Shown: one piece after another, positions 1-64,000 of the stretch | How positions within the stretch are numbered: position 1 is the stretch's first letter | Layout: every line of letters starts with the position of its first letter | From: Fischerella sp. CENA71 | Lineage (GTDB): Bacteria; Cyanobacteriota; Cyanobacteriia; Cyanobacteriales; Nostocaceae | Assembly: GCA_024239075.1 (NCBI GenBank) | Contig: JANBVI010000032.1 | Coordinates: forward strand, 62,001-126,000 | Length of the DNA stretch: 64,000 nt | Direction of reading: 5' to 3' | The notes under the pieces: generated by a model | Told to the model about the DNA's origin: nothing | What the model saw: the letters and a program-made list of their open reading frames with translations, nothing else | Database searches by the model: none | Translations under genes and position numbers: made by a program

Positions 1-120
1 AGAGGGCATTGCACAAAAGGGGTAAATTTTGTTTCTTATGAATTAGTTTCATGATTTAGCTTCATTCTGTGGCTATTAAGAATTTATTTGTGCCAATAAA
101 AACAAAAATAGGGGAACCGA

Positions 121-1044
121 ATGCATATTCCTGATGGTTTTATTTCTCCCCCAGTAGCGGCAGTTACTGGTGTGGCAAGTGTAGCGATGTTAGGTATTTC
201 ATTAACGCGATCGCGAGATGCTTTTGGAATTAAACACGCACCTATTTTGGGTTTAACTACTGCCTTTATTTTTGCTGCTCAGATGATTAATTTTCCTGTT
301 GCAGGTGGTACTAGTGGTCACTTATTGGGAGGAACTCTCGCAGCAATTATTCTTGGTAATCCTTGGGCAGGCACAATATGCATCGCCACGGTTTTAATTA
401 TTCAGGCTGTGCTATTTGCTGACGGGGGAATCACTGCCTTGGGAGCAAATATTTTTAACATGGCAATTGTGGGAGTCTGGGTTGGCTGGAGTTTAACCCA
501 AACTTTACAGCGATTATTTGGGGGTTACAAAAGCCGTTTACCATTAGCGGCTGGAATCGCTGCTGCTGTGAGTGTAGTTGTGGCTGCGATCGCTTGTGCA
601 ATTGAGTTGGCTATTTCAGGAACAGCACCTCTAGGGTTGGTTTTACCGGCGATGACTGGTGTACACATTTTGATTGGAATTGGCGAAGGTTTGATTACTG
701 GAGGTGTGTTGACTTACCTAGCCACAGTTCGACCAGATTTGTTACCTGGAGAAGAACGACAATTAAGAGGGTGGGTAGTACCAATAGTGAGTATTCTTTT
801 GATTTCTGGTTTACTTTCCTTGGTAGCTTCTGCATGGCCAGATGGTTTAGAAAGAGTTGCTGAAAACTTAGGGTTTATTAATCTTGCTGAACAAGTAAGA
901 GTGATAGTACCAACTCCTCTAGCCGATTATGGCATAGAAGGATTAGGTTCCATCGGTACAAGTATCGCTGGGATAATTGGATCTATCGTTTGCTTTGGTG
1001 TTGCTTTCGGCATTGCACAAGTAGTCAAACCAAAGAATGCTTAA
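121..1044 (+). CDS. cbiM: Energy-coupling factor nickel/cobalt transporter substrate component, CbiM/NikM with fused PDGLE domain
   Basis: This is the membrane substrate-binding (S) component of an ECF transporter for nickel or cobalt. It begins with MHIPDG, in which the N-terminal Met-His-x-Pro is the known metal-binding signature of CbiM/NikM. Several hydrophobic segments follow. At 307 residues it is longer than a bare CbiM (about 220-240). The extra C-terminal part contains the PDGLE motif (near residue 240) and a last membrane helix, the hallmark of a fused CbiN/NikN-like domain. The start is supported by a ggggaa ribosome site just upstream. The next gene, cbiQ, overlaps it by eight bases. 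Metal specificity, nickel or cobalt, cannot be read from the sequence, and no cobalamin riboswitch is visible in the 120 bases upstream. Confidence 0.92.
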   Translation: MHIPDGFISPPVAAVTGVASVAMLGISLTRSRDAFGIKHAPILGLTTAFIFAAQMINFPVAGGTSGHLLGGTLAAIILGNPWAGTICIATVLIIQAVLFADGGITALGANIFNMAIVGVWVGWSLTQTLQRLFGGYKSRLPLAAGIAAAVSVVVAAIACAIELAISGTAPLGLVLPAMTGVHILIGIGEGLITGGVLTYLATVRPDLLPGEERQLRGWVVPIVSILLISGLLSLVASAWPDGLERVAENLGFINLAEQVRVIVPTPLADYGIEGLGSIGTSIAGIIGSIVCFGVAFGIAQVVKPKNA

Positions 1045-1699
1045 ACTTTCATTATCATTACCATTACCCTTACGCTTGCAGCTATCTCTAGTTGTTGTCA
1101 TTGGAGCAGCTTTATTAAAGTATGAAGCTTGGGACGCTCTAGCTGCATATGCTTTTATTGCACTGATTTGGACTTTTTTACTACGCGCACCGATTCCTCA
1201 ACTTACAGGCTTGTTGGGTACAGAATTAATATTTCTGTCATTAGTGGCTTTACCTTTAGGATGGGAACGAGCCAGTTTTCTATTGGTTCGTTCTTTGGTT
1301 TGCTTGCTGATAATGAATAGTTTTTTGTTAACTTTACCGCCACATAGTTTTGGTATTGCTCTGAAAGCTTTACCTGTTCCAGGTGGTTTGAAGCAAAGTT
1401 TATTGTTAGCAGGACAATATTTAGAAATTTTATTGGCAGAAGTCCAGAGAATGCAGCGTGCTGCTCAATTGCGGGGTATTAATGGCCCTGCTGGATGGTT
1501 ACGTTACGCTAGTGCAGCGATGATTGGTAGTTTGTATCTCCGCAGTTTAGAAAGAGCAGAGCGAGTTTATGCAGCAATGGTAGCTCGTGGATATACAGGA
1601 GAACTACCTGTAGATTCAAGATTAACAGCAAAAGAAAGATTAATTTTGTTAGTTGCTTGTGCGATCGCGACTACTTTAACCGTAGCTTCTTATTGGTAA
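1037..1699 (+). CDS. cbiQ: ECF transporter transmembrane component CbiQ
   Basis: This is the T component that couples the ATPase to CbiM. The 220-residue protein is very hydrophobic in its first 110 residues and carries the two Arg-Gly coupling motifs typical of EcfT/CbiQ (QLRGI near residue 147 and VARGYTG near 183). It overlaps cbiM by eight bases, so the two are translationally coupled. The expected third partner, the CbiO ATPase, is not downstream; efp follows instead. The ATPase must be elsewhere in the genome. Confidence 0.88.
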   Translation: MLKLSLSLPLPLRLQLSLVVVIGAALLKYEAWDALAAYAFIALIWTFLLRAPIPQLTGLLGTELIFLSLVALPLGWERASFLLVRSLVCLLIMNSFLLTLPPHSFGIALKALPVPGGLKQSLLLAGQYLEILLAEVQRMQRAAQLRGINGPAGWLRYASAAMIGSLYLRSLERAERVYAAMVARGYTGELPVDSRLTAKERLILLVACAIATTLTVASYW

Positions 1700-1821
1700 G
1701 ACAGCGATCGCTTACCCCTGGCTTGCTCCCTCCTTTCCTTCTTCTTTTATGACTTAATGACTAATTTCTCCTTTTGAAGGGTACAATAAATGCCGATTGT
1801 CTTCCAAACTTTGAAAGCTTC

Positions 1822-2379
1822 ATGATCTCCAGTAACGACTTTCGACCTGGTGTCTCTATTGTTTTAGATGGATCTGTATGGCGGGTAGTGGAATTCCTCC
1901 ACGTTAAGCCTGGAAAAGGTTCCGCATTTGTACGGACAAAGTTGAAAAATGTCCAGAGTGGGAGCGTGGTGGAAAGGACGTTCCGAGCAGGGGAAACCGT
2001 ACCACAAGCAACTTTGGAAAAAAGTACAATGCAGCATACTTATAAAGACGGCGATGATTACGTCTTTATGGATATGGAAACCTATGAGGAAGGTAGATTA
2101 AGTGCTGCCCAAATTGGCGATCGCGTCAAATACCTCAAAGAAGGTATGGAAGCTAACGTCGTCCGTTGGGGTGAACAAGTACTAGAAGTAGAACTACCTA
2201 ACTCTGTGGTGTTAGAAGTGGTGCAAACTGATCCTGGTGTTAAAGGTGACACAGCTACTGGTGGCAGTAAACCTGCAACTGTAGAAACTGGTGCAGTTGT
2301 GATGGTTCCTCTGTTTATTAGCCAAGGGGAACGTATCCGCATTGACACCCGTAATGATACATACTTAGGCAGGGAGTAA
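1822..2379 (+). CDS. efp: Elongation factor P
   Basis: EF-P binds ribosomes stalled at polyproline stretches and promotes peptide-bond formation. The protein reads [11 protein letters not shown] and contains [10 protein letters not shown], in which Lys32 is the tip residue modified in many bacteria. With the start at 1822 the product is 185 residues, the usual length. An in-frame ATG at 1774 would add 16 residues that match nothing in the family, so I reject it. The gene precedes accB, a gene order conserved in cyanobacteria. Confidence 0.96.
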
Positions 2380-2770
2380 ATTATAACTCAGCAAAGATGG
2401 AAATCTATATTTCTATCCCTAGCGGGGATTTCCATCCCTGCCTCGTTTAATATTTAATCTTTACCAAAAAGTCTATCTACCACTAAATTCATCATCAAGT
2501 GCGTACACTTAAACGTATGCAAAAGGTAATTGGTAATAGGTAATTGGAAATAAGTAATAAAAAATCATATTTATGAAATTTCTGTTACCTTCTGCCACGC
2601 CACGTGACGCCAGGTGCCTTATGCCGGGATAGACGCGTCAACGGCTTCTGTTCCCTGAAGGGTTCCCGGAGGGTAAGTACCCGTCTATCGCACTGGCTCC
2701 TCTGCCTTCTACCTACCTATACGCTCTGCGTCTCCTACCTTTTTTAACGCATTATGAGGTAATCAAAACT
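2380..2770. repeat. Intergenic region with STRR heptamers and a hairpin repeat
   Basis: This 391-base gap between efp and accB contains no gene. Just after efp there is a weak hairpin (ggaaatc near 2399 pairing with gatttcc near 2430). Positions about 2525-2555 carry degenerate heptamer repeats (gtaattg / gtaatag). Positions 2628-2689 form a larger hairpin, with gatagacg pairing with cgtctatc and a GC-rich interior. It looks like a dispersed cyanobacterial intergenic repeat rather than a regulatory RNA. Confidence 0.6.
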
Positions 2771-3319
2771 GTGCCATTGGATTTTAATGAAATTCGTCAA
2801 TTGTTGGAAACTATTGCCAAAACAGACATTACAGAAGTAGAAATTAAAAGTAACGATTTTGAAATCACGATACGTAAAACTTTACATACTTCTGGAGTGT
2901 CACCAGCAACCGTAGTGTCTTCAGGTATTAGTACTGCCTCTGGATTACCGCTTGTCACGTCAACTCCACTAGTCGTATCTTCTCCCACACCAGACGCGAC
3001 AGCAAGTCGTACTGTTGATACTCCAGCTACTACAGGTGTACAATCACCAGCAACTCTCTCACCACTAGAACAAAAAAAATTTACAGAAGTTACTTCCCCA
3101 ATGGTAGGAACATTTTATCGAGCTCCTGCACCTGGAGAAGCAGCATTTGTAGAAGTAGGCGATCGCATCCGTAGCGGTCAAGCAGTGTGTATTATTGAAG
3201 CCATGAAACTGATGAATGAAATCGAAGCCGAAGTATCCGGGCAAGTAGTCGAAATTCTCGTTCAAAATGGCGAACCTGTAGAATATGGTCAACCTTTGAT
3301 GCGAATAAATCCAGATTAA
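2771..3319 (+). CDS. accB: Acetyl-CoA carboxylase biotin carboxyl carrier protein
   Basis: AccB carries the covalently bound biotin of acetyl-CoA carboxylase, the first step of fatty acid synthesis. The 182-residue protein starts at a GTG codon ([12 protein letters not shown]). It has an N-terminal helical segment, a Thr/Ser/Pro-rich flexible linker (about residues 40-100) and a C-terminal biotinyl domain. The biotinylation motif EAMKLMNE places the modified lysine at residue 146. The start follows a gaggt sequence nine bases upstream. Confidence 0.96.
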
Positions 3320-3388
3320 GTATTAATCTATATAACTAATGTCTAAATCTGTCAAATTTCTCAGTTCAGTTCTTCCGAGACAATCCTG

Positions 3389-3733
3389 ATGAAACAAACG
3401 TTGCCTGTACCACCAGAAGTTGTGCAACAAGTAGCTGAATACTTCAGCCTGTTGAGTGAACCAATGCGCCTGCGATTGTTACATTTATTGCGGGATGATG
3501 AAAAATGCGTACAAGAGTTGGTAGAGGCAACCCAAACGTCACAAGCAAATGTGTCAAAGCACCTGAAGGTAATGTGGCAAGCGGGAATTCTGAGCCGTCG
3601 CAGTGAAGGAACTTGTGCCTACTACCGGGTGGAAGACGAGATGATTTTTGAATTGTGTAACCGAGTTTGCGATCGCCTCGCCAGCAGGTTAGAACAACAA
3701 GCTCGCAGTTTTCGTGTATTGAATACAAAGTGA
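3389..3733 (+). CDS. ArsR/SmtB-family winged-helix transcriptional regulator
   Basis: This is a 114-residue small DNA-binding repressor of the ArsR family. A helical dimerisation segment (LSEPMRLRLLHLL) is followed by a helix-turn-helix (VEATQTSQANVSKHLKVM, about residues 45-65) and the beta-wing (ILSRRSEGTCAYYRVED). The SmtB-type metal site ELCVCDL is replaced by EKCVQEL, with a single cysteine, so metal sensing through the alpha-3 site is doubtful. A redox-type or other ligand is possible. It lies 69 bases after accB. Its target is unknown. Confidence 0.85.
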   Translation: MKQTLPVPPEVVQQVAEYFSLLSEPMRLRLLHLLRDDEKCVQELVEATQTSQANVSKHLKVMWQAGILSRRSEGTCAYYRVEDEMIFELCNRVCDRLASRLEQQARSFRVLNTK

Positions 3734-3845
3734 TTGTCATTTGTCATTTGTTAATGGATAGGGAACTCTTAACAGGGAACAGGAAGATAAACTAACGACA
3801 TGCCCCATGCCCAATGACTAATGACTAATGACTAATGACTAATGA
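3734..3845. repeat. STRR heptamer array (aatgact)
   Basis: Between the convergent ArsR and GerMN genes there is a tandem array of the heptamer aatgact, about five perfect copies at 3811-3848. Related tcatttg units lie at 3738-3755. The array overlaps the stop codon of the minus-strand GerMN gene. This is the classic short tandemly repeated repetitive sequence of filamentous cyanobacteria. Confidence 0.85.
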
Positions 3846-4454
3846 CTAAGGTTGAAAATTTTCGTTAAAGTTTTGGCGTGTGAGGGGCTGTTCTAACTCT
3901 AAACCTTCGCCACCTAACACATCGAGTTGCTTGCCGTCTACATCAACATATACTTTGGCATTTGGATTTAAACTAGTGGCTGTGTAAACAATTTGACCTA
4001 GACGCCCTTGCATAGAAGTGCTTCCGCCGCCACTAGTAAATTCTCCTGACAAATTTACATGAACAGTATCACCTTGGACATCTACACCCAAAACTTTTGT
4101 TCCTTGAGGAATGGTACTCGAACCATTACTTCCTTCTGTCGGCCCTTCTAATAAGCGTTGAAAAGCTGCTGTCAAAAATTGGTTGGGTTGGTTACGATTT
4201 GCTTGTACCTGGATTGATTGAGAAACCAATTTAAAATTTTTTCCAGTATCTTGTAACCAATAAATTTGGGTTGTTTGTTCATTTGCTACTTGTGGCGGAT
4301 TACCAGGTACAAGGCGTTCTGATGGTGTAGAATTGGGGTTTTGAGTGGAATTCCAAGTTAATAAGCCGACTCCCCCTCCTACCACCACAACTGCTGCTGA
4401 AATAGCTGCTACTATACCAGAAGAAACCCGTTTAGATTCTTGTTGCTGACTCAT
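3846..4454 (-). CDS. GerMN-domain membrane-anchored protein
   Basis: The protein (about 202 residues) has a short basic N-terminus, one membrane-spanning segment rich in Ala/Val/Gly (about residues 12-34), a low-complexity linker and a C-terminal GerMN (sporulation/spore germination M) domain. Features of that domain seen here are YWLQD, FQRLLEGPTEG, GTKVLGVDVQGDTVHVNLSGEF and GRLGQIVYTAT. Such proteins in cyanobacteria are presumed periplasmic and of unknown function. I chose the ATG at 4454 because an aaggaagg site lies eight bases upstream. A TTG two codons earlier sits too close to that site. The stop codon lies in a heptamer repeat. Confidence 0.85.
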   Translation of the reverse strand: MSQQQESKRVSSGIVAAISAAVVVVGGGVGLLTWNSTQNPNSTPSERLVPGNPPQVANEQTTQIYWLQDTGKNFKLVSQSIQVQANRNQPNQFLTAAFQRLLEGPTEGSNGSSTIPQGTKVLGVDVQGDTVHVNLSGEFTSGGGSTSMQGRLGQIVYTATSLNPNAKVYVDVDGKQLDVLGGEGLELEQPLTRQNFNENFQP

Positions 4455-4522
4455 ATACAAAACCTTCCTTGAACTCTTGATATATGCTACGTGCAGAGAA
4501 GTTTGCTTAAAGACGAGACTTA

Positions 4523-5323
4523 CTAACGGCGAGTTTCCAACAACTTAGAAGATGGTTCTACTCTTACAAATGCCGCCATTTCTAATTGTCCTGGCTTCAT
4601 TTTCCATTTTAGAATTCGCATTTGTAATCCGTCACCTTCCAAATTACGTAAATCTAATTGTTGATTTATGTTACTAATAATCAAATTGAGAAATTCTGTT
4701 GGAAACTCTTGACCATCAAGTGATACTTGTGGATCAACTAGCTGAAATTGTCTGCCATCAACGATACTTAATCCAGAATTTATTTTAAATAAAAGGGGGA
4801 TTACCTCCTCGTCACTTTGTAACTCTACCTGAAAAATAAATCTATTATTAGCCAGGAATTCTAGCTTGGGATTGGCAAAATTAGAGGCTTGGGCAAATTG
4901 CAACGCAGAAGAATTCCCTTTATTAAATTTTTGCACCCTCTTGAGAAAGTCTGCTGATTGTAAAAGTTTATTGATATCTTGCTCTGTGATCACCAAACGT
5001 ACTCCAGCCTGCAAAGGTTGTTTTAATTTGGGTAATTTTTGCCTGATACTACTTGGTTCAAATTCTATTTGATCAGTTTCTAGTTCTAAAACTGCGATGC
5101 GAAAATCTTGTTGTTTTAATTGCAAAGAACGCCCTGCAATTAATACTCTTTCCACTTTACCTTGCAGTAATTGATAACTAGGAGCATTATCCACTCTTAC
5201 TTGTAGTTGTTCCACTGTCGAAAACTGTGATCGGATGGCATTTTCAGCAGTCTGATCAATTACCACTCCTACAGGAGCAACTACACCCAATAGGCTAGAT
5301 ATGAGGATTGTCAGAAGTTCCAT
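4523..5323 (-). CDS. DUF2993 (LmeA-like) secreted/lipid-binding domain protein
   Basis: This 266-residue protein starts with a hydrophobic segment that looks like a signal peptide or membrane anchor (LLTILISSLLGVVAPVGVV). The sequence then fits the DUF2993 family found in cyanobacteria and actinobacteria: AENAIRSQFSTVEQLQVRVDN, a repeat-rich beta domain and LRLVITEQDINKLL-like segments. The related mycobacterial LmeA is a phospholipid-binding periplasmic protein, but the function here is unknown. It is transcribed toward the GerMN gene and may share a transcript with it. Confidence 0.8.
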   Translation of the reverse strand: MELLTILISSLLGVVAPVGVVIDQTAENAIRSQFSTVEQLQVRVDNAPSYQLLQGKVERVLIAGRSLQLKQQDFRIAVLELETDQIEFEPSSIRQKLPKLKQPLQAGVRLVITEQDINKLLQSADFLKRVQKFNKGNSSALQFAQASNFANPKLEFLANNRFIFQVELQSDEEVIPLLFKINSGLSIVDGRQFQLVDPQVSLDGQEFPTEFLNLIISNINQQLDLRNLEGDGLQMRILKWKMKPGQLEMAAFVRVEPSSKLLETRR

Positions 5324-5429
5324 ATTATTTTGAAGGGAGTGGGAAAAAACAATTAAAAATTAAAAATAAAAAATTGGGAAGAGGGACATGAGAGATAAGA
5401 AAGACAAGGGAGAATTATTTAATGAGTCT

Positions 5430-5492
5430 CTTCCCAATTCCCGATCCCCAATCCCCAATCCCCGATTCCCTATCCCCGATCCTCGATCCACC
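5430..5492. repeat. STRR array of ccccaat/ccccgat heptamers overlapping the 3' end of proS
   Basis: Tandem variants of cccaatt, ccccaat and ccccgat run from about 5431 to 5490. The array continues into the minus-strand proS reading frame, so the last codons of proS (Glu-Asp-Arg-Gly, stop) are supplied by the repeat. Confidence 0.75.
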
Positions 5493-7329
5493 CTTTAAGA
5501 GTAGATACAATTTCAGTGATGGGGATTTCGTGAGAATTGCGGCTTTTTCTTTCGACTACTTCGACTTTGCCATTGGCGATCGCTCGCCCTGTGACAATTC
5601 TATAAGGTATACCAATCAAATCTGCATCTTTGAATTTTACTCCTGCTCGTTCGTTGCGGTCATCGAGTAAAGTTTCAATTCCAGCTTGATTGAGTTCTGT
5701 ATAAAGTTTTTCAGCGATTTCTACTTGTTGGGCGTCGTTAATATTGGGAATCGTGACAATGGCATGATAAGGTGCGATCGCCACTGGCCAAATAATCCCG
5801 TCTTTATCGTAAGATTGCTCTACTGCTGCTTGTGCCAAGCGTGATACTCCCACACCATAACAACCCATCACCAGAGGTTTTTCTTCTCCCTGTTCGTTGG
5901 TATAAGTCGCTCCCATTGCTTTGGAATATTTTGAACCCAATTGGAAAATATGCCCGACTTCAATTCCACGAGCGCTTTTTAAAGTTTGTTCGGGGTTGTG
6001 CATGGCGCGATCGCCTGGTCTAGATTTACGTATATCTACTATTAAATCAGGTAATTTAAACTGCTCTTGCCAATTTGCCCCGACTACGTGATAACCAGAT
6101 TCATTTGCACCTGTGACAAAGTTCTTTAAATCAACAACGGTTTTATCTACCAAACGCAAAAACTTTGGATGGACTGAACTCCCCTCAGTCCCCCCGTTGA
6201 CTAGTTGGCTCCCTCCCTGTTGACGGGGAGGGTTGGGGAGGGGTTGAATGTAATCATCAGCAATATCAGGTGCAATATAACCTAAAGGCAAAGTTTTCGT
6301 TGCCCATTTTTTCTGAGCGTCTGCGTCGGGTACTGCTAACTTAATCACTGCGTTTCCACCATATTGGGAAGCTAATTTTGTTAACTCGTTTTGTAACTTA
6401 ACTTCGTTAACTTCCTGATCACCCCGGATACTCACCAACACCAATACTGTTGTGCCATGATCATAAACTGCTTCGTAAAGCACATTTTTCACAATTTGGG
6501 TGGGAGAACATTTGAGGAAATTACAAAGTTTCTCGATTGTCTCGGTTCCCGGTGTTCCCCGTTTTTCATAACTGGTAAAGCTAGAAAGTTCCGCTTCAGC
6601 AGGTAAAGATACAGCTTTTTCGACATTGGCGGCGTACTTACCATCTTCAGTGTAAAGGACTTCATCTTCGCCAGCTTCAGCTAATACCATAAATTCTGTA
6701 GAACCAGAACCACCAATCGCCCCAGAATCCGCTTCCACAGGACGAAAAGCCAAACCAGAGCGCCGCAACATATTACTGTAGGCTTGGTACATATCCTGGT
6801 AAGTTTCTTTCAGGCTTTCTTCATCCACATGAAAAGAATAGCCGTCTTTCATAATGAATTCTCGTCCGCGCATCAAACCAAAACGGGGACGAATTTCATC
6901 ACGAAACTTAGTTTGGATTTGATAGAGGTGTAATGGCAACTGGCGGTAAGAGCGAATCATATCACGGGCTATGGTCGTGATCACTTCCTCATGAGTCGGT
7001 CCTAATGCTAATTCTTGTTCACGGCGATCAGTGAGGGCGAACATAATACCCTCAGCTTTGGTATAAGTATCCCATCTGCCAGATTCACGCCATAGCTCTG
7101 AAGGTTGTAATTGGGGTAAGAGACATTCTTGGGCGCCGGTGGCGTTCATTTCTTCCCGCACAATCTGAGAAATTTTTTGTAATACCCGCCACATCAGTGG
7201 CAGATAGGCGTAAACACCACTACCGATGCGACGAATATAACCTGCGCGGAGTAGTAATTTATGACTGGGGATTTCAGCATCTGCTGGATCATCCCTCAGT
7301 GTAACGAATAACATTTTTGACAGTCGCAT
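5470..7329 (-). CDS. proS: Prolyl-tRNA synthetase
   Basis: Class II aminoacyl-tRNA synthetase that charges tRNA-Pro. The protein has 619 residues: an N-terminal catalytic core with motif 1 ([20 protein letters not shown] start and the [12 protein letters not shown] region) and motif 2 ([18 protein letters not shown]). A YbaK-like editing insertion (about residues 230-400) follows, then motif 3 ([11 protein letters not shown]) and the anticodon-binding domain. This is the bacterial-type architecture. Residues about 359-386 ([13 protein letters not shown] and following) look like translated intergenic repeat DNA, inserted in frame. The C-terminus runs into a heptamer repeat. The start is conserved within the family. 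Confidence 0.95.
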
Positions 7330-7515
7330 CGTTTGTCCCTTTTTCGGTGTTGCTAAATATCTAACTACAGAAGTTTGAAGTATAAAGGATGAAAAGGAAG
7401 CTCAAAGGAGTCTGAAGTATAAAGAATAAAAAAAGATAAAAGATTAAATTTTAATATTTCACATTTCATACTTCATAACTCACACTTTATATCGCTATCA
7501 TCGGAGAAAATTACC

Positions 7516-8895
7516 TTGCCTGATGTCATTAATCAAGCACAGCCACCTCTAGAATTTATTCCAGCAGCATTCAATCCCTCAGTCTTACGAGTGATTCAGC
7601 TAGGTTTACCCAGTTACTTACGCTGGAAAACAGCAATTAGCCAAGTTGAAGCAAATAGCGTAGAGGTTTTGGTAAATCTCTATCGCCAGTTTCAAGAGGG
7701 AAAGATTCGTTTTTTGATAGCATTTCGCCATCCTCAAGCAACAGATCCACTGTGCTTGGGCTACTTGCTTTCCCAACTCGTGCCAAGGGTAGCACGACAG
7801 CAGAGGATACCGCTACAGCATCCAACCCATGCTCATTTTATCTATGATCGCGGTATTACTTTATGGGCAGGGAATCAAGTTGGTTGGATTGCTTCTCGTT
7901 TAGGTGCAACACCCATTCAACGGGGTAAAGCAGATTGGACGGGTTTACGATCAGCACGAGATTTGTTCGCTAATGGACGCTTCCCCATGGCTGCTGCACC
8001 AGAAGGTGCTACCAATGGACTTTCAGAGATTGTTAATCCCCTCGAACCCGGAATCGCCCAAATGGGTTTTTGGTGTGCCGAAGACTTGCAAAAAACTGGA
8101 CGAGATGAACAGGTTCTGATTGTACCAATCGGAATTCAATATAGTTATGTTACAGATCCTTGGGATGCGATCGCCAATTTGTTAACTCAATTAGAAACCT
8201 ACTGTGGTTTGCCTCCCCATAATCATACCTCCCCACGCCCTGACTCCCTCTATCCTCGTTTGTTACGTTTAGCAGAACGTTTACTAACTCTCATGGAGGA
8301 TTTTTATACACGCTTTTATCATCAAAAATTACCACCAATGCAAACGCAATCCCAAGATATAAATCAAATAATAGCTGCTCGTTTGAATACACTTTTAAAT
8401 ATAGTTTTACAAGTAGCAGAACAGTATTTTGATTTACAGCCCAAAGGAAATTTTAATGACCGTTGTCGCCGAGTCGAACAGGCAGGCTGGAATTATATTT
8501 TCAGAGAAGATTATAAAGATGTAAAATTACTGTCACCTTTAGAAAGAGATTTAGGCGATCGCATTGCCGAAGAAGCAAATTTGCGGATGTGGCACATGCG
8601 TTTAGTCGAAAGTTTGGTTGCGGTTACAGGTAATTATGTACAGGAAAAACCCACCGCCGAGCGCTTTGCTGAAACAACATTATTAATGTGGGATGTTGTT
8701 ACTAGAATTAGAGGTGGTAATCCTTTCCAACGTCCGCTTTTGGGTAAACAAAGAGCGAAAATAACTGTGGGTGAACCACTATCGATTTCCGAACGGTATC
8801 CAGTGTATAAGGGAAGCCGTCAAGGTGCAAGACAAGCTGTTGCAGATTTTACCAAAGATTTGCAGCAAGCAATGGAAAGTTTGATTGTGAAATAA
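7516..8895 (+). CDS. 1-acyl-sn-glycerol-3-phosphate acyltransferase-like protein (PlsC family)
   Basis: The 459-residue protein carries the acyltransferase signature HPQATD, an H(x)4D motif, near residue 73. Further on it has FPMAAAPEGATNG, which resembles the PEG block that binds glycerol phosphate. It is larger than ordinary PlsC enzymes (about 240), with an additional helical C-terminal half of unknown role. Phospholipid or glycolipid acylation is inferred from the motifs only. It starts at TTG (7516), supported by a ggaga site about eight bases before it. No in-frame ATG is better placed. Confidence 0.75.
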   Translation: MPDVINQAQPPLEFIPAAFNPSVLRVIQLGLPSYLRWKTAISQVEANSVEVLVNLYRQFQEGKIRFLIAFRHPQATDPLCLGYLLSQLVPRVARQQRIPLQHPTHAHFIYDRGITLWAGNQVGWIASRLGATPIQRGKADWTGLRSARDLFANGRFPMAAAPEGATNGLSEIVNPLEPGIAQMGFWCAEDLQKTGRDEQVLIVPIGIQYSYVTDPWDAIANLLTQLETYCGLPPHNHTSPRPDSLYPRLLRLAERLLTLMEDFYTRFYHQKLPPMQTQSQDINQIIAARLNTLLNIVLQVAEQYFDLQPKGNFNDRCRRVEQAGWNYIFREDYKDVKLLSPLERDLGDRIAEEANLRMWHMRLVESLVAVTGNYVQEKPTAERFAETTLLMWDVVTRIRGGNPFQRPLLGKQRAKITVGEPLSISERYPVYKGSRQGARQAVADFTKDLQQAMESLIVK

Positions 8896-8943
8896 GGATG
8901 ATTGTGGCGATCGCACTCCTTCTGATTTCTGATTTCTTTACTT

Positions 8944-9531
8944 TTATTGCATCTTTTGCAGAAAAACCTTAGATAAATCCAGAAATAAATCAGGAAAACA
9001 TGGCAGATTAACCAATTCATTAGACAGGTAAATTACCTTTTTGCGATAACCAAATTTACCTTGTAAATCATGATAGGGTTCACTATAGCACTCTAGATGA
9101 TTTTCTACTAAATTAAATATCCAATAATCAGAAATGTCCCCTTCTGCATAAAGTGGTAATTTCACCTCTTGATCATATTTCAAAGAGGAATCAGCTATCT
9201 CAATTAAAAGTAAAATATCCGCTGAACTTGGGTGAGCAGAAAGATAGTTATCATCAACATTGCGAACTATCGTGATACCTGGTTCGGGTTCACTGTAATC
9301 AGAAATAGTAACAGGTTCTTGCGCTCGTACTAAAGCACGGTCTTGTAACAGCTTGATGAATTCCCTCAATCAGAGTGTTTCACAGACAGAATGGGGTTTA
9401 CCTTTGGATACCATCGAAAAGATTTCTCCCCTAATTAGCTCAACTCGGTCATTCTCACGGAGGAAAAAACCGAGTTCTGCTAAACGGTCGTATTCAGTTA
9501 TAGTAAAGCGTTTGGTTAAGACTGTAGTCAT
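8944..9531 (-). pseudogene. Uma2-family (DUF820) restriction-endonuclease-like gene interrupted by one stop codon
   Basis: Read on the minus strand from ATG at 9531, the frame gives MTTVLTKRFTITEYDRLAEL and VELIRGEIF, the standard start of Uma2 proteins. It meets TGA at 9370-9372 (codon 54), then continues in the same frame as REFIKLLQDRALV to the stop at 8944. The downstream half holds the PD-(D/E)XK-like core (DILLLIEIADSSLKYD, KLPLYAEGDISDYW). Counting the stop, there are 196 codons, close to the usual length of about 190. A single base change, probably CGA to TGA, explains the break. Uma2 proteins are abundant in cyanobacteria and of unclear function. Confidence 0.85.
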
Positions 9532-9592
9532 AAAATTTAAGATAATGCAGGTCTACCTGCATATTAACCCTTAACTCTTTATCATTGACTTT

Positions 9593-10348
9593 TTAGCTTT
9601 GCTCTTTAGCACCCAACATCTGCAAAATTTTATCTACATTATCCAAATCACCCACAATCCGCCGAATGGGAAGGGGCCAAACTTTTACCAGGGTGGGGGT
9701 TGCTGTGACTTGATTTGTTTCTGCTTGTTCTGGATGGCTGACAACATCAATGACTTTCAAGGTGTAAGGTTGACTAAGGTATTGTTCTAATAGGTCGTGG
9801 AGACTCTCAAGAGTACGTTCGATACCGGGACTGTGTCCAGCAACAAATAGACGGAGAACATACCCTTGGGCGTTTGGTTGTATTTGTAGTGTTGTTGTTT
9901 CTTGGTAGTATGGTACTGCTTCAAAAGACTCTAGACGTACGATTAAGTCATGATCCTCCCAAAGTTGGGGGAATGAAGGGCGGTAACTATTTAATACCAT
10001 GCGATCGCACAATCCTTCTTGCCAAGGTGCGCTTTGCCATATAATATCCCCTGTGCCAAAAATGGCATTCAGTACTGCTTGATGTCGCATCACGGCTGGA
10101 TAAGCTTCGGCAAAAGTACGTATCTGTTGTGTACGTGGATCTAGCCAATGATCAATAGTTGCTGTGTAGCAAGGAACTAAAAAATGAGGCGGTTCTGGTA
10201 AATCTAGAATTTCTTGTAAAGTTGCACATAAGTGTAAATGCCATCGACCTTGTTTACCGGGGTCGATACAATAAATCAAATCTCCTGCGGGTGTGAACAG
10301 CGCAATGCCTTTGAATAACTGAGGTAGGATGAGTCTATCTGAAGTCAA
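9593..10348 (-). CDS. KaiB-domain protein with an unknown N-terminal domain
   Basis: The 251-residue protein ends in a KaiB/SasA-type thioredoxin-like domain (about residues 165-245). It begins YVLRLFVAGHSPGIERTLES and includes YTLKVIDVVSHPEQAE and ATPTLVKVWPLPIRRIVGD, matching the KaiB fold signature (VAGxTP; ATPTLxK). The N-terminal 150 residues, with GKQGRWHLHLCATLQEILDL, are not a histidine kinase, so this is not SasA. Similar two-part proteins exist in cyanobacteria as uncharacterised KaiB-family members. A role in clock output is possible but not shown. Confidence 0.8.
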   Translation of the reverse strand: MTSDRLILPQLFKGIALFTPAGDLIYCIDPGKQGRWHLHLCATLQEILDLPEPPHFLVPCYTATIDHWLDPRTQQIRTFAEAYPAVMRHQAVLNAIFGTGDIIWQSAPWQEGLCDRMVLNSYRPSFPQLWEDHDLIVRLESFEAVPYYQETTTLQIQPNAQGYVLRLFVAGHSPGIERTLESLHDLLEQYLSQPYTLKVIDVVSHPEQAETNQVTATPTLVKVWPLPIRRIVGDLDNVDKILQMLGAKEQS

Positions 10349-10457
10349 GGTTTTTAAAAGGTTAGGGGTTAGAGGCTAGAGGCTAGAAGCTAGTTCAAAA
10401 TTATTTTTTGATTTTCTAATTCCCAGCCCCTAATCCCCAATCCCCAATCCCTAATTC
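10349..10457. repeat. STRR heptamers (ggctaga and ccccaat types)
   Basis: Positions about 10360-10393 hold tandem heptamers of the type ggttaga/ggctaga. Positions 10421-10452 hold tandem cccctaat/ccccaat units. No gene is visible. Confidence 0.75.
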
Positions 10458-11771
10458 TTATACTCGACCTCGAAGCATTTGGGCCATTTCGTTGGGAGTC
10501 GGCGACATCTCCAAGGCTGTTTCTTCGGTGATGCGACCTTCTTGATAGAGGTTGAACAGAGACTGGTTCATAGTAATCATGCCGTCAAAACCGGCCTGTT
10601 TCATTAGTTCTGTAATTTCATCGTATTTACCATCTTTGATCCAGTCTTTAACGGCTTCTGTGTTTATTAGAATATCGTGAAAGGCAGCACGCTTACCATC
10701 TGTTGTACGACACAAACCTTGAGCAATCACTGCTACTAAAGATTCCGAAATCGCCACTCGCATAGCATCTTGCTCTTCGCCTGAGTAGAGATTGAGGATA
10801 CGTTCAATCGTTTTCACGGCACTGTTAGTATGCAGGGTTCCCATAACTAAGTGACCAGTTTGAGCCGCTTTTAAGGCTGTATTCACGGTTTCTTTGTCTC
10901 GCATTTCCCCCACCAGAATCAAATCTGGATCTTCCCGTAAAGCAGCTTTTAAGGCGTTGTCAAATTTTCGGGTATGCATTCCCACTTCCCGTTGTTTGAT
11001 CAAGGACTTTTGACTTCTGTGAACAAATTCAATTGGATCTTCAATGGTGATGATATGTTTGGGCATCTCTTTGTTAATGTAGTCAATCATCGCTGCCATC
11101 GTGGTAGATTTACCAGAACCAGTCGGACCTGTCACCAAAATCAAGCCTTTGTGGTGGTGGCAAATATCCCTAAAAATAGGGGGTAAGCGTAATTGGTCAA
11201 TGGTTAAAATTTTGAGTGGAATTAAACGCATGACCATGGCATAACCTTTGAGAGAATCAAAGATATTGATCCGCACACGGGCAAATTCGTATTGAGTTGC
11301 ACCATCGAATTCTAGGTGTTCTTCAAACCGTTGAATTTCTGCTGGTGTCAATACTTCCCGCATCCAATTCATAAAAGTCTCTTTATCCGTTTCGGGATAA
11401 TCTGTGGTTTGAATTTCTCCACGGTTACGGAAGCGGGGCGGTTCGCCTACACCTAAGTGAATATCAGATATGCCATGATCATAAGCTTCTCGTACTAATT
11501 GATTTAAAGTTGGGTGTAGACTGTTGCTTTTAATATGGGCAGCACTGGGATTAGGGACTGGAGGTGGTGTCCCAGGACGATGAGCAGAAGCAGGGCTAGG
11601 AGTTGGCAATGGTGGTGTTGCAGACTGAGCAGTACGGCTTTTGTCAACTGGTATTTCCAAAGTTTGTGTAGACTGGCGCTGTGTACTGATTGTCGGTGGA
11701 GGTGGTGGAAGCGGAGGAACACCACGGACTGGAGTTGGAGCCGAATTTAATGGATTTTGTGATTCTGACAT
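10458..11771 (-). CDS. pilT: Type IV pilus retraction ATPase PilT
   Basis: PilT is the hexameric ATPase that depolymerises type IV pili and drives twitching motility. The 437-residue protein has Walker A GPTGSGKST at residues 215-223, the Asp box VGEMRDKETV, and the His box GTLHTNSAVKTIERI. The C-terminal AIAQGLCR motif appears as VIAQGLCRTTDGK. Residues 1-80 are a Pro/Ser/Thr-rich disordered extension not present in proteobacterial PilT (about 345 residues). Cyanobacteria often have two pilT paralogues; which one this is cannot be decided here. Confidence 0.93.
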   Translation of the reverse strand: MSESQNPLNSAPTPVRGVPPLPPPPPTISTQRQSTQTLEIPVDKSRTAQSATPPLPTPSPASAHRPGTPPPVPNPSAAHIKSNSLHPTLNQLVREAYDHGISDIHLGVGEPPRFRNRGEIQTTDYPETDKETFMNWMREVLTPAEIQRFEEHLEFDGATQYEFARVRINIFDSLKGYAMVMRLIPLKILTIDQLRLPPIFRDICHHHKGLILVTGPTGSGKSTTMAAMIDYINKEMPKHIITIEDPIEFVHRSQKSLIKQREVGMHTRKFDNALKAALREDPDLILVGEMRDKETVNTALKAAQTGHLVMGTLHTNSAVKTIERILNLYSGEEQDAMRVAISESLVAVIAQGLCRTTDGKRAAFHDILINTEAVKDWIKDGKYDEITELMKQAGFDGMITMNQSLFNLYQEGRITEETALEMSPTPNEMAQMLRGRV

Positions 11772-12561
11772 ATATCTTTACAATTGATTAGACCCAGATT
11801 TCTAGTCTGGGGATGATTTGCTGCTGCGATCGCTGACTGTTAATTTGTCACCGAAATGAATCAACGTGAGTTTGATAAATCCTTGTTTTCCCTCCCTTGT
11901 AGAAAAGCGAGGCCGGAAGCATCCGTGAGAGGTTAATCGAACTGACGTTGAACTATGTTCAATTTCATCAAGAGTGATTTTAGGTATATTTTTCAACAGT
12001 CTCTTAATTGTGATTTAAGTTAAAAATGTTGATTTTTGCCAATATTTTCATGTTTAACACAAGATATACATAAAATATTCCTAGTGATTCCACTAAGAAA
12101 ATAAAGTATAAAAATGATCAATTAATAACGCGGTGTTCAATTTATGGCAAGTATTCCCCATTCCTTATTCCTGATGATCGTCGAGGATGAGCTTAAGTGG
12201 TTTTCTCAACTTTCGCTTTGCTGCACTAACCACATCTCAAAATTATGAGAATCATCTTTAATTGTGATAAGAAATATTAAGAAGACTAGAAATGAATTCT
12301 TTACATACACCTAATAAACTAGTCGTTTATATCTTATCTGTCCAAGGATAGATGGCAAAAACCAGTTTTTAGCAAAAATATCTATATCTACCTTTGTCCA
12401 TAATTAAAAAAATATAACTGTTAATTTTATTAACTAAATGCTCATCTTCTCAACTAGTTTTTATATACTGAACATCACTAATTGTTGATCCCTGTTGTTT
12501 TTCAATATCAACGAAAGACTTCTGAATTCCAAACCAATTTGCGTATTTAGGAGATACACTC
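11772..12561. other. Long intergenic region, no supported gene
   Basis: This is 790 bases of AT-rich sequence upstream of both pilT (minus) and the small membrane protein at 12562 (plus), so it holds both promoters. A 64-codon minus-strand frame at 11802-11996 has no ribosome site and no recognisable sequence. One HIP1 site occurs near 11826. I see no RNA gene or repeat of note. Confidence 0.5.
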
Positions 12562-12936
12562 ATGGCTCTCTCACAAACAGCTACTTTAAGCAAGACAGAT
12601 TCTTTGTTAATGGTTAAAAGCTTTTTGATATGGTCTTTCACATTGGCAGTATGCTTGCTGGTTGTCGGTTTTCCTTTAGTTGTTTTCATGGCTACGGTCG
12701 GATGTTTGTTATCTATTGTTCTGCAATCTGTGATGCCTGTTAGTGCCGTTTTAGTTGTGGCAGGTGGTTTAATTTTGTTTAATATTTTGTCTGTTGTTAT
12801 TGGTGCAAGTGTGCTGACAGCTAAGGGTATTCATCCCAAAGAAGTGAAGTGGTTGAGCTGGTTGCATGGAGAAACAGAGCAAATGCAGAAGACCGTCTAT
12901 GCTGCTTGCCCACTTACTTGTGACGTCAAACTCTAA
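12562..12936 (+). CDS. Small hypothetical membrane protein
   Basis: The 124-residue protein is not recognised. Two long hydrophobic stretches (about residues 18-55 and 57-85) predict two to three membrane helices, with a short polar C-terminus (GIHPKEVKWLSWLHGETEQ). It has a plausible start (ATG after aggaga about nine bases upstream), and a strong intrinsic terminator follows 34 bases after its stop. Both support it as a real, single-gene transcription unit. Confidence 0.65.
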   Translation: MALSQTATLSKTDSLLMVKSFLIWSFTLAVCLLVVGFPLVVFMATVGCLLSIVLQSVMPVSAVLVVAGGLILFNILSVVIGASVLTAKGIHPKEVKWLSWLHGETEQMQKTVYAACPLTCDVKL

Positions 12937-12970
12937 CCTAATTGCTAAATTCGACAAACAGTGCATCCTG

Positions 12971-12991
12971 CCCGGTTTTACCGGGTTTTTT
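12971..12991 (+). terminator. Intrinsic terminator
   Basis: A cccgg-tttta-ccggg hairpin followed directly by six T residues lies just after the 12562-12936 gene. Confidence 0.85.
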
Positions 12992-12999
12992 CATGCTTT

Positions 13000-13134
13000 T
13001 TTGTCATTTGTCATTTGTCATTTGTTATTTGTGATAGTTGACCATCACTTGAACTTCACAATTATTGACAATTGACTATTAACCACTGACCATTGACTAT
13101 TGACCAATGACCAATGACTAATGACTAATGATCA
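13000..13134. repeat. STRR array upstream of the epimerase gene
   Basis: tcatttg heptamers (about 13001-13030) are followed by runs of attgacca/aatgact units (about 13060-13134). The array extends to the ATG of the next gene, so no conventional ribosome site separates them. Confidence 0.8.
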
Positions 13135-14253
13135 ATGACTAATAACAAACTCGTTTACATTATTTTAGGTACTCGTCCAGAAGCGATTAAACTAGCTCCG
13201 GTAATTCAAATTTTCCAAAACTTTCCAGGTTTTGAAACACAAGTTATTTTGACTGGACAGCATCGCGAAATGGTTGAACAAGTCATGCAGCTTTTCAACC
13301 TCACAGCAGATCGGGACTTGGAAATTATGCAACGACAACAGTCTTTAACTGATATAACTTGCCGCAGCTTGCGAGGATTAGAAGAATTATTTCAAGAAAA
13401 TAAACCAGATTTAATTTTGGTGCAAGGAGATACTACCACAGCATTTGCCGCAACATTGGCAGCCTTTTACCAAAAAATTCCTGTCGGTCATGTAGAAGCT
13501 GGGTTAAGAACAGATGACTTATTTAATCCTTTTCCAGAAGAAGCTAATAGAAGGTTGATTTCACAACTGACTCAATTGCACTTTGCACCCACACCTTTAG
13601 CTGTGGAAAACTTAAAAAATTCTGGTGTTTTGGGCCAAGTTCACCTGACTGGGAATACGGTGATTGATGCACTGTTGAATGTAGCTGCAAAGGAACCTGC
13701 TTGTCATATACCTGGTTTGGAATGGAATAAATATCGTGTTTTACTGGCGACTGTGCATCGCCGGGAGAATTGGGGAGAACCACTGCAAGGAATCACGCAA
13801 GGATTTTTACAGATACTAGATAAGTTTCCCGACACAGCCTTACTATTGCCATTACACCGTAATCCTACGGTACGAGAACCATTACAGGCCAGTTTGGGCA
13901 ATCACCCTCGGATTTTTTTAACAGAACCTTTAGACTATGGTGAACTGGTGGGGGCGATTATGCGATCGCACCTTCTTTTGACTGACTCTGGCGGTTTGCA
14001 AGAAGAAGCACCTAGTTTGGGTAAACCAGTTTTGGTTCTGCGAGAAACAACAGAAAGACCAGAAGCCGTTACTGCTGGAACAGCTAAACTTGTCGGAACT
14101 AAATCAGAGACTATAGTTGCTAACGCCGTAGAATTACTGAGTAAGCCAGATGCTTATGCCACAATGGCAAATGCAATCAATCCTTTTGGAGATGGTCATG
14201 CAGCAGAACGAATTTTGCAGATAGTCCAGAATTATTTGGCGATCGGGGATTAG
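13135..14253 (+). CDS. wecB: UDP-N-acetylglucosamine 2-epimerase (non-hydrolysing)
   Basis: Converts UDP-GlcNAc to UDP-ManNAc for surface polysaccharide synthesis. The 372-residue length is typical. Motifs seen are GTRPEAIKLAPV at the N-terminus, GDTTTAFA, HVEAGLRT and the C-terminal SGGLQEEAPSLGKPVLVLR. It sits between pilT and the Wzc-like gene, about 14 kb from the polysaccharide cluster, whose WecG-type transferase (47580) would be able to use ManNAc-derived donors; that link is inference. The start lies inside heptamer repeats, and the 3' end (gcgatcggggatt) also runs into one. Confidence 0.92.
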   Translation: MTNNKLVYIILGTRPEAIKLAPVIQIFQNFPGFETQVILTGQHREMVEQVMQLFNLTADRDLEIMQRQQSLTDITCRSLRGLEELFQENKPDLILVQGDTTTAFAATLAAFYQKIPVGHVEAGLRTDDLFNPFPEEANRRLISQLTQLHFAPTPLAVENLKNSGVLGQVHLTGNTVIDALLNVAAKEPACHIPGLEWNKYRVLLATVHRRENWGEPLQGITQGFLQILDKFPDTALLLPLHRNPTVREPLQASLGNHPRIFLTEPLDYGELVGAIMRSHLLLTDSGGLQEEAPSLGKPVLVLRETTERPEAVTAGTAKLVGTKSETIVANAVELLSKPDAYATMANAINPFGDGHAAERILQIVQNYLAIGD

Positions 14254-14511
14254 GGAGCGGGGATTGGAAAGAATTTTGGATTTTTGATTTGCGATGCCTG
14301 GATTTCAATCTAAAATCCAAAATCGTTCGACTGACTTGTACTGAGCATTGTCGAAGTAGCGCTCACGACGAAGTCTAAAATCTAAAATTTATTGTCCTCC
14401 TTGTCTCCCAATCCCTAATCCCCGATCCCTGATCCCCGATCCCCAAAATCGTGCTTCCTTTATGTTAAAATTAATCGGCTTTTAAAGCAGTAGCAAGTTT
14501 CTTGCATAAAT
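14254..14511. repeat. Dispersed repeats and STRR heptamers
   Basis: A palindromic segment ttcgact...gtcgaa (about 14327-14357) and aatctaaaat-type units are followed by ccccgat/ccctaat heptamers at about 14405-14447. No gene is seen. Confidence 0.65.
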
Positions 14512-14991
14512 ATGGTTCAGTATACTCTCGCTCAAAGCCCAGATATTATCCTCACTGTACCTGGTAAAGATTCAGCCAAAGCCCGTGAGAAAGCTATGGA
14601 TCAACTGATGCAACTCATGGATGAAGGTAATTTACCTACAGAACTCGAAGATGGATTTAGTGCTAAACAATTGATAGAAGTCAAAGAAGTATCAATAGAT
14701 ACTAAGAACAGTGAGGACGAAATCACCCAAGCTGTTCAGATTCTCAGTAACCTAGCTACGCTGAAGCTGAAAGTCCAAGAGTCACGCGCCGAAGCGCTGG
14801 AAATTCGTAAGCAAGTTGATATTCTTTTCTCAGATAATTCTGTAACAGAGGAGGAAATTGCTCGCCTCAAGGAAGGCTTTAAAATTCTCAAAACTTTCGC
14901 TCAGGCGAATCTACGTTATCAGGAAGCAAAAGCGAAAGCAGAAGAGGCGCGGCAAATACTAGATCGTGCTTTAAAGTCTCCGGATAAGTGA
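14512..14991 (+). CDS. Conserved hypothetical coiled-coil protein
   Basis: The 159-residue protein is soluble, charged and rich in Ala, Glu and Lys in its C-terminal half (about residues 75-155), which is predicted to be helical coiled coil. The N-terminal part has VPGKDSAKAREKAMDQLMQL. I recognise it only as a cyanobacterial conserved hypothetical. It is followed by a perfect inverted repeat that may end its transcript. Confidence 0.65.
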   Translation: MVQYTLAQSPDIILTVPGKDSAKAREKAMDQLMQLMDEGNLPTELEDGFSAKQLIEVKEVSIDTKNSEDEITQAVQILSNLATLKLKVQESRAEALEIRKQVDILFSDNSVTEEEIARLKEGFKILKTFAQANLRYQEAKAKAEEARQILDRALKSPDK

Positions 14992-15016
14992 TAAGTAAAA
15001 TTATCGAAATAATTTT

Positions 15017-15062
15017 GTAGTAAGGACTTTAGTGCTTTCTTGAGGATTAAAGTCCTTACTAC
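15017..15062. repeat. Perfect inverted repeat (gtagtaaggacttta family)
   Basis: A 15-base arm, gtagtaaggacttta, is matched perfectly by taaagtccttactac 16 bases later. It lies between convergent genes, so it could act as a bidirectional terminator. Related imperfect copies are at 18393-18438 and 59109-59158. Confidence 0.85.
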
Positions 15063-15075
15063 GAACAACAAATTA

Positions 15076-17298
15076 CTATCCTTTAATTTTTCTCACAGAA
15101 GAAGAAGTCGGCACCGAGTTATTTCTGTCGTCTGTGTCATCGTCATCACCGACACGTTCTACGCTCATGCTCTGTCTGTAATATTGCTGATAATAGCTAT
15201 AGGAAGGAGGTGCAGCGTCTCTTGATTTGTTGGCTACCAAACCTAACAAGGGTGTGCCGGATATTTGTAGCTCTTCCAATGCTTGTTGGAAGACGGTACG
15301 CTTCAACTTACCTAAACCAGCAACTAACACCATACCATTGGTGTTAGCTGCCAATAAAGTTGCATCCGCAAATCCAACTAGGGGCGGTGTGTCATAAATT
15401 ACTAAATCAAAACTACTATGTAGGTCTTGCATCAAGTCCTGCATTTTTTGAGATGCGAGTAACCTGATTGAGTCTGGGGGAATAGGGCCAGCAGAAAGGA
15501 CGTAGAGATTGTCTTCGATAGGCGATCGCTCAATCACGTTGCTCCAGTCTAAATCCGAAGAAATAACGTCAGTTAATCCCTGAATATTCATTAATCCTAC
15601 CCGTTGGTGTAGGTTGGGAGAACGTAAATTTGCATCTACAAGCAAGACTCGGTGTCCCATTGCTGCTGCTGCTAAGGCTAAATGGACAGCAACCGTTGAT
15701 TTGCCATCTCCTTGCCCTGCGGAACTGATGACTAGTGAACGAATCGGTGTATCAGAACCTAAAAGCAGAATATTGGTGTAAAGAGAGCGAAATACTTCAA
15801 AAAATGAAGCGCGAGTTGCTTGCTGCAAACCACTAGAAGTATTACTTACATTTGTGGAAAGAGCTATTTCTTTTCTTAAAGGAACAACTCCTAACAATGG
15901 GAGTCCGATGGTTTCTTTGAGTTCCTTAGATGTGTAGAAAACATTACTGAGTTTATCAACAACTAAAGCCGCTCCTACACCCATCAGCAAACCTAACATT
16001 CCTCCCAATAGTAGATTTCTCTTAGCGCTATCTGAGATGGCGTCAGGTTCACTCACTTTTGTCAATTGAGGATCTAGTAATCTCCAAGGTTGTAATCTTT
16101 GAGCATACTCGATTTGTAATGCTTGTTGCTTGGCTGAAAATTGGCTTAAGCCTTCGGTGGCAATTTTTAATTCTCGCTGAATATTATCGTAATCGCGACT
16201 AACTGCTGCTAAAGCTCGCAAATAGCCATTGAGATTATCTATTTTCTCAGTAATAGCGACATCACGGGCTTCCAACTCCCGGATACGGCTTTGAAAATCT
16301 CTGTTTACTCGCGCTCTTTCTCCTTCCAAGATGGAAATCATACTGTCTTTCTGTTGGGAAAGGCGCACCATCCCTTCTTCTTCTTCAGTAAATATAGATC
16401 CTCTTTTGGCAATGTCCGCATTCGTTTGCTGAAGTTGATCAAGAATTTTTTGATAGCGGGGGTTATCACTGAGGAGAGAATTACTTGCTGATGCACCTGG
16501 TTGTTGCGACAACTCTTTTTGTAAGTCCTGATACTGAGCTCGCATTTGTTCTAGACTCACACGATTTTCTAGTTGCTGCTGCGTCAGTGTGGCAACATGA
16601 CTAGAGACTTCCTGCGCTTTTTGTGCTGGCTCAACTAAATTATTCTTTTGTCTAATGGTTCGCAGTCTTTCCTGCCAATCTTGGACTCGTTGTTCTAATG
16701 GCTTTCTTTGTTTTTCTACAAATTGAATTGCCTGTTCAACGTCTTTACGGCGCTCTGCTAAACTGTACTCCAGATAAGCATTTTTAACGGTGTTTAACAA
16801 ATCAGTTACTAACTGCTGATCTGGATCTATGTATTGAACTTCTAAAATATTTTGCTCTTTAGGCTCAATCACTAAGTTGTTAATTACATAGTCGTATTCT
16901 ATTTCTGGGTACTTAGTCTGAAGCTTTTTGATGACTGGCTCTAGTACTCCACGACTTTGCAAAACTGCGATTGTTGTCTTAATTTGCTCACTCGTCTCTG
17001 GAGCGGCGATCGCGTCTTTGCTATCTCCTATCGTTTGAGGAACATTAGCTATAGCCTTACTCTCACCAGTCACAGGCTTTGTTAAAATTTCAAAGCTGCC
17101 TTGATATATTGGTGGGTCAGTTTCTGCTTTTAATACCCCTGCGGTTGCTACTAAGCTAGTAGCACCAACTATTAATAATGCTCGCCGACGAAGAGCTGCT
17201 CCTACTTGACCTAAATTTAATCCGCCTTCATCAGCATCATTTAACTGAGCAGAATTGGCTGTTAACAACGGGTGATGATATTTGTCTGATTTCAGCAT
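15076..17298 (-). CDS. Wzc/GumC-type polysaccharide co-polymerase with BY-kinase domain
   Basis: Controls chain length and export of exopolysaccharide through a tyrosine autokinase. The N-terminal half has a membrane helix (RRRALLIVGATSLVATAGVL), a Wzz-type periplasmic domain with long coiled coils (about residues 150-400) and a second helix (LLLGGMLGLLMGVGAALVV). The C-terminal half is a CpsD/BY-kinase with Walker A AGQGDGKST near residues 527-535, VLLVDANLRSP and VIYDTPP. It ends with a Tyr cluster (YSYYQQYYRQ), the usual autophosphorylation site. I start at 17298 because the additional upstream 24 codons of the open frame are encoded by gaattca repeats. It ends convergent to the coiled-coil gene. 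Confidence 0.88.
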   Translation of the reverse strand: MLKSDKYHHPLLTANSAQLNDADEGGLNLGQVGAALRRRALLIVGATSLVATAGVLKAETDPPIYQGSFEILTKPVTGESKAIANVPQTIGDSKDAIAAPETSEQIKTTIAVLQSRGVLEPVIKKLQTKYPEIEYDYVINNLVIEPKEQNILEVQYIDPDQQLVTDLLNTVKNAYLEYSLAERRKDVEQAIQFVEKQRKPLEQRVQDWQERLRTIRQKNNLVEPAQKAQEVSSHVATLTQQQLENRVSLEQMRAQYQDLQKELSQQPGASASNSLLSDNPRYQKILDQLQQTNADIAKRGSIFTEEEEGMVRLSQQKDSMISILEGERARVNRDFQSRIRELEARDVAITEKIDNLNGYLRALAAVSRDYDNIQRELKIATEGLSQFSAKQQALQIEYAQRLQPWRLLDPQLTKVSEPDAISDSAKRNLLLGGMLGLLMGVGAALVVDKLSNVFYTSKELKETIGLPLLGVVPLRKEIALSTNVSNTSSGLQQATRASFFEVFRSLYTNILLLGSDTPIRSLVISSAGQGDGKSTVAVHLALAAAAMGHRVLLVDANLRSPNLHQRVGLMNIQGLTDVISSDLDWSNVIERSPIEDNLYVLSAGPIPPDSIRLLASQKMQDLMQDLHSSFDLVIYDTPPLVGFADATLLAANTNGMVLVAGLGKLKRTVFQQALEELQISGTPLLGLVANKSRDAAPPSYSYYQQYYRQSMSVERVGDDDDTDDRNNSVPTSSSVRKIKG

Positions 17299-17891
17299 AG
17301 CTTTAGTAAACTTAACTACATTCCTCACAAAAATAATCGGGAATTCAGAATTCAGAATTAATAAAGTCAAAAATAAAAGCCCGCAGTTTGATCATGATCA
17401 CATAGATTATCTAGATCATCAAATCAACAAAATTTTTTCTGTTTCGGTGTCCCCTATTTTAATAGTGAGGTGATTCTAAATACTGAATTCCTTATTCTGA
17501 ATTTGTTGTCACCCTGTCTCAAGTATGAAAAATGCTCGTCAATATGGAGCGATGCACTAGATATACCAATATTTCTCGGATAAGTACATTTGATTCTACT
17601 TTATGTAGATGGAGAAAAGTCTAATACTCAAGGGATAAGATCAATATCTGTTCCCTCTGCCTTTTGCCTTTTCCCCTCAACCGAGAAGTATTGCTATACA
17701 TACACAGTAACATTACGTAAGACATATTGGCACTTTCATCTAGATATTCAATCAAGATGTATGTTACTTATAAATCTTTTATACTCTACTAGGTAGCGAT
17801 CGCTCACCTAGATTAGGTCTAAACCAGAGCAGCCCATAGCTAATAGCCTACAATTTATTACTAGCTACAGTCAGCTTATCCCTTATGTAAA
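17299..17891. other. Intergenic region upstream of the co-polymerase gene
   Basis: This 593-base stretch has gaattca heptamers (17338-17362) and AT-rich sequence. It presumably contains the promoter of the minus-strand Wzc-like gene. No coding potential is supported. Confidence 0.5.
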
Positions 17892-17963
17892 CTGGGGCGC
17901 TAGGATTCGAACCTAGGGATGGCGGGACCAAAACCCGCTGCCTTACCGCTTGGCTACGCCCCA
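17892..17963 (-). tRNA. tRNA-Gln (anticodon UUG)
   Basis: The minus strand reads a complete cloverleaf of 72 bases. The acceptor stem TGGGGCG pairs with CGCCCCA and has discriminator G. The anticodon stem GCGGG/CCCGC encloses the loop TTTTGGT (anticodon TTG). The T loop is GGTTCGAATCC. CCA is not encoded. Confidence 0.97.
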
Positions 17964-18543
17964 TCGCGTTTTCGCTGTTTAACAATATAGCAGTTGTAGC
18001 CATAGTTGTGTCAAGTGGTTTCACCCAAAATTTTTGAGGAGTGGAAATTGGGTATTGGTGATTCTCCTAACGGAGATGCACTCACGTTACCAGAGAAAAG
18101 GGAAGAGAGACAAAACAATTAAAAATTAAAAATCTTTAATTGAATACCTGAATGCGTGACTTGTGATGCTATCAACCACTAATAACGAACATTAGAGCAA
18201 TGCCTGATTTGTGCTTGTGGGATTACAGTTGACATTCTTGAAATCTGGCTGCAATCTGAATGTGTGCATCCAGAAATTTTGGTTAGTTCCAGTGTCATTT
18301 ATAAGGGGAAAACTATAAGTATCAAGTTAAAATCAAAGGTTCTTGATTATCTGTAGTTTGAGACTAGTTGTTCATCAAATTGTGCCTAGTTTGTAGTCAA
18401 CGTTTTAGCGCTGATTTGAGTGATAAATCGCTCACTACGAACTTTCCAAACTTAGTTGGGCAAAGTACTAGTTGTCAGTTGAATGTTTACTCTGGAAACA
18501 AGATTAAAATTGCTTATAAATTTTATTTATAAATCATATAGTT
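17964..18543. other. Intergenic region with one dispersed inverted repeat
   Basis: 580 bases with no supported gene. Positions 18393-18438 (gtagtcaacgttttagc ... gctcactac) are an imperfect copy of the inverted repeat also found at 15017 and 59109. The remainder is AT-rich and unremarkable. Confidence 0.5.
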
Positions 18544-18870
18544 ATGCCTTTTAGTCGGTCAGGGATTAACCTCAGTGTTATTTATGACTTCGTCATGCAA
18601 TTGTTCTTCACGACACCGACGTTCCAAAAGCATAAAATACATGACTTTCGAGGATTTGTTTGTGGGCAGGACTATGTATTTGAGCCTGTAGATGGTTTAA
18701 AAAAAGGTTATATGACAGCCCAGCGTAAAGGCGTCAAGCGTGGCGACTGGATTATTTTAGAAAATGATAGTCGCTTTTATCAATATCAAGTTGAGGAAAT
18801 TGATTACTACTCAGAACCACCTGATATGTGGATAGCTTTACTGAGTCAAGCTGTAATTGATAATTTTTAA
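18544..18870 (+). CDS. Hypothetical protein
   Basis: This 108-residue protein is not recognised. It is polar and aromatic-rich toward the C-terminus (YQYQVEEIDYYSEPPDMWIALL), with a small beta-type segment (GVKRGDWIILENDSRFYQYQV) that resembles a short barrel. It has no membrane segment. A second in-frame ATG at 18595 (MQLFFTTPTF) could be the true start; neither start has a good ribosome site. It lies 600 bases before the lasso locus and need not be part of it. Confidence 0.55.
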   Translation: MPFSRSGINLSVIYDFVMQLFFTTPTFQKHKIHDFRGFVCGQDYVFEPVDGLKKGYMTAQRKGVKRGDWIILENDSRFYQYQVEEIDYYSEPPDMWIALLSQAVIDNF

Positions 18871-19470
18871 TTTTAATTTTTTTGATTTAGCTAAAACAAG
18901 TTAAGGTCTGACGGGATAAAAGGAGTTACTGAGATGGCTACACTGACTGCAAGTATTACAGTGTAGGAGTATGTCACTACAACTTTACTCAAGATTAACG
19001 TGATTGTGTTTTTTTGATGAATTTTAAGTACATAGCAGCTATGATGTATATTATGGTGTGAGAAAATACGTAAGCATCTTCCGCATTCAGGGTTGTTAAT
19101 TTACTAGATATCTACCACTGCAAAATTTGAAAATGCAGTTATATGGTAAAGTCTCGCAATTTCATACCAGGGTTAAGAGTAAAAGTAAAACTTAGTTCAT
19201 AGTTTAAAAGTAAAAAAAAATACTTAAAAAACCAAAAAACGGTTACCCGTAAGTGTATCTTTGTTTGTGCGATGAATACCAATGGTAGATAAATACGTGT
19301 TTGGAGCCGATACATAGAAGTAAAGTTGAGGCTATGGTTACTTGTGTAAAGTTCTGAGCAATTTCTGCTTTTTTTACGCAAATACGCTGTTTTCTTGAGT
19401 TTGAAAATAGAGTGCCGTTTTGACAAACACAATTGCATTCACAAAAACAGCCAAAGGAAAATGAGAGAAG
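18871..19470. other. Upstream region of the lasso locus
   Basis: This 600-base region presumably holds the promoter of the lasso-peptide operon. It contains a ten-codon open frame (18934-18966, MATLTASITV) preceded by a strong aaggag site, whose meaning is unknown. No larger gene is supported on either strand. Confidence 0.45.
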
Positions 19471-19785
19471 ATGAACTTAAAAGCAGTAGAGCGAAAAATT
19501 TCAGAAAATTCAATCATCCTGGCATCTAGTGAGCAAATTTCCTCTGATCTGGGAGGTGAAATTGTGATTCTCAATTTGAAATCAGGTATGTATCACGGAA
19601 TGAATGAGGTAGGATCGCGGATTTGGAATTTGATTCAAACACCCACAACCGTGAAAGATATTAAAGCGGCGATTTTGGCAGAGTACGAGGTCGAAGCCGA
19701 ACAGTGCGATCGCGATTTGCTTGCATTGCTTGAAGACCTTCTAGCTGCGGAATTAATAAATATTCAAAATGAGGCTACTGTTTAA
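19471..19785 (+). CDS. Lasso peptide B1 protein, PqqD-family RiPP recognition element
   Basis: B1 binds the leader of the precursor peptide and presents it to the B2 protease and cyclase. The 104-residue protein has the PqqD/RRE winged-helix fold signature: GGEIVILNLKSGMYHGMNEVGSRIW (conserved beta strands and the N-x-x-G-x-x-I-W region), then a C-terminal helical segment (LLALLEDLLAAELI). It is the first gene of the operon and overlaps B2 by 17 bases, so the two are coupled. The B1 and B2 functions are on separate proteins, as in paeninodin-type clusters. Confidence 0.9.
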   Translation: MNLKAVERKISENSIILASSEQISSDLGGEIVILNLKSGMYHGMNEVGSRIWNLIQTPTTVKDIKAAILAEYEVEAEQCDRDLLALLEDLLAAELINIQNEATV

Positions 19786-20209
19786 ATTTTTGAGGTTTGA
19801 TGCAGGCGATCGCCACTTATTGATCATGACTCTAATTTTACTAGCGGCTATACGCCTGGGGCTGTGGTTACTGCCGTTTCGCACCCTCTTAAAAGTGTTA
19901 GCAAAAATCAGTCAACCAATCCACCCCCAAGTTACAAACCAAATATCCATCGGCAAAATTGTCTGGGCCGTAAACGTAGCTAGTCGTTATCTCCTTGGTG
20001 TCAAGTGTTTAGCTCGTGCTTTGACTACGCAAGTCCTCATGAATCGGTACAGTCACCCTTGTCAATTACGTATTGGTGTCGCCAAAGACGAGTCAGGAAC
20101 TCTAGAGGCCCATGCTTGGATAGAACATCAAGGAAAGATTGTAATTGGCAATCTTAGTGATCTTTCTCGCTTCATTCCCTTGCCAACGCTAGAAGGAGTC
20201 AAGTTATGA
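19769..20209 (+). CDS. Lasso peptide B2 protein, transglutaminase-like leader peptidase
   Basis: B2 cleaves the leader from the precursor. The 146-residue protein has an N-terminal hydrophobic segment (about residues 17-36) and the cysteine-protease core of lasso B2 proteins: Cys80 in GVKCLARALTTQVLM and His115 in AHAWIEHQGKIVIG. An Asp in the NLSDLSRF segment (residue 131) may be the third catalytic residue. Its start codon is inside the end of B1, and its stop overlaps the ATG of the cyclase by four bases. Confidence 0.92.
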   Translation: MRLLFKFLRFDAGDRHLLIMTLILLAAIRLGLWLLPFRTLLKVLAKISQPIHPQVTNQISIGKIVWAVNVASRYLLGVKCLARALTTQVLMNRYSHPCQLRIGVAKDESGTLEAHAWIEHQGKIVIGNLSDLSRFIPLPTLEGVKL

Positions 20210-22233
20210 GTGGGATGATGGGAATTTACTATCTTGATGGCCGTTCTGTAGACAAGCAAGACCTGGAAAAGATGGTAAATACTCTATCTCATCGTGGTCC
20301 TGATGGTGCAGACATCTGGCATGATGGGAATCTAGGTTTTGGCCATAGAATGTTGTGGACTACTCCTGAATCCCTACTAGAAAAGTTACCTCTAGTCAGT
20401 CAAGCTGCTGATTTAGTCATTACAGCTGATGCTCGTATTGACAACCGAAAAGAATTATTATCCATATTACAAATCAATGATTGTCCACACGAGAAAATTA
20501 CGGACACTCAGCTAATATTGGGTGCTTATCAAAAATGGGGAGAGCTATGTTCGGAGCATCTGCTTGGTGACTTTGCCTTTGCTATTTGGGATAAAAAAAA
20601 GCAAACACTTTTCTGCGCTAGAGACCATTTTGGGGTTAAGCCTTTTTACTACTACTATCAATCAAGTCAAAAATTTATATTTGCCTCAGAAATCAAGGCA
20701 CTGGTATGTTTGCCACAAGTGCCACGCCATCTCAATGAGGTTAGGATTGCTGACTACTTGGCATTGATGATGGAAGACCAAACTATCACCACTTATAAAG
20801 ATATACTGCGACTTCCTCCTGCTCATAGTATGGTGATCAGTAAATCAGGAATACAGCAATGGTCTTACTGGTCACTTGACCCTGAGCGTGAAATTCATTT
20901 AGCTGATAACGAAGCTTACGCCAAGGAATTTCGGCAAATATTCACACAAGCAGTAGAATGTCGCTTGCGTAGCGCCTTTCCAATCATCAGTCAACTGAGT
21001 GGTGGCTTGGATTCTTCTGCTGTTACCTGTGTAGCACGGAACCTACTTGCTGAAGCCGGAAAAACCCCACTAAACACCATTTCAACTATTTTTGACAAAA
21101 TTACTGAATGTGATGAGCGTCCCTTTATCAAGGCTGTACTAGAACAGGGAGGATTTATTCCTCACTACGTTCATGGTGATGAGTTTGGTCCCTTGTCCGA
21201 TCTAGATAGTATTTTTCAGTACGAAGATGAAGCTTTACTAGGTCCAAGTCATTTCTATCCTTGGATGGTTTATCGGACTGCGAAAGAACTGGGAATGCGG
21301 ATTTCCTTGGATGGTTTTGATGGTGATACTACGGTTAGCCATGGTATAGCTAGACTCACCGAACTAGGACGTCAGGGTAAGTGGAAAACTCTGATTCAAG
21401 AGGCTAAAGCTATTGCGGTACACCATAATGTTTCGCCATACACAGTATTTCGCGGTCATGGGTTACCATATCTCCAGGATTTGGTAAAGAAGTGGCAATG
21501 GATAGAGTTTGTTAAAACCGTACAGTTGATTCATAAGCATTTTGGTGTTTCCCGGAAATTGTTGATTATCAATTACGGAATTAAACCTTTCTGGGAACAA
21601 ATACGACTATTTTGGAGGAAAAAAAACAGACAAAAAACATTTCTTGATTCGTCTTTGCCTGAGAATCCTTTAATTAAGCGTAACTTTGCGAAACGAATTC
21701 GTCTAGATGAACGGATTCAAACGTTAGATCCTCCATGCAAAGCGCCCCTGAGCTTAAGAGAGGAACATTGGCGTAGTTTAACTCAAGGAATACTAGCCTA
21801 CACCCTAGAACAGATGGATCAATATGCAGCTATGTTTTCTTTGGAAGTTCGCCATCCTTTCATGGATAAGCGACTCATAGAATTTTGTTTAGCATTGCCT
21901 TCTGAACAAAAACTATATCAAGGATGGGGGCGGATGATTATGCGTCGTGCTTTAGAGGGTATTCTACCGGAGACAATACAGTGGCGTGGTGGAAAAGCAG
22001 ACTTGTCACCAAACTTTAACAATGGATTACTCAACCGCGATCGCCAAATTCTCGATCAGGCGATGTCTCAAAAAATCAAACACCTGGACACATACATTAA
22101 CTTAGATTTTCTGCAAACAGCTTATCAACGTATACTCTCCGCAGATAATCAAGCCAGCAATGATGATTGGATGGCAGTTTGGCAGGCAGTCATCTTAGCA
22201 TCATGGCTGGACTTTAAAGGGTTGGCACCCTAA
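20206..22233 (+). CDS. Lasso peptide cyclase, asparagine synthetase-like (C protein)
   Basis: Activates the Asp or Glu side chain of the core peptide with ATP and closes the macrolactam ring onto the new N-terminus. The 675-residue protein has an N-terminal class II glutamine amidotransferase-like domain (LSHRGPDGADIWHDGNLGFG, GDFAFAIWDKK, ARDHFGVKPFYY). The PP-loop ATP pyrophosphatase domain has SGGLDSS near residues 265-271 and EVRHPFMDKRLIEF later. The protein begins MSGMMGIYYL: the Cys2 nucleophile needed for glutaminase activity is absent, as in lasso cyclases, so it does not use glutamine ammonia. Confidence 0.94.
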   Translation: MSGMMGIYYLDGRSVDKQDLEKMVNTLSHRGPDGADIWHDGNLGFGHRMLWTTPESLLEKLPLVSQAADLVITADARIDNRKELLSILQINDCPHEKITDTQLILGAYQKWGELCSEHLLGDFAFAIWDKKKQTLFCARDHFGVKPFYYYYQSSQKFIFASEIKALVCLPQVPRHLNEVRIADYLALMMEDQTITTYKDILRLPPAHSMVISKSGIQQWSYWSLDPEREIHLADNEAYAKEFRQIFTQAVECRLRSAFPIISQLSGGLDSSAVTCVARNLLAEAGKTPLNTISTIFDKITECDERPFIKAVLEQGGFIPHYVHGDEFGPLSDLDSIFQYEDEALLGPSHFYPWMVYRTAKELGMRISLDGFDGDTTVSHGIARLTELGRQGKWKTLIQEAKAIAVHHNVSPYTVFRGHGLPYLQDLVKKWQWIEFVKTVQLIHKHFGVSRKLLIINYGIKPFWEQIRLFWRKKNRQKTFLDSSLPENPLIKRNFAKRIRLDERIQTLDPPCKAPLSLREEHWRSLTQGILAYTLEQMDQYAAMFSLEVRHPFMDKRLIEFCLALPSEQKLYQGWGRMIMRRALEGILPETIQWRGGKADLSPNFNNGLLNRDRQILDQAMSQKIKHLDTYINLDFLQTAYQRILSADNQASNDDWMAVWQAVILASWLDFKGLAP

Positions 22234-22284
22234 TTTTCACAACTTGGCAAATGTGGATTTACAGACACTTTTAACATTATAGTC

Positions 22285-22305
22285 ACCGTAAATCCAATTA
22301 GCCGG
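22285..22305 (+). promoter_or_regulatory. Repeated 21-base element upstream of precursor 1
   Basis: The element accgtaaat-caa----ccgg lies 75 bases before the precursor 1 start. A matching copy of equal length is at 22878-22898, before precursor 2. It may be a promoter or regulatory element, by inference only. Confidence 0.4.
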
Positions 22306-22359
22306 TTGCATCACCAGAAATTTGAAGAAAATAGGCTAAACATCAAAGGAGTTACAGCG

Positions 22360-22572
22360 ATGAAGAAAACCTATATTGCACCAATGCTGATTGCACACGG
22401 CAATGTAGAAACAATCACTAACTTTTCTGGCAAACAGACACGGAAGGATTTCGTATTCTTCAATGGTGATAACAATGTTGGTCTTTCTGGACCAGTAAAT
22501 ATTAATGGTAGTCTGGGTTCGGAGGACTTTTTTGCGGCTCCATGCAAGGAAAATCCAAGTAAATGTCAATAA
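22360..22572 (+). CDS. Lasso-type RiPP precursor peptide 1
   Basis: The 70-residue peptide begins MKKTYIAPMLIAHGNVETIT. It carries the lasso leader signature Y-x-x-P-x-L with Tyr5, Pro8, Leu10 and Gly14, ending with Thr20. If Thr20 is the usual leader Thr at position -2, the core starts at Phe22. It then has Asp30 at position 9, suited to a nine-residue macrolactam. Starting instead at Gly24 would put the same Asp at position 7. The tail is about 40 residues, with Cys62 and Cys69, ending in Gln70. The start is supported by aaagga ten bases before the ATG; an upstream in-frame Met at 22306 has no such support. Confidence 0.88.
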   Translation: MKKTYIAPMLIAHGNVETITNFSGKQTRKDFVFFNGDNNVGLSGPVNINGSLGSEDFFAAPCKENPSKCQ

Positions 22573-23023
22573 TAGTCATTACATAGTTGGTAGCAAACTA
22601 GATCCATCACACTGGATAAATGAATGTCACTGACTTAAGAGCCTGGAAGCAAATTGTTCGATGTAAATTACTTGAACTCATAGCCGTACGCTTAGTGGCT
22701 AACCACTTGTCGCTTTTAGTGGGCTTAAGTAAGTAACACTAGCCTACATGCTGACAATATTTACTGTAAATCTTCTTAGGTTTGCAGATTAGATGATCAG
22801 CATGTAGTCTTATTCAGTCTCCAATATTGGCAGGTTGTAGTTTAGGAAGTTTGGTATAGATCATTCACTATGAAAATACCGTAAATTCAAGTTTCCGGCA
22901 GACTTTGGTTACAGATAAGGCAATATCTATAACCACTAAGCTACGCCGTAAGTCCAATCAAGGTGTTCTACCTTCAACAACTACTACATACATCAAATTT
23001 ACACTCAAAATAGGAGATAGATC
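22573..23023. promoter_or_regulatory. Intergenic region between the two precursor genes, with hairpin
   Basis: 451 bases without a gene. At 22744-22807 an 11-base stem, ctacatgctga/tcagcatgtag, encloses a 42-base loop region with a small inner stem (aatct/agatt). It is not followed by a T run, so it is more likely an RNA-processing or regulatory hairpin than a terminator. The 21-base element recurs at 22878-22898. Confidence 0.5.
22878..22898 (+). promoter_or_regulatory. Repeated 21-base element upstream of precursor 2
   Basis: Second copy of the accgtaaat-caa----ccgg element, identical in length to the copy at 22285. Here it lies 146 bases before the precursor 2 start. Confidence 0.4.
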
Positions 23024-23218
23024 ATGAAAAGTGCATACAGCACTCCCAAACTCACTGCTCATGGTGATATTGCTGAAATTACACAAATTCTTGGTAGTTC
23101 AAGCAGAAAAGATTTTCTCTTTTTCAATGGTAATTCTATATCTGGGGGTGATGATATCGGTTCGAGAGATATAAATTGCACTAGCAACGGCGGTAACTTA
23201 AATTGCAACACCCAGTAG
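23024..23218 (+). CDS. Lasso-type RiPP precursor peptide 2
   Basis: The 64-residue peptide begins MKSAYSTPKLTAHGDIAEIT, with the same leader signature at identical positions (Tyr5, Pro8, Leu10, Gly14, Thr20). The predicted core starts at Ile22 and again has Asp30 at position 9, in an RKDFLFFNG block shared with precursor 1 (RKDFVFFNG). The tail, rich in Gly, Ser, Asn and Asp, has Cys52 and Cys61 and ends in Gln64. The ATG follows taggaga at the right distance. A terminator lies 200 bases after the stop. Confidence 0.88.
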   Translation: MKSAYSTPKLTAHGDIAEITQILGSSSRKDFLFFNGNSISGGDDIGSRDINCTSNGGNLNCNTQ

Positions 23219-23580
23219 TTTTACCAGCTAAATCTGGACTTTCAACAGTGGAAACTATTTGACCCGATGCAGACAAAAACAACATCAAATTTGGTTTTTT
23301 TGTGAAGCGATTAAGCTGAACTAATACATAAAAAACCTCACTCTTGGTGTTGTAATTAATAGATAGCTCACTAAGAGCGAATTTTTCCCTAAAATAAGGA
23401 AAAAAGCACAATTTTATAGGTTGGTTGAGGTTACAAAACTCAACCATTTTTCCTTTTGTTTTAATACCGTTACATCCAACCTAATGTTGCTTATTATTTA
23501 AGCTTGTAATTGCATAGATACATATGCTTGATTAATTTGTTTTAAATATATTTTCAAATTGCATTTCATCAAACTAAAAT
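23219..23580. other. Intergenic region between precursor 2 and kinase
   Basis: 362 bases, AT-rich, with no gene. It holds the intrinsic terminator at 23423-23455 and presumably a weak promoter for the kinase gene. Confidence 0.5.
23423..23455 (+). terminator. Intrinsic terminator after the precursor genes
   Basis: The stem ggttgag/ctcaacc with a nine-base loop is followed by atttttccttttg. It would end or attenuate transcription after precursor 2, leaving kinase, exporter and nucleotidyltransferase at lower expression. Confidence 0.65.
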
Positions 23581-24513
23581 ATGAAATTCTTTAAAGCTTA
23601 CAACTTGTGTATTGCTTCTGAATTGCCACTTCCTGAACTGATTGAAACTGAGGGTGAACCAGATGTAATTGTGCGGTTTGGCAAAATAGATGATGTAAAC
23701 ACAACGCAACATGATAGTGGCAAAAATTTTGTTGGAGAAATACCCGAAGTATGTAAGTGTTTGATTCAAGGCGGACGGGAAATCGTTATCAATCCTTTAC
23801 CCAATGTAGATGAAGCTCTGCTACGTACTGTACTTTTAGGTCCTATATTGTGTGTTCTCCTGCGACAAAGGGGTTTGTTGGTTCTACATGCTAGTTGTAT
23901 TAGCATCAATCACAAATGTGTGGCATTTATGGGTGGTTCTGGTTGGGGAAAATCGACCTTAGCTACTGCTTTTCACAACCAAGGCTACGATGTTTTAAGC
24001 GATGATGTTATGCCCATCCAAATAACAGCAGGGAAAGTGTTGGTATTACCTGCCTATCCCCAATTTAAAGTGTTTCCAGAAGCTTTGAGTTCTTTGGGAC
24101 ACGATACCAAAAAGTTATCGCCAATTTACCAAAATGCATCAAAACTATCATACAGATTTACTCGTGGTTTCCAGCAAACTCCACTACCGCTACAGCGAGT
24201 TTACGTGTTGAATAAGGGAAGTGAACATCTAATTACTAAAATGCAACCTCAAGAAGCATTTGTAGAATTAATACGTCACACTCGTGCTATTAGTGTACTA
24301 ACAGAAAAAGAGTTTCTTGCTAACCATTTACGTCTTTGTAGCGAGTTAATTAAAAGTGTAAGTTTTTGCCGCTTCACTCGTAAACCTTCCTTGGAAGATT
24401 TGCCAAATTTAGTGAAGTTGGTTGAGGATGATATTGCCCGATTGACAGCACCAAATGATAGTCATAATAATCTTAAAACTTCCTCAGATTATTCTTTTGC
24501 TACCAAATCTTGA
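23581..24513 (+). CDS. HPr kinase-like protein of lasso cluster (K)
   Basis: The 310-residue protein carries a P-loop GGSGWGKST (about residues 117-126), preceded by LVLHASCIS. SDDVMPI follows and PAYPQFKVFPEA comes after that, the layout of the HPr-kinase C-terminal domain family found in RiPP clusters. The known homologues in paeninodin-type clusters phosphorylate the C-terminal Ser of the precursor. Neither precursor here ends in Ser, so the substrate residue must differ or another step is involved. It overlaps the exporter gene by four bases (ttga), which makes them one transcriptional unit. Confidence 0.85.
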   Translation: MKFFKAYNLCIASELPLPELIETEGEPDVIVRFGKIDDVNTTQHDSGKNFVGEIPEVCKCLIQGGREIVINPLPNVDEALLRTVLLGPILCVLLRQRGLLVLHASCISINHKCVAFMGGSGWGKSTLATAFHNQGYDVLSDDVMPIQITAGKVLVLPAYPQFKVFPEALSSLGHDTKKLSPIYQNASKLSYRFTRGFQQTPLPLQRVYVLNKGSEHLITKMQPQEAFVELIRHTRAISVLTEKEFLANHLRLCSELIKSVSFCRFTRKPSLEDLPNLVKLVEDDIARLTAPNDSHNNLKTSSDYSFATKS

Positions 24514-26372
24514 ATTCACAGGGTCTTGATAACTTGAAGAGCAAATTTCGTAGTGCAAATACTATACTAAATCATTTAATTAAAACTCTAAGTCTTGTCT
24601 GGGCGGCTTCTCGATACTGGACTTTAGCTTGGATGATAATGTTATTAGTGCAAGGATTACTTCCTGCTATTTCCATTACTTTTACTCGTCAGGTAGTTGA
24701 TAATCTAGTAGTAGTTGCTGGAAATGGTATTTCTGGGGCAAGTATTCAGAAGATTTTGATTCCAGTGGCATTTATGGCAGGTATCATGCTGTTGGGAGAG
24801 TTTTTAAATAGTTCTGGAGAATGGATTCGCACTGCTCAATCAGAATTAGTAAATGACCATATCACGGCTTTGATTCATGAACAGTCAGTAGCTGTAGATT
24901 ATGGTTTTTATGAATACTCAGAATATAATGACAAACTCAATCGCGCCAGAGAAGGAGCAAGCGGGCGATCGCTAGCATTGTTAGAAAGCATTGGGAGTTT
25001 GTTGCAAAATAGTGTCACATTGTTGGCGATGGCAACAATCTTAATTCCTTACGGTCTTTGGCTACCTACAATATTAATTATTAGTGCTTTTCCTGCGTTT
25101 TACGTATTGATGTATCTCAGCAAAATTCAATATCAATGGTCACAAAGGACAACTACTGACCGTCGCTGGCTGATGTATTATGATTATCTACTTACAAACA
25201 GTTCTACAGCCGCAGAAGTACGATTATTTGATTTTGCTAATTATTTCCAATCTTCTTACCAAATTTTACGTAAACGACTTGTCAAAGAACAATTTCATTT
25301 ATTAAAACTACAAACTATAGGTCGCTTTGTTGCCGCCATTATTGCACTGCTCATTACTGGTGGGGCGTTAGCTTGGATGGGACGGCAAGTATTACTCGGC
25401 ATTCTAACTTTAGGAGATTTAGCTCTATTTTTCCAAGTATTTAATCAGGGACAAGGTATTGTTAAAGAGTTATTGAGCAATATCGGAAAAATTTATCGTA
25501 ATAGCTTATTTATCGGTAATTTATTCGAGTTTTTACAGATACAGCCCACAATTGTAGATCCTGAAAATCCAGTTTCTATACCTAGAAAACCTCAAAAAGA
25601 AATTCGATTTCGACAGGTCAGTTTCCGCTACCCTGGTACTACAGAAGCTGTCTTAGAGAATTTTAACCTGACGATTCCTGCTGGCAAAATTGTGGCGATC
25701 GTTGGTGATAATGGTGCAGGCAAAAGTACACTAATTAAGCTTTTGTGCCGTTTTTATGATCCTGAGTCAGGAAGAATTGAATTAGACGGTATCAATTTGC
25801 GTGATTTCGCTGTCAAAGAACTCCGTAGATTAATTACTGTTTTATTCCAATCTCCAATTCCTTACTACACCACAGCAGGTGAAAATATTGCTCTGGGAGA
25901 TATCACAGCAGTATCAAATCAGACAGAAATTGAATCCGCAGCGCAAGCCTCCGGTATTCATGATAAAATTATGCGCTTACCCTTGGGTTACAACACCATG
26001 CTAGGTAAGTTGTTTCCTGATGGAACCGATTTAAGCGGGGGTCAATGGCAACGTCTAGCGCTAGCACGAGCATTTTTCAGACGCGCTCAAATCATTATAT
26101 TAGATGAACCTACAAGTGCTATGGACCCCTGGGCTGAATACGACTGGTTAGAACGTTTCCGTACCTTAGCAGAAGGTCGTACTGCTGTTGTGATTACTCA
26201 CCGTTTTACTCTGGCGATGCAGGCGGATATTATTCACGTGATGCGTGCTGGTCGGATTGTGGAGTCCGGGAATCATGAACAACTATTGACTTTAGGCGGA
26301 CTTTATGCTCAGTCTTGGCAAGCACAAATGGAGTCCAGTTCGAGTCAGAAAGTTGAAAACAGAATTGCTTAA
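24510..26372 (+). CDS. ABC transporter, permease and ATPase fused (lasso exporter D)
   Basis: The 620-residue protein is a half-transporter. Its N-terminal membrane domain has several helices (about residues 35-300), and the C-terminal ATPase has Walker A GDNGAGKST near residues 400-408, signature LSGGQ near 508 and Walker B IIILDEP near 530. No N-terminal C39 peptidase domain is present, so leader removal must be done by B2. It starts at a TTG that overlaps the kinase stop. In this context it would export the mature peptide and may provide immunity. Confidence 0.9.
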   Translation: MNSQGLDNLKSKFRSANTILNHLIKTLSLVWAASRYWTLAWMIMLLVQGLLPAISITFTRQVVDNLVVVAGNGISGASIQKILIPVAFMAGIMLLGEFLNSSGEWIRTAQSELVNDHITALIHEQSVAVDYGFYEYSEYNDKLNRAREGASGRSLALLESIGSLLQNSVTLLAMATILIPYGLWLPTILIISAFPAFYVLMYLSKIQYQWSQRTTTDRRWLMYYDYLLTNSSTAAEVRLFDFANYFQSSYQILRKRLVKEQFHLLKLQTIGRFVAAIIALLITGGALAWMGRQVLLGILTLGDLALFFQVFNQGQGIVKELLSNIGKIYRNSLFIGNLFEFLQIQPTIVDPENPVSIPRKPQKEIRFRQVSFRYPGTTEAVLENFNLTIPAGKIVAIVGDNGAGKSTLIKLLCRFYDPESGRIELDGINLRDFAVKELRRLITVLFQSPIPYYTTAGENIALGDITAVSNQTEIESAAQASGIHDKIMRLPLGYNTMLGKLFPDGTDLSGGQWQRLALARAFFRRAQIIILDEPTSAMDPWAEYDWLERFRTLAEGRTAVVITHRFTLAMQADIIHVMRAGRIVESGNHEQLLTLGGLYAQSWQAQMESSSSQKVENRIA

Positions 26373-26414
26373 CAAACTGAAAATCATAGACTTCTATCAA
26401 TTGAAGAAAAGCAA

Positions 26415-27545
26415 ATGCAAACTCTACCAAAATTAAATACCGAGATTTTAGGTGTAAATGTTTCCCCGGAAATGCAGCTACTGCTTTGTTGTGCTTCCAC
26501 TCAAATAGATGTAGCCAAAACTGAGCAAATCAAAAGTTTGATTCAACAAGCAGATTTAGACTGGCAAAAGATTAGCAGTAGTGCATGGAAACACGGTTTG
26601 ATGCCACTTTTGTATACTAATTTGAATGCGATCGCACCAGATACTATTCCAAAAGATGTTCTCAATCAACTTCGCAATCTTTTCTACACAAATGCTCAAC
26701 GCAGTTTAATGCTGACTGGGGAACTTGTACAACTCCTGCGCCTATTGCAAGAAAATGGAATTTCAGCTGTTCCTTATAAAGGGCCTGTTTTAGCAAATTT
26801 ATTATATGGAAATATTGGACTGCGTCAGTTCTGCGACTTAGATATATTGGTGCAACAACAAGATGTCTTAAAATTCAAAACCCTGCTCATGTCCAGAGGA
26901 TACAGGCCAAAAGTTCAATTGACAGAAGCTGAGGAAATTAATTATTTAAAAGATAAAAGTAAGCATACTTATAACTTTATAAATGATAGCAAGGGAATAA
27001 TGGTGGAAATTCATTGGCGAATTACACCACGCTATACATCTGCAATTGAAGTCAAGTATGTTTGGGAAAATCTCCATTCATCTAGCCTTGGCGGCATGAA
27101 AATCTACACTTTCTCTTTAGAAGATTGGTTACTATTACTCAGTAACCACGCATCAAGACATCGTTGGGAAAAGCTCAGTTGGTTAACTGATATTGCAGAA
27201 TTACTAAGACAGAATCCCGAAATTGATTGGGAAAAAGTAATGCAAAAAGCTAATGATTTTGATTGTAGAAGAATGCTTTTTCTTGGTCTTTTTCTCACAC
27301 ACCAGTTAATAGGAATAAATTTACCAACAGAAATTATTAACAAAATTACTAATGATCAGAAAGTTGCAAAATTAGCTTCAGAAATTTCTCTAGATATACT
27401 TAATCAAACTAATAATAATCAAAAATTTATGCAAAATACTCGCTATCATATTCAGGTAAGAGAGCGTTGGCAGAATAAGATTTTGTACTTAGAGTTATTC
27501 TGGCGGTGGTTAATCAGAGATAAAAGTGTTTTACTCGATGAATAG
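26415..27545 (+). CDS. Nucleotidyltransferase-family protein of lasso cluster (N)
   Basis: The 376-residue protein has the motif block PYKGPVLANLLYGNIGLRQF followed by CDLDILV (residues about 119-146), the G..LA..LYG..R...D-x-D pattern of the NTP_transf_5/DUF-type nucleotidyltransferase family, and later EIHWRI. A protein of this type (PadeN) is a known component of paeninodin-type lasso clusters. Its reaction is unsettled. It lies 42 bases after the exporter gene and ends the operon, convergent to the polysaccharide cluster. Confidence 0.82.
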   Translation: MQTLPKLNTEILGVNVSPEMQLLLCCASTQIDVAKTEQIKSLIQQADLDWQKISSSAWKHGLMPLLYTNLNAIAPDTIPKDVLNQLRNLFYTNAQRSLMLTGELVQLLRLLQENGISAVPYKGPVLANLLYGNIGLRQFCDLDILVQQQDVLKFKTLLMSRGYRPKVQLTEAEEINYLKDKSKHTYNFINDSKGIMVEIHWRITPRYTSAIEVKYVWENLHSSSLGGMKIYTFSLEDWLLLLSNHASRHRWEKLSWLTDIAELLRQNPEIDWEKVMQKANDFDCRRMLFLGLFLTHQLIGINLPTEIINKITNDQKVAKLASEISLDILNQTNNNQKFMQNTRYHIQVRERWQNKILYLELFWRWLIRDKSVLLDE

Positions 27546-27573
27546 TATAATAAAACGAGCAAAAAAGTAATTT

Positions 27574-27601
27574 AAAGATAAAATCTCAAAAATTTATCTT
27601 T
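27574..27601. terminator. Possible bidirectional terminator hairpin
   Basis: aaagataaa...tttatcttt, a nine-base AT-only stem, lies in the 62-base gap between the convergent N gene and the ligase-like gene. Confidence 0.45.
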
Positions 27602-27607
27602 GATAAT

Positions 27608-29002
27608 TTATGTTTCAGCCTTTAATTGTCTGTCTGCTTCTATATCCAATTGTGCATGATAAAAGCGCGAGTACCTCAAAATTTGCAACTCGTGCCATCG
27701 CATACCAATTAGCATAGCCATTGAAAGCATATAGCCAGGTTCTTCTAGCTGAGTGAAAACGAAACCATAAATCAACACAGTCAGCATTGTAAATTTGCAA
27801 AAGTCATCCAAGCAAATTCGACGCCAGACTATAGACGCCAGATATAAATAAGCTCCTAAACCTGCAAATCCAAAATCCCCCCAAATACCAGCCCAACTCC
27901 AAAGCGGAGCGAAAAAGCTAGAGTCTAACCAAGAAAATTCACTCCAAGCATCCCAAACAGCCTGACTAGCAGGATGGGTAGTAGCACCCAATGGTTTTAA
28001 TAAAAATGAGTAGTCCTTTAACATCCATCCGCCTAATCGTCCAACTGTGTGACCTGGGCCAAGACCAAGCAACCAATTTAAAGATGATTTATAAAATGTA
28101 GGAATAATTCTAATTGGTGCTAACTTAAGTAATGTTGCTTGACCATCAGGACCATAAAGGTCTGGTCTAATCCAAGTATTAAAAGCACTAAATGCTTCTA
28201 CATTTTGTATGCACCACCACAGTCCGTAACTTATTAAAATTGCAGCGATCAAATACTGTATGGTTTTTCTGAGGTCTTGTAATTTAATCATGATCAGTAT
28301 AAACCAAGCTAGTAGCCAAACTAAAAGCACCTGTTTAGCGTCTGCAAATAATAACTGAAAAAAGGCAGCAACAATCATGGAAGCTCGTAGCAACATCGGA
28401 GCAGTCTTGGCACTGATTAAATAATACAAACCAAAGGACATAGATACAGAAGCAGCCACAACATGACCAGAGCCTGTAAGATAGAAAACTCCTTGAACAT
28501 TGTCTGTTGGTTGCATTTCAGTGACATTCAAAATGCCGACAGTGATCAGAAAATGCTGGGCAATAGCTAAGAAAATATGAAAACAACCGAAGCGTAATAT
28601 CCAAGTTCTAAATTTTTTAAAGCTTTCTTGAGAAATAGGAATACAAATTATTGCCAGTAAGACTAGAAATGGCTCACTCAGCAACATTAACGATAAGAAT
28701 ATATTAATTAGCCCAGCTTTATTTAAAAAGGCGCTGGCGGTCATCATTCCTAGTAGAATTAAAAAACCAAATAGAAGTGCTTTAGCAATTGAAATTTGGT
28801 TTTTATTTCTTACCTTAGTTTTAGTGATTACAATTCCACAAGCGATGGGAACGATTACGAAGTGAACAAAATTGATAGGTGAGGGGAAGCCAATAGAATT
28901 AAGAATCCGGGGGAAAAAAGCAGTAGCAAAAGCTAGTATGATCAGAAACGAATTTTTAATGTATCCTTCTTGTTTTTTGTAAACTCCTATCCCAGCCTTC
29001 AT
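27608..29002 (-). CDS. O-antigen ligase/polymerase-like membrane protein
   Basis: The 464-residue protein has about ten to twelve membrane helices and a large hydrophilic loop before the last helices (KLAPIRIIPTFYKSS ... LGLGPGHTVGRLGGWMLKDY), the profile of the Wzy/WaaL O-antigen ligase and polymerase family. No conserved motif distinguishes polymerase from ligase. It is the last gene of the minus-strand polysaccharide cluster, 18 bases after the preceding glycosyltransferase. Confidence 0.75.
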   Translation of the reverse strand: MKAGIGVYKKQEGYIKNSFLIILAFATAFFPRILNSIGFPSPINFVHFVIVPIACGIVITKTKVRNKNQISIAKALLFGFLILLGMMTASAFLNKAGLINIFLSLMLLSEPFLVLLAIICIPISQESFKKFRTWILRFGCFHIFLAIAQHFLITVGILNVTEMQPTDNVQGVFYLTGSGHVVAASVSMSFGLYYLISAKTAPMLLRASMIVAAFFQLLFADAKQVLLVWLLAWFILIMIKLQDLRKTIQYLIAAILISYGLWWCIQNVEAFSAFNTWIRPDLYGPDGQATLLKLAPIRIIPTFYKSSLNWLLGLGPGHTVGRLGGWMLKDYSFLLKPLGATTHPASQAVWDAWSEFSWLDSSFFAPLWSWAGIWGDFGFAGLGAYLYLASIVWRRICLDDFCKFTMLTVLIYGFVFTQLEEPGYMLSMAMLIGMRWHELQILRYSRFYHAQLDIEADRQLKAET

Positions 29003-29020
29003 CTATCCCCCTGAATTTAC

Positions 29021-30196
29021 TTAATTTTTGCAACCAAAGTTTTGGATTTTGGTATAAAATTCCATGAGTCTTTGGTAATTTTTCTGGGCTGTGTACTTTG
29101 CTTCAAACTCTGCCCTTGCTTCCTGGCGCATGTCAGCAAGTTTTGTTGGATTTGCTAAAATCCACTCTACCTGGGTGATTAAGTCATTTGCATCACCAGG
29201 ACGGAAATGAAGCCCAGTTCGACCAGAATCTACCAATTCTGCGACAGCACCGATATTGGCAGCAATCACGGGAGTGCCTTTAGCAAACGCCTCCACTGCA
29301 ACACGCCCAAAGGTTTCATACCATTTTGAGGGAAAGACTAAAAACATGGCTTCTCCCATAAAATCATGCACTTGTGACATTGGCCTGCGTCCTAGCCATT
29401 CTATATGGGAATGTCTTTTGACAGCTGCTACTACTTCGTGAGCTAAAGGGCCATCACCCACAATTTTGAGAGGTATTTGTATACCGAGATGTTCCCAAGC
29501 TTTTAACAGGGTATCTAAACCCTTTTCCACAGAAAGTCTACCTACAAACAGAGCATAACCACCACTTCCGTTACCGATCGCAGGTTCGGGACTGACAAAG
29601 TTTGGTTTGACCACAATTTTATCTGCTGGCAGACCACCAGCAATAAATTTCTGGCGAGCAAATTCAGTCAGAGCGATGTATAAATCCACCGTCTTGACCC
29701 AAGTACTCATCAGTCTATGTACAGTCAGCATTGTAGCAACACCAACACTGGCTACTTTACTGTTGCGATAACAACCATGCAACACTCCTGGATAGGGAAC
29801 AGATAGCCCCAAGCAGTCTTCACAAATATTGCCTTCGCGGAAAAATAAAGCGTTGGGACACAGAAAACGGTAATTGTGTAGGGTCTGGACTACAGGTACT
29901 TTTTGTGCTTTGGCTGCATAGTAAACTGAAGGCGAAATCAGGGGAAAAAAATTCTGGACGTGAACGATATCACAGGGCTGTTGTTGTAACATATGCCTGA
30001 CAGTGTGATAGGCTTCATCTGACCAAACTGTTTTGGCGGCAACATTTAGCTTACTCAATTTGGCAACGCGATCGTTATTTTCTTCGTAGACATCAACTTG
30101 ATGCCCCATCTCTCGTAAAAGTTTAACCTCAGCCTCGTGGCACTCGTCTTCTCCGCCGCGAATCTGGTAGCTATTGTGGATACTTAGAATACGCAT
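29021..30196 (-). CDS. Glycosyltransferase family 4
   Basis: 391 residues. The GT-B fold is indicated by MRILSIHNSYQIRGGEDEC at the N-terminus and the donor-binding E-x7-E block ETFGRVAVEAFAKGTPVIAA. The N-terminal half has the Cys-rich CPNALFFREGNICEDCLG segment common in a subgroup of GT4 enzymes. It would transfer a sugar from a nucleotide donor to the growing glycan. Acceptor and sugar unknown. It is 22 bases after the next upstream gene (30219). Confidence 0.88.
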   Translation of the reverse strand: MRILSIHNSYQIRGGEDECHEAEVKLLREMGHQVDVYEENNDRVAKLSKLNVAAKTVWSDEAYHTVRHMLQQQPCDIVHVQNFFPLISPSVYYAAKAQKVPVVQTLHNYRFLCPNALFFREGNICEDCLGLSVPYPGVLHGCYRNSKVASVGVATMLTVHRLMSTWVKTVDLYIALTEFARQKFIAGGLPADKIVVKPNFVSPEPAIGNGSGGYALFVGRLSVEKGLDTLLKAWEHLGIQIPLKIVGDGPLAHEVVAAVKRHSHIEWLGRRPMSQVHDFMGEAMFLVFPSKWYETFGRVAVEAFAKGTPVIAANIGAVAELVDSGRTGLHFRPGDANDLITQVEWILANPTKLADMRQEARAEFEAKYTAQKNYQRLMEFYTKIQNFGCKN

Positions 30197-30218
30197 ACGA
30201 GGTTATTTCCACAATAGA

Positions 30219-31484
30219 CTAGTTAGAGTTTAGTAAAATCGGTTCAGTCTGAGGAGTGCGACGTCCGGCAATTTCTTCATAGAGTTGAGCGAGAACTGCA
30301 CCCATCACTTCTCGGTCAAACACCTCTTTGACCCTGGTTTGGGCTGCTTGGCTCATTTGACTTCTCAGTTCTGGATTTTGCGCTAAAAGGATCATGGCTG
30401 AAGCCAAATCCTGTGCAACTTGTTCAGGTGTGTGAGCAGGAACTTTAAAACCAGTGGCGGATGTAACTTGCACAGCCGGTCCTCCTAAATCCAGACACAA
30501 GACTGGACGACCTGCTGCCATTGCTTCCAAGCACACCCAACCACCAGAGTCGTGCAGGCTGGGGTGAACCAAGGCAATACAATCACTTAATTTTTCTAAG
30601 CTTTGCTCTCGTGGTAGCCTACCCCAAAATTTCACCTTTTCGGCAATTCCCAGTTTTTCAGCCAGGTGTTGCAGGTTTTGACGCTCAGGCCCATCACCTA
30701 GAATCCAGTACTCCGCATCTGGTAGATTAGCTTTGGCAAAGGCATGTAATCCGAGGTGAAAACCTTTCCAATGTAAGAGTCTACCCATACTAATAAATCT
30801 GACGGTAGAGTCAGTGGGCATAGGAAACTGAGCAAGATTGAGAATTTCTTCTTTGGGTAAACCTGATTCGCAAATCACTTCTACCTTATTAACACCCATT
30901 TTGCGAATACGTTTAGCTGTATCTTCTGTTGTGGCTCGGACTACAGCACTTTTTTTGGCAGTCATATGGACAAATGGATCAAGTTCACCCACACGACGAA
31001 TCAAGCTGCGTGCAGTTTCGTAAGCTTTGGCACGCAGACTAAAATCTTGCCAAAAAGCTTGTGGTGCAGATTCTCCACCACCTACTGGTCCCCAAATAAA
31101 AGGAACAGGCAAGAACGATAGGAAACTGGGATTAGAATATTTCACAAAGGTGACATGGTGAATAGCATCAAAACCGATTTGGCGATGCAGGCGACGGGCA
31201 ACAAAATATGCTTGAATTTGCCAAAGATAGTAGTGAATTTGCATCGCCCCTGATTGGTTCCAACGCCAGAGGTTTCCCAGGATAGGTAAATTGAAATATA
31301 CAAAGTGCAAGTTAGGGACTGGGTTACGAGCTAATTCTGCTTCAATAATGTCACCACTTTCATCAGGTCTAGTCAATACCCAGACCTCATGGTATTTGGC
31401 GACTTCTCGTGCAACACTCCAACCTACACCAGGCTCAGAACCCCTACCCGGCTCACATGAGTATGCAGATATCAGGATTTTCAT
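30219..31484 (-). CDS. Glycosyltransferase family 4
   Basis: 421 residues. The start MKILISAYSCEPGRGSEPGV and the E-x7-E-like block GGWVCLEAMAAGRPVLCLDLG mark the GT-B family 4 fold; the SCEPGRGSEPGVGW motif recurs in cyanobacterial exopolysaccharide clusters. Sugar specificity is not evident. Separated by 51 bases from the next gene upstream in transcription. Confidence 0.88.
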   Translation of the reverse strand: MKILISAYSCEPGRGSEPGVGWSVAREVAKYHEVWVLTRPDESGDIIEAELARNPVPNLHFVYFNLPILGNLWRWNQSGAMQIHYYLWQIQAYFVARRLHRQIGFDAIHHVTFVKYSNPSFLSFLPVPFIWGPVGGGESAPQAFWQDFSLRAKAYETARSLIRRVGELDPFVHMTAKKSAVVRATTEDTAKRIRKMGVNKVEVICESGLPKEEILNLAQFPMPTDSTVRFISMGRLLHWKGFHLGLHAFAKANLPDAEYWILGDGPERQNLQHLAEKLGIAEKVKFWGRLPREQSLEKLSDCIALVHPSLHDSGGWVCLEAMAAGRPVLCLDLGGPAVQVTSATGFKVPAHTPEQVAQDLASAMILLAQNPELRSQMSQAAQTRVKEVFDREVMGAVLAQLYEEIAGRRTPQTEPILLNSN

Positions 31485-31535
31485 ACATTATTTACCTCTA
31501 GAAAATATCAAAATTTCAAAACACTCAAAATCACA

Positions 31536-32684
31536 CTATGAGCGGTTGGAGGTGAGCAACAGGTGTTCATACTCTTGAAATGCTTTAGAGGCGATCGCAT
31601 CCCAACGCAAATATTCAAGCGCATAGCGTCGTCCGTTGAGTCCCATTTCTTGCCAATGGGTGCGCCGTTCTAATAATTCCATCAAGCCTGCTTTCAGAGA
31701 GGATGGCTTCGGTTCGACGACAATACCACACCCACTAGCCTCAACATGTGGCGCAATACCAGCAACTTCGGAAATCAGCAGTACCCGACCAGCCAGCATT
31801 GCTTCTATAGCTGCTAAACTAAAACCTTCAAAACGAGAAGGAATACAAAAAATATCGTGTTTTGCAATCAATAAAGAGGGGGATTTGTGGTAATCAGGTT
31901 CTAAAAAAGTTACTCTTTCTGACAATCCGAGTTTATTAGTCTGCTCTTGTAGTGCTTTTTTATCTCCCCAATCGGGACCTTGAATAGTAAGTTGAAAATC
32001 TGCCATCCTGACAGTTTCTGCAAACCCATCTAGCAGAATATCTAGCCCTTTATTATAAGAATCTAATCGACCTAGAAAGAATATTTTTGGTTTACCATTT
32101 TGTTCCCATTTGATAGTTGATTCAGGATAGACATCATCGGGGAAAAAGCCGTTGGGTGTAGCGATAACTGGCGTATGAATTCCCAAATTTCTTAACCATT
32201 GAGCGTGACGAATGTCCAGAATTTGTAAAGCTTGTGCTTGCTTTAGCATTCGTTGCTCTAGTAGATACCAATATGGCAATTTCAGGTAGGCATTTTTCTG
32301 AAAAATTGATGGGTGATATGGGTCGTGGGGTGCAACTATATATGAAATATTTTTTTTTCTTAAAAATTGCGATAATGAATAAACACTACGATGAAATATA
32401 CCATTTAAGATCACAAGGCTATCGCGAGATAAATTGTTGATATACTCTTTTAAGCCATTTGCAATCTTGAAAGATGGATGTTTATGTTTGTTATTTGCAA
32501 AGCACTCTATTTTGTAGCCAGATTGAGCCTGAAAAGAACTCCTAGCTACACCTTCACACAAAACTGTAACATCAGCGCCACATCTAACTAATCCAGAAGC
32601 CAGACCGTGTACAGCTTTTGTGGTTCCTTCATTGAGATTGTCACCCTGAGGAGGGAAGTGTTTGAGATACAGATAAAGTTTCAT
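31536..32684 (-). CDS. Glycosyltransferase family 4
   Basis: 382 residues. It starts MKLYLYLKHFPPQGDNLNEG and has the donor-site block EGFSLAAIEAMLAGRVLLIS with FFLGRLDSYNKGLDIL before it, both typical of GT4. It contains no membrane segment. Acceptor and donor are unknown. Confidence 0.86.
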   Translation of the reverse strand: MKLYLYLKHFPPQGDNLNEGTTKAVHGLASGLVRCGADVTVLCEGVARSSFQAQSGYKIECFANNKHKHPSFKIANGLKEYINNLSRDSLVILNGIFHRSVYSLSQFLRKKNISYIVAPHDPYHPSIFQKNAYLKLPYWYLLEQRMLKQAQALQILDIRHAQWLRNLGIHTPVIATPNGFFPDDVYPESTIKWEQNGKPKIFFLGRLDSYNKGLDILLDGFAETVRMADFQLTIQGPDWGDKKALQEQTNKLGLSERVTFLEPDYHKSPSLLIAKHDIFCIPSRFEGFSLAAIEAMLAGRVLLISEVAGIAPHVEASGCGIVVEPKPSSLKAGLMELLERRTHWQEMGLNGRRYALEYLRWDAIASKAFQEYEHLLLTSNRS

Positions 32685-32738
32685 TTTGGTTGCTTCTGCA
32701 AGAATATTAGCAACTGTTTTTTATTTGATTAAAATCAA

Positions 32739-33749
32739 CTACGCTTGTGCTGCTGCTTGTAGTACCTCCTGGGTAAGTTTAGCTGTGCGTTCCCAAGTAA
32801 AATGCTCGCTTCGCGCTAGCCCTCTAGAAATCAAAGTTTTCCTCAGAGTATTGTCTTCTACAGCAAGGCGAATACCCTCACTAATAGCTTCGACATCATA
32901 AGGATCAACTAATACTCCTGCATCACCTACCACTTCTGGAAGCGAAGTGACGGTAGATGTAACTACCGGAACACCACAAGCAATAGCCTCAAGAGCAGGG
33001 AGACCGAAGCCTTCATAAAGGGAAGGAAATACCACTGCTATGGCGCCCCGATAATATGCTGGAAGTTTTTCTTCGGGAATAAAGCCTGCAAAGACTACTT
33101 TGTCTTGCAAACCTAGTTGATTAATTCGCTCAATAATTGTGTTATCCGGATCACCAGAGAGCATCAGCTTTACTTCTTGGCTGATTCCTGATTGTGCAAA
33201 GGCAGTTAATAGGCGTGGTAAATTTTTATGTGGTCTGCGGTTTCCCACGTAGAGAAGGTAAGGATAGCCAGGTGTATGGCGATCGCCACTAGGAATGAAT
33301 TCTGCTCCGACTCCGCACCCAACGACAACAACCTTCTCTTCCGGTAAATCCGCCCATTCGATAATTTCCTGTTTGGAAAATTCTGAACAAGTCAGAACAC
33401 AGTACGCGCGTCGAGCTGCTGGGCGGACTACATAGCGAAAGTAAGGTTGCATTAATTTACTTGCTTCTTCTGGAAAACGCAGAAGAATGAGGTCATAAAT
33501 AGTAAATACAAAATGTACAGGACTCCATAGAGGTGGATTAAAACCAGGGTTAAAGTAAACTTTTGGTCGTAAGTTGAGCAACGACCAAGTTTGCCACAAA
33601 ATGTCCAAACGGTGAAAAGGGTAAGGAGCCAGCCCTGGAGGCAGATGTTTAGCCCCTTCTAAGCGATTTGTCATCTCATGGGCAAAACGTCCAATACCAT
33701 GAGAACCAATCCAACGCGTATCAATTAGTATTGAAGAATTTGCAGACAT
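32739..33749 (-). CDS. Glycosyltransferase family 4
   Basis: 336 residues. GT4 signature [20 protein letters not shown]; the [18 protein letters not shown] segment marks the start of the donor domain. The C-terminus ([14 protein letters not shown]) resembles that of the neighbouring GT at 33801, and the two may have arisen by an older duplication. Confidence 0.88.
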
Positions 33750-33800
33750 TGTTCTCCCTTTAAAACTTTTGTCTAATTGTTTAATTAATTGATAAAATTT

Positions 33801-34913
33801 TTATTTTAATGCTAATTTTTCATAAACTTCCGCAACTTTTTCTGCTGTTTTTTCCCAAGTAAATAACTTAACTCTTTCTAGTCCCTTTTTGACTAATTCC
33901 TGATAATAGACAGGGTTATTTTGTAGATGGTAAACGGCATCTGCGATCGCTTGTTCATCAGTGGGATTAACTAAAATTCCAGCATCACCTGCAACCTCCG
34001 GCATAGCTGAGACATTTGAGGTAATCACCGGGGTTCCACAAGCCATTGCTTCTAGGATTGTGATTCCAAATCCTTCATAGAGAGAGGGTGCCATTAAAAT
34101 ATCAGCGGCGTTGTAAATTTGCACCAAAGTTGACTTGTCTGGTTTTCCTAGAAAGCTCACATGATTTTCTAAACCTTGACTCTGGATAAATTTTTCATTA
34201 TCTTCTGTAAATGGTGAACCTACTCTCCAAAAATGTATAGGTACCTGTTTTTGTTTTAATATTTTTACTACTTTGAGAATGGTATCAATATTCTTGCGAG
34301 CAAAATTCCCTCCTACGTTGAGTAGACAAGTTGTTTCTGATGAAATTCCCTGTTTTTGACGAAAAGATTCCGCTGGATTTTTGTTGGGCAAGGGTTTAAA
34401 TATAGACTCAACGGCGTTGGGAATTACAGTAATGCGTGTCGGTTCAATATTTAATATTTGAGTTGTATCTTTAGCGGTTTCAGAAGAAACAGTAATAATG
34501 TGATTGGCGTGCTTCATCGCTTGCACAGAATGAAGCCACAAACTGTTACTGACCAGAGGGACTTTCACGGAACCTTGAATATGCTCGCTGTAGAAATAGT
34601 TGATTAAGTCGTGACAGGTTACAATAACTGGTCTGCCTTTATTTTTTAACCAATTAACTATATGACCTTCGCTATGGTCGATAATATGAAATATATCTGC
34701 TGTTTGTTTATTAATTTGATTAGGAAAACCCCAGAAACGCTCATAGAATTTGTTGACTCTGAGAAACAAAGAATGACTGCTTCTATCAATCGGACGGGGT
34801 ATTAGTTCAAGAATTTCCCAATTTGGTCTGACAGTTTTGAGTCCTGAAATTAGACCATCGGCATAAACATCCATACTAAAATTGGGCATTGAACGCGCAA
34901 TCACTACACGCAT
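33801..34913 (-). CDS. Glycosyltransferase family 4
   Basis: 370 residues. EGFGITILEAMACGTPVITS is the donor-binding block, and TCLLNVGGNFARKNIDTI opens the second domain. The C-terminal LFTWEKTAEKVAEVYEKL closes it. It is transcribed before 32739 and separated from it by 51 bases. The preceding gap to the next gene is 131 bases, longer than others in the cluster. Confidence 0.88.
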   Translation of the reverse strand: MRVVIARSMPNFSMDVYADGLISGLKTVRPNWEILELIPRPIDRSSHSLFLRVNKFYERFWGFPNQINKQTADIFHIIDHSEGHIVNWLKNKGRPVIVTCHDLINYFYSEHIQGSVKVPLVSNSLWLHSVQAMKHANHIITVSSETAKDTTQILNIEPTRITVIPNAVESIFKPLPNKNPAESFRQKQGISSETTCLLNVGGNFARKNIDTILKVVKILKQKQVPIHFWRVGSPFTEDNEKFIQSQGLENHVSFLGKPDKSTLVQIYNAADILMAPSLYEGFGITILEAMACGTPVITSNVSAMPEVAGDAGILVNPTDEQAIADAVYHLQNNPVYYQELVKKGLERVKLFTWEKTAEKVAEVYEKLALK

Positions 34914-35044
34914 TACTATCTCGCTTGTATATTGTAGAACTTGATCAAACCTAAACTGGACAAATTATTGCAATTGTCGAACATAGTATTTTCACAAACC
35001 TCGGCAAAATTTTCAGATTTGCACAAAGAAAAGTAGAGATTTTA

Positions 35045-36208
35045 TCAAACAGCAGCTAACCCTTCTTTTTTCTGATTGAGCAGCATTTTCCAACAATTGA
35101 TTAAGCGTTCTGCTATTCGTTCATGGGTATAATGCTGATTGACTCTGGTTATTCCGTAGCATCCTACTTCTTTATGCCATTGTGGTTCGCAAATCATGCG
35201 TTCTAGGATTGCTGCCAATTTCTGAGCATCTCCTTCTGGAAAGACCAAATCAGAACGCCCAATGACGTTGGGAATTTCGCCAGAACTTGAACCAATCACT
35301 GGCACACCCATCGCCATTGCTTCAATTAATACATGACCAAATTGTTCTTTCCAAGTATCAGTGGTGCGTGAGGGTAGAACTAAAACATGAAACTTGCTAA
35401 GTTCTTCTGGTGCTTGATCGTGGCGTACTGACCCCCGCCAAATGACTAAATCATCAACCTGCTGTTTCTGTGCTTCTTGTCTCAGTGATTCTTCATAGTA
35501 ACCGGAACCACAAAGAATAATTTTAGACTTGAGTCGACGTTCTCTCAGAAGCCGAGCGGCTGCAAAGATGGTATCAATACCTTTTTCTGGAACCAATCTT
35601 CCGAGAAAACCGATACGAAACTCTTGATTTTTGTCTGGTTCAGATAAGAGGGGACTGAATAAACTAGTATCTACTCCCATCTGGGGCATAACTTCCATCA
35701 AGCCAGTGTAACCCCACTGACGCAGCAAATTTGCTCCATCCTGATTGCCAGGAAGTATTAACTGCGCGGTATTGAGGACAAATTGGCACACCCAGTGGCG
35801 CGGTTTTGGTAGGATACGTTCCATGTTCTCCCAACCAAATACGACTAGTGGCTTACCTGTGAGTCGGCTCCATACTGCTAACTCAAAAGCACACAGAGAA
35901 AAGACTTCTTCCTCAACTTGCACTAGATCGGGTTGAAAGTCATTCACAACTTTCCAGATTTGCCAAGGTGCATAAATGTGAGCGCCACCGCGACCTGTAA
36001 ATAATACAGGTGCTGTATAAATTTTAATTTTGGGGTAGGGTTTTTCTACTTCAAAGAAGCGATTCCACTCCAAAGCTTTCCAGTTACTAGGAGTTAGCAA
36101 CCCTACCTCAACTTTGTCGGTTTCGGCGATCGCATTCAATTTTCCCTGGTTCACTCCTACTACATAGGTGTGACTGATAAAAAGTACGCGTAGGTGTGAG
36201 TCCGCCAT
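35045..36208 (-). CDS. Glycosyltransferase family 4
   Basis: 387 residues. It begins MADSHLRVLFISHTYVVG and contains EFRIGFLGRLVPEKGIDTIF and EQFGHVLIEAMAMGVPVIGS, the standard GT4 donor domain. VQVEEEVFSLCAFELAVWSRL in the first domain is typical of this subgroup. Its specific sugar is unknown. Confidence 0.88.
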   Translation of the reverse strand: MADSHLRVLFISHTYVVGVNQGKLNAIAETDKVEVGLLTPSNWKALEWNRFFEVEKPYPKIKIYTAPVLFTGRGGAHIYAPWQIWKVVNDFQPDLVQVEEEVFSLCAFELAVWSRLTGKPLVVFGWENMERILPKPRHWVCQFVLNTAQLILPGNQDGANLLRQWGYTGLMEVMPQMGVDTSLFSPLLSEPDKNQEFRIGFLGRLVPEKGIDTIFAAARLLRERRLKSKIILCGSGYYEESLRQEAQKQQVDDLVIWRGSVRHDQAPEELSKFHVLVLPSRTTDTWKEQFGHVLIEAMAMGVPVIGSSSGEIPNVIGRSDLVFPEGDAQKLAAILERMICEPQWHKEVGCYGITRVNQHYTHERIAERLINCWKMLLNQKKEGLAAV

Positions 36209-36236
36209 GAATTTGTTGTTTTATACTATACTAGGG

Positions 36237-37508
36237 CTATATGTAGCTGAATATTGTTTCGGCATACTTTCCAGCTGAGTGTTGTTGGGCAAAGTCTCTA
36301 GCAGTACTGGAATCGAAAAATCTTTCTGGCGATTCCTGCAAAAACTGAGTTAAACCTTTGGCTACTTCACTTACTACTACCGAATTGACATTGAGACCCA
36401 ATTTGTAATGGCGTGTCCACTCGCCCATCAGTCCGTAATCACTACATAAAACAGGTTTTTGAGCAGCAGCAGCCCGAATGAGAGTATTGCTTGTTCCTAC
36501 ATGGCGTTGATGGGTAGTCAATACCACATCTGATATCTGGAAATAAGACTGAATTTCCTTCTCCATGACAAACTGATCGCGAGTAATTATTTGTACTGGT
36601 AGAAGCTGAGATAGTTTAGTGATTTGAGCTTCTACCTTTGGTTTATCTGCGCTACTAATACAACCAACTAGCAGCAAACAAAGTTTTTGGCACAGATGCG
36701 GCGGTAGCATAGCCACTGCATCTAGAACTTGATGAATGCCTTTACGCTCATCTATAATGCCAAACATCAGAAATACCAGACGACCTGATTCTATTCCTAA
36801 GTTCGCTTTGAAAGAATGAGTCTGAAATTCCCTATTGGGATAAGTTTGTACTGGATCAGGTAAGTAGACTACTTGGGTATTGCTGCTAGATTGGTTGAGG
36901 TGCTTGACTGAAAACTGATCTAGGCTAAATAGAGTTTTAAACTGAGGATGGCCCAGAGCTAGAGAAATGTGAACATGTTCTTGCAAATGGCGGATGTGAT
37001 CTTTGCGAGAAAGAGTAATACCTTGAAAATCTCCATAGTGAAATCTAGGTCGGAAGTAGATACCAGAAAAAGAACAAGGGAGTTTGCGGCGTAACACTAC
37101 TGATAACTGAAAGGTATCAAAATACATTAACAAGCATTCTGTAGTACCTAGATTTTTGGCATACCGGCTCATTAGGCTCCACTCGCGCAAAGCACGTGCT
37201 TTGCGCCGCGCAAAGGTAGACCAAGGACCAAGTTCAGCCTCTTCTTCGGTTGTAATGGGAACAAAACGCAGGCGATCGCTTTTATAAGTTGCAGCTAAAT
37301 CCACTACGTCTTGATGTTGCTTCAAAAACTGGGGCATAACTACAATATCCATGTATCCTGGTAAGTTATGTTCACCCCAGTAGCGAATCAAATGTTGAAT
37401 GAAAGCACCGTGATGACCACCACAAGACATATCAAACAGCATTATCCGACGCCGACTGAGTGCTTTGTGCTTCAACTGTGGCTCTGTTAGCTTATAAGAT
37501 GTTGTCAT
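36237..37508 (-). CDS. Glycosyltransferase, GT4-like, divergent
   Basis: 423 residues. The first domain begins RIMLFDMSCGGHHGAFIQHL, and the second has LVFLMFGIIDERKGIHQVLD, as expected of a GT-B enzyme. The E-x7-E block is replaced by VGTSNTLIRAAAAQKPVLCS, so the usual catalytic-site glutamates are not obvious. It may act on an unusual donor or be inactive; family placement is by overall layout. Confidence 0.75.
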   Translation of the reverse strand: MTTSYKLTEPQLKHKALSRRRIMLFDMSCGGHHGAFIQHLIRYWGEHNLPGYMDIVVMPQFLKQHQDVVDLAATYKSDRLRFVPITTEEEAELGPWSTFARRKARALREWSLMSRYAKNLGTTECLLMYFDTFQLSVVLRRKLPCSFSGIYFRPRFHYGDFQGITLSRKDHIRHLQEHVHISLALGHPQFKTLFSLDQFSVKHLNQSSSNTQVVYLPDPVQTYPNREFQTHSFKANLGIESGRLVFLMFGIIDERKGIHQVLDAVAMLPPHLCQKLCLLLVGCISSADKPKVEAQITKLSQLLPVQIITRDQFVMEKEIQSYFQISDVVLTTHQRHVGTSNTLIRAAAAQKPVLCSDYGLMGEWTRHYKLGLNVNSVVVSEVAKGLTQFLQESPERFFDSSTARDFAQQHSAGKYAETIFSYI

Positions 37509-37680
37509 CTTTTATCCTCTTGAGCGACTGTTTTTAGCTAAATTGCGCTTGTTGCAACCGCATTGTTTAACTTATCAAGTATATAAAAAAATGTTTGCTG
37601 GCAATAACTTTATTTGGTCAATTTGGTTGACATAAAGCTCACCACAAACTTCAATCTTTCAGCAACTTTGATATATTCAA

Positions 37681-38634
37681 TTAGCCTTGGTATTGCTTTT
37701 GAATCATTAAGTTACTCAAAAATTGATTTTTTATATCTTGTAGATAATAATACAGTATTATACATTGCAGTTTGATTTTTTCATGCCAAAAAATCGAGTC
37801 TAAATATTTTTGTGTAATTTCACTATTCTCCCTATCATTATTTCCGTTTTGCTGGTTCCAGCACATACCAACAGCAAATATTTTATTGGCAAATTTACTA
37901 AATTGTGGAAATTCTTGTTTAACCCATAAGCCAGTAAATAAATATTCTCTAGCTTGCATATGTTTTTTATCCTTCCTCAAAGTTGCCATATTGCTATCAT
38001 GTATTCTTTGGAAAGTGAGAGATTCGCCCAAAATATATCCTTTACTCAGTCCTACTGCCATAAACTTGACATAATGATCACTACATGGCATCGTTTTTGG
38101 CGTAGGCATGGGAAGAATTTTTTCTAATACTGATCGTCTAAAGCAAAGCGCAGATGATGGAGGAAGACAAGGAGGAATTTTTCCTGCTTTAATTATTTTG
38201 CGGAAATCAGACTCACGAGATATGTAGTTATTTGTCGTGGTGAAATTTAAAAAATTATGATTTGCATCAATTAATTTAATACTGTGAAAACACCAGCCAA
38301 TTTCTTCAGAAGATTCAAAAATTTTTACAATATTCTCTATTTTATTAGTCAAGAAGATATCATCTGAATCTAAAAAACATATAATTTCTCCTCGACTAGC
38401 AGCAAAACCTGCATTATAACTTGATGGCTGTCCAGCATTTTCCTTAAATATGTGTACTAATCGTTTGCCATAACTAGTGATTATTTTTCGGGAATTATCT
38501 GTTGAGCCATCATCTACTACAATTACTTCAATATTTTTATAAGTTTGCTCCAACGCACTATTAATTGCTTCTGCGATGAATTCACCATAATTATAGTTGT
38601 TAATAATAATGCTAACTAGAATGTTGTGTTTCAC
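37681..38634 (-). CDS. Glycosyltransferase family 2
   Basis: 317 residues. GT-A fold: SIIINNYNYGEFIAEAINSA, then VIVVDDGSTDNSRKI and the metal-binding ICFLDSDDIF (DxD). FKENAGQPSSYNAG and the lower region are consistent with a sugar transferase acting in surface glycan synthesis. It lies 22 bases after 38657 in transcription order. Confidence 0.88.
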   Translation of the reverse strand: MKHNILVSIIINNYNYGEFIAEAINSALEQTYKNIEVIVVDDGSTDNSRKIITSYGKRLVHIFKENAGQPSSYNAGFAASRGEIICFLDSDDIFLTNKIENIVKIFESSEEIGWCFHSIKLIDANHNFLNFTTTNNYISRESDFRKIIKAGKIPPCLPPSSALCFRRSVLEKILPMPTPKTMPCSDHYVKFMAVGLSKGYILGESLTFQRIHDSNMATLRKDKKHMQAREYLFTGLWVKQEFPQFSKFANKIFAVGMCWNQQNGNNDRENSEITQKYLDSIFWHEKIKLQCIILYYYLQDIKNQFLSNLMIQKQYQG

Positions 38635-38656
38635 ATCTTACTCCTTTTCAACTAAC

Positions 38657-39490
38657 TCAACTAAGACTATTTATCAGTTTTGCTTTTACTCTCCAGAATA
38701 ATTCATCTGGATGTTTTAAAATATACTTAATTCTTTCCAGATTTCTCAATAGTGTATATTCAATTGTTACTAAAAAACGTTGGAATGGCGGAAGATTTTT
38801 GCGATAGGCTTTGAGCAAGCGGCATATCCGAGGTAATGTTTGATTATTTTTCATATCATTAACAGTCTTGGTACCTTCTAGCCTGCGATGATTACCCCAA
38901 ATCTCATCTACATATTTTACGTTTGCTACTTGCACGGCTCTAAATATAAAATCAATATCCATTGCATAATGTTCATCGAGTTTATACAAACCTACTTTTT
39001 GATGTAGAGAAGTATGATAAAAATAAGCAGCAGGATTTGCTGGAAATGGGTTTTTCCAAGGTCCTACTAATAATTGTGCTAGTGCCATATTTTTAGGCTT
39101 ATTAATATCTTCAAGTTCTCCAGCATCATTCCAAATATTGCAATTAGCGACAAGAAAACTGGGTTCAGGAAGTTCTTTGAAATGGTCTAATACCCGATTC
39201 AGAACATTAGGCTCATAATAGTCATCAACGTTTAAAAAACCTAAAATTTCCCCCTTTGCCATTGCAATACCTTTATTCATTGCATCTGACTGCCCCTTGT
39301 CAGGTTCCGAAATCCAGCGAATGTGGGGATATTTATCTGCATATAGTTTGATAATTTCTACAGTTCTATCTTTAGAACCACCATCGACGATGATATGTTC
39401 AATATCAGGACAATTTTGTTCAATTACTACTTTAATGCAGTCTTCAATGAAGCGATCGCCGTTATAAACTGGGGTAATGATGCTGAACAT
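38657..39490 (-). CDS. Glycosyltransferase family 2, paralogue A
   Basis: 277 residues. It begins MFSIITPVYNGDRFIEDC and has HIIVDGGSKDRTVEI and ILGFLNVDDYYEPN (D-x-D as NVDD). It is closely similar over its full length to the GT2 encoded at 40724-41563 (shared DKGQSDAMNKGIAMAKGEIL), so the two are recent paralogues. Confidence 0.9.
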   Translation of the reverse strand: MFSIITPVYNGDRFIEDCIKVVIEQNCPDIEHIIVDGGSKDRTVEIIKLYADKYPHIRWISEPDKGQSDAMNKGIAMAKGEILGFLNVDDYYEPNVLNRVLDHFKELPEPSFLVANCNIWNDAGELEDINKPKNMALAQLLVGPWKNPFPANPAAYFYHTSLHQKVGLYKLDEHYAMDIDFIFRAVQVANVKYVDEIWGNHRRLEGTKTVNDMKNNQTLPRICRLLKAYRKNLPPFQRFLVTIEYTLLRNLERIKYILKHPDELFWRVKAKLINSLS

Positions 39491-39546
39491 ATTTTTATTA
39501 ATTTGGTAATGTTAATTTTTACAATCTAACTTTGAAGATGAATTAA

Positions 39547-40638
39547 TTAAGTGCTTGAGGTTGAAAGTTCTTGTAGACAATCGATAAAACGTTTTTCTGC
39601 TGATATAGGACGCTCCAACATCACAGGTATATCCAAATTTTTAAATAATAAATTTGTCATCTCATGTTGATTGTCATAACAATAAACACCTGGATAGTCA
39701 AAAGCACTTCTACAACTATTACTATTAGCTATTACAGGAATACCAGCAATAATCATTTCGGGAATACGAGTTAGGGCGCCAACTCCTGCCTTTTGATGTA
39801 CTAATACTGCTTTAGCATTAATTAATAGGTGATTTAGTTTTTTTTGTTCCACTGCTCCATGAAGAATAAATTTTGGACTTTTACAGTATTCTTGAAGTTT
39901 TTCTGTACCATAACCAGCAATATCAACTTCACAATCCAAGAGTGTCTCAATCTCAGATAGCCACTGAATTTGTTCAATCATTCCTAAACGTGTAGGTGGG
40001 TTTTCAGCGGTCCCTAGAATTAAAAATCTCTGCGGTTGTGAATTGTTCCTAATCTGCCTAATTTCTAACAAATTTGATAATACAGATTTTGGTGGATAGT
40101 AAGGTAAAAAATCAGCATTTATTCCACGTAACTTAAGCAACCACTGCTCCTCACGAGAAATACAAAAGATTGCATCTGCTTTTGCAAGATGATAAATTTC
40201 ACTTTCTAAACTGTCTGGTAAATATTTCCAAGTTAAAGGATCTCCGTGATCTGTTACCAAAGATTCAATGTTATGGGGAAGGGCCAGTATCTTAAAGCCA
40301 AATTGTTTTGCGACGTAGGGTGCAATATAGTTTTCTGTTGCTTCCCAAACTAGTAATTTCTCACCTTGATGTTCTCTTAAACACTTGTGATAGATATGAT
40401 ACTTTTGACCACAATCACCAATAACTTTATAGGAGGGAAATATTTTTAGTTTATATTTTGCTATACAATTGATACCACTAATATATTTATCTATTTTAGG
40501 AACAGGTTTAATTTTAATATCGTTAATTTCTGAACCTGATAGACTAACTAGCTCTTTAATTTGAGCAGTTCTACGATGTCCACCATCGCCATTAGGAATT
40601 CCTGCAAATTTAGAATTGTGCAATATTGCTTTCATCAT
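39547..40638 (-). CDS. Glycosyltransferase, GT4-like
   Basis: 363 residues. The N-terminus, MMKAILHNSKFAGIPNGDGG, and the later VEQKKLNHLLINAKAVLVHQ with ALTRIPEMIIAGIPVIANS suggest a GT-B enzyme. The conserved E is in the IPEMII block. Donor and acceptor unknown. It sits between the two paralogous GT2 genes. Confidence 0.75.
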   Translation of the reverse strand: MMKAILHNSKFAGIPNGDGGHRRTAQIKELVSLSGSEINDIKIKPVPKIDKYISGINCIAKYKLKIFPSYKVIGDCGQKYHIYHKCLREHQGEKLLVWEATENYIAPYVAKQFGFKILALPHNIESLVTDHGDPLTWKYLPDSLESEIYHLAKADAIFCISREEQWLLKLRGINADFLPYYPPKSVLSNLLEIRQIRNNSQPQRFLILGTAENPPTRLGMIEQIQWLSEIETLLDCEVDIAGYGTEKLQEYCKSPKFILHGAVEQKKLNHLLINAKAVLVHQKAGVGALTRIPEMIIAGIPVIANSNSCRSAFDYPGVYCYDNQHEMTNLLFKNLDIPVMLERPISAEKRFIDCLQELSTSST

Positions 40639-40723
40639 CTAAATAAATATCTCCAAGACAAAATATTAAAATTAAAAATTATGATTACTACTTATGAAGG
40701 CAATGTTCATAATCAATACTAAA

Positions 40724-41563
40724 TCAATTTAATATTTTTGCTACTTTAGCCTTGAAGCTAGGCAATAACTCTTGGCGATTGCTTGAAAAATATTTGAGTT
40801 TTTGCCATATCTTGGTTCTATAAAGTTTAGATTGTATAAGTATTTTCCATTGCAACACTAACGGGAGTTGTTTTCGATAAGCCCTTAATAGTTGTTTAGC
40901 ACGATGGATACTCTGACCATTTTTCATATCAACTACTGTTTTAGTCTCCTCCAGTAGTCGATAATTTCCCCAAGTTTCATTTATATAAGTTACTGTCGCT
41001 GCTTGAACTGCCCTAAGTAAGAAATCCAAGTCCATTACAAAATGTTCTTCTACTTTGTAATATCCTATTTTTTCATGTAGTGACTTATGATAAAAATAGG
41101 CAGTTGGATTTACTGGATGAGGATTTACTTCGGCACCTAATAATAGTTCATTAAACTTTAATTTTGCTGGCTTATTGATAAAAATTAGCCTACCTTCATT
41201 ATCCCATACGTTACAGTTGCCAACTAGTAAACTTGGTTCTGTTAATGTCTTAAAGATTTCTGAGACTCGATTTAATACATTTTGTTCATAGTAATCATCA
41301 ACATTCAAGATAGCTAATATTTCTCCCTTGGCCATTGCAATCCCTTTATTCATTGCATCTGACTGTCCTTTATCTTTTTCTGAAATCCATTGGATATGGG
41401 GATATTTTTGTGCGTACTCTTTAATAATATCTACTGTTCTGTCTGTTGAGCCACCATCAGCAATGATGTGTTCTACGTTAGTACAGTTTTGATTGATTAC
41501 AACTTTTATACAAGATTCAATGAATTTTTCGCCGTTATAAACAGGGGTAATAACACTAATCAT
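40724..41563 (-). CDS. Glycosyltransferase family 2, paralogue B
   Basis: 279 residues. It begins MISVITPVYNGEKFIESC and has HIIADGGSTDRTVDI and ILAILNVDDYYEQN. It shares the DKGQSDAMNKGIAMAKGEIL block with paralogue A at 38657. It is separated from the methyltransferase gene by about 300 bases that contain a fragment of another glycosyltransferase. Confidence 0.9.
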   Translation of the reverse strand: MISVITPVYNGEKFIESCIKVVINQNCTNVEHIIADGGSTDRTVDIIKEYAQKYPHIQWISEKDKGQSDAMNKGIAMAKGEILAILNVDDYYEQNVLNRVSEIFKTLTEPSLLVGNCNVWDNEGRLIFINKPAKLKFNELLLGAEVNPHPVNPTAYFYHKSLHEKIGYYKVEEHFVMDLDFLLRAVQAATVTYINETWGNYRLLEETKTVVDMKNGQSIHRAKQLLRAYRKQLPLVLQWKILIQSKLYRTKIWQKLKYFSSNRQELLPSFKAKVAKILN

Positions 41564-41756
41564 GATTCAATGTGTTTGAGAGGATAATTTTTTTGATGTT
41601 GAAAAATTCATCAAATTATTTTTTGTACAATTCCTTGGGATATTTTGATACTTACCAAATCATCATAATTAATCGAAAATTATTTTGCTTTAATTTCATA
41701 AACATTTTGTATGGTTTAAATTTGTATTTCATTAATTAATAGGTAAGTAGAATTTA

Positions 41757-41869
41757 TTAAACTTTTTTTAAAACATTGTTATACAAGTCAATGTATCGTT
41801 GAGCCTGTAATTCTAGTGAATATTCCTCAAGGGCGATCGCTCGACAATTTTGACTAATGTGATTAGGTT
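41757..41869 (-). pseudogene. Fragment of a GT4 gene (C-terminal tail)
   Basis: Directly after the methyltransferase stop, the minus strand reads NHISQNCRAIALEEYSLELQ and continues AQRYIDLYNNVLKKV to a stop at 41757. This is the end of a GT4 protein with no start and no catalytic domain. The 74 bases at 41781-41854 are a near-identical copy (three differences) of 42929-43002. Confidence 0.8.
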
Positions 41870-42802
41870 TTATACAGATTTTTTCATCCACAGACTACCG
41901 CCGGTATTGCGTAAACATAAAGGCATTTTGCGGTCAAGTTCATCTGGATAAAACTGACCCATAAATGAGTTAAAGTATAAAATTTTAAAAACAGAATTGT
42001 ATTGAAGAAAAGCTCTCAAGAAGTAATTTTCATTCCATGCTCTTCCCTCTTCAACCCACTCTTTTGGATACTCAAAGGAACAAAAAACATCGTGAAAATG
42101 TACGATCACTCCAGGCTTGAGTCGAGGAAGTATCTCAAAAATGATATGTGCAACATCACTGCCAATTTTAACTACGTGTGAAGAATCCACAAACAAAATA
42201 TCACCTGCATTTAGCGTTTGAAACAATTCAAGTTCAACGTCTTGAACTGGTTTCTCAATCACTTTATGCTGATGCTTATCCTTTTCGTTTAATAAACTAT
42301 AAAGTCGTTCAGGGTAAGGTTCGATAAATGTGAAATTTGTAACGTTAGCTAGAAAAGTTTCGTTTGTGTCCAACATAACTGCTGAGGAAAAGCCAGAGCC
42401 AATCTCAATCACTTTTTTAGGCTTGAAATGACGTAGCATAGCATATAAAATGATTGCGTCTGAATAGCAGAAAAAATGATTTTGGTAGTAATATCGGCTA
42501 GATGTACTTGGTTGTTCTGGAAAAGGTAATTCCTCATAGTAGAGAGCAAGTAAATCAAGCATTTTGACTTGCTCTTCCTCTCTTAAGTCTATGGTAGGTA
42601 ATTCCTTTTTATTTTTAAAAATTAAATCTTCTTTTTCTAGGACATCACTAAGATTGGGAATAGGCGAATAGAAATGACCAGGCGGGAAAGTGCGGATAAA
42701 AGGAGAACTGTATAACTTCTCAATGTCGAAACCCTGTTGAAAAAAAGTAGACAACTGACGAAGTCCAGGAATACTACCGACTAATGCTTTAACTTTGCTC
42801 AT
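41870..42802 (-). CDS. Class I SAM-dependent methyltransferase
   Basis: 310 residues. The central domain has the SAM-binding motif KKVIEIGSGFSSAVMLDTNE (about residues 130-150), ILFVDSSHVVKIGSDVAHII and HFHDVFCSFEYPKEWVEEGR, as in Methyltransf_24-type sugar or small-molecule methyltransferases. It lies inside the polysaccharide cluster, so O-methylation of a glycan sugar is plausible but inferred. It is bracketed by the two glycosyltransferase remnants. Confidence 0.82.
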   Translation of the reverse strand: MSKVKALVGSIPGLRQLSTFFQQGFDIEKLYSSPFIRTFPPGHFYSPIPNLSDVLEKEDLIFKNKKELPTIDLREEEQVKMLDLLALYYEELPFPEQPSTSSRYYYQNHFFCYSDAIILYAMLRHFKPKKVIEIGSGFSSAVMLDTNETFLANVTNFTFIEPYPERLYSLLNEKDKHQHKVIEKPVQDVELELFQTLNAGDILFVDSSHVVKIGSDVAHIIFEILPRLKPGVIVHFHDVFCSFEYPKEWVEEGRAWNENYFLRAFLQYNSVFKILYFNSFMGQFYPDELDRKMPLCLRNTGGSLWMKKSV

Positions 42803-42886
42803 ATTATCTGCTTATAATTAATACAATTGTTTGTGAATAAGTGCTACATATTGATAAATATTCTATAAATTTTGTTACTTCTAAAA

Positions 42887-43130
42887 CTACTTGCAAGCTA
42901 TTGCTTTTGAATTTTGCAAAATTTGGTGATACAAATCAATGTATCGTTTAGCCTGTAATTCTGGTGAATATTCCTCAAGGGCGATCGCTCGACAATTTTG
43001 ACTCACAGAATCGAGCAAACTTTCATCCTCTAATAGCTCTACAATTCCTTGGCAAAAACATCAGTATCTTTTGGTGTAGCTAAATAGCCTGTAATTACTT
43101 GACACACTGAATTGGTCACAACGCCCATTT
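42887..43130 (-). pseudogene. 3' remnant of a GT4 gene with a frameshift
   Basis: On the minus strand, ITGYLATPKDTDVFA is followed one frame over by QGIVELLEDESLLDSVSQNC, RAIALEEYSPELQAKRYIDL and YHQILQNSKAIACK before the stop at 42887. These join to the familiar C-terminus of GT4 enzymes, but a missing base near 43055 breaks the frame, and the catalytic part is absent. It shares a 74-base repeat with the fragment at 41781. Confidence 0.8.
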
Positions 43131-43218
43131 TTCGGAAGTTCTATAATCAAGGTAATCAGCACGAGTAAGAAAAATAAACAAACCTGCCACAGAGTAAGCA
43201 ATATATTTTAGGAAGTTG

Positions 43219-44184
43219 TTAGGCGATTTCTGTAAATATATCGAAAACCTTTTTTACTTTGAACTTTCCAAAAGATATTTTTTGGCGTATTTTAGAAACC
43301 AATTTATCCTTTTCTCGAATTTCTTTGCCTGTATATGTATGGTCAAATTCATAAGCATCAGCTTCTCTATTTGCAACTATAAACGGTGGATGCTGAATTT
43401 CCCAAATATCAGTCAATGGCAAATTAGCTCGATGATCTGTTGCAGAAGTTATGTGTGTTGCATCAGAACGAAAACCAAGATTAGATATTAAGTTAGAGTT
43501 CGGTATGATGCACAAGCCGCTCTGCCTGAAGCAGGTATAAGTCCATTGTAAATCCCATGCCTCTATTACTTCTGGATCTTCGTACATTTGATCAAATATA
43601 TCTGTCCAGTACTTATGTTCATATGGATCTAAACAAATAAACTTAAGCAAGCCTGCTTGTTTAAACTCTGGCCAGCTTTTCATATGATAATCATAGTGTT
43701 TCCAAGCTCTTCGCCAAGAAGCCCAGCCGCAGGTCAAAGGATATTTTGAGAAATAGTAACTATAGTCAGTTCGGCTTTGACCTTGCTGATAGTTATCGCC
43801 ACTAATTAACATGATACGTTCATCATCTCGATAGTATTCAAGAAGTTCTTGACAAAAGTAAAAGAAGGATGGTGATGGTAGAACATCATCTTCTAAGATT
43901 ATTGCTTCTTCAACTTGAGAGAAAACCCAATCAATTCCACTTGCAGGACGACGCCCACATCCTAAATTTATGTCTGAAAAGTTAGTTAAAACCTCACATT
44001 CCCAATCTACCTTATCAATTACTGCCCTGGTTTTTTGGCACTTTTCTTCTTCCTCCGGAAAGCGTGCTCCATCTGCAATTACAAACAATTTTTTCGGCTT
44101 GGCTTGAGCTATAGTGGAAAATATCTTTTCTGTTAGATCGGGACGATTAAAGATAATTAAAGCTACAGGTGTTGATAGCGACAT
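43219..44184 (-). CDS. GT-A type glycosyltransferase
   Basis: 321 residues. PVALIIFNRPDLTEKIFSTI opens the Rossmann-like domain. AIILEDDVLPSPSFFYFCQ holds the acidic metal site, and LTCGWASWRRAWKHYD is the block typical of this hypothetical-sugar-transferase group. No membrane segments. It follows wzt with a 65-base gap. Confidence 0.8.
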   Translation of the reverse strand: MSLSTPVALIIFNRPDLTEKIFSTIAQAKPKKLFVIADGARFPEEEEKCQKTRAVIDKVDWECEVLTNFSDINLGCGRRPASGIDWVFSQVEEAIILEDDVLPSPSFFYFCQELLEYYRDDERIMLISGDNYQQGQSRTDYSYYFSKYPLTCGWASWRRAWKHYDYHMKSWPEFKQAGLLKFICLDPYEHKYWTDIFDQMYEDPEVIEAWDLQWTYTCFRQSGLCIIPNSNLISNLGFRSDATHITSATDHRANLPLTDIWEIQHPPFIVANREADAYEFDHTYTGKEIREKDKLVSKIRQKISFGKFKVKKVFDIFTEIA

Positions 44185-44249
44185 GGCTGATTTTATTAGT
44201 AATTACGATTAGTCTATCTTTATAAATTTCAGTTAATGACTAACACAAG

Positions 44250-45539
44250 CTAGGTAACTTCTAGAAGATGAAACTGACATGGAACGAAGCCTGGTATCTT
44301 AACACCAAAGGTTTCGTCTTCCAGATGAACTATCTCTATTTCAAATGCAAATTCAAGATAATCCAAGATTTCGTGTCCAACACCAGTTTTTTCAAGCCAT
44401 AATCCAACAATATAAATCCCTTCTTTCAGATATAAATCATTAATTTTAAATCTAACTATATTGCGACCACTGCGGAGAAATGTTAATTGACCCATTGAAG
44501 CAGTGTCAGCATTAATCAGAAGAGTTCCTGTTTGGTTAGATATGTTAATTGCAAGACTACCAACAGACTGTGAGATATTTGACTCAATAGCTAATAAAAA
44601 TTCTAGAGGACCATATGAATATGGTTGAAATGCCACTTCCTGATTGAGGCTACTGTATTTAACTTCTACAAAGCGGGCTTTCCCATTTCCAGTTCGGCTT
44701 ACATCTGATAAATCAATCCATTGGTTAGGCGAGGATTCCATGGTGGAGTTACTCGACATATAGCGCGTTACAATACTATCCGTGTCACCTTGGGCGGCGA
44801 CTCGACCACGTTCAAGCATGACACATTGAGAGCATAACCGTTGGATTGCATCCATGTTATGACTAACAAATAGAACAGTTCTACCTTGATCCTTCGATAC
44901 GTCCTGCATCTTACCAAGGCATTTTTTTTGGAATTGTGCATCTCCTACTGCGAGTACTTCATCAACTATCAAAATCTCTGGATCTAAGTGAGCAGCCACT
45001 GCAAAAGCTAAACGCACATACATACCAGATGAATAACGCTTTACTGGCGTATCTAAAAACTTTTCAACTTCAGCAAAATCAACAATTTCATCAAATTTTC
45101 TTTTAATCTCAATCTTACTCATCCCTAGAATTGCACCATTGAGAAAAATATTTTCTCTACCAGTCAATTCTGGATGAAAACCTGTCCCTACTTCTAATAA
45201 ACTTGCAACTCTTCCATTGATTTTGATTCTTCCTTTCGTAGGTTCGGTGATTCGGCTGAGAATTTTCAACAGAGTAGATTTCCCAGCGCCATTACGCCCG
45301 ATAATCCCTACTCTATCACCCTGCTTAATCTCAAACGACACATCCTTTAAAGCCCAAAATTCTTCACGGCTTGGATTATATATTTCCTTCTCAGAAGGTT
45401 TGAGCAATTTTTTACCCAGCGATTTTGCTCCATTACTGATAACTTCCCGCAATGATTTGTACTTGCCTTGCCCTTCTTGCTGGTGACTTAGGACGTATTT
45501 TTTACTTAGGTTCTCTACCCGGATTACAGTATCTGACAT
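44250..45539 (-). CDS. ABC polysaccharide exporter ATPase with C-terminal substrate-binding domain (Wzt)
   Basis: The ATPase partner of the membrane protein at 45569. It has Walker A GRNGAGKST, signature motif YSSGMYVRLAFAVA (as usual for this subfamily, not LSGGQ), Walker B ILIVDEVLAVGD and switch FVSHNMD. After about residue 280 a beta-rich domain, the Wzt_C type that recognises a capped glycan end, extends to residue 429. I start at MSDTVIRVEN (45539) because ggag lies eight bases upstream; a possible earlier start adds eight residues. The subsequent GT begins 65 bases on. Confidence 0.92.
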   Translation of the reverse strand: MSDTVIRVENLSKKYVLSHQQEGQGKYKSLREVISNGAKSLGKKLLKPSEKEIYNPSREEFWALKDVSFEIKQGDRVGIIGRNGAGKSTLLKILSRITEPTKGRIKINGRVASLLEVGTGFHPELTGRENIFLNGAILGMSKIEIKRKFDEIVDFAEVEKFLDTPVKRYSSGMYVRLAFAVAAHLDPEILIVDEVLAVGDAQFQKKCLGKMQDVSKDQGRTVLFVSHNMDAIQRLCSQCVMLERGRVAAQGDTDSIVTRYMSSNSTMESSPNQWIDLSDVSRTGNGKARFVEVKYSSLNQEVAFQPYSYGPLEFLLAIESNISQSVGSLAINISNQTGTLLINADTASMGQLTFLRSGRNIVRFKINDLYLKEGIYIVGLWLEKTGVGHEILDYLEFAFEIEIVHLEDETFGVKIPGFVPCQFHLLEVT

Positions 45540-45568
45540 TTGCCTATCTCCAACTTCAACCACATAAC

Positions 45569-46396
45569 TTAAATTACGTCAGCAAAAGTACGTTCCATCT
45601 TGCGGAAATACCAAATACCGCTTCCTAGAAGTAGAAACACAATCACCAGAGACAGTGCAAACCCAGGAACATATACCTGCGACTCCCCACCCAAAATTGC
45701 CCAACGGAAACCATCGATTACTCCTACCATTGGGTTGAGGGAATACAATAAGCGCCATTGTTCTGGGACAATCTTGCTGCTAAAACCGACTGGAGAAATA
45801 TACAGACCAAACTGGACAATAAAAGGTACTATGTAGCGGAAATCTCGATACTCGACAGTTAAAGCCGCTAGCCATAATCCCACACCCATCGAGGCTGCAA
45901 AGGCAATGAGAATAAATAAAGGTAGTGTAAGAATGCGCCAATCAGGTACAAAGTTGTACCAAGCCATCAGCCCTAGCAAAATCATGCCAGAAATCATGAA
46001 GTCTACAAAACTAACGATCACCGCAGAAGTTGGCACAATCAAACGCGGAAAGTAGACTTTAGAAAGAAGGTTGGCATTACTAATTAAGCTGTTACTGCAT
46101 TCACTTAACGCACCAGAGAAAAACTGCCAAGGTAACATTGCCGCATAAACTAGAATTGGGTAAGGTGTATCACCTTCACTGGGCAACTTTGCCAAATTAC
46201 CAAATACAACGCTAAATACTATCATTGTGAGAAATGGGCGAATTAATGCCCAAGCCATACCAATGACAGTTTGCTTGTAGCGCACCAAAATGTCACGCCA
46301 CGCGAGAAAGTAGAAAAGTTCTCTGTATTTCCATAAATCTTGCCAGTACTGTCTTTCAGTACGACCTGCCTCAATAATTAGTTCGTTTGTCTTCAT
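45569..46396 (-). CDS. ABC polysaccharide exporter permease (Wzm)
   Basis: 275 residues with about six membrane helices. The N-terminus ELFYFLAWRDILVRYKQTVIG, with WALIRPFLTMIVFSVVFGNL, is the conserved entry of ABC-2 type polysaccharide exporters. It is paired with wzt 29 bases downstream. Together they carry an undecaprenyl-linked glycan across the inner membrane. Confidence 0.92.
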   Translation of the reverse strand: MKTNELIIEAGRTERQYWQDLWKYRELFYFLAWRDILVRYKQTVIGMAWALIRPFLTMIVFSVVFGNLAKLPSEGDTPYPILVYAAMLPWQFFSGALSECSNSLISNANLLSKVYFPRLIVPTSAVIVSFVDFMISGMILLGLMAWYNFVPDWRILTLPLFILIAFAASMGVGLWLAALTVEYRDFRYIVPFIVQFGLYISPVGFSSKIVPEQWRLLYSLNPMVGVIDGFRWAILGGESQVYVPGFALSLVIVFLLLGSGIWYFRKMERTFADVI

Positions 46397-46764
46397 CTAC
46401 TTATCCGTGTGTGTTACATCAAATTGGACAAAGCTTGCTAGTTTGCAGCTTAGGTGACTTAACCTCTCAGAAAAAATACTGTTTTTATTTGCCCCTTCAG
46501 TTACTTCTCTCAGGAATTCTCATATCAGGAAATATTTTGTAATCTATACCAGAGTCTTTCCGAAAAAAAATTACTGAAGCAGAATCTCACCAATCAATTC
46601 AGCACAACAACACGAAGATAAATAATGACGGAAGTGGAAGATTTTTGGGTACATCCGAGTGGAGGTTGAATAGGAACTCTAAGCCGAAACTTTAATTTAG
46701 TCAGACAACCTCCCTTGGGATAGAAATTTTCCTGGCAAGAATGGAAAATATTAGTTGTTCACAA
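46397..46764. other. Intergenic region between TagA-type gene and wzm
   Basis: 368 bases with no supported gene on either strand; no distinct hairpin. It probably contains the promoter of wzm and the genes that follow it. Confidence 0.5.
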
Positions 46765-47580
46765 TCACTCAACTCTCCATCCCAAATAACGTTCGCGAAT
46801 ATGAAATGGAGTACTAAACGAACTCGACATCAATAATTGCTTCAAAGCCAGCAATACGAAGGGTGGGATTGTCGTCATATAGCGATTCCAAAGGCGCCTG
46901 GGTTCTTGAATCCATCTATATAACCATTCAAAACCTAAATCTCGCACCATCCGGGGCGCTCTTTTGTGAATCCCTGCATATACGGGAAATACTCCACCTA
47001 AGCCAATCATCACTGCCTGGATTTTACCCTGATGCTGATCCATCCACTTTTCCTGTTTTGGACAGCCTAAAGAAACAAAGACTATACCAGCGCCACTGGA
47101 GTTAATCTTTTGGATCAAAGCTTCATCTTCTTTGGCTGTTAAGGGACGAAACGGTAAGGGTTCCATCGCAGCAATTTTTAAGTTAGGAAATTCAGCCTCT
47201 AACTTTGTCCTCATACGAGACAAAATTTCGGTTTGAGAACCCAGAAAAAAAACACTTACATTAAGTGTTTGAGCTAGCTGACATGATGCTTGTAGAATAT
47301 CCATTCCCGCTACACGGTCTTGGTATCGCGCTCCTTGCAGCCTCATCATCCATACTAAAGGCATACCATCAGGAGTGACTAAGTCTGCATTATGCAGTAT
47401 GCTAGCGAACTCTGGATTCCAGTGAGCTTCCATGAGCATATGCACATTGGCTACACATACAGTCTTGCTTGTGCGCGCGATCGCCCACCTCAAGATTGTC
47501 TGTATTTGTTCATCAAAACGTAAGGCAGTAATTGGGAACTCCAGCACTTTCTGAGTAGGTAGAAACGTTCTTCCTACCAT
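46765..47580 (-). CDS. WecG/TagA/CpsF-family glycosyltransferase
   Basis: 271 residues. It has CVANVHMLMEAHWN, LVTPDGMPLVWMMRL and IVFVSLGCPKQEKWMDQ, the conserved motifs of the WecG/TagA/CpsF family, which transfers ManNAc, ManNAcA or related sugars to lipid-linked GlcNAc. It stands at the promoter-proximal end of the cluster and may add the second sugar. UDP-ManNAc could come from the 2-epimerase encoded at 13135. Confidence 0.9.
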   Translation of the reverse strand: MVGRTFLPTQKVLEFPITALRFDEQIQTILRWAIARTSKTVCVANVHMLMEAHWNPEFASILHNADLVTPDGMPLVWMMRLQGARYQDRVAGMDILQASCQLAQTLNVSVFFLGSQTEILSRMRTKLEAEFPNLKIAAMEPLPFRPLTAKEDEALIQKINSSGAGIVFVSLGCPKQEKWMDQHQGKIQAVMIGLGGVFPVYAGIHKRAPRMVRDLGFEWLYRWIQEPRRLWNRYMTTIPPFVLLALKQLLMSSSFSTPFHIRERYLGWRVE

Positions 47581-48061
47581 AAGTCACTCCTTGTGTCACA
47601 GATAAAGTCAAATAACTACAGAATCATCCCCAACGTATAAAACCTCAAGCTTTGACTAAAAGTTTTGCTTTTGAAATACTTGGGAGTAACGTAGGTAGTT
47701 AACACATGGAGATGCAATGGTTATGTACAGTAAATCACTGCTTCCCTGGTAATAATTTAATCAAGCTATCTGTATATTACCTTACTCCACATTGATACCT
47801 TGTCAGTAGCTTTTTAGTAAACTTCATATTTTCTTCACATTTGCTTTATTTTATTTTTACAAACATTAATAAAGATTCTGTAAAAGCAAAACAAATTCTT
47901 TATGTAAAAACTATTACTGAGCAATCACAACAAATTTTTAGCTGTCTAGACTACTTGTTATAAAAACATTTATCAGAGGTTAATTTATTTCAATCTGTAA
48001 TTTTGTTGTTCAGCAAAATATGGGCTATTTGATTGCTAGCACTGTGCTAGTGCAATAACTG
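47581..48061. other. Intergenic region upstream of the polysaccharide cluster
   Basis: 481 AT-rich bases between the TagA-type gene and the small basic ORF. It should carry the promoter for the cluster on the minus strand. No gene, RNA or repeat was recognised. Confidence 0.5.
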
Positions 48062-48307
48062 TCACTTAGTAACGCAATACTGACAACTTTGTTTTTTATC
48101 ATCCTGGAAAAGCCCAAAAAAAAGGGGGAAGCTAACATTTTCTTCCCCCGTTCCCTGATGGTTATTCTTATTGATATCGTTGTCTGTCTTGAGCCTGCGC
48201 CTTAGCATCTGCTGCTGTTTCTTCAATTGTCGTTTTCTTGCAGAACCGCCTTTACCTTTATCATTCCTCCCCTCTCGGCGAGGAGACTCCCAGCTTTTTA
48301 GCCTCAT
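48062..48307 (-). CDS. Possible small basic protein
   Basis: 81 codons: MRLKSWESPRREGRNDKGKG, then a Gln/Arg/Lys-rich segment, ending QSCQYCVTK. A good aaggaa site precedes the ATG by six bases. The frame runs through a strong intrinsic terminator (48116-48149), which argues that the C-terminal quarter is not translated from full transcripts, or that the gene is decayed. No family is recognised. Real-gene status is uncertain. Confidence 0.4.
   Translation of the reverse strand: MRLKSWESPRREGRNDKGKGGSARKRQLKKQQQMLRRRLKTDNDINKNNHQGTGEENVSFPLFFGLFQDDKKQSCQYCVTK
48116..48149 (-). terminator. Intrinsic terminator within the small basic ORF
   Basis: On the minus strand gggggaag pairs with cttccccc across a ten-base loop and is followed by eight T residues. 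Confidence 0.75.
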
Positions 48308-48939
48308 AAAAATTTCCTTATCTGAACTAAAAACTCTAATTGTGATTACAAAATAAAACTTATATTTACCCTCTGCTTACAACCTGATTTTACAAGTTGT
48401 AGTACTATATATAGTATAATTCATCTCTCTTAAAAGCGTCAAATTAAAATAAAATTTTTTAGATTAATCTATACTTGGTTTATGAAAATTAAGTCAGAAA
48501 TATCACTACAATACTAAGCTGGATCTGTTGTGTAAATTCCAGTCTTTAGCTGTTACATCTAGATTCACTTACTATTACTAAGCTGTTTTGTCAGTAAAAA
48601 TGACACAATAAGTTTTATCTAAAAAAGATTTGTATAGAATGTAACTTGACAAAAAAATCAATGAGTATGAAGTTTACACGCCCTAAGCAGTATTCAAGAT
48701 ATCGCAGATGAAATCCGGGTAAAAACAAGATAATCACGTACGAGTCTATACTTTTATTTAATCAATAGCTTAATTCATATAAGCTTTATAAATATTGTCT
48801 CAATTTCTGCTTCCGTAGTTCAGCCTGGAATGCGCTACTATGAAGCTCTGCTTGAGGTTGAGGTAGAGTTAGTATCGACTATAAATTTAATTGCGATCGC
48901 AAGCCTGTATATTAGAGACTCCAACTAAAAAGAATTTAA
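48308..48939. other. AT-rich intergenic region
   Basis: About 630 AT-rich bases between the small ORF and the MITE-like element. I see no gene, no RNA and no repeat; one HIP1-type core near 48894. Confidence 0.5.
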
Positions 48940-49051
48940 GGCGTTGCTGAATAAGGGGATGATTTAGGCTGACACGGAGACGGGGAGATGCGATGACACG
49001 GTGATTATTTTTTATGCAAATTCCAAAATCATCCCGCAATTATGCAACGCC
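48940..49051. mobile_element. MITE-like element with terminal inverted repeats
   Basis: Left end ggcgttgctgaataagggga and right end (reverse complement) ggcgttgcataattgcggga match over about 30 bases with few differences, and both continue into tgattt. The element is 112 bases and carries no gene. Ends of the ggcgttgc type are known from cyanobacterial insertion sequences, so it is probably mobilised in trans. No clear target duplication is visible. Confidence 0.7.
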
Positions 49052-49119
49052 AAATTATAATCTTATACAGCCGCAACTTCTACATGATGTTTGCAGATGT
49101 TTTTTATTTACTATCTAAA

Positions 49120-49203
49120 TGGGCAGGAGGAGAATCGAACTCCTATGAGCGCAAGCTCGCCACATTTTGAGTGTGGTGCGTCTACCAGTTTCGCCACCCG
49201 CCC
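49120..49203 (-). tRNA. tRNA-Leu (anticodon CAA)
   Basis: The minus strand reads acceptor GGGCGGG/CCTGCCC (one G-U), anticodon stem CCACA/TGTGG with loop CTCAAAA (anticodon CAA), and a long variable arm (cgagcttgcgctc). The T loop is ggagttcgattctcc. Discriminator A, 84 bases; CCA not encoded. The long variable arm fits a leucine tRNA. Confidence 0.96.
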
Positions 49204-49805
49204 TTAATTGGCAACTTCACCATTATACTCAATTTTTTGATTTTGCAACAAGTTTGGCAAAAATTTTTTTGAGATGGCGTAAAACGAGCAAAAGATAACG
49301 CTCAGAGAGTGCAAAGGCATACACTCAGTCTTTATTCTCCATTTAGGACTGGCACAAAACTCACTACACAATATAAACCCTACGGTGAAAATCAGAGTAG
49401 AGTGAGTGTTTGTGTAACTTCTGTCATTTTAAATCAAAATTTAATCTTTTCTTAAAAATTGCCAGAATACTGATATGATGTCTACATGCTAATAGACCAC
49501 AAGCAGTTTTAGTAAATTTGACATCATCAGTTTTTATGCAACATTAAAGGTGCGATCGCATCAATATTATAAAATTAAGTCTATTGACTTCGCTAAAGAT
49601 TCCACAGAATAGTAATTTTTGCTCGCCTGTCAATTTCATTGCAGGTATTAACTTAATTCTATTAAAACATTGGAACAATCGTGTGACCTTACCGTCTAAT
49701 TTCAGTTCTAAAACAGGTTCATCATTTCTTTAAGTTTTTCGGATAACACTGAGATTTATTCCGGATCTACTGAGATAAATCTGAAAATCTGTGCAAGTAA
49801 ATTAT
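49204..49805. other. Intergenic region upstream of the AMIN-hydrolase gene
   Basis: About 600 AT-rich bases with one HIP1-core site (near 49552). Promoter of the downstream gene presumably present. No other feature recognised. Confidence 0.5.
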
Positions 49806-51134
49806 ATGAATAACAAGATGAGATTACGCTTTTTATTACTGAGCGTCGTCAGTATTGTTTTGCTATCTTCTCCAATCAAAGCTGCTAGGTTGCAATCTTG
49901 GAACTTCGATCAGGCACGAAATCAGCTACATTTAACCACTGATTCTGGAGTTCAACCAAGAGCTTTTTTAATTCAAAATCCAACAAGACTTGTACTAGAT
50001 TTACCTGGAACAAATCTCAATCGTGATACAGTTCGTCAAACTTTGGGTTCAGCAATCAAAGAAATTCGGATTGGACAAGTTGATGCTAAAACTACGAGAA
50101 TGGTAATTGAAATAGCTCCTGGTTATACAGTTTCTCCAGATAAATTACTGATTAAAGGAGATTCTTCTTCCCACTGGATAGTAAACTTTTCATCTGTTGA
50201 ACGTGTAAATTCTAACAATTCATTTGAGCAAGTTGCAACTAATAAGTCTAGTGAAGAACAGTTTCCTATTCACATAGGTGATGCTTCTTCCTTTGTCGGA
50301 GGAATTCGTTTAGGTCAAGATATATCTCAGTTAAATACTCAAGTTAAAGCATTGATGGCTCGCTATAGCTATCTTCAAGCAGGGATGTTCTTTCTAGATT
50401 TAGATACGGGTAACTATCTAGATTTGAATGGAGAAAAGGTTTTTCCAGCTGCTAGCACTATTAAGTTTCCCATCTTAGTAGCTTTGTTTCAGGAAGTAGA
50501 TGCGGGTAGAGTCAAACTGAATGAAACTTTGGTCATGCGTCGTGATTTGATGACTGGAGGTTCAGGAACATTGCAGTATAAACGCCCAGGAACTAAACTG
50601 AGTGTTTTGGAAACTGCGACTAAGATGATTACCATCAGCGATAACACCGCAACCAATATGATTATTGATCGTTTGGGTGGTAAGGCTAGATTAAATCAGC
50701 GGTTTCAAAGTTGGGGACTGCAAAATACGGTGATTCGTAATCTCTTAGGCGACTTTAAGGGAACCAACACAACTAGTGCAAAAGATTTAGTTAGACTAAG
50801 TGCTTTGTTGAGTAATAATCAATTATTGAATGATGGAAGTCGTTCCCAAGCATTGGATATCATGCGTCGTGTCAAGAACAGAAGCTTATTACCAGCAGGT
50901 CTTGGTAAAGGTGCGGTAATTGCTCACAAAACAGGTACACTTGGAATTATTCTTGGAGATGCAGGTATTATTCAAACATCCACAGGTAAGCGCTACCTAG
51001 CTGGAATCATGGTTCGCAGACCTTTTGGTGATAGAAGAGCAAAGTCTTTTATTAATCAAGTTTCTCGATTAGTTTATAGCTATATAGAACAGAACAGTGT
51101 CAATGCATCTGCTACTGCGCCACAAAAACTTTAA
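49806..51134 (+). CDS. AMIN-domain serine hydrolase (class A beta-lactamase-related)
   Basis: About 442 residues. A signal peptide (LRFLLLSVVSIVLLSSPIKA) is followed by an AMIN domain (about residues 30-125; LQSWNFDQARNQLHLTT, RLVLDLPGTNL), which binds cell-wall polysaccharide. The C-terminal class A beta-lactamase-like domain has STIK (Ser217 and Lys220), SDNTATN and KTGT. It may be a periplasmic DD-peptidase, beta-lactamase or related hydrolase. The start at 49806 (ATG) is preferred over GTG at 49791 because the signal peptide then begins a normal distance in. Confidence 0.85.
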   Translation: MNNKMRLRFLLLSVVSIVLLSSPIKAARLQSWNFDQARNQLHLTTDSGVQPRAFLIQNPTRLVLDLPGTNLNRDTVRQTLGSAIKEIRIGQVDAKTTRMVIEIAPGYTVSPDKLLIKGDSSSHWIVNFSSVERVNSNNSFEQVATNKSSEEQFPIHIGDASSFVGGIRLGQDISQLNTQVKALMARYSYLQAGMFFLDLDTGNYLDLNGEKVFPAASTIKFPILVALFQEVDAGRVKLNETLVMRRDLMTGGSGTLQYKRPGTKLSVLETATKMITISDNTATNMIIDRLGGKARLNQRFQSWGLQNTVIRNLLGDFKGTNTTSAKDLVRLSALLSNNQLLNDGSRSQALDIMRRVKNRSLLPAGLGKGAVIAHKTGTLGIILGDAGIIQTSTGKRYLAGIMVRRPFGDRRAKSFINQVSRLVYSYIEQNSVNASATAPQKL

Positions 51135-51427
51135 CAGTTATCGCTTATCAGTTATCGAAGGTTAGGAGCAGTCTTTGACGATCGCAACAATTTAGTTAAT
51201 ACCCCAATTACCAATTACCCATTATCGTTTGTTGGTTAGTTTGGCGATCGCCAATTCAAAATAAAAAATTAAAAAACGAAAGTCGAGGTACACCAAACCT
51301 ATAAACTGCAACAAGCAGAAAAAACTCTTTGAGGAGTCATGAGTCGATAGTCAAGTGTCAAGTGTCTCGATTTTTTCACTATTGACCATTGACTAATGAC
51401 CAATAATTATCTGCCAAGGAGAACCAA
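51135..51427. repeat. STRR-rich intergenic region
   Basis: The gap carries atcgctt/agttatc, aattacc, caagtgt and tgaccat/tgactaa heptamer-like units. A ribosome site (aaggag) lies before 51428. No gene. Confidence 0.6.
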
Positions 51428-51772
51428 ATGACAGACTTTCAAGATTTTCTGAGACATCAATATGTTTATGTAGCGACGGGAGAGTTTAAACCAGGTAAGT
51501 TTGAAGAAGCCAAGCAGCTTTATGAACAGGCTGTCTCAATGTATACTAAGGGCTTCCAAAAAGCATATCTCCTGCAACAACCAGGGACTGACAAAGGTAT
51601 CGCGATTATTTTCTGGGAAAATATTGGTGATATGGAAGCAAACCACAGCGAAGCTTACCAAAATATCTTAAAAAAGATCAGTCACTTGTTTGCTCACAAT
51701 CCAATCACATCTTACTATGAACTTGTTTGTGAAATTGAACCAGCTTTAGATCAACAACTTCCGGTTCACTGA
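51428..51772 (+). CDS. Dimeric alpha-beta barrel (ABM-like) protein
   Basis: 114 residues. HQYVYVATGEFKPGKFEEAK, the LYEQAVSMY helix and FWENIGDMEANHSEAYQNIL fit the small antibiotic-biosynthesis-monooxygenase-like ferredoxin-fold proteins of about 100 residues, commonly dimeric. No catalytic residue identifies a reaction. It is preceded by a clear aaggag site six bases before ATG. Confidence 0.65.
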   Translation: MTDFQDFLRHQYVYVATGEFKPGKFEEAKQLYEQAVSMYTKGFQKAYLLQQPGTDKGIAIIFWENIGDMEANHSEAYQNILKKISHLFAHNPITSYYELVCEIEPALDQQLPVH

Positions 51773-51816
51773 GCAAAAAACTTTCAAAAAAATTTAGTGT
51801 GAGCGATTTCTGTAGA

Positions 51817-51870
51817 TAGCGATCGCCCCATTTCTTAGCCCTTGTTTTCGGCTATGGTGGGCGATCGCTA
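51817..51870. repeat. Palindromic HIP1-containing hairpin
   Basis: tagcgatcgccc at 51817 pairs with gggcgatcgcta at 51859-51870, with an inner stem (ttagcc/ggctat-like) and a short loop. It lies between a plus-strand gene and a minus-strand gene and could form a stable RNA hairpin on either strand. Confidence 0.7.
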
Positions 51871-52035
51871 AATTCACACAAAAACTTAGCATGAAAAATT
51901 TTGAGTAATGCAAGCTATAGCTAGCCTTACTCAATTCAGCAGACTATTCTCTGAAAGTAGAGAAAAATCCTCAGTATAGTGATGTAATGAGGAGCGACCT
52001 CAAAAGCGTTTAGTGATCTCACCTGAGACCAAAAT

Positions 52036-52257
52036 CTAGGGAGTAGTAGTAGTGGTAGGAGAAGGACTAGCAGGTGTAGTGGTAGTGGTAGCGGGTGTAG
52101 TGGCGGTAGCGGGTGGAGTGGTAGTAGCGCCAGTATCACTGGGTTCGGCTGGAGTAGTGGTGCTGGTAGTAGAAGGTGTTTCACCACCACCATTGCAAGC
52201 TCCGAGAGTAGCAGCTAGACCAAGTAAAAGAGCAAAACCAAAGATTTTTATTTTCAT
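52036..52257 (-). CDS. Small Thr/Pro-rich lipoprotein
   Basis: 73 residues. The N-terminus MKIKIFGFALLLGLAATLGAC is a signal peptide with lipobox LGAC, so Cys21 would be lipid-modified. The remaining 50 residues are almost only Thr, Pro, Ser, Ala and Glu (a low-complexity, probably disordered tail). It probably sits on the outer surface of a membrane. Function unknown. Confidence 0.65.
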   Translation of the reverse strand: MKIKIFGFALLLGLAATLGACNGGGETPSTTSTTTPAEPSDTGATTTPPATATTPATTTTTPASPSPTTTTTP

Positions 52258-52697
52258 AACTCCTCTGTCACCAAATGCGGCAAAAACTATATTTAGGCCT
52301 GTTGAATAAGATACCTCATTTGTTGCTTAATTTTAATAATTTTTAGGTTAGATATTTTAAAGTCAACTTTTTGCTTTTTAGTTTATCCTAGAAAATTAAT
52401 TCTAGACATTCCAAGTCACTTAGCAAGGAAAAACTTTGAGAAACTATCTGTCCGAATCAACTTGGCACAGTACTAGTTTTTGCTCTAACTACATTAAAAT
52501 AAGTATAAATTTTTATAAGTACCCCGATTCTACCAAAAAAATAGCTTCTAGACAATCTCTTGCCGTTGCTACTTTGGATTGCCATACTTACTAGGGATCG
52601 GGCATGGGCATTGGTTCTTCTCCTTTGTCTACCTGCTCTGTGTTTCCTTCACCCTGCTCTTTTATCCCAACTCACACAGAAAGATATCTAAAAAATT
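52258..52697. other. Intergenic region upstream of the division genes
   Basis: 440 bases between a minus-strand lipoprotein gene and the FtsL-like gene, so it holds both promoters. AT-rich; no gene supported and no repeat of note. Confidence 0.5.
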
Positions 52698-53291
52698 ATG
52701 GCTGTTGCTCGCAAATCAGATGTTTCTGCAAAACGCAGTTGGTTCCAGCGAAATTCTCTGATGATCAAAAATTCATCCACATTCCAGCAATCTAGATCAG
52801 CAGGAACTATCACAGACAAAACCTTCTCTCCTCCTGTTTTCTCTAGAATATCTAGGCGTGCGTCTGCCAAAAAACCAGTATCTACTTCTACACCTGTCCC
52901 AGATTTAAACAAACAAGGAACTATTCCGATGTGGTTGTTACGCTTTTATGCCATCAATCGTTATTCAGGAATTGTGGCATTTGTGTTAGTGGCAACCACC
53001 CTGATAATTTATGGTTGGACTGTATATTCTCAACAACTTTGGAGTCAGTCATATCGGAAACTGCAAACCTTACAGCGAGATGAGCGACAATTAACAACAA
53101 CAATCGAAGTCCTAAAAAATAAAATGGCACAGGAAGCACAAACACCAGGAGCAGGATTAGTGTCACCATCTCCCGCAGGGGCAATTTTTTTGCCTCCAGC
53201 ACCAGAGGATTCTAAATCGTCACCATCTACCACAACTACTCAATCAAACTTTCAACTACAAGAGCAAAACTCTGAACCCGTGGGATATTAA
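52698..53291 (+). CDS. FtsL-like single-pass membrane protein
   Basis: 197 residues. A cytoplasmic basic, Ser/Thr-rich N-terminus (to about residue 75) precedes one membrane helix (YSGIVAFVLVATTLIIYGWTV). A periplasmic coiled coil with heptads of Leu and Gln (LQTLQRDERQLTTTIEVLKN) and a Pro/Ser-rich tail follow. Size, topology and location directly before ftsI match FtsL/DivIC-type proteins of the divisome, whose sequences are poorly conserved. The assignment rests on topology and context. Confidence 0.65.
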   Translation: MAVARKSDVSAKRSWFQRNSLMIKNSSTFQQSRSAGTITDKTFSPPVFSRISRRASAKKPVSTSTPVPDLNKQGTIPMWLLRFYAINRYSGIVAFVLVATTLIIYGWTVYSQQLWSQSYRKLQTLQRDERQLTTTIEVLKNKMAQEAQTPGAGLVSPSPAGAIFLPPAPEDSKSSPSTTTTQSNFQLQEQNSEPVGY

Positions 53292-53304
53292 AGTCAATAG
53301 TTAT

Positions 53305-53372
53305 TTATTGGTTGCTGGTTGATAGTTAGTGGGTAGAACAACCAACAACCAACAATCAACAACCAACAATAA
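53305..53372. repeat. Inverted heptamer repeats at the start of ftsI
   Basis: tattggttgctggttg (about 53308-53323) is the reverse complement of the tandem aaccaac/atcaac units at 53338-53366. A hairpin can form. The repeats end eight bases before the ftsI ATG, and no normal ribosome site is left. Confidence 0.7.
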
Positions 53373-53374
53373 TT

Positions 53375-55201
53375 ATGCAAAAATCACCAAGTAGAAGAAG
53401 ATTCAGAAATTCTCCGAAGACAGAATCACAAAAACGAGGGCGTCAGAGAACTAGACGAAGATTTCTACCTGCGTTTACCTTAAATAGCGAACGGAAAACA
53501 CCCAATCTTAAATACCGACTGCTAATTGTTTGGGCTGTATTAATTTTTGCTGGGTTAGGACTGAGCCTGAAATTGTATAGTTTGCAAATTGCACAAGGAC
53601 CTAAACTGAAGGAAAAAGCGCGAAACCAACAAATGGTTAATTTGCGGCCTTTCGTACCTCGCCGCCAAGTTATAGACCGCAATCGAACTGTACTGGCCAT
53701 AGACCGACCAGTGTATACTGTCTATGCCCATCCCAAACTATTTAGTAAATCTAACCAAAAAGTTGCAGAACTTCTGGCACCAATCGTAGATAAAGATGTT
53801 ACTGAATTAAAGAATAAATTTGACAATAAAAAAAGTGGTATTTTACTGTCGTCGGCAATGCCTGAAGAGATTGCCAATCAGATTTTTGCATTGCGCCTCA
53901 ATGGTTTAGAGTTGATTCAAAAATACTCTCGATTTTATCCACAACAAGATTTAGTGGCAGAAGTAGTTGGTTATGTTAATCTTGATCGTCGAGGTCAGGC
54001 AGGGGTGGAATATAGTCAAGAGAAATTATTAGAACGTTCCGTGCAAGCAGTGCGCTTAAGTCGGACTGGTAATGGTTCGTTGATGCCAGATTATGCACCG
54101 GATGGATTTCCTCATTCTGAGGATCTACAATTACAACTGACAATTGATAGCCGCTTGCAACGAGTCGCTCGTGCTGCACTCAAAGAACAGATGGATAAGT
54201 ACAGTGCTAAACGTGGGGCGGTAATTGTCATGGATGCTTGGGATGGTTCCTTACTCGCATTAGCTTCTTTACCTAGCTACAATCCCAATGAGTATTCCAA
54301 AGCTGATATTTCGCTATTCAAAAACTGGACTGTAGCTGATCTCTATGAACCCGGTTCTACCTTTAAACCTCTCAACGTCGCGATCGCTCTCGAAAATGGT
54401 GTAATTACAGCTAACGATACTTTTAATGATTCAGGTTCGATTCAAGTAGGCGATCGCACAATCAAAAATGCCGAGAACAAAAGCTACGGACGCATTAATA
54501 TTGCCCAAATTCTTCAACATTCCAGTAACATCGGCATGGTGCAAATTATCCAACGTTTGCAGCCTTCTGTCTACTACGGTTGGTTAGAAAAATTAGGATT
54601 GGGACAAGCTGTGTCTACAGATTTGCCCTTTATCGTAGCTAGTCAACTCAAAAGTCAAGAAAAATTTATCGCTTCACCCATCGAACCAGCAACTACTTCT
54701 TTTGGTCAAGGCTTTTCCTTAACACCATTGCAACTAGTACAAATGCAGGGAGCATTAGCCAATGGTGGAAAATTAGTCACACCCCATGTCATTAAGGGCC
54801 TGGTCGATAGCAAAAACCAAGTACATTATACACCAACAATACCCGAACCACGACAAATTTTTTCACCCATCACCACCCAACAAGTAGTAGAAATGATGGA
54901 AACAGTTGTGGATGAAGGAAGTGGGAAAGCCTCACAAATACCAGGTTATCGGATCGCAGGCAAAACTGGCACAGCCCAAATTGCAGGTCGCTCTGGAGGT
55001 TACGTCAGTGGTGCATATGTTACCAGCTTCTTAGGTATAATGCCAGTAGAAGCACCTAGATATGTAGTACTAGCTCTAGTAGACGAACCAAGAGGTGTCA
55101 ATATATATGGTAGTACTGTCGCCGCACCTATAGCAAAAGCGGTCATGGAAGCATTAATTACCATTGAACAGATTCCACCAAGTCAAGCAATGAGGCAATA
55201 G
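53375..55201 (+). CDS. ftsI: Peptidoglycan transpeptidase FtsI / PBP2-like (class B)
   Basis: Septal peptidoglycan transpeptidase. The 608-residue protein has a basic Arg-rich N-terminus, one membrane helix (LLIVWAVLIFAGLGLSLKLY), a class B dimerisation domain and a transpeptidase domain. Serine nucleophile motif STFK (Ser328, Lys331), HSSNIGM as the SxN motif and GKTGTAQIAG as the KTG motif are all present. Length and layout match FtsI. It is preceded by the FtsL-like gene; the start lies immediately after heptamer repeats. Confidence 0.94.
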   Translation: MQKSPSRRRFRNSPKTESQKRGRQRTRRRFLPAFTLNSERKTPNLKYRLLIVWAVLIFAGLGLSLKLYSLQIAQGPKLKEKARNQQMVNLRPFVPRRQVIDRNRTVLAIDRPVYTVYAHPKLFSKSNQKVAELLAPIVDKDVTELKNKFDNKKSGILLSSAMPEEIANQIFALRLNGLELIQKYSRFYPQQDLVAEVVGYVNLDRRGQAGVEYSQEKLLERSVQAVRLSRTGNGSLMPDYAPDGFPHSEDLQLQLTIDSRLQRVARAALKEQMDKYSAKRGAVIVMDAWDGSLLALASLPSYNPNEYSKADISLFKNWTVADLYEPGSTFKPLNVAIALENGVITANDTFNDSGSIQVGDRTIKNAENKSYGRINIAQILQHSSNIGMVQIIQRLQPSVYYGWLEKLGLGQAVSTDLPFIVASQLKSQEKFIASPIEPATTSFGQGFSLTPLQLVQMQGALANGGKLVTPHVIKGLVDSKNQVHYTPTIPEPRQIFSPITTQQVVEMMETVVDEGSGKASQIPGYRIAGKTGTAQIAGRSGGYVSGAYVTSFLGIMPVEAPRYVVLALVDEPRGVNIYGSTVAAPIAKAVMEALITIEQIPPSQAMRQ

Positions 55202-55435
55202 TTAATGGTCATTTGTCATTTGTCATTTGTCATTGGAAAAAATTTTGGATTTTAATCTAAAATCTAAAATCCAAAATCTAAAATTTCTTGTCTCCCTCTT
55301 GGGTAGAATATTTGAACTACTGCTTAATATTTTCTTTATAACTGTGGAAAGAGGTAGACAAAGCTACTAAATGAGAACCTAAGTGTATATGAAATGTGAG
55401 TCATTAACACTGATTGCAAAGCAATTAAATCATCC

Positions 55436-56545
55436 ATGCAAAGCAACTTAGTAGAATTTCCTCACGCTTTTGCAGTGGGAGGAAGCGAGTATATAGGAGT
55501 AACAAAAGCTACTAATTATCAATCTGCTGAACAACAATTTATAGAATTGCTGGCAATAGATAATTTAGACAAAAAACTGGAGAAAGAACCAACACTCAGA
55601 GGTGAGTTTGAAAATGCGCTTTTTGTGGCAATTAACGCCGCTTATCAAAATGATTCTGGTGCTGATGCGGCTCATTGCTTTCTCCAACGTATACTTTACC
55701 GAATAAATCGCCTAAATTTATTTTGGTATGACGATTTACGGCACTATACGAATGAGCGATCGCTCTATTTATCTCAGGTACGCAATCAAATAGAAACTGC
55801 TTGGCAAAAATGGGAACTTGACCAAATCGACGTGGTAGGATTACAAAAATTGAATGTCAAGCAAGCGCTTATTGAGCGTGCTGCTGAAGATTTAGATCCA
55901 CCGCTATCTCCAGAAAGCCGTTATCTGCGTGAACAAATGAGTGAGGCTGGCTATCGAAATTTGTTAGCTATTGCTTCATTTGACGGCTTAGTTGAAGGTA
56001 GTCGCCTTTCTCGCATTCTTGGCGGTACTGCTAATAAAGTGCAATGTACACTCATACGGGTACTGCTAGAAGAATACGGCAATGGTCGCCTCTCGCGCAA
56101 GCATTCGACATTTTTTGCTCAAATGCTGAATGAGTTCGGCATGAATACCGAACCAGAAGGATATTTTGACTTAGTACCTTGGCAAGTATTAGCTTGTGCC
56201 AACCACAACTTTTTGATGACAGAATGCAAGCGTCATTATCTGCGTTATGGTGGCGGATTAACATACTTTGAAGTGGCTGGCCCTGCGGCTTACAGAAATT
56301 ATCTTGCAGCAGCGCAACGACTGGGATTGTCGGATGCAGCTATGGGTTATTGGGAGTTGCATATCCGTGAAGATGAACGTCATGGTCGTTGGATGTTAGA
56401 TGATGTGTCTTTACCTTTAGCAGATATGTATCCTGATCTGGCGTGGGAAATAGTTTTGGGGTACGACCAAGAAAAAATCATGAGCGATCGCGCTGCTAAA
56501 GCTGTTGTGCAAGCTATACGTCAAGCAGAACAAACTGATTATTAA
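55436..56545 (+). CDS. Iron-containing redox enzyme (heme-oxygenase-like diiron protein)
   Basis: 369 residues. The C-terminal half is an all-helical domain with acidic and histidine residues in the spacing expected of the heme-oxygenase-like diiron (HDO) superfamily: Glu212/Glu213 and His223 in VLLEEYGNGRLSRKH, Glu279 in TYFEVAGP, then His309, Asp313 and His316 in YWELHIREDERHG. HDO proteins use iron to oxidise diverse substrates, for example N-oxygenation or C-C cleavage. No substrate can be inferred. The next gene is a methyltransferase 107 bases on, so the two may work together. Confidence 0.8.
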   Translation: MQSNLVEFPHAFAVGGSEYIGVTKATNYQSAEQQFIELLAIDNLDKKLEKEPTLRGEFENALFVAINAAYQNDSGADAAHCFLQRILYRINRLNLFWYDDLRHYTNERSLYLSQVRNQIETAWQKWELDQIDVVGLQKLNVKQALIERAAEDLDPPLSPESRYLREQMSEAGYRNLLAIASFDGLVEGSRLSRILGGTANKVQCTLIRVLLEEYGNGRLSRKHSTFFAQMLNEFGMNTEPEGYFDLVPWQVLACANHNFLMTECKRHYLRYGGGLTYFEVAGPAAYRNYLAAAQRLGLSDAAMGYWELHIREDERHGRWMLDDVSLPLADMYPDLAWEIVLGYDQEKIMSDRAAKAVVQAIRQAEQTDY

Positions 56546-56652
56546 AAATCATCTCTGCAAGACGCTTAATACTTTTATTTACATTTTGCAAGCAAGTAGG
56601 TAAAGCATATGCCTTACCTACAGATATTCTATTTCCCTAATCTCACACACCC

Positions 56653-57348
56653 ATGAAAGAAATATTTTTTTGCCCAGAAGAATCTAATTTCTATTCAAAT
56701 TGTTTAGAAAATTTTGCTCTCAGAAATTGTAAAAAATCTGAATGCATAGTTGAATTCGGCTCAGGAGATGGTAGCCCAGTCATCAATTCTCTATTGAGAA
56801 ATAAATTTGATGGTATGGTTCAGGGATTTGAATTAAACACTTCTGCTTGGAAAGCTGCTAATTCAACAATTGACGAATACAATCTTGCTCATAAATACGT
56901 CATTCACAACTCATCTTTTTTTGAATCCTCTCAGCCAGAAGCGGAATATTTAGTTGCCAATCCACCCTATATTCCTGCACCAGATAATGATATTTACATG
57001 CCACTGTTATTTGGGGGTATAGATGGAGCTACAGTTACCAATGAACTTTTGTCCCTTGACTATGAAAATGTTGTACTTTTGATTTCTAGCTTTTCCAATC
57101 CCAAAAGTACAGTAGAACATGCAAAAGCAAACGGTTATTGTGTGAGTAATTTTTTGATTTTACCCTTGCAATTTGGCTATTATAGCTCTGAACCAAAAGT
57201 CAAAAAACACATCGAAGAATTACGCAAAAATAAAATGGCTTTTTATTCGGGCAATTATTATTTTTTGGCTGGTGTTTTATTCAAAAAATGTCAAGAAGTG
57301 AAAGTTGATTTATCTGATGAATTAATTCAAGCAATGACAAGTTTATAA
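56653..57348 (+). CDS. SAM-dependent methyltransferase with NPPY motif
   Basis: 231 residues. SAM motif I CIVEFGSGDGSPVI (about residues 31-44) and NPPYIPAP (103-110) are seen. The NPPY motif is typical of methyltransferases acting on amide or amino nitrogen (HemK/PrmC-like, adenine methylases), but this protein lacks the PrmC N-terminal domain. It is possibly co-expressed with the diiron protein upstream. Substrate unknown. Confidence 0.8.
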   Translation: MKEIFFCPEESNFYSNCLENFALRNCKKSECIVEFGSGDGSPVINSLLRNKFDGMVQGFELNTSAWKAANSTIDEYNLAHKYVIHNSSFFESSQPEAEYLVANPPYIPAPDNDIYMPLLFGGIDGATVTNELLSLDYENVVLLISSFSNPKSTVEHAKANGYCVSNFLILPLQFGYYSSEPKVKKHIEELRKNKMAFYSGNYYFLAGVLFKKCQEVKVDLSDELIQAMTSL

Positions 57349-57470
57349 AATCCTATAGCAATCCTATTTGATTCTTGAATCACTTGTATATATAGGGAAT
57401 AGGGAAGAAGAAATAAACCTGTACAAGTTTTTTAAAAAATTCAATGGGATTCCTAAATTACTTCTGAACA

Positions 57471-57506
57471 AAAAGCTCCCCGACTTATTTAATAAGTCGG
57501 GTAGCT
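57471..57506 (-). terminator. Intrinsic terminator of the DUF3386 gene
   Basis: On the minus strand agct-cccgacttatt pairs with aataagtcggg-agct, followed by ttttg. The stem is strong and lies 30 bases after the DUF3386 stop. Confidence 0.75.
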
Positions 57507-57536
57507 GATCTTTCAATTTTTACAACTCCTATCGAC

Positions 57537-58193
57537 TTAACCTGCGACAGGTTCTAACAACTGAATATTAGAAAAGATAAATTCTTGAGTTGAGGGTTGG
57601 TTTTTGGTATCGGTGCTGATAAACCGACGATTCATAATAAAATAATTGCCAACCTTTTCGTATTGATCGTCGAATTCGCTTCTACCACCTTTTTGTTCAC
57701 CTGTTTGCGGATCGTGGTATACGGAATCATAGGTGTGAGATAAGTAGCCTTCCCCGGTTTCATGAACACTAAAGGTGTTAATTGTGACAACAACACCGTG
57801 GATATGGCGGTGAACGAGGCTAACTATGTTATTGCGGACTTTGTATTTGTCACCTGTGGACTTACCACCAACTATAATTTCAACTGCGCCTGTTTCATCG
57901 GTTTCACCATAGCTAAAAGTATTTGCACTGTGGGTTTCTTCAAAGCTACGACGGACACGATGAATAGCGATTTCCCAAGCTTGGTGGCTAATCGCCTGCT
58001 TGGCTTGTTCATCTTCTACATCAAACACTTCTGCTTTGAGATTACCACTAACCTGAATTTTGCCTGTAAACACCTGATCATCTTGTTTGTAAGTGATATC
58101 TGCGGTGTAGCCAGGAAAATTTTTATCCCAAGTGTATCGGTTTTCGTAGGCAGCCCGAAAGAGTTCTTGAGCAGATACTTGTGTTGCAGTCAC
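57537..58193 (-). CDS. DUF3386-family protein
   Basis: 218 residues. The family is confined largely to cyanobacteria and plants. Seen motifs are ELFRAAYENRYTWDKNFPGY near the N-terminus and HGVVVTINTFSVHETGEGYL in the C-terminal half. The protein is soluble and beta-rich, without a signal peptide. Function unknown. It is divergent from the LuxR-type regulator at 58301, which could control it; that is inference. Confidence 0.85.
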   Translation of the reverse strand: MTATQVSAQELFRAAYENRYTWDKNFPGYTADITYKQDDQVFTGKIQVSGNLKAEVFDVEDEQAKQAISHQAWEIAIHRVRRSFEETHSANTFSYGETDETGAVEIIVGGKSTGDKYKVRNNIVSLVHRHIHGVVVTINTFSVHETGEGYLSHTYDSVYHDPQTGEQKGGRSEFDDQYEKVGNYFIMNRRFISTDTKNQPSTQEFIFSNIQLLEPVAG

Positions 58194-58300
58194 TGGTTTC
58201 TCCTATATTTGTTAGATTATGTTAGTTTTTTAGCTTTGTTGCTATTAGTTAGCATAGAAGTAATTCTCAAGCCCGCCTAGTCCCCAAGTGGGTACACTCT

Positions 58301-58972
58301 ATGGTTAGTTCTCTCCACAGTTTACTTGATGCGATCGCCAAAGCTAATAATGAACAAGAACTACAACTTGCTGTGAAGAACACAGTCGGTAAGCATTTTG
58401 GTGTCGAACGTTGGGGTCTATATCTTTCTGATGACCTGTCTACAGCAGAGAATATTGAAGTGCAAAAAATTCCAGAGGTTTGTTTAGAGGGAAATCCGAT
58501 TGGGCGCTATGTGGTTGAACGCCATGCACCTGCCCATGAACAATTGATTTTAGCACCAGGAGACTGGCAAGATATCTGCCCACGCCATGATCACGCCCAC
58601 GTCATGAGTGGGCCGATTGTCTGTGACGGACGTTTGGTAGGAACACTCAACCTCGCCCGCGCTGATGGTCATCCTCCCTTTGACGCAAACGATTTAGCTG
58701 ATTTGAGTGCTTTGTGTTTACATTTATCAGCCAAGCTTGCAACTCTCAGAGCAAAACCAAAAACCTTCAATTCCCCGTTAGTTGGTCGCCTGACACCACG
58801 GGAGTTAGAAATTGCTGAGTTGGTAGCTCAGGGATTAACCAATGGAGAAATTGGGGAAAAGCTGTTTATTACCCAAAATTCGGTGAAGCAAGCGTTGAAG
58901 AGGATGTTTCGTAAATTGGGGGTTTCAGCACGGGCGGAGATGGTGGCGAAGTTGCAGGATGTGATTTTATAG
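58301..58972 (+). CDS. GAF-domain LuxR-family transcriptional regulator
   Basis: 223 residues. The N-terminal 150 residues form a GAF-like sensor domain (SLLDAIAKANNEQELQLAVK, HVMSGPIVCDGRLVGTLNLA). The C-terminal 65 residues hold a LuxR helix-turn-helix (LTPRELEIAELVAQGLTNGE, NSVKQALKRMFRKLGVSARA). There is no receiver domain, so it probably responds to a small ligand. It faces the DUF3386 gene with 107 bases between them and ends with an intrinsic terminator. Confidence 0.9.
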   Translation: MVSSLHSLLDAIAKANNEQELQLAVKNTVGKHFGVERWGLYLSDDLSTAENIEVQKIPEVCLEGNPIGRYVVERHAPAHEQLILAPGDWQDICPRHDHAHVMSGPIVCDGRLVGTLNLARADGHPPFDANDLADLSALCLHLSAKLATLRAKPKTFNSPLVGRLTPRELEIAELVAQGLTNGEIGEKLFITQNSVKQALKRMFRKLGVSARAEMVAKLQDVIL

Positions 58973-58983
58973 TAAATAATCCC

Positions 58984-59012
58984 GGCGATTTTCAATCGCC
59001 AAGGCTTTTTTA
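58984..59012 (+). terminator. Intrinsic terminator of the LuxR-type regulator
   Basis: ggcgatt-ttc-aatcgcc is followed by aaggcttttttatttt. Confidence 0.85.
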
Positions 59013-59108
59013 TTTTGAGCATATTATATTTTCAATCTTTATCTTTTGTGTCAAGCAAAAAGCGATCGCATCCTCACACCAAGACGCGATCGCTCTATTT
59101 CATCGTTT

Positions 59109-59158
59109 GTAGTAAGGACTTTAGTCCTCAAATATTTAAGCGCTAAAGCGCTCACTAC
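59109..59158. repeat. Dispersed inverted repeat, third copy
   Basis: gtagtaaggactttagtcct ... agcgctaaagcgctcactac, the same family as 15017-15062 and 18393-18438 but with imperfect arms. It lies between the LuxR gene and the minus-strand cysA gene. Confidence 0.75.
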
Positions 59159-59170
59159 AAACAATTTGTT

Positions 59171-60190
59171 TTAGGTTAAAGCATAAGCACCGGAAAATAC
59201 TTTTGCTTGCTTTGGTTTTACGTAGACACGCTGACCTTCTTGTAACTCAAGCTTACGGAACTGATCCCGGCTAAGGAATGCATTGATTCTTTCACCAGAT
59301 TGCAAAGCTAACTCGGCTCGAATTTCCCAACCTAGATGAATGATGCGGTCAACAATTACAGAGGTAGTATCATCGCCGGCTTCTATTTCAATCAAAACAT
59401 CATGTGGGCGCAAAAATACTCTGTCGCTAGGAGAAACTTTACCTCTGTTAGGCGCAATACCTGCATTACCAGGTAAAACATTCACCGGGCCGATAAAGCT
59501 CATCACAAAGGGTGTAGCTGGGTTGTCATAGATGTAAGCTGGGCTACCAACTTGTTCAATTCGTCCCTGATTCATCACCACGATTTCGTCTGCAACTTCC
59601 ATTGCTTCTTCTTGGTCATGGGTGACAAAGACAGTGGTGACATGGACTTCGGAATGGAGATTACGTAACCAGGCGCGTAAATCCTTGCGAACTTTGGCGT
59701 CTAATGCTCCAAAAGGTTCATCTAATAATAGAATGCGTGGTTGCACAGCTAGCGCCCGTGCTAAAGCTACTCGTTGTCGTTGACCCCCGGAAAGCTGAGA
59801 AGGATAGCGATCGCCGAATCCCTTTAACTGTACCAATTCCAAAAGTTCCTCGACTCGTTGGCGAGTACGTTGTTTATTAGCTTTGCGGAGTTCCATTGCA
59901 AAGGCGATATTCTCTCGCACTGTCAGGTGTTTAAACAGCGCGTAATGTTGAAAAACAAAGCCAATGTTACGTTCCTGGACGCTGCGATGAGTAGCATTTT
60001 CGCCCACTAACCAAATTTGACCTGCATCTGGTATTTCCAACCCAGCAATCATCCGTAGTAAGGTGGATTTACCGGAACCAGAAGGCCCTAGTAATGCTAC
60101 CAGAGATCCGGTTTTTATTTCCAAACTTACATCGTCAACTGCACGGAAATTACCATAGTGTTTAGAGACATTTTCAACTGCAATGCCCAT
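59171..60190 (-). CDS. cysA: Sulfate/thiosulfate ABC transporter ATP-binding protein CysA
   Basis: 339 residues. Walker [10 protein letters not shown] at residues 35-43, [19 protein letters not shown], Walker [19 protein letters not shown] and a C-terminal TOBE-like regulatory domain ([33 protein letters not shown]) place it with CysA-type sulfate importers. The permease and binding-protein genes are not adjacent in this window. It ends close to a dispersed repeat. Confidence 0.9.
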
Positions 60191-60533
60191 AATTACTTGA
60201 TTTTGCTTAAGTATCTGTATACGTAATTTTAACTACTGTTTGCCTAGCAATATTTAGTATTTTTATAAAAAACTAAACTTTACTGTATTGCTTGATACGA
60301 AAAATTCTAAATAAATATTTTATAAGATAGATTGCTAAAAACACCATAGTATGCGTGTGCGATTTGCTTGAAAATTTTAAAAAACAATCCCCGATCCCCA
60401 ATTCAATTTGTAATTTTGACTACAACTATTTGTTACAAAAAAGTCCTCTATTGAGAGATTCACAATTGGAGGATTTATTAGATAAATTGCTAAGGAGTTG
60501 TTGTGATTCCTTGTAAGTGAAGGTTAGTCCTTC
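60191..60533. promoter_or_regulatory. Divergent promoter region of cysA and response regulator
   Basis: 343 AT-rich bases between two divergent genes, so it carries both promoters. It contains a short ccccgat/ccccaat STRR run (about 60388-60402). A GTA-N8-TAC match is at 60410-60423, discussed under rejected items. No gene is visible. Confidence 0.5.
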
Positions 60534-62552
60534 ATGAAAATCCTGTTAGTTGAAGACGATCTTTCTATATGTGAATTTCTCTCGGCCACACTAACTGCCT
60601 ATCGATACACAGTCGATATTGCAACGGACGGTGAACTTGGTTTAGAATTAGCTCTTCAAGGAGAGTATAGTGTCATCTTGCTTGATGTTATGCTTCCCAG
60701 ACTCGATGGGTTGAGCATATGTCGTCAATTACGCGATCGCAGGTGTCAAACTCCTATCCTCATGTTGACAGCAAGAGACTCAGATGAAGATATTATCATG
60801 GGTCTGGATTTGGGAGCAGACGATTATGTGACAAAGCCTTGCGAAGCTTCTCAACTTATAGCACGAATTCGTGCTTTGTCGCGTCGTCAGGTAAGTGCAA
60901 TGTCTTGTTCTGTATTGGTGTGGGGAAATCTGTGTCTCAATCCAAACTTGATACAAGTAACCCATAAGCAACAACTCATTGCTCTTAGCCCTAAAGAATA
61001 TAGCTTACTGGAGCTTTTTTTACGGCATCCTCAAAGGATCTTCAGCCGTAGCAACATAATTGATCATCTCTGGTCAATTGACGAATCTCCTACAGATGCT
61101 GCGGTGACGAACTTGATTAAAGACCTGCGACGTAAACTCAAGAATGCAGGGATGGTGGAAGAGCTAATCGAGACGGTGTATCGCTTGGGATATCGGTTAA
61201 AGGTAGCGCCACAGGAAGAAAAACAAGAGGAAGCAGAAACAAAACAGCAGGAGCCAAGTGATCCAGAGCAAGAAGGCTTAGTACTGATTGAGGAGGCTAG
61301 ACAGGATTTTCAGGCTTCCTTAGCAGAACGAATTAAAATTTTGGAAACTGTGGCGCGATCGCTCCAAGTTAATGATTTCGATTCTGTACAAACAGAGCGT
61401 GCTAAAGAGGAAGCACATAAATTGGCTGGTGCTTTAGGGACGTTTGGATATGTCAAAGGATCAGAGTTAGCGCGAGCGATCGAACACCTATTTAGTAATC
61501 AATCTGAGTTGGGAGAGCAGCATTTTACCCAATTTCTGCAATTGCTAGCACAGTTGCAGCAAGAAATATTTGCTCTACCAAACACCCCACCCACTCCCAA
61601 GGTCATGATTGTTGATGATGACCCAGTGCAGCTGAAAACACTAGCACTTCTGTTACAACCTTGGGGACTTGAGGTGACATGTGTTAGCAATCCGGAGCAG
61701 TTTTGGCAAGTGCTAACTTCTACTGAGCCTGATCTGTTGCTGTTAGATTTGGAAATGCCTACCTTTAATGGCATTGAACTATGCCGTGTGGTGCGGCAAG
61801 ATTTAAAATACGCAGATTTGCCGATTATTGTTGTTACTGCTCATACTGGTATTGACTCCATTCAACAAGTCTTTGCAGCCGGAGCGGATGAATTTATTAG
61901 TAAGCCGATTGTTGATCCAGAACTGGTAACTCGCGTGTTGAGTCGGATTGAGGGAGCCTCGCGAGTACAAGGAGCAAGATTAACTCGTATACAGCAACAA
62001 CTACTGCGATCTCAGCAACAGCAATTGCAAATATCTCAAGGAAAAGCCAAGATAGATTCATTAACTCAAGTTGTGACTCGTTACCATTGTGATGAATTCC
62101 TCGAACAGGAATGGCAACGTCTGATCTATAAAAAAAATTCACTGTGTTTAATTATCTGCGATATTGATCATTTTCAAACTTATAACGATCACTATGGCGA
62201 TCAAGCCGCAAATAGTTGTTTGCAACAAATAGCTAATACCATTCGCCAATGCATTGACCCTAGTTATGATCTATTAGCGCGATCCGGTGGAGACGAATTT
62301 ATGGTTGTTTTGTCAGATACAGACTTGGTTAGGGCGTTGCAGGTCGTAGAGCGAATTCAGCAAGCGATCGCAACTCTAAAAATTCCTCATCAATGCTCTT
62401 CTCCCAATGGCTACATTACATTAAGTTTTGGCATCACAGGTGGTATACCAAGTCAAGATAAATCTTATAAAGATTTGATTGCGATTGCCAAGCAAGCTCT
62501 TTATACTGCAAAAGCAAGAGGATTTAATACCTACTGTTTATATTCGTTGTAA
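60534..62552 (+). CDS. Multidomain response regulator: REC, winged helix, HPt, REC, GGDEF
   Basis: 672 residues. Domain order: receiver 1 with Asp51 (VILLDVMLP) and TKPCE; an OmpR-type winged helix (about residues 125-225; ALSPKEYSLLELFLRHPQRI); an HPt-like helical domain with AHKLAGALGTFGY (about residues 250-340). Receiver 2 follows with Asp405 (LLLLDLEMP) and ISKPI, then a GGDEF domain with SGGDEF at 584-589. The GGDEF active-site motif is intact, and no RxxD inhibitory site precedes it. One protein thus combines DNA binding, phosphotransfer and probable cyclic-di-GMP synthesis. Confidence 0.92.
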   Translation: MKILLVEDDLSICEFLSATLTAYRYTVDIATDGELGLELALQGEYSVILLDVMLPRLDGLSICRQLRDRRCQTPILMLTARDSDEDIIMGLDLGADDYVTKPCEASQLIARIRALSRRQVSAMSCSVLVWGNLCLNPNLIQVTHKQQLIALSPKEYSLLELFLRHPQRIFSRSNIIDHLWSIDESPTDAAVTNLIKDLRRKLKNAGMVEELIETVYRLGYRLKVAPQEEKQEEAETKQQEPSDPEQEGLVLIEEARQDFQASLAERIKILETVARSLQVNDFDSVQTERAKEEAHKLAGALGTFGYVKGSELARAIEHLFSNQSELGEQHFTQFLQLLAQLQQEIFALPNTPPTPKVMIVDDDPVQLKTLALLLQPWGLEVTCVSNPEQFWQVLTSTEPDLLLLDLEMPTFNGIELCRVVRQDLKYADLPIIVVTAHTGIDSIQQVFAAGADEFISKPIVDPELVTRVLSRIEGASRVQGARLTRIQQQLLRSQQQQLQISQGKAKIDSLTQVVTRYHCDEFLEQEWQRLIYKKNSLCLIICDIDHFQTYNDHYGDQAANSCLQQIANTIRQCIDPSYDLLARSGGDEFMVVLSDTDLVRALQVVERIQQAIATLKIPHQCSSPNGYITLSFGITGGIPSQDKSYKDLIAIAKQALYTAKARGFNTYCLYSL

Positions 62553-62665
62553 GTTAAAAATGTAAATTAAAAAAATATACTTTTTAGTTTTCCTATTTGG
62601 CACGGCTATAAAAACTAAATTCTACGAAAGCGCCAATTTTCTTGTGTAACAAATAGTAAGTGAAC

Positions 62666-64000
62666 ATGATCACATTCTTATCACACTTGATTGTTGAAGC
62701 AGAGAAAGCGCGAGTTTTGGGTCAAGTAATTGCAGCAGAAGAATATTATGAGCAAGCGATTGACGCAGCGAAAGCAAATGATTCTTTAGAAGAAGAAGCT
62801 TTAGCGTTTGAATTAGCCGCTAAATATTATCTAGAACGCGGTAGACCAAGGTTTGCTCAGAATTACATGCAAGAGGCGCACTATGCTTACACACGCTTGG
62901 ATGCAACAGCAAAAGTAAAGGAATTAGAAACAAAATATCCACAGTTACTATTTGAATTTTCATCAACTAACAGCAACACTTCTAAGCGCTCAAGCAATCC
63001 TCAAATCAGCAGTAGCTCATCGGTAGAAGATTTAAAACTACTAGAGACTGTTACTAGAGCAAATATAGCTATTTCGAGTGAAATTAACCTAGAACAGCTA
63101 CTTAGAATCTTGATAAAAATCCTGATTGAGACTACTGATGCACAAACAGGCTATTTAATTTTGCCTTCTTCAACAAATTTAGAAAATGGGGAAGAATGGA
63201 AAATTGTAGCTTCTGGCATTATAGATACCAAAGCTAGCGCAGATACTTTGGAAAAACCTGTCTTCAAAATCAGTGTGCAGTCTATTCCCATTGATGATCA
63301 TCTCCCAAAATCAGTGATTAATGATGTCATTCACACTTTAGAAAATGTAATTGTGGATGATGCTAGCTGTGAGGATCAATTTATCCATGATCCTTATATC
63401 CAAAAACACCGAACTAAATCTATCTTGTGTGTCCCACTGCTCAATCAAGGGAAACTGATTGGGATAGTATATCTGGAAAATAATCATACTAATGGAGTAT
63501 TTACAAACAAGCGATTAGATATATTGCAATTATTATTTATACAGGCAGCAATTTCGATTTCTCATGCCAAAATATATAGCAAATTGCATGAGAGAGAAAA
63601 GCAATTACGGGCCAAGGAAAAGCGAGTAAATCAGATTCTCGATGCCATACCTATAGGGGTAACTGCACATGATCCCACAGGAAGATTCATTTATAGCAAT
63701 CTGAAAGCACAGGAATTACTTGGAATTCGAGATCCCATCGAAATCAAAACAGAGCAGCTATCAGAGGTTTTTCAAGTTTATCAAGCAGGAACTGACCAGC
63801 TTTACCCCATCGAGCAACTGCCTCTTGTACGCACTTTTGCGGGTGAATCGGTAAAGATTGATGACATGGAATTGCGTCAAGCTGATCACAATATCCCTCT
63901 GGAAGTTTTGACAGTTCCAATTTTTGATGAAACAGGCGCAATTATGTATGCGATCGCGGCTTTTAAGGATATTACCGAACGCAAACAAGCTCAAAAACTC
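62666..64000 (+). CDS. GAF/PAS sensor protein, right-truncated by the window; N-terminal helical repeat region
   Basis: 445 codons are visible with no stop before the window edge. It begins with a helical repeat (EAEKARVLGQVIAAEEYYEQ; AFELAAKYYLERGRPRFAQN), then a GAF domain (LRILIKILIETTDAQTGYLI; PLLNQGKLIGIVYLENNHTN) and a PAS domain (VNQILDAIPIGVTAHDPTGR; ITERKQAQKL). This layout is the C-terminal part of the large serine/threonine kinase-AAA-sensor proteins of cyanobacteria. The ATG follows an upstream in-frame stop (62657), so the kinase and ATPase parts are missing. A histidine kinase is expected beyond the edge. Confidence 0.75.
   Translation, partial: MITFLSHLIVEAEKARVLGQVIAAEEYYEQAIDAAKANDSLEEEALAFELAAKYYLERGRPRFAQNYMQEAHYAYTRLDATAKVKELETKYPQLLFEFSSTNSNTSKRSSNPQISSSSSVEDLKLLETVTRANIAISSEINLEQLLRILIKILIETTDAQTGYLILPSSTNLENGEEWKIVASGIIDTKASADTLEKPVFKISVQSIPIDDHLPKSVINDVIHTLENVIVDDASCEDQFIHDPYIQKHRTKSILCVPLLNQGKLIGIVYLENNHTNGVFTNKRLDILQLLFIQAAISISHAKIYSKLHEREKQLRAKEKRVNQILDAIPIGVTAHDPTGRFIYSNLKAQELLGIRDPIEIKTEQLSEVFQVYQAGTDQLYPIEQLPLVRTFAGESVKIDDMELRQADHNIPLEVLTVPIFDETGAIMYAIAAFKDITERKQAQKL

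Follow-up and report, generated by a model that had tools for sequence, protein, structure and literature searches.

The lasso kinases known so far are reported to be specific for a C-terminal Ser in the cited sections of two articles (PMC8498205, PMC9266682). Pandonodin, a class IV lasso peptide of 33 aa, carries a tail-tail disulfide (cited sections of PMC13352647 and PMC9266682), and its tail, 18 aa of that total, is the longest for lasso peptides according to the portion of the 2026 review used here (PMC13352647). Lasso peptides of cyanobacteria are termed underexplored in the cited part of PMC9967302. We analysed a 64,000-nucleotide stretch of Fischerella sp. CENA71 DNA (the window), in which a preliminary description had recognized a cyanobacterial lasso cluster with a kinase, a nucleotidyltransferase and two precursors. 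Profile searches and reading frames bear out this gene set. The precursor sequences suggest a shifted kinase site, with a conserved internal Ser in place of the Ser at the end; the internal acceptor is predicted, and it is the new part of our proposal.

Gene content and genomic setting

B1, B2, C, the precursor genes A1 and A2, K, D and N all lie on the forward strand between positions 19471 and 27545 (Table 1). Neighboring genes overlap by 17 bp (B1/B2) or 4 bp (B2/C and K/D), D and N are 42 bp apart, and the precursors sit in wider gaps of 126 bp (C to A1), 451 bp (A1 to A2) and 362 bp (A2 to K). D starts with TTG. A1 is placed at its ATG, and its open frame itself extends to an upstream TTG at 22306.

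The scores in Table 1 exceed the curated cut-offs for B2 (33 bits), C (525 bits), A1 and A2 (33 bits) and N (31 bits), and B1 lies 1.2 bits below the cut-off of 80 for the lasso-specific model NF033536. The locus thus contains the lasso pair B1 (PqqD, PF05402) and B2 (NF033537) and an asparagine synthetase-like cyclase (NF033535), and the searches placed neither B2 nor K in an unrelated family. In the host genome, A1 and A2 were the only two lasso_cyano matches at E up to 0.001.

The cluster lies inside an exopolysaccharide locus, which recurs in several genera. The stem-loop after A2 was not among the hits of the consensus terminator scan, and the consensus scans as a whole returned about as many hits as shuffled sequence (24 versus 25.3 for promoters, 6 versus 5.7 for terminators).

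Table 1. Features of the lasso cluster, with positions in the window
Feature	Position	Strand	Evidence
B1, PqqD-like leader-binding protein (RRE)	19471..19785	+	PF05402 E 6.5e-21; NF033536 78.8 bits
B2, leader peptidase, transglutaminase-like	19769..20209	+	NF033537 115 bits; PF13471 E 3.8e-22
C, lasso isopeptide-forming cyclase	20206..22233	+	NF033535 (cyanobacterial lasso cyclase) 1086 bits
A1, precursor 1, 70 aa (leader 21 aa, core 49 aa)	22360..22572	+	NF033528 59 bits; leader read from sequence
A1 Asp9, predicted ring-closing residue (macrolactam to Phe1)	22447..22449	+	Sequence; Asp9 conservation
A1 core Ser33 of GSED, proposed internal phospho-acceptor	22519..22521	+	Sequence; motif statistics
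Long RNA hairpin between A1 and A2	22741..22810	+	-30.6 kcal/mol, z -4.6, 0/200 shuffles as good
A2, precursor 2, 64 aa (leader 21 aa, core 43 aa)	23024..23218	+	NF033528 82 bits
A2 Asp9, predicted ring-closing residue (to Ile1)	23111..23113	+	Sequence; Asp9 conservation
A2 core Ser26 of GSRD, proposed internal phospho-acceptor	23162..23164	+	Sequence; motif statistics
Stem-loop then U-rich run after A2, possible attenuator/terminator	23422..23446	+	Stretch -13 kcal/mol, z -2.4, 5/200 shuffles as good
K, HprK-like kinase, His103, Lys124, Asp141, Asp142	23581..24513	+	HprK_rel_A under cut-off; catalytic residues; Foldseek
D, ABC exporter	24510..26372	+	ABC_tran E 6.1e-32
N, nucleotidyltransferase-like protein (NTP_transf_5)	26415..27545	+	PF14907 223 bits

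Spread and gene order of the family

Judged by its profile matches, the cluster is a cyanobacterial lasso type whose families, NF033535 and NF033528, are already named in NCBIfam. A gene set of this kind is common in the host's own family, in which the cyclase was found in 84 of 218 genomes (E up to 1e-150). The closest named relatives are Fischerella, with cyclases up to 95% identical. When plasmids were searched for the cyclase at E up to 1e-60, two distant records came up, from Halopiger and Antarctobacter.

Two traits that had been singled out turned out to be ordinary. The order B1-B2-C-A-K-D(-N), described as unusual, occurs at 81 of the 128 cyclase anchors and was dropped as a finding because it is the common one; at least two precursors are present in 50 of 128 stretches (maximum five, where one stretch may hold two clusters). 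The surveyed relatives have precursors next to these genes, and their absence was not found. K lies downstream of the cyclase at all 128 anchors and directly so in 126, so there is no kinase-free control. At the other two anchors (L136 and L174), C and the K that follows are separated by another lasso gene; the L174 cluster lacks its own K ahead of the neighboring cluster, yet its precursors retain GSxD. Identical precursors were merged for the precursor comparison and the 128 anchors were not; three orphan precursors with no cluster gene near (L132, L133 and L138) were left out of the counts, and the named loci L031 to L047 partly overlap unnamed ones.

Precursors, the internal motif and the kinase

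Lasso precursors carry a leader Thr at position -2 and a ring acceptor, Asp or Glu, at core positions 7 to 9. Both precursors here have Tyr -17, Pro -14 and Thr -2 in the leader and Asp at core position 9, and the A1 leader, as read from the sequence, also has Leu -12. Among 109 precursors adjoining cyclases that score 670 bits or more, Asp occupies core position 9 in 103, and all 109 have Asp or Glu within positions 7 to 10. The C-terminal residue is other than Ser in 103 of the 109, A1 and A2 both ending in Gln, and the cores beside such cyclases span 30 to 58 aa.

We rejected the paeninodin family as a home for these precursors. Neither A1 nor A2 matched NF033524 (lasso_PadeA_fam) at E up to 1, a model that matched in 0 of 1 and 0 of 392 genomes and in none of 14 controls, and the C-terminal Ser that serves as kinase acceptor in PadeA, a feature taken from the cited parts of reviews (PMC9266682, PMC8498205), is absent from both. 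Of the earlier label, "paeninodin-type with unusual order," the lasso set with a kinase thus stands; the precursor type and the order do not.

The long cores were compared as a non-redundant set of 82, from which 13 of 155 precursors, adjoining weaker cyclases, had been excluded. GS.D occurs in 47 of them (2,000 shuffles: mean 2.9, maximum 9) and [GD]S.[DN] in 61 (2,000 shuffles: mean 9.8, maximum 20); the strict motif is absent from 21 of the 82, one of which has Cys for Ser. An unguided count of residue pairs put SxD, GxxD and GS at the top by z (58, 51 and 67 of 82, against shuffled means of 17.4, 19.6 and 30.9 over 300 shuffles).

Sister clusters keep their last Ser near the end of the core: in 25 of 26, no more than three residues follow it. 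Within these 25 distinct cores, 17 have it exactly terminal; its position is 24 to 26 in 12 and ranges from 19 to 48 in the other 13. The 26th core, L183, has six residues after Ser24; although its kinase belongs to the 25-row group described below, it was lost from the sister set by the cyclase-bit filter and is counted among the 109. At locus L119, a core ending in LTFS stands alongside one ending in LTFSGTF, and the two share the position of Ser24; residues can therefore be added after the Ser.

K is weakly matched by profiles (Hpr_kinase_C E 1.4e-4, HprK_rel_A E 3.6e-9), and both matches fall below the curated cut-offs (21.9 bits versus 33.3 for PF07475; 36 versus 200 for TIGR04352). Its four catalytic residues were identified visually from the motif given in the cited part of PMC9266682. 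Across the kinases aligned, after five partial or odd frames had been skipped, His and Lys are each present in 107/107 and the two Asp in 105/107 and 106/107. Foldseek, run with a weak model of K, matched PEPCK and HPr kinase chains; the pLDDT is 61 overall and, one residue excepted, below 50 over residues 149-201, and the likely acceptor region is too poor in this model for an acceptor site to be placed.

In the kinase tree, one 69-row clade (support 99/98) holds 62 of the 64 kinases labelled by long cores. A 25-row group (83/89) has 18 of the 23 labelled by C-terminal Ser, and the remaining five sit inside the long-core clade. Cyclase bit scores separate much as the precursor classes do, so this association of kinase clades with acceptor classes may reflect co-inheritance alone. 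Residue 95 of K is Arg in 58 of 64 long-class rows and His or Tyr in 18 of 23 rows of the other class.

Proposed pathway, rival readings and described systems

From family membership and the anatomy of leader and core, B1 would bind both leaders, B2 would cleave them one residue past the conserved Thr -2, and C would join residue 1 (Phe in A1, Ile in A2) to Asp9, closing a ring of nine residues; family membership likewise points to D as the exporter of the product. K, an HprK-like kinase whose catalytic residues are intact, would most likely phosphorylate the linear precursors, as is the case for PadeK, but on the conserved internal Ser (A1 Ser33, A2 Ser26) instead of a C-terminal one. N may then attach a sugar or nucleotide to the phosphate. 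Past the Ser, 16 or 17 residues including two Cys would stay as a tail, probably closed by a tail-tail disulfide. We give slightly better than even chances to the central reading, in which K acts on the G-S-x-D Ser, N may decorate it, and long class-IV-like lasso peptides result. A broader version strikes us as a long shot: a large cyanobacterial branch of lasso clusters with kinases would have moved the acceptor Ser from the C-terminus to G-S-x-D, the Asp at +2 perhaps replacing the carboxylate, giving peptides longer than pandonodin with a disulfide-closed tail, and, given the exopolysaccharide setting, N could put sugars on the phosphate, tying the peptide to the sheath.

Ser26 of A2 lies at a core length at which the last Ser is found in many cores of the sister group, as would be expected if the follower after the G-S-x-D Ser were removed, so that mature A1 (33 aa) and A2 (26 aa) ended in Ser and K acted on a C-terminal Ser before or after trimming. 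An untrimmed tail would also be unusual, since the 18 aa of pandonodin are the longest lasso tail in the part of the review cited (PMC13352647). We nevertheless consider trimming unlikely. The residue after the motif Ser is variable (R, I, V, E, K, L, T, Q and others), which argues against a single protease site, and profile searches found no protease besides B2 among the cluster's proteins. Moreover, the Cys count is 0 or exactly 2 in 81 of the 82 long cores (the A1 and A2 tails have two each), and this parity, together with an excess of the DxxxxP pair (present in 27 of the 82 cores, where shuffles average 10.6 and reach at most 20), suggests selection on the tail.

G-S-x-D could instead form a structural turn, act as a plug for the lasso or signal export, with K modifying another residue or protein, which we also regard as unlikely. 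A turn would allow the two helper residues (G and D) and the one natural Ser-to-Cys version, and N, not found in 26 of 81 long-core stretches (some stretches end early), is at least not always needed. However, the motif position is mostly Ser, with Thr in a few cores (GTLN, GTIN), as fits a phospho-acceptor, and K follows every anchor. A silent or decayed cluster that makes no product is very improbable: all reading frames are intact, and dN/dS is 0.07-0.23 for B1, B2, C, K, D and N (versus L031 and L046) and 0.13 for A1 (versus L046). The few changes in A2 make its values uninformative (0.52 versus L031, from three changes; 0.18 versus L046), which leaves such a reading some room.

If the internal Ser is phosphorylated, the kinase/substrate rule of a C-terminal Ser, as given in the cited part of PMC8498205, needs widening, and kinases for the internal tagging of long lasso tails become available. 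If the follower is cut off instead, that would in our judgement be an unusual step for lasso peptides.

Among described systems, the NCBIfam pair NF033528 and NF033535 covers both precursors and the cyclase above its curated cut-offs, and the relatives share the gene order; NF033528 spans residues 1-35 only and so is silent on the tail and acceptor, which lie outside it. Paeninodin (PadeA, PadeK) and pseudomycoidin (PsmK, PsmN) likewise have an HprK-like kinase with His-Lys-Asp-Asp (motif from the cited part of PMC9266682), and pseudomycoidin also has a nucleotidyltransferase-type gene, N here (PF14907) being likened to PsmN by type only. In contrast to both, the precursors of this locus lack a C-terminal Ser and combine long cores (43 and 49 aa) with an internal GSxD and two tail Cys. 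The long tail and two tail Cys of A1 and A2 resemble pandonodin, set beside them by description only; relative to pandonodin, the disulfide here is a predicted one, the predicted cores are longer, and a kinase and a nucleotidyltransferase are present.

A lasso gene set common in its cyanobacterial family

The lasso cluster of the window is genuine and intact, an ordinary representative of a cyanobacterial lasso family that is itself common; the organism falls near Fischerella. By reading the sequence of the window, we confirmed all eight lasso genes at the positions assigned in the preliminary description, and the profile search that it had called for, run on each protein, agreed with these assignments. 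The cyanobacterial lasso cyclase model NF033535 matched 13 of 386 genomes sampled across the phylum (E ≤ 1e-200) and 84 of 218 genomes of the organism's own family (E ≤ 1e-150), including its own genome and four more of its genus.

Gene order was compared at 128 cyclase anchors (the window, the loci L031 to L047, which are the 17 of 64 cyclase matches whose identity is at least 64%, and stretches of further genomes), whose counts are not independent, as the same genome lies behind some loci, and contig ends cut some stretches short. The order had been presented as a difference from paeninodin; in this comparison, B1-B2-C-A-K-D-N occurred exactly at 54 of the 128 anchors and without N at another 27, and is therefore usual for such clusters and no peculiarity of this one. 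The kinase gene K lay downstream of the cyclase at every anchor (128/128), with no intervening lasso gene at 126. Clusters carried one to five precursors, and at least two in 50 of the 128 stretches.

The window precursors A1 and A2 have leaders of 21 residues that are alike in Tyr -17, Pro -14, Leu -12 and Thr -2, followed by cores of 49 and 43 residues, respectively, in which Asp at core position 9 could close a nine-residue ring. Both matched the precursor model lasso_cyano, and there was no third match in this genome at E ≤ 0.001. The unusual points are a candidate acceptor at a shifted position and a tail that is long and has two cysteines, both of which are widespread in this branch; anything we say of the cluster beyond family membership and sequence statistics, we infer.

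An internal serine motif and paired tail cysteines

Across all loci there were 155 distinct precursors, of which 142 adjoined a cyclase scoring at least 540 bits; 95 of these were non-redundant, and 82 had a core longer than 30 residues. The motif [GD]S.[DN] was present in 61 of the 82 long cores (shuffles: mean 9.8, maximum 20 of 2000), and its narrower form GS.D in 47 (mean 2.9, maximum 9 of 2000). In a motif-free count of residue pairs in the same cores, those furthest above the shuffles were SxD (58, mean 17.4), GxxD (51, mean 19.6) and GS (67, mean 30.9). The motif Ser lay at core positions 21 to 40, and within 25 to 28 in 30 of 61. Among the 21 cores that lacked strict [GD]S.[DN], some carried GT.N, GS.S or the one-residue-longer GS..D, and one had Cys replacing Ser. 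A C-terminal Ser was also found in 4 of the 61 motif-bearing cores and in 7 of these 21.

Cysteines in the 82 long cores came in pairs with one exception: 42 had none, 39 had two and one had a single Cys. Under a Poisson model of independent cysteines (mean 0.96), which ignores the relatedness of the sequences, at most one single-Cys core has a probability of 2e-15. Both cysteines followed the motif Ser in all 33 cores with the motif and two Cys.

Kinase phylogeny, precursor exchange and surroundings

In the kinase tree, 62 of 64 rows labeled as long-core fell in one 69-row clade (support 99/98). A sister group of 25 rows, whose support (83/89) is not strong, held 18 of 23 rows labeled as C-terminal-Ser, and the remaining five lay within the long-core clade. 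Among the 25 distinct cores counted there, the last Ser was 0 residues from the end in 17, 1 in 2, 2 in 4 and 3 in 2, so that Ser occurred among the final three residues in 23 (shuffles: mean 7.7, maximum 16 of 5000); one filtered core, that of locus L183, has six residues past its last Ser, and with it 25 of 26 fall at 0 to 3. This Ser lay at core positions 24 to 26 in 12 of 25 and at 19 to 48 in the remainder. One cluster, L119, has one precursor ending in LTFS and two ending in LTFSGTF, with Ser24 in one place. Of the 109 precursors next to a cyclase scoring 670 bits or more, six had a C-terminal Ser.

We read these patterns as a candidate acceptor Ser that may have shifted inward as the tail grew, the root of the tree being a drawing aid that gives no direction. 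The link between kinase clade and acceptor class may instead reflect co-inheritance without function, because the cyclase divides along much the same line as the precursor classes. Vertical inheritance may account for much of the shared surroundings. We compared these using one locus per precursor set, clusters of the FF-core type against the rest, with thresholds set ad hoc. With enough sequence to judge, the upstream chain-length protein was present in 13 of 18 FF-type loci vs 1 of 17 others, and the 108-aa protein in 20 of 32 vs 11 of 65 (31 of 97 in all); the window's downstream genes were present in 23 of 33 vs 7 of 52. However, L118, a C-terminal-Ser cluster, adjoins the same two upstream genes. 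An exopolysaccharide locus (the two upstream features in the table and 27608-31484) encloses the lasso cluster and recurs at lasso clusters in several genera.

Features around and within the lasso cluster
Feature	Position	Strand	Remark
Wzz/ParA-type chain-length protein	15076-17370	-	Upstream flank of lasso cluster
108-aa protein	18544-18870	+	No Pfam/NCBIfam match at E ≤ 1
A1 leader	22351-22410		90% identity to L031
A1 core and 3' spacer	22411-22830		Replaced relative to L031 (11023-12238); 13-50% identity
RNA hairpin	22741-22810		Between A1 and A2; strong and long, z -4.6
A2 region	22831-23190		97-100% identity to L031
Protein without Pfam match	27608-29002	-	Downstream of lasso cluster
Glycosyltransferases	Within 27608-31484	-	Follow the 27608-29002 protein

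Between close Fischerella genomes, the core of A1 has been swapped together with the spacer 3' of it, the break lying near the leader/core junction, and the first precursor slot looks like an exchangeable cassette. Against L031 and L046, dN/dS was 0.07 to 0.23 for B1, B2, C, K, D and N; it was 0.13 for A1 vs L046, and for A2 0.18 vs L046 and 0.52 vs L031, the latter from three changes. The dS of A2 vs L031 was 0.025, an imprecise value of one synonymous change per 40 sites, vs 0.22 to 0.29 for the enzymes. A similar CCGTAAATNCAA stretch lies at about 22286 and about 22879, 74 and 145 bases ahead of the precursor starts; stretches like it also precede some precursors in Fischerella relatives and at locus L174 (8 of 155 upstream stretches).

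Comparison with known lasso systems

Among the full-text literature matches listed, which included parts of PMC9967302, PMC11392904, PMC7533575, PMC4289311 and PMC7549694 (the original paeninodin and RODEO papers lie outside this coverage), nothing concerned a kinase or acceptor site in cyanobacterial lasso clusters. A predicted lasso peptide of 36 residues is mentioned for Cyanocohniella in a portion of PMC9332814. Another cyanobacterial lasso type was seen at L122, L123, L127 and L131: its short precursors come in pairs, their cores resemble VGGSGGF, and a kinase-like gene lies at a distance. Loci L132, L133 and L138 hold orphan lasso-type precursors, that of L133 having LTFS and then three residues, and no cluster genes were found near them in the 17-kb stretch.

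According to reviews (PMC9266682 and PMC8498205), the kinases PadeK, ThcoK and SyanK target the hydroxyl of a Ser at the C-terminus of the linear precursor, and clusters with a homologous kinase gene show extreme conservation of this Ser. The reviews also describe a His-Lys-Asp-Asp motif common to these kinases and credit PsmN with placing one or two hexoses on the phospho-Ser. The preliminary description had called the cluster paeninodin-type, but PadeK targets a C-terminal Ser, whereas both window precursors end in Gln. K does keep the four motif residues (His103, Lys124, Asp141 and Asp142). Among 107 distinct kinases of these loci, with five partial or odd reading frames omitted, these residues were retained in 107, 107, 105 and 106, respectively. 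Foldseek neighbors of the K model, which is weak (pLDDT 61), were PEPCK and HPr kinase chains.

Class IV lasso peptides carry a tail-tail disulfide, as described in a section of PMC9266682, and the cysteine pairs beyond the motif Ser, those of the window precursors among them, fit such a bond, which we predict from their placement. The longest lasso tail is assigned by a 2026 review (PMC13352647) to pandonodin, with 18 of 33 residues in all; the window products, if untrimmed, would be 49 and 43 residues long.
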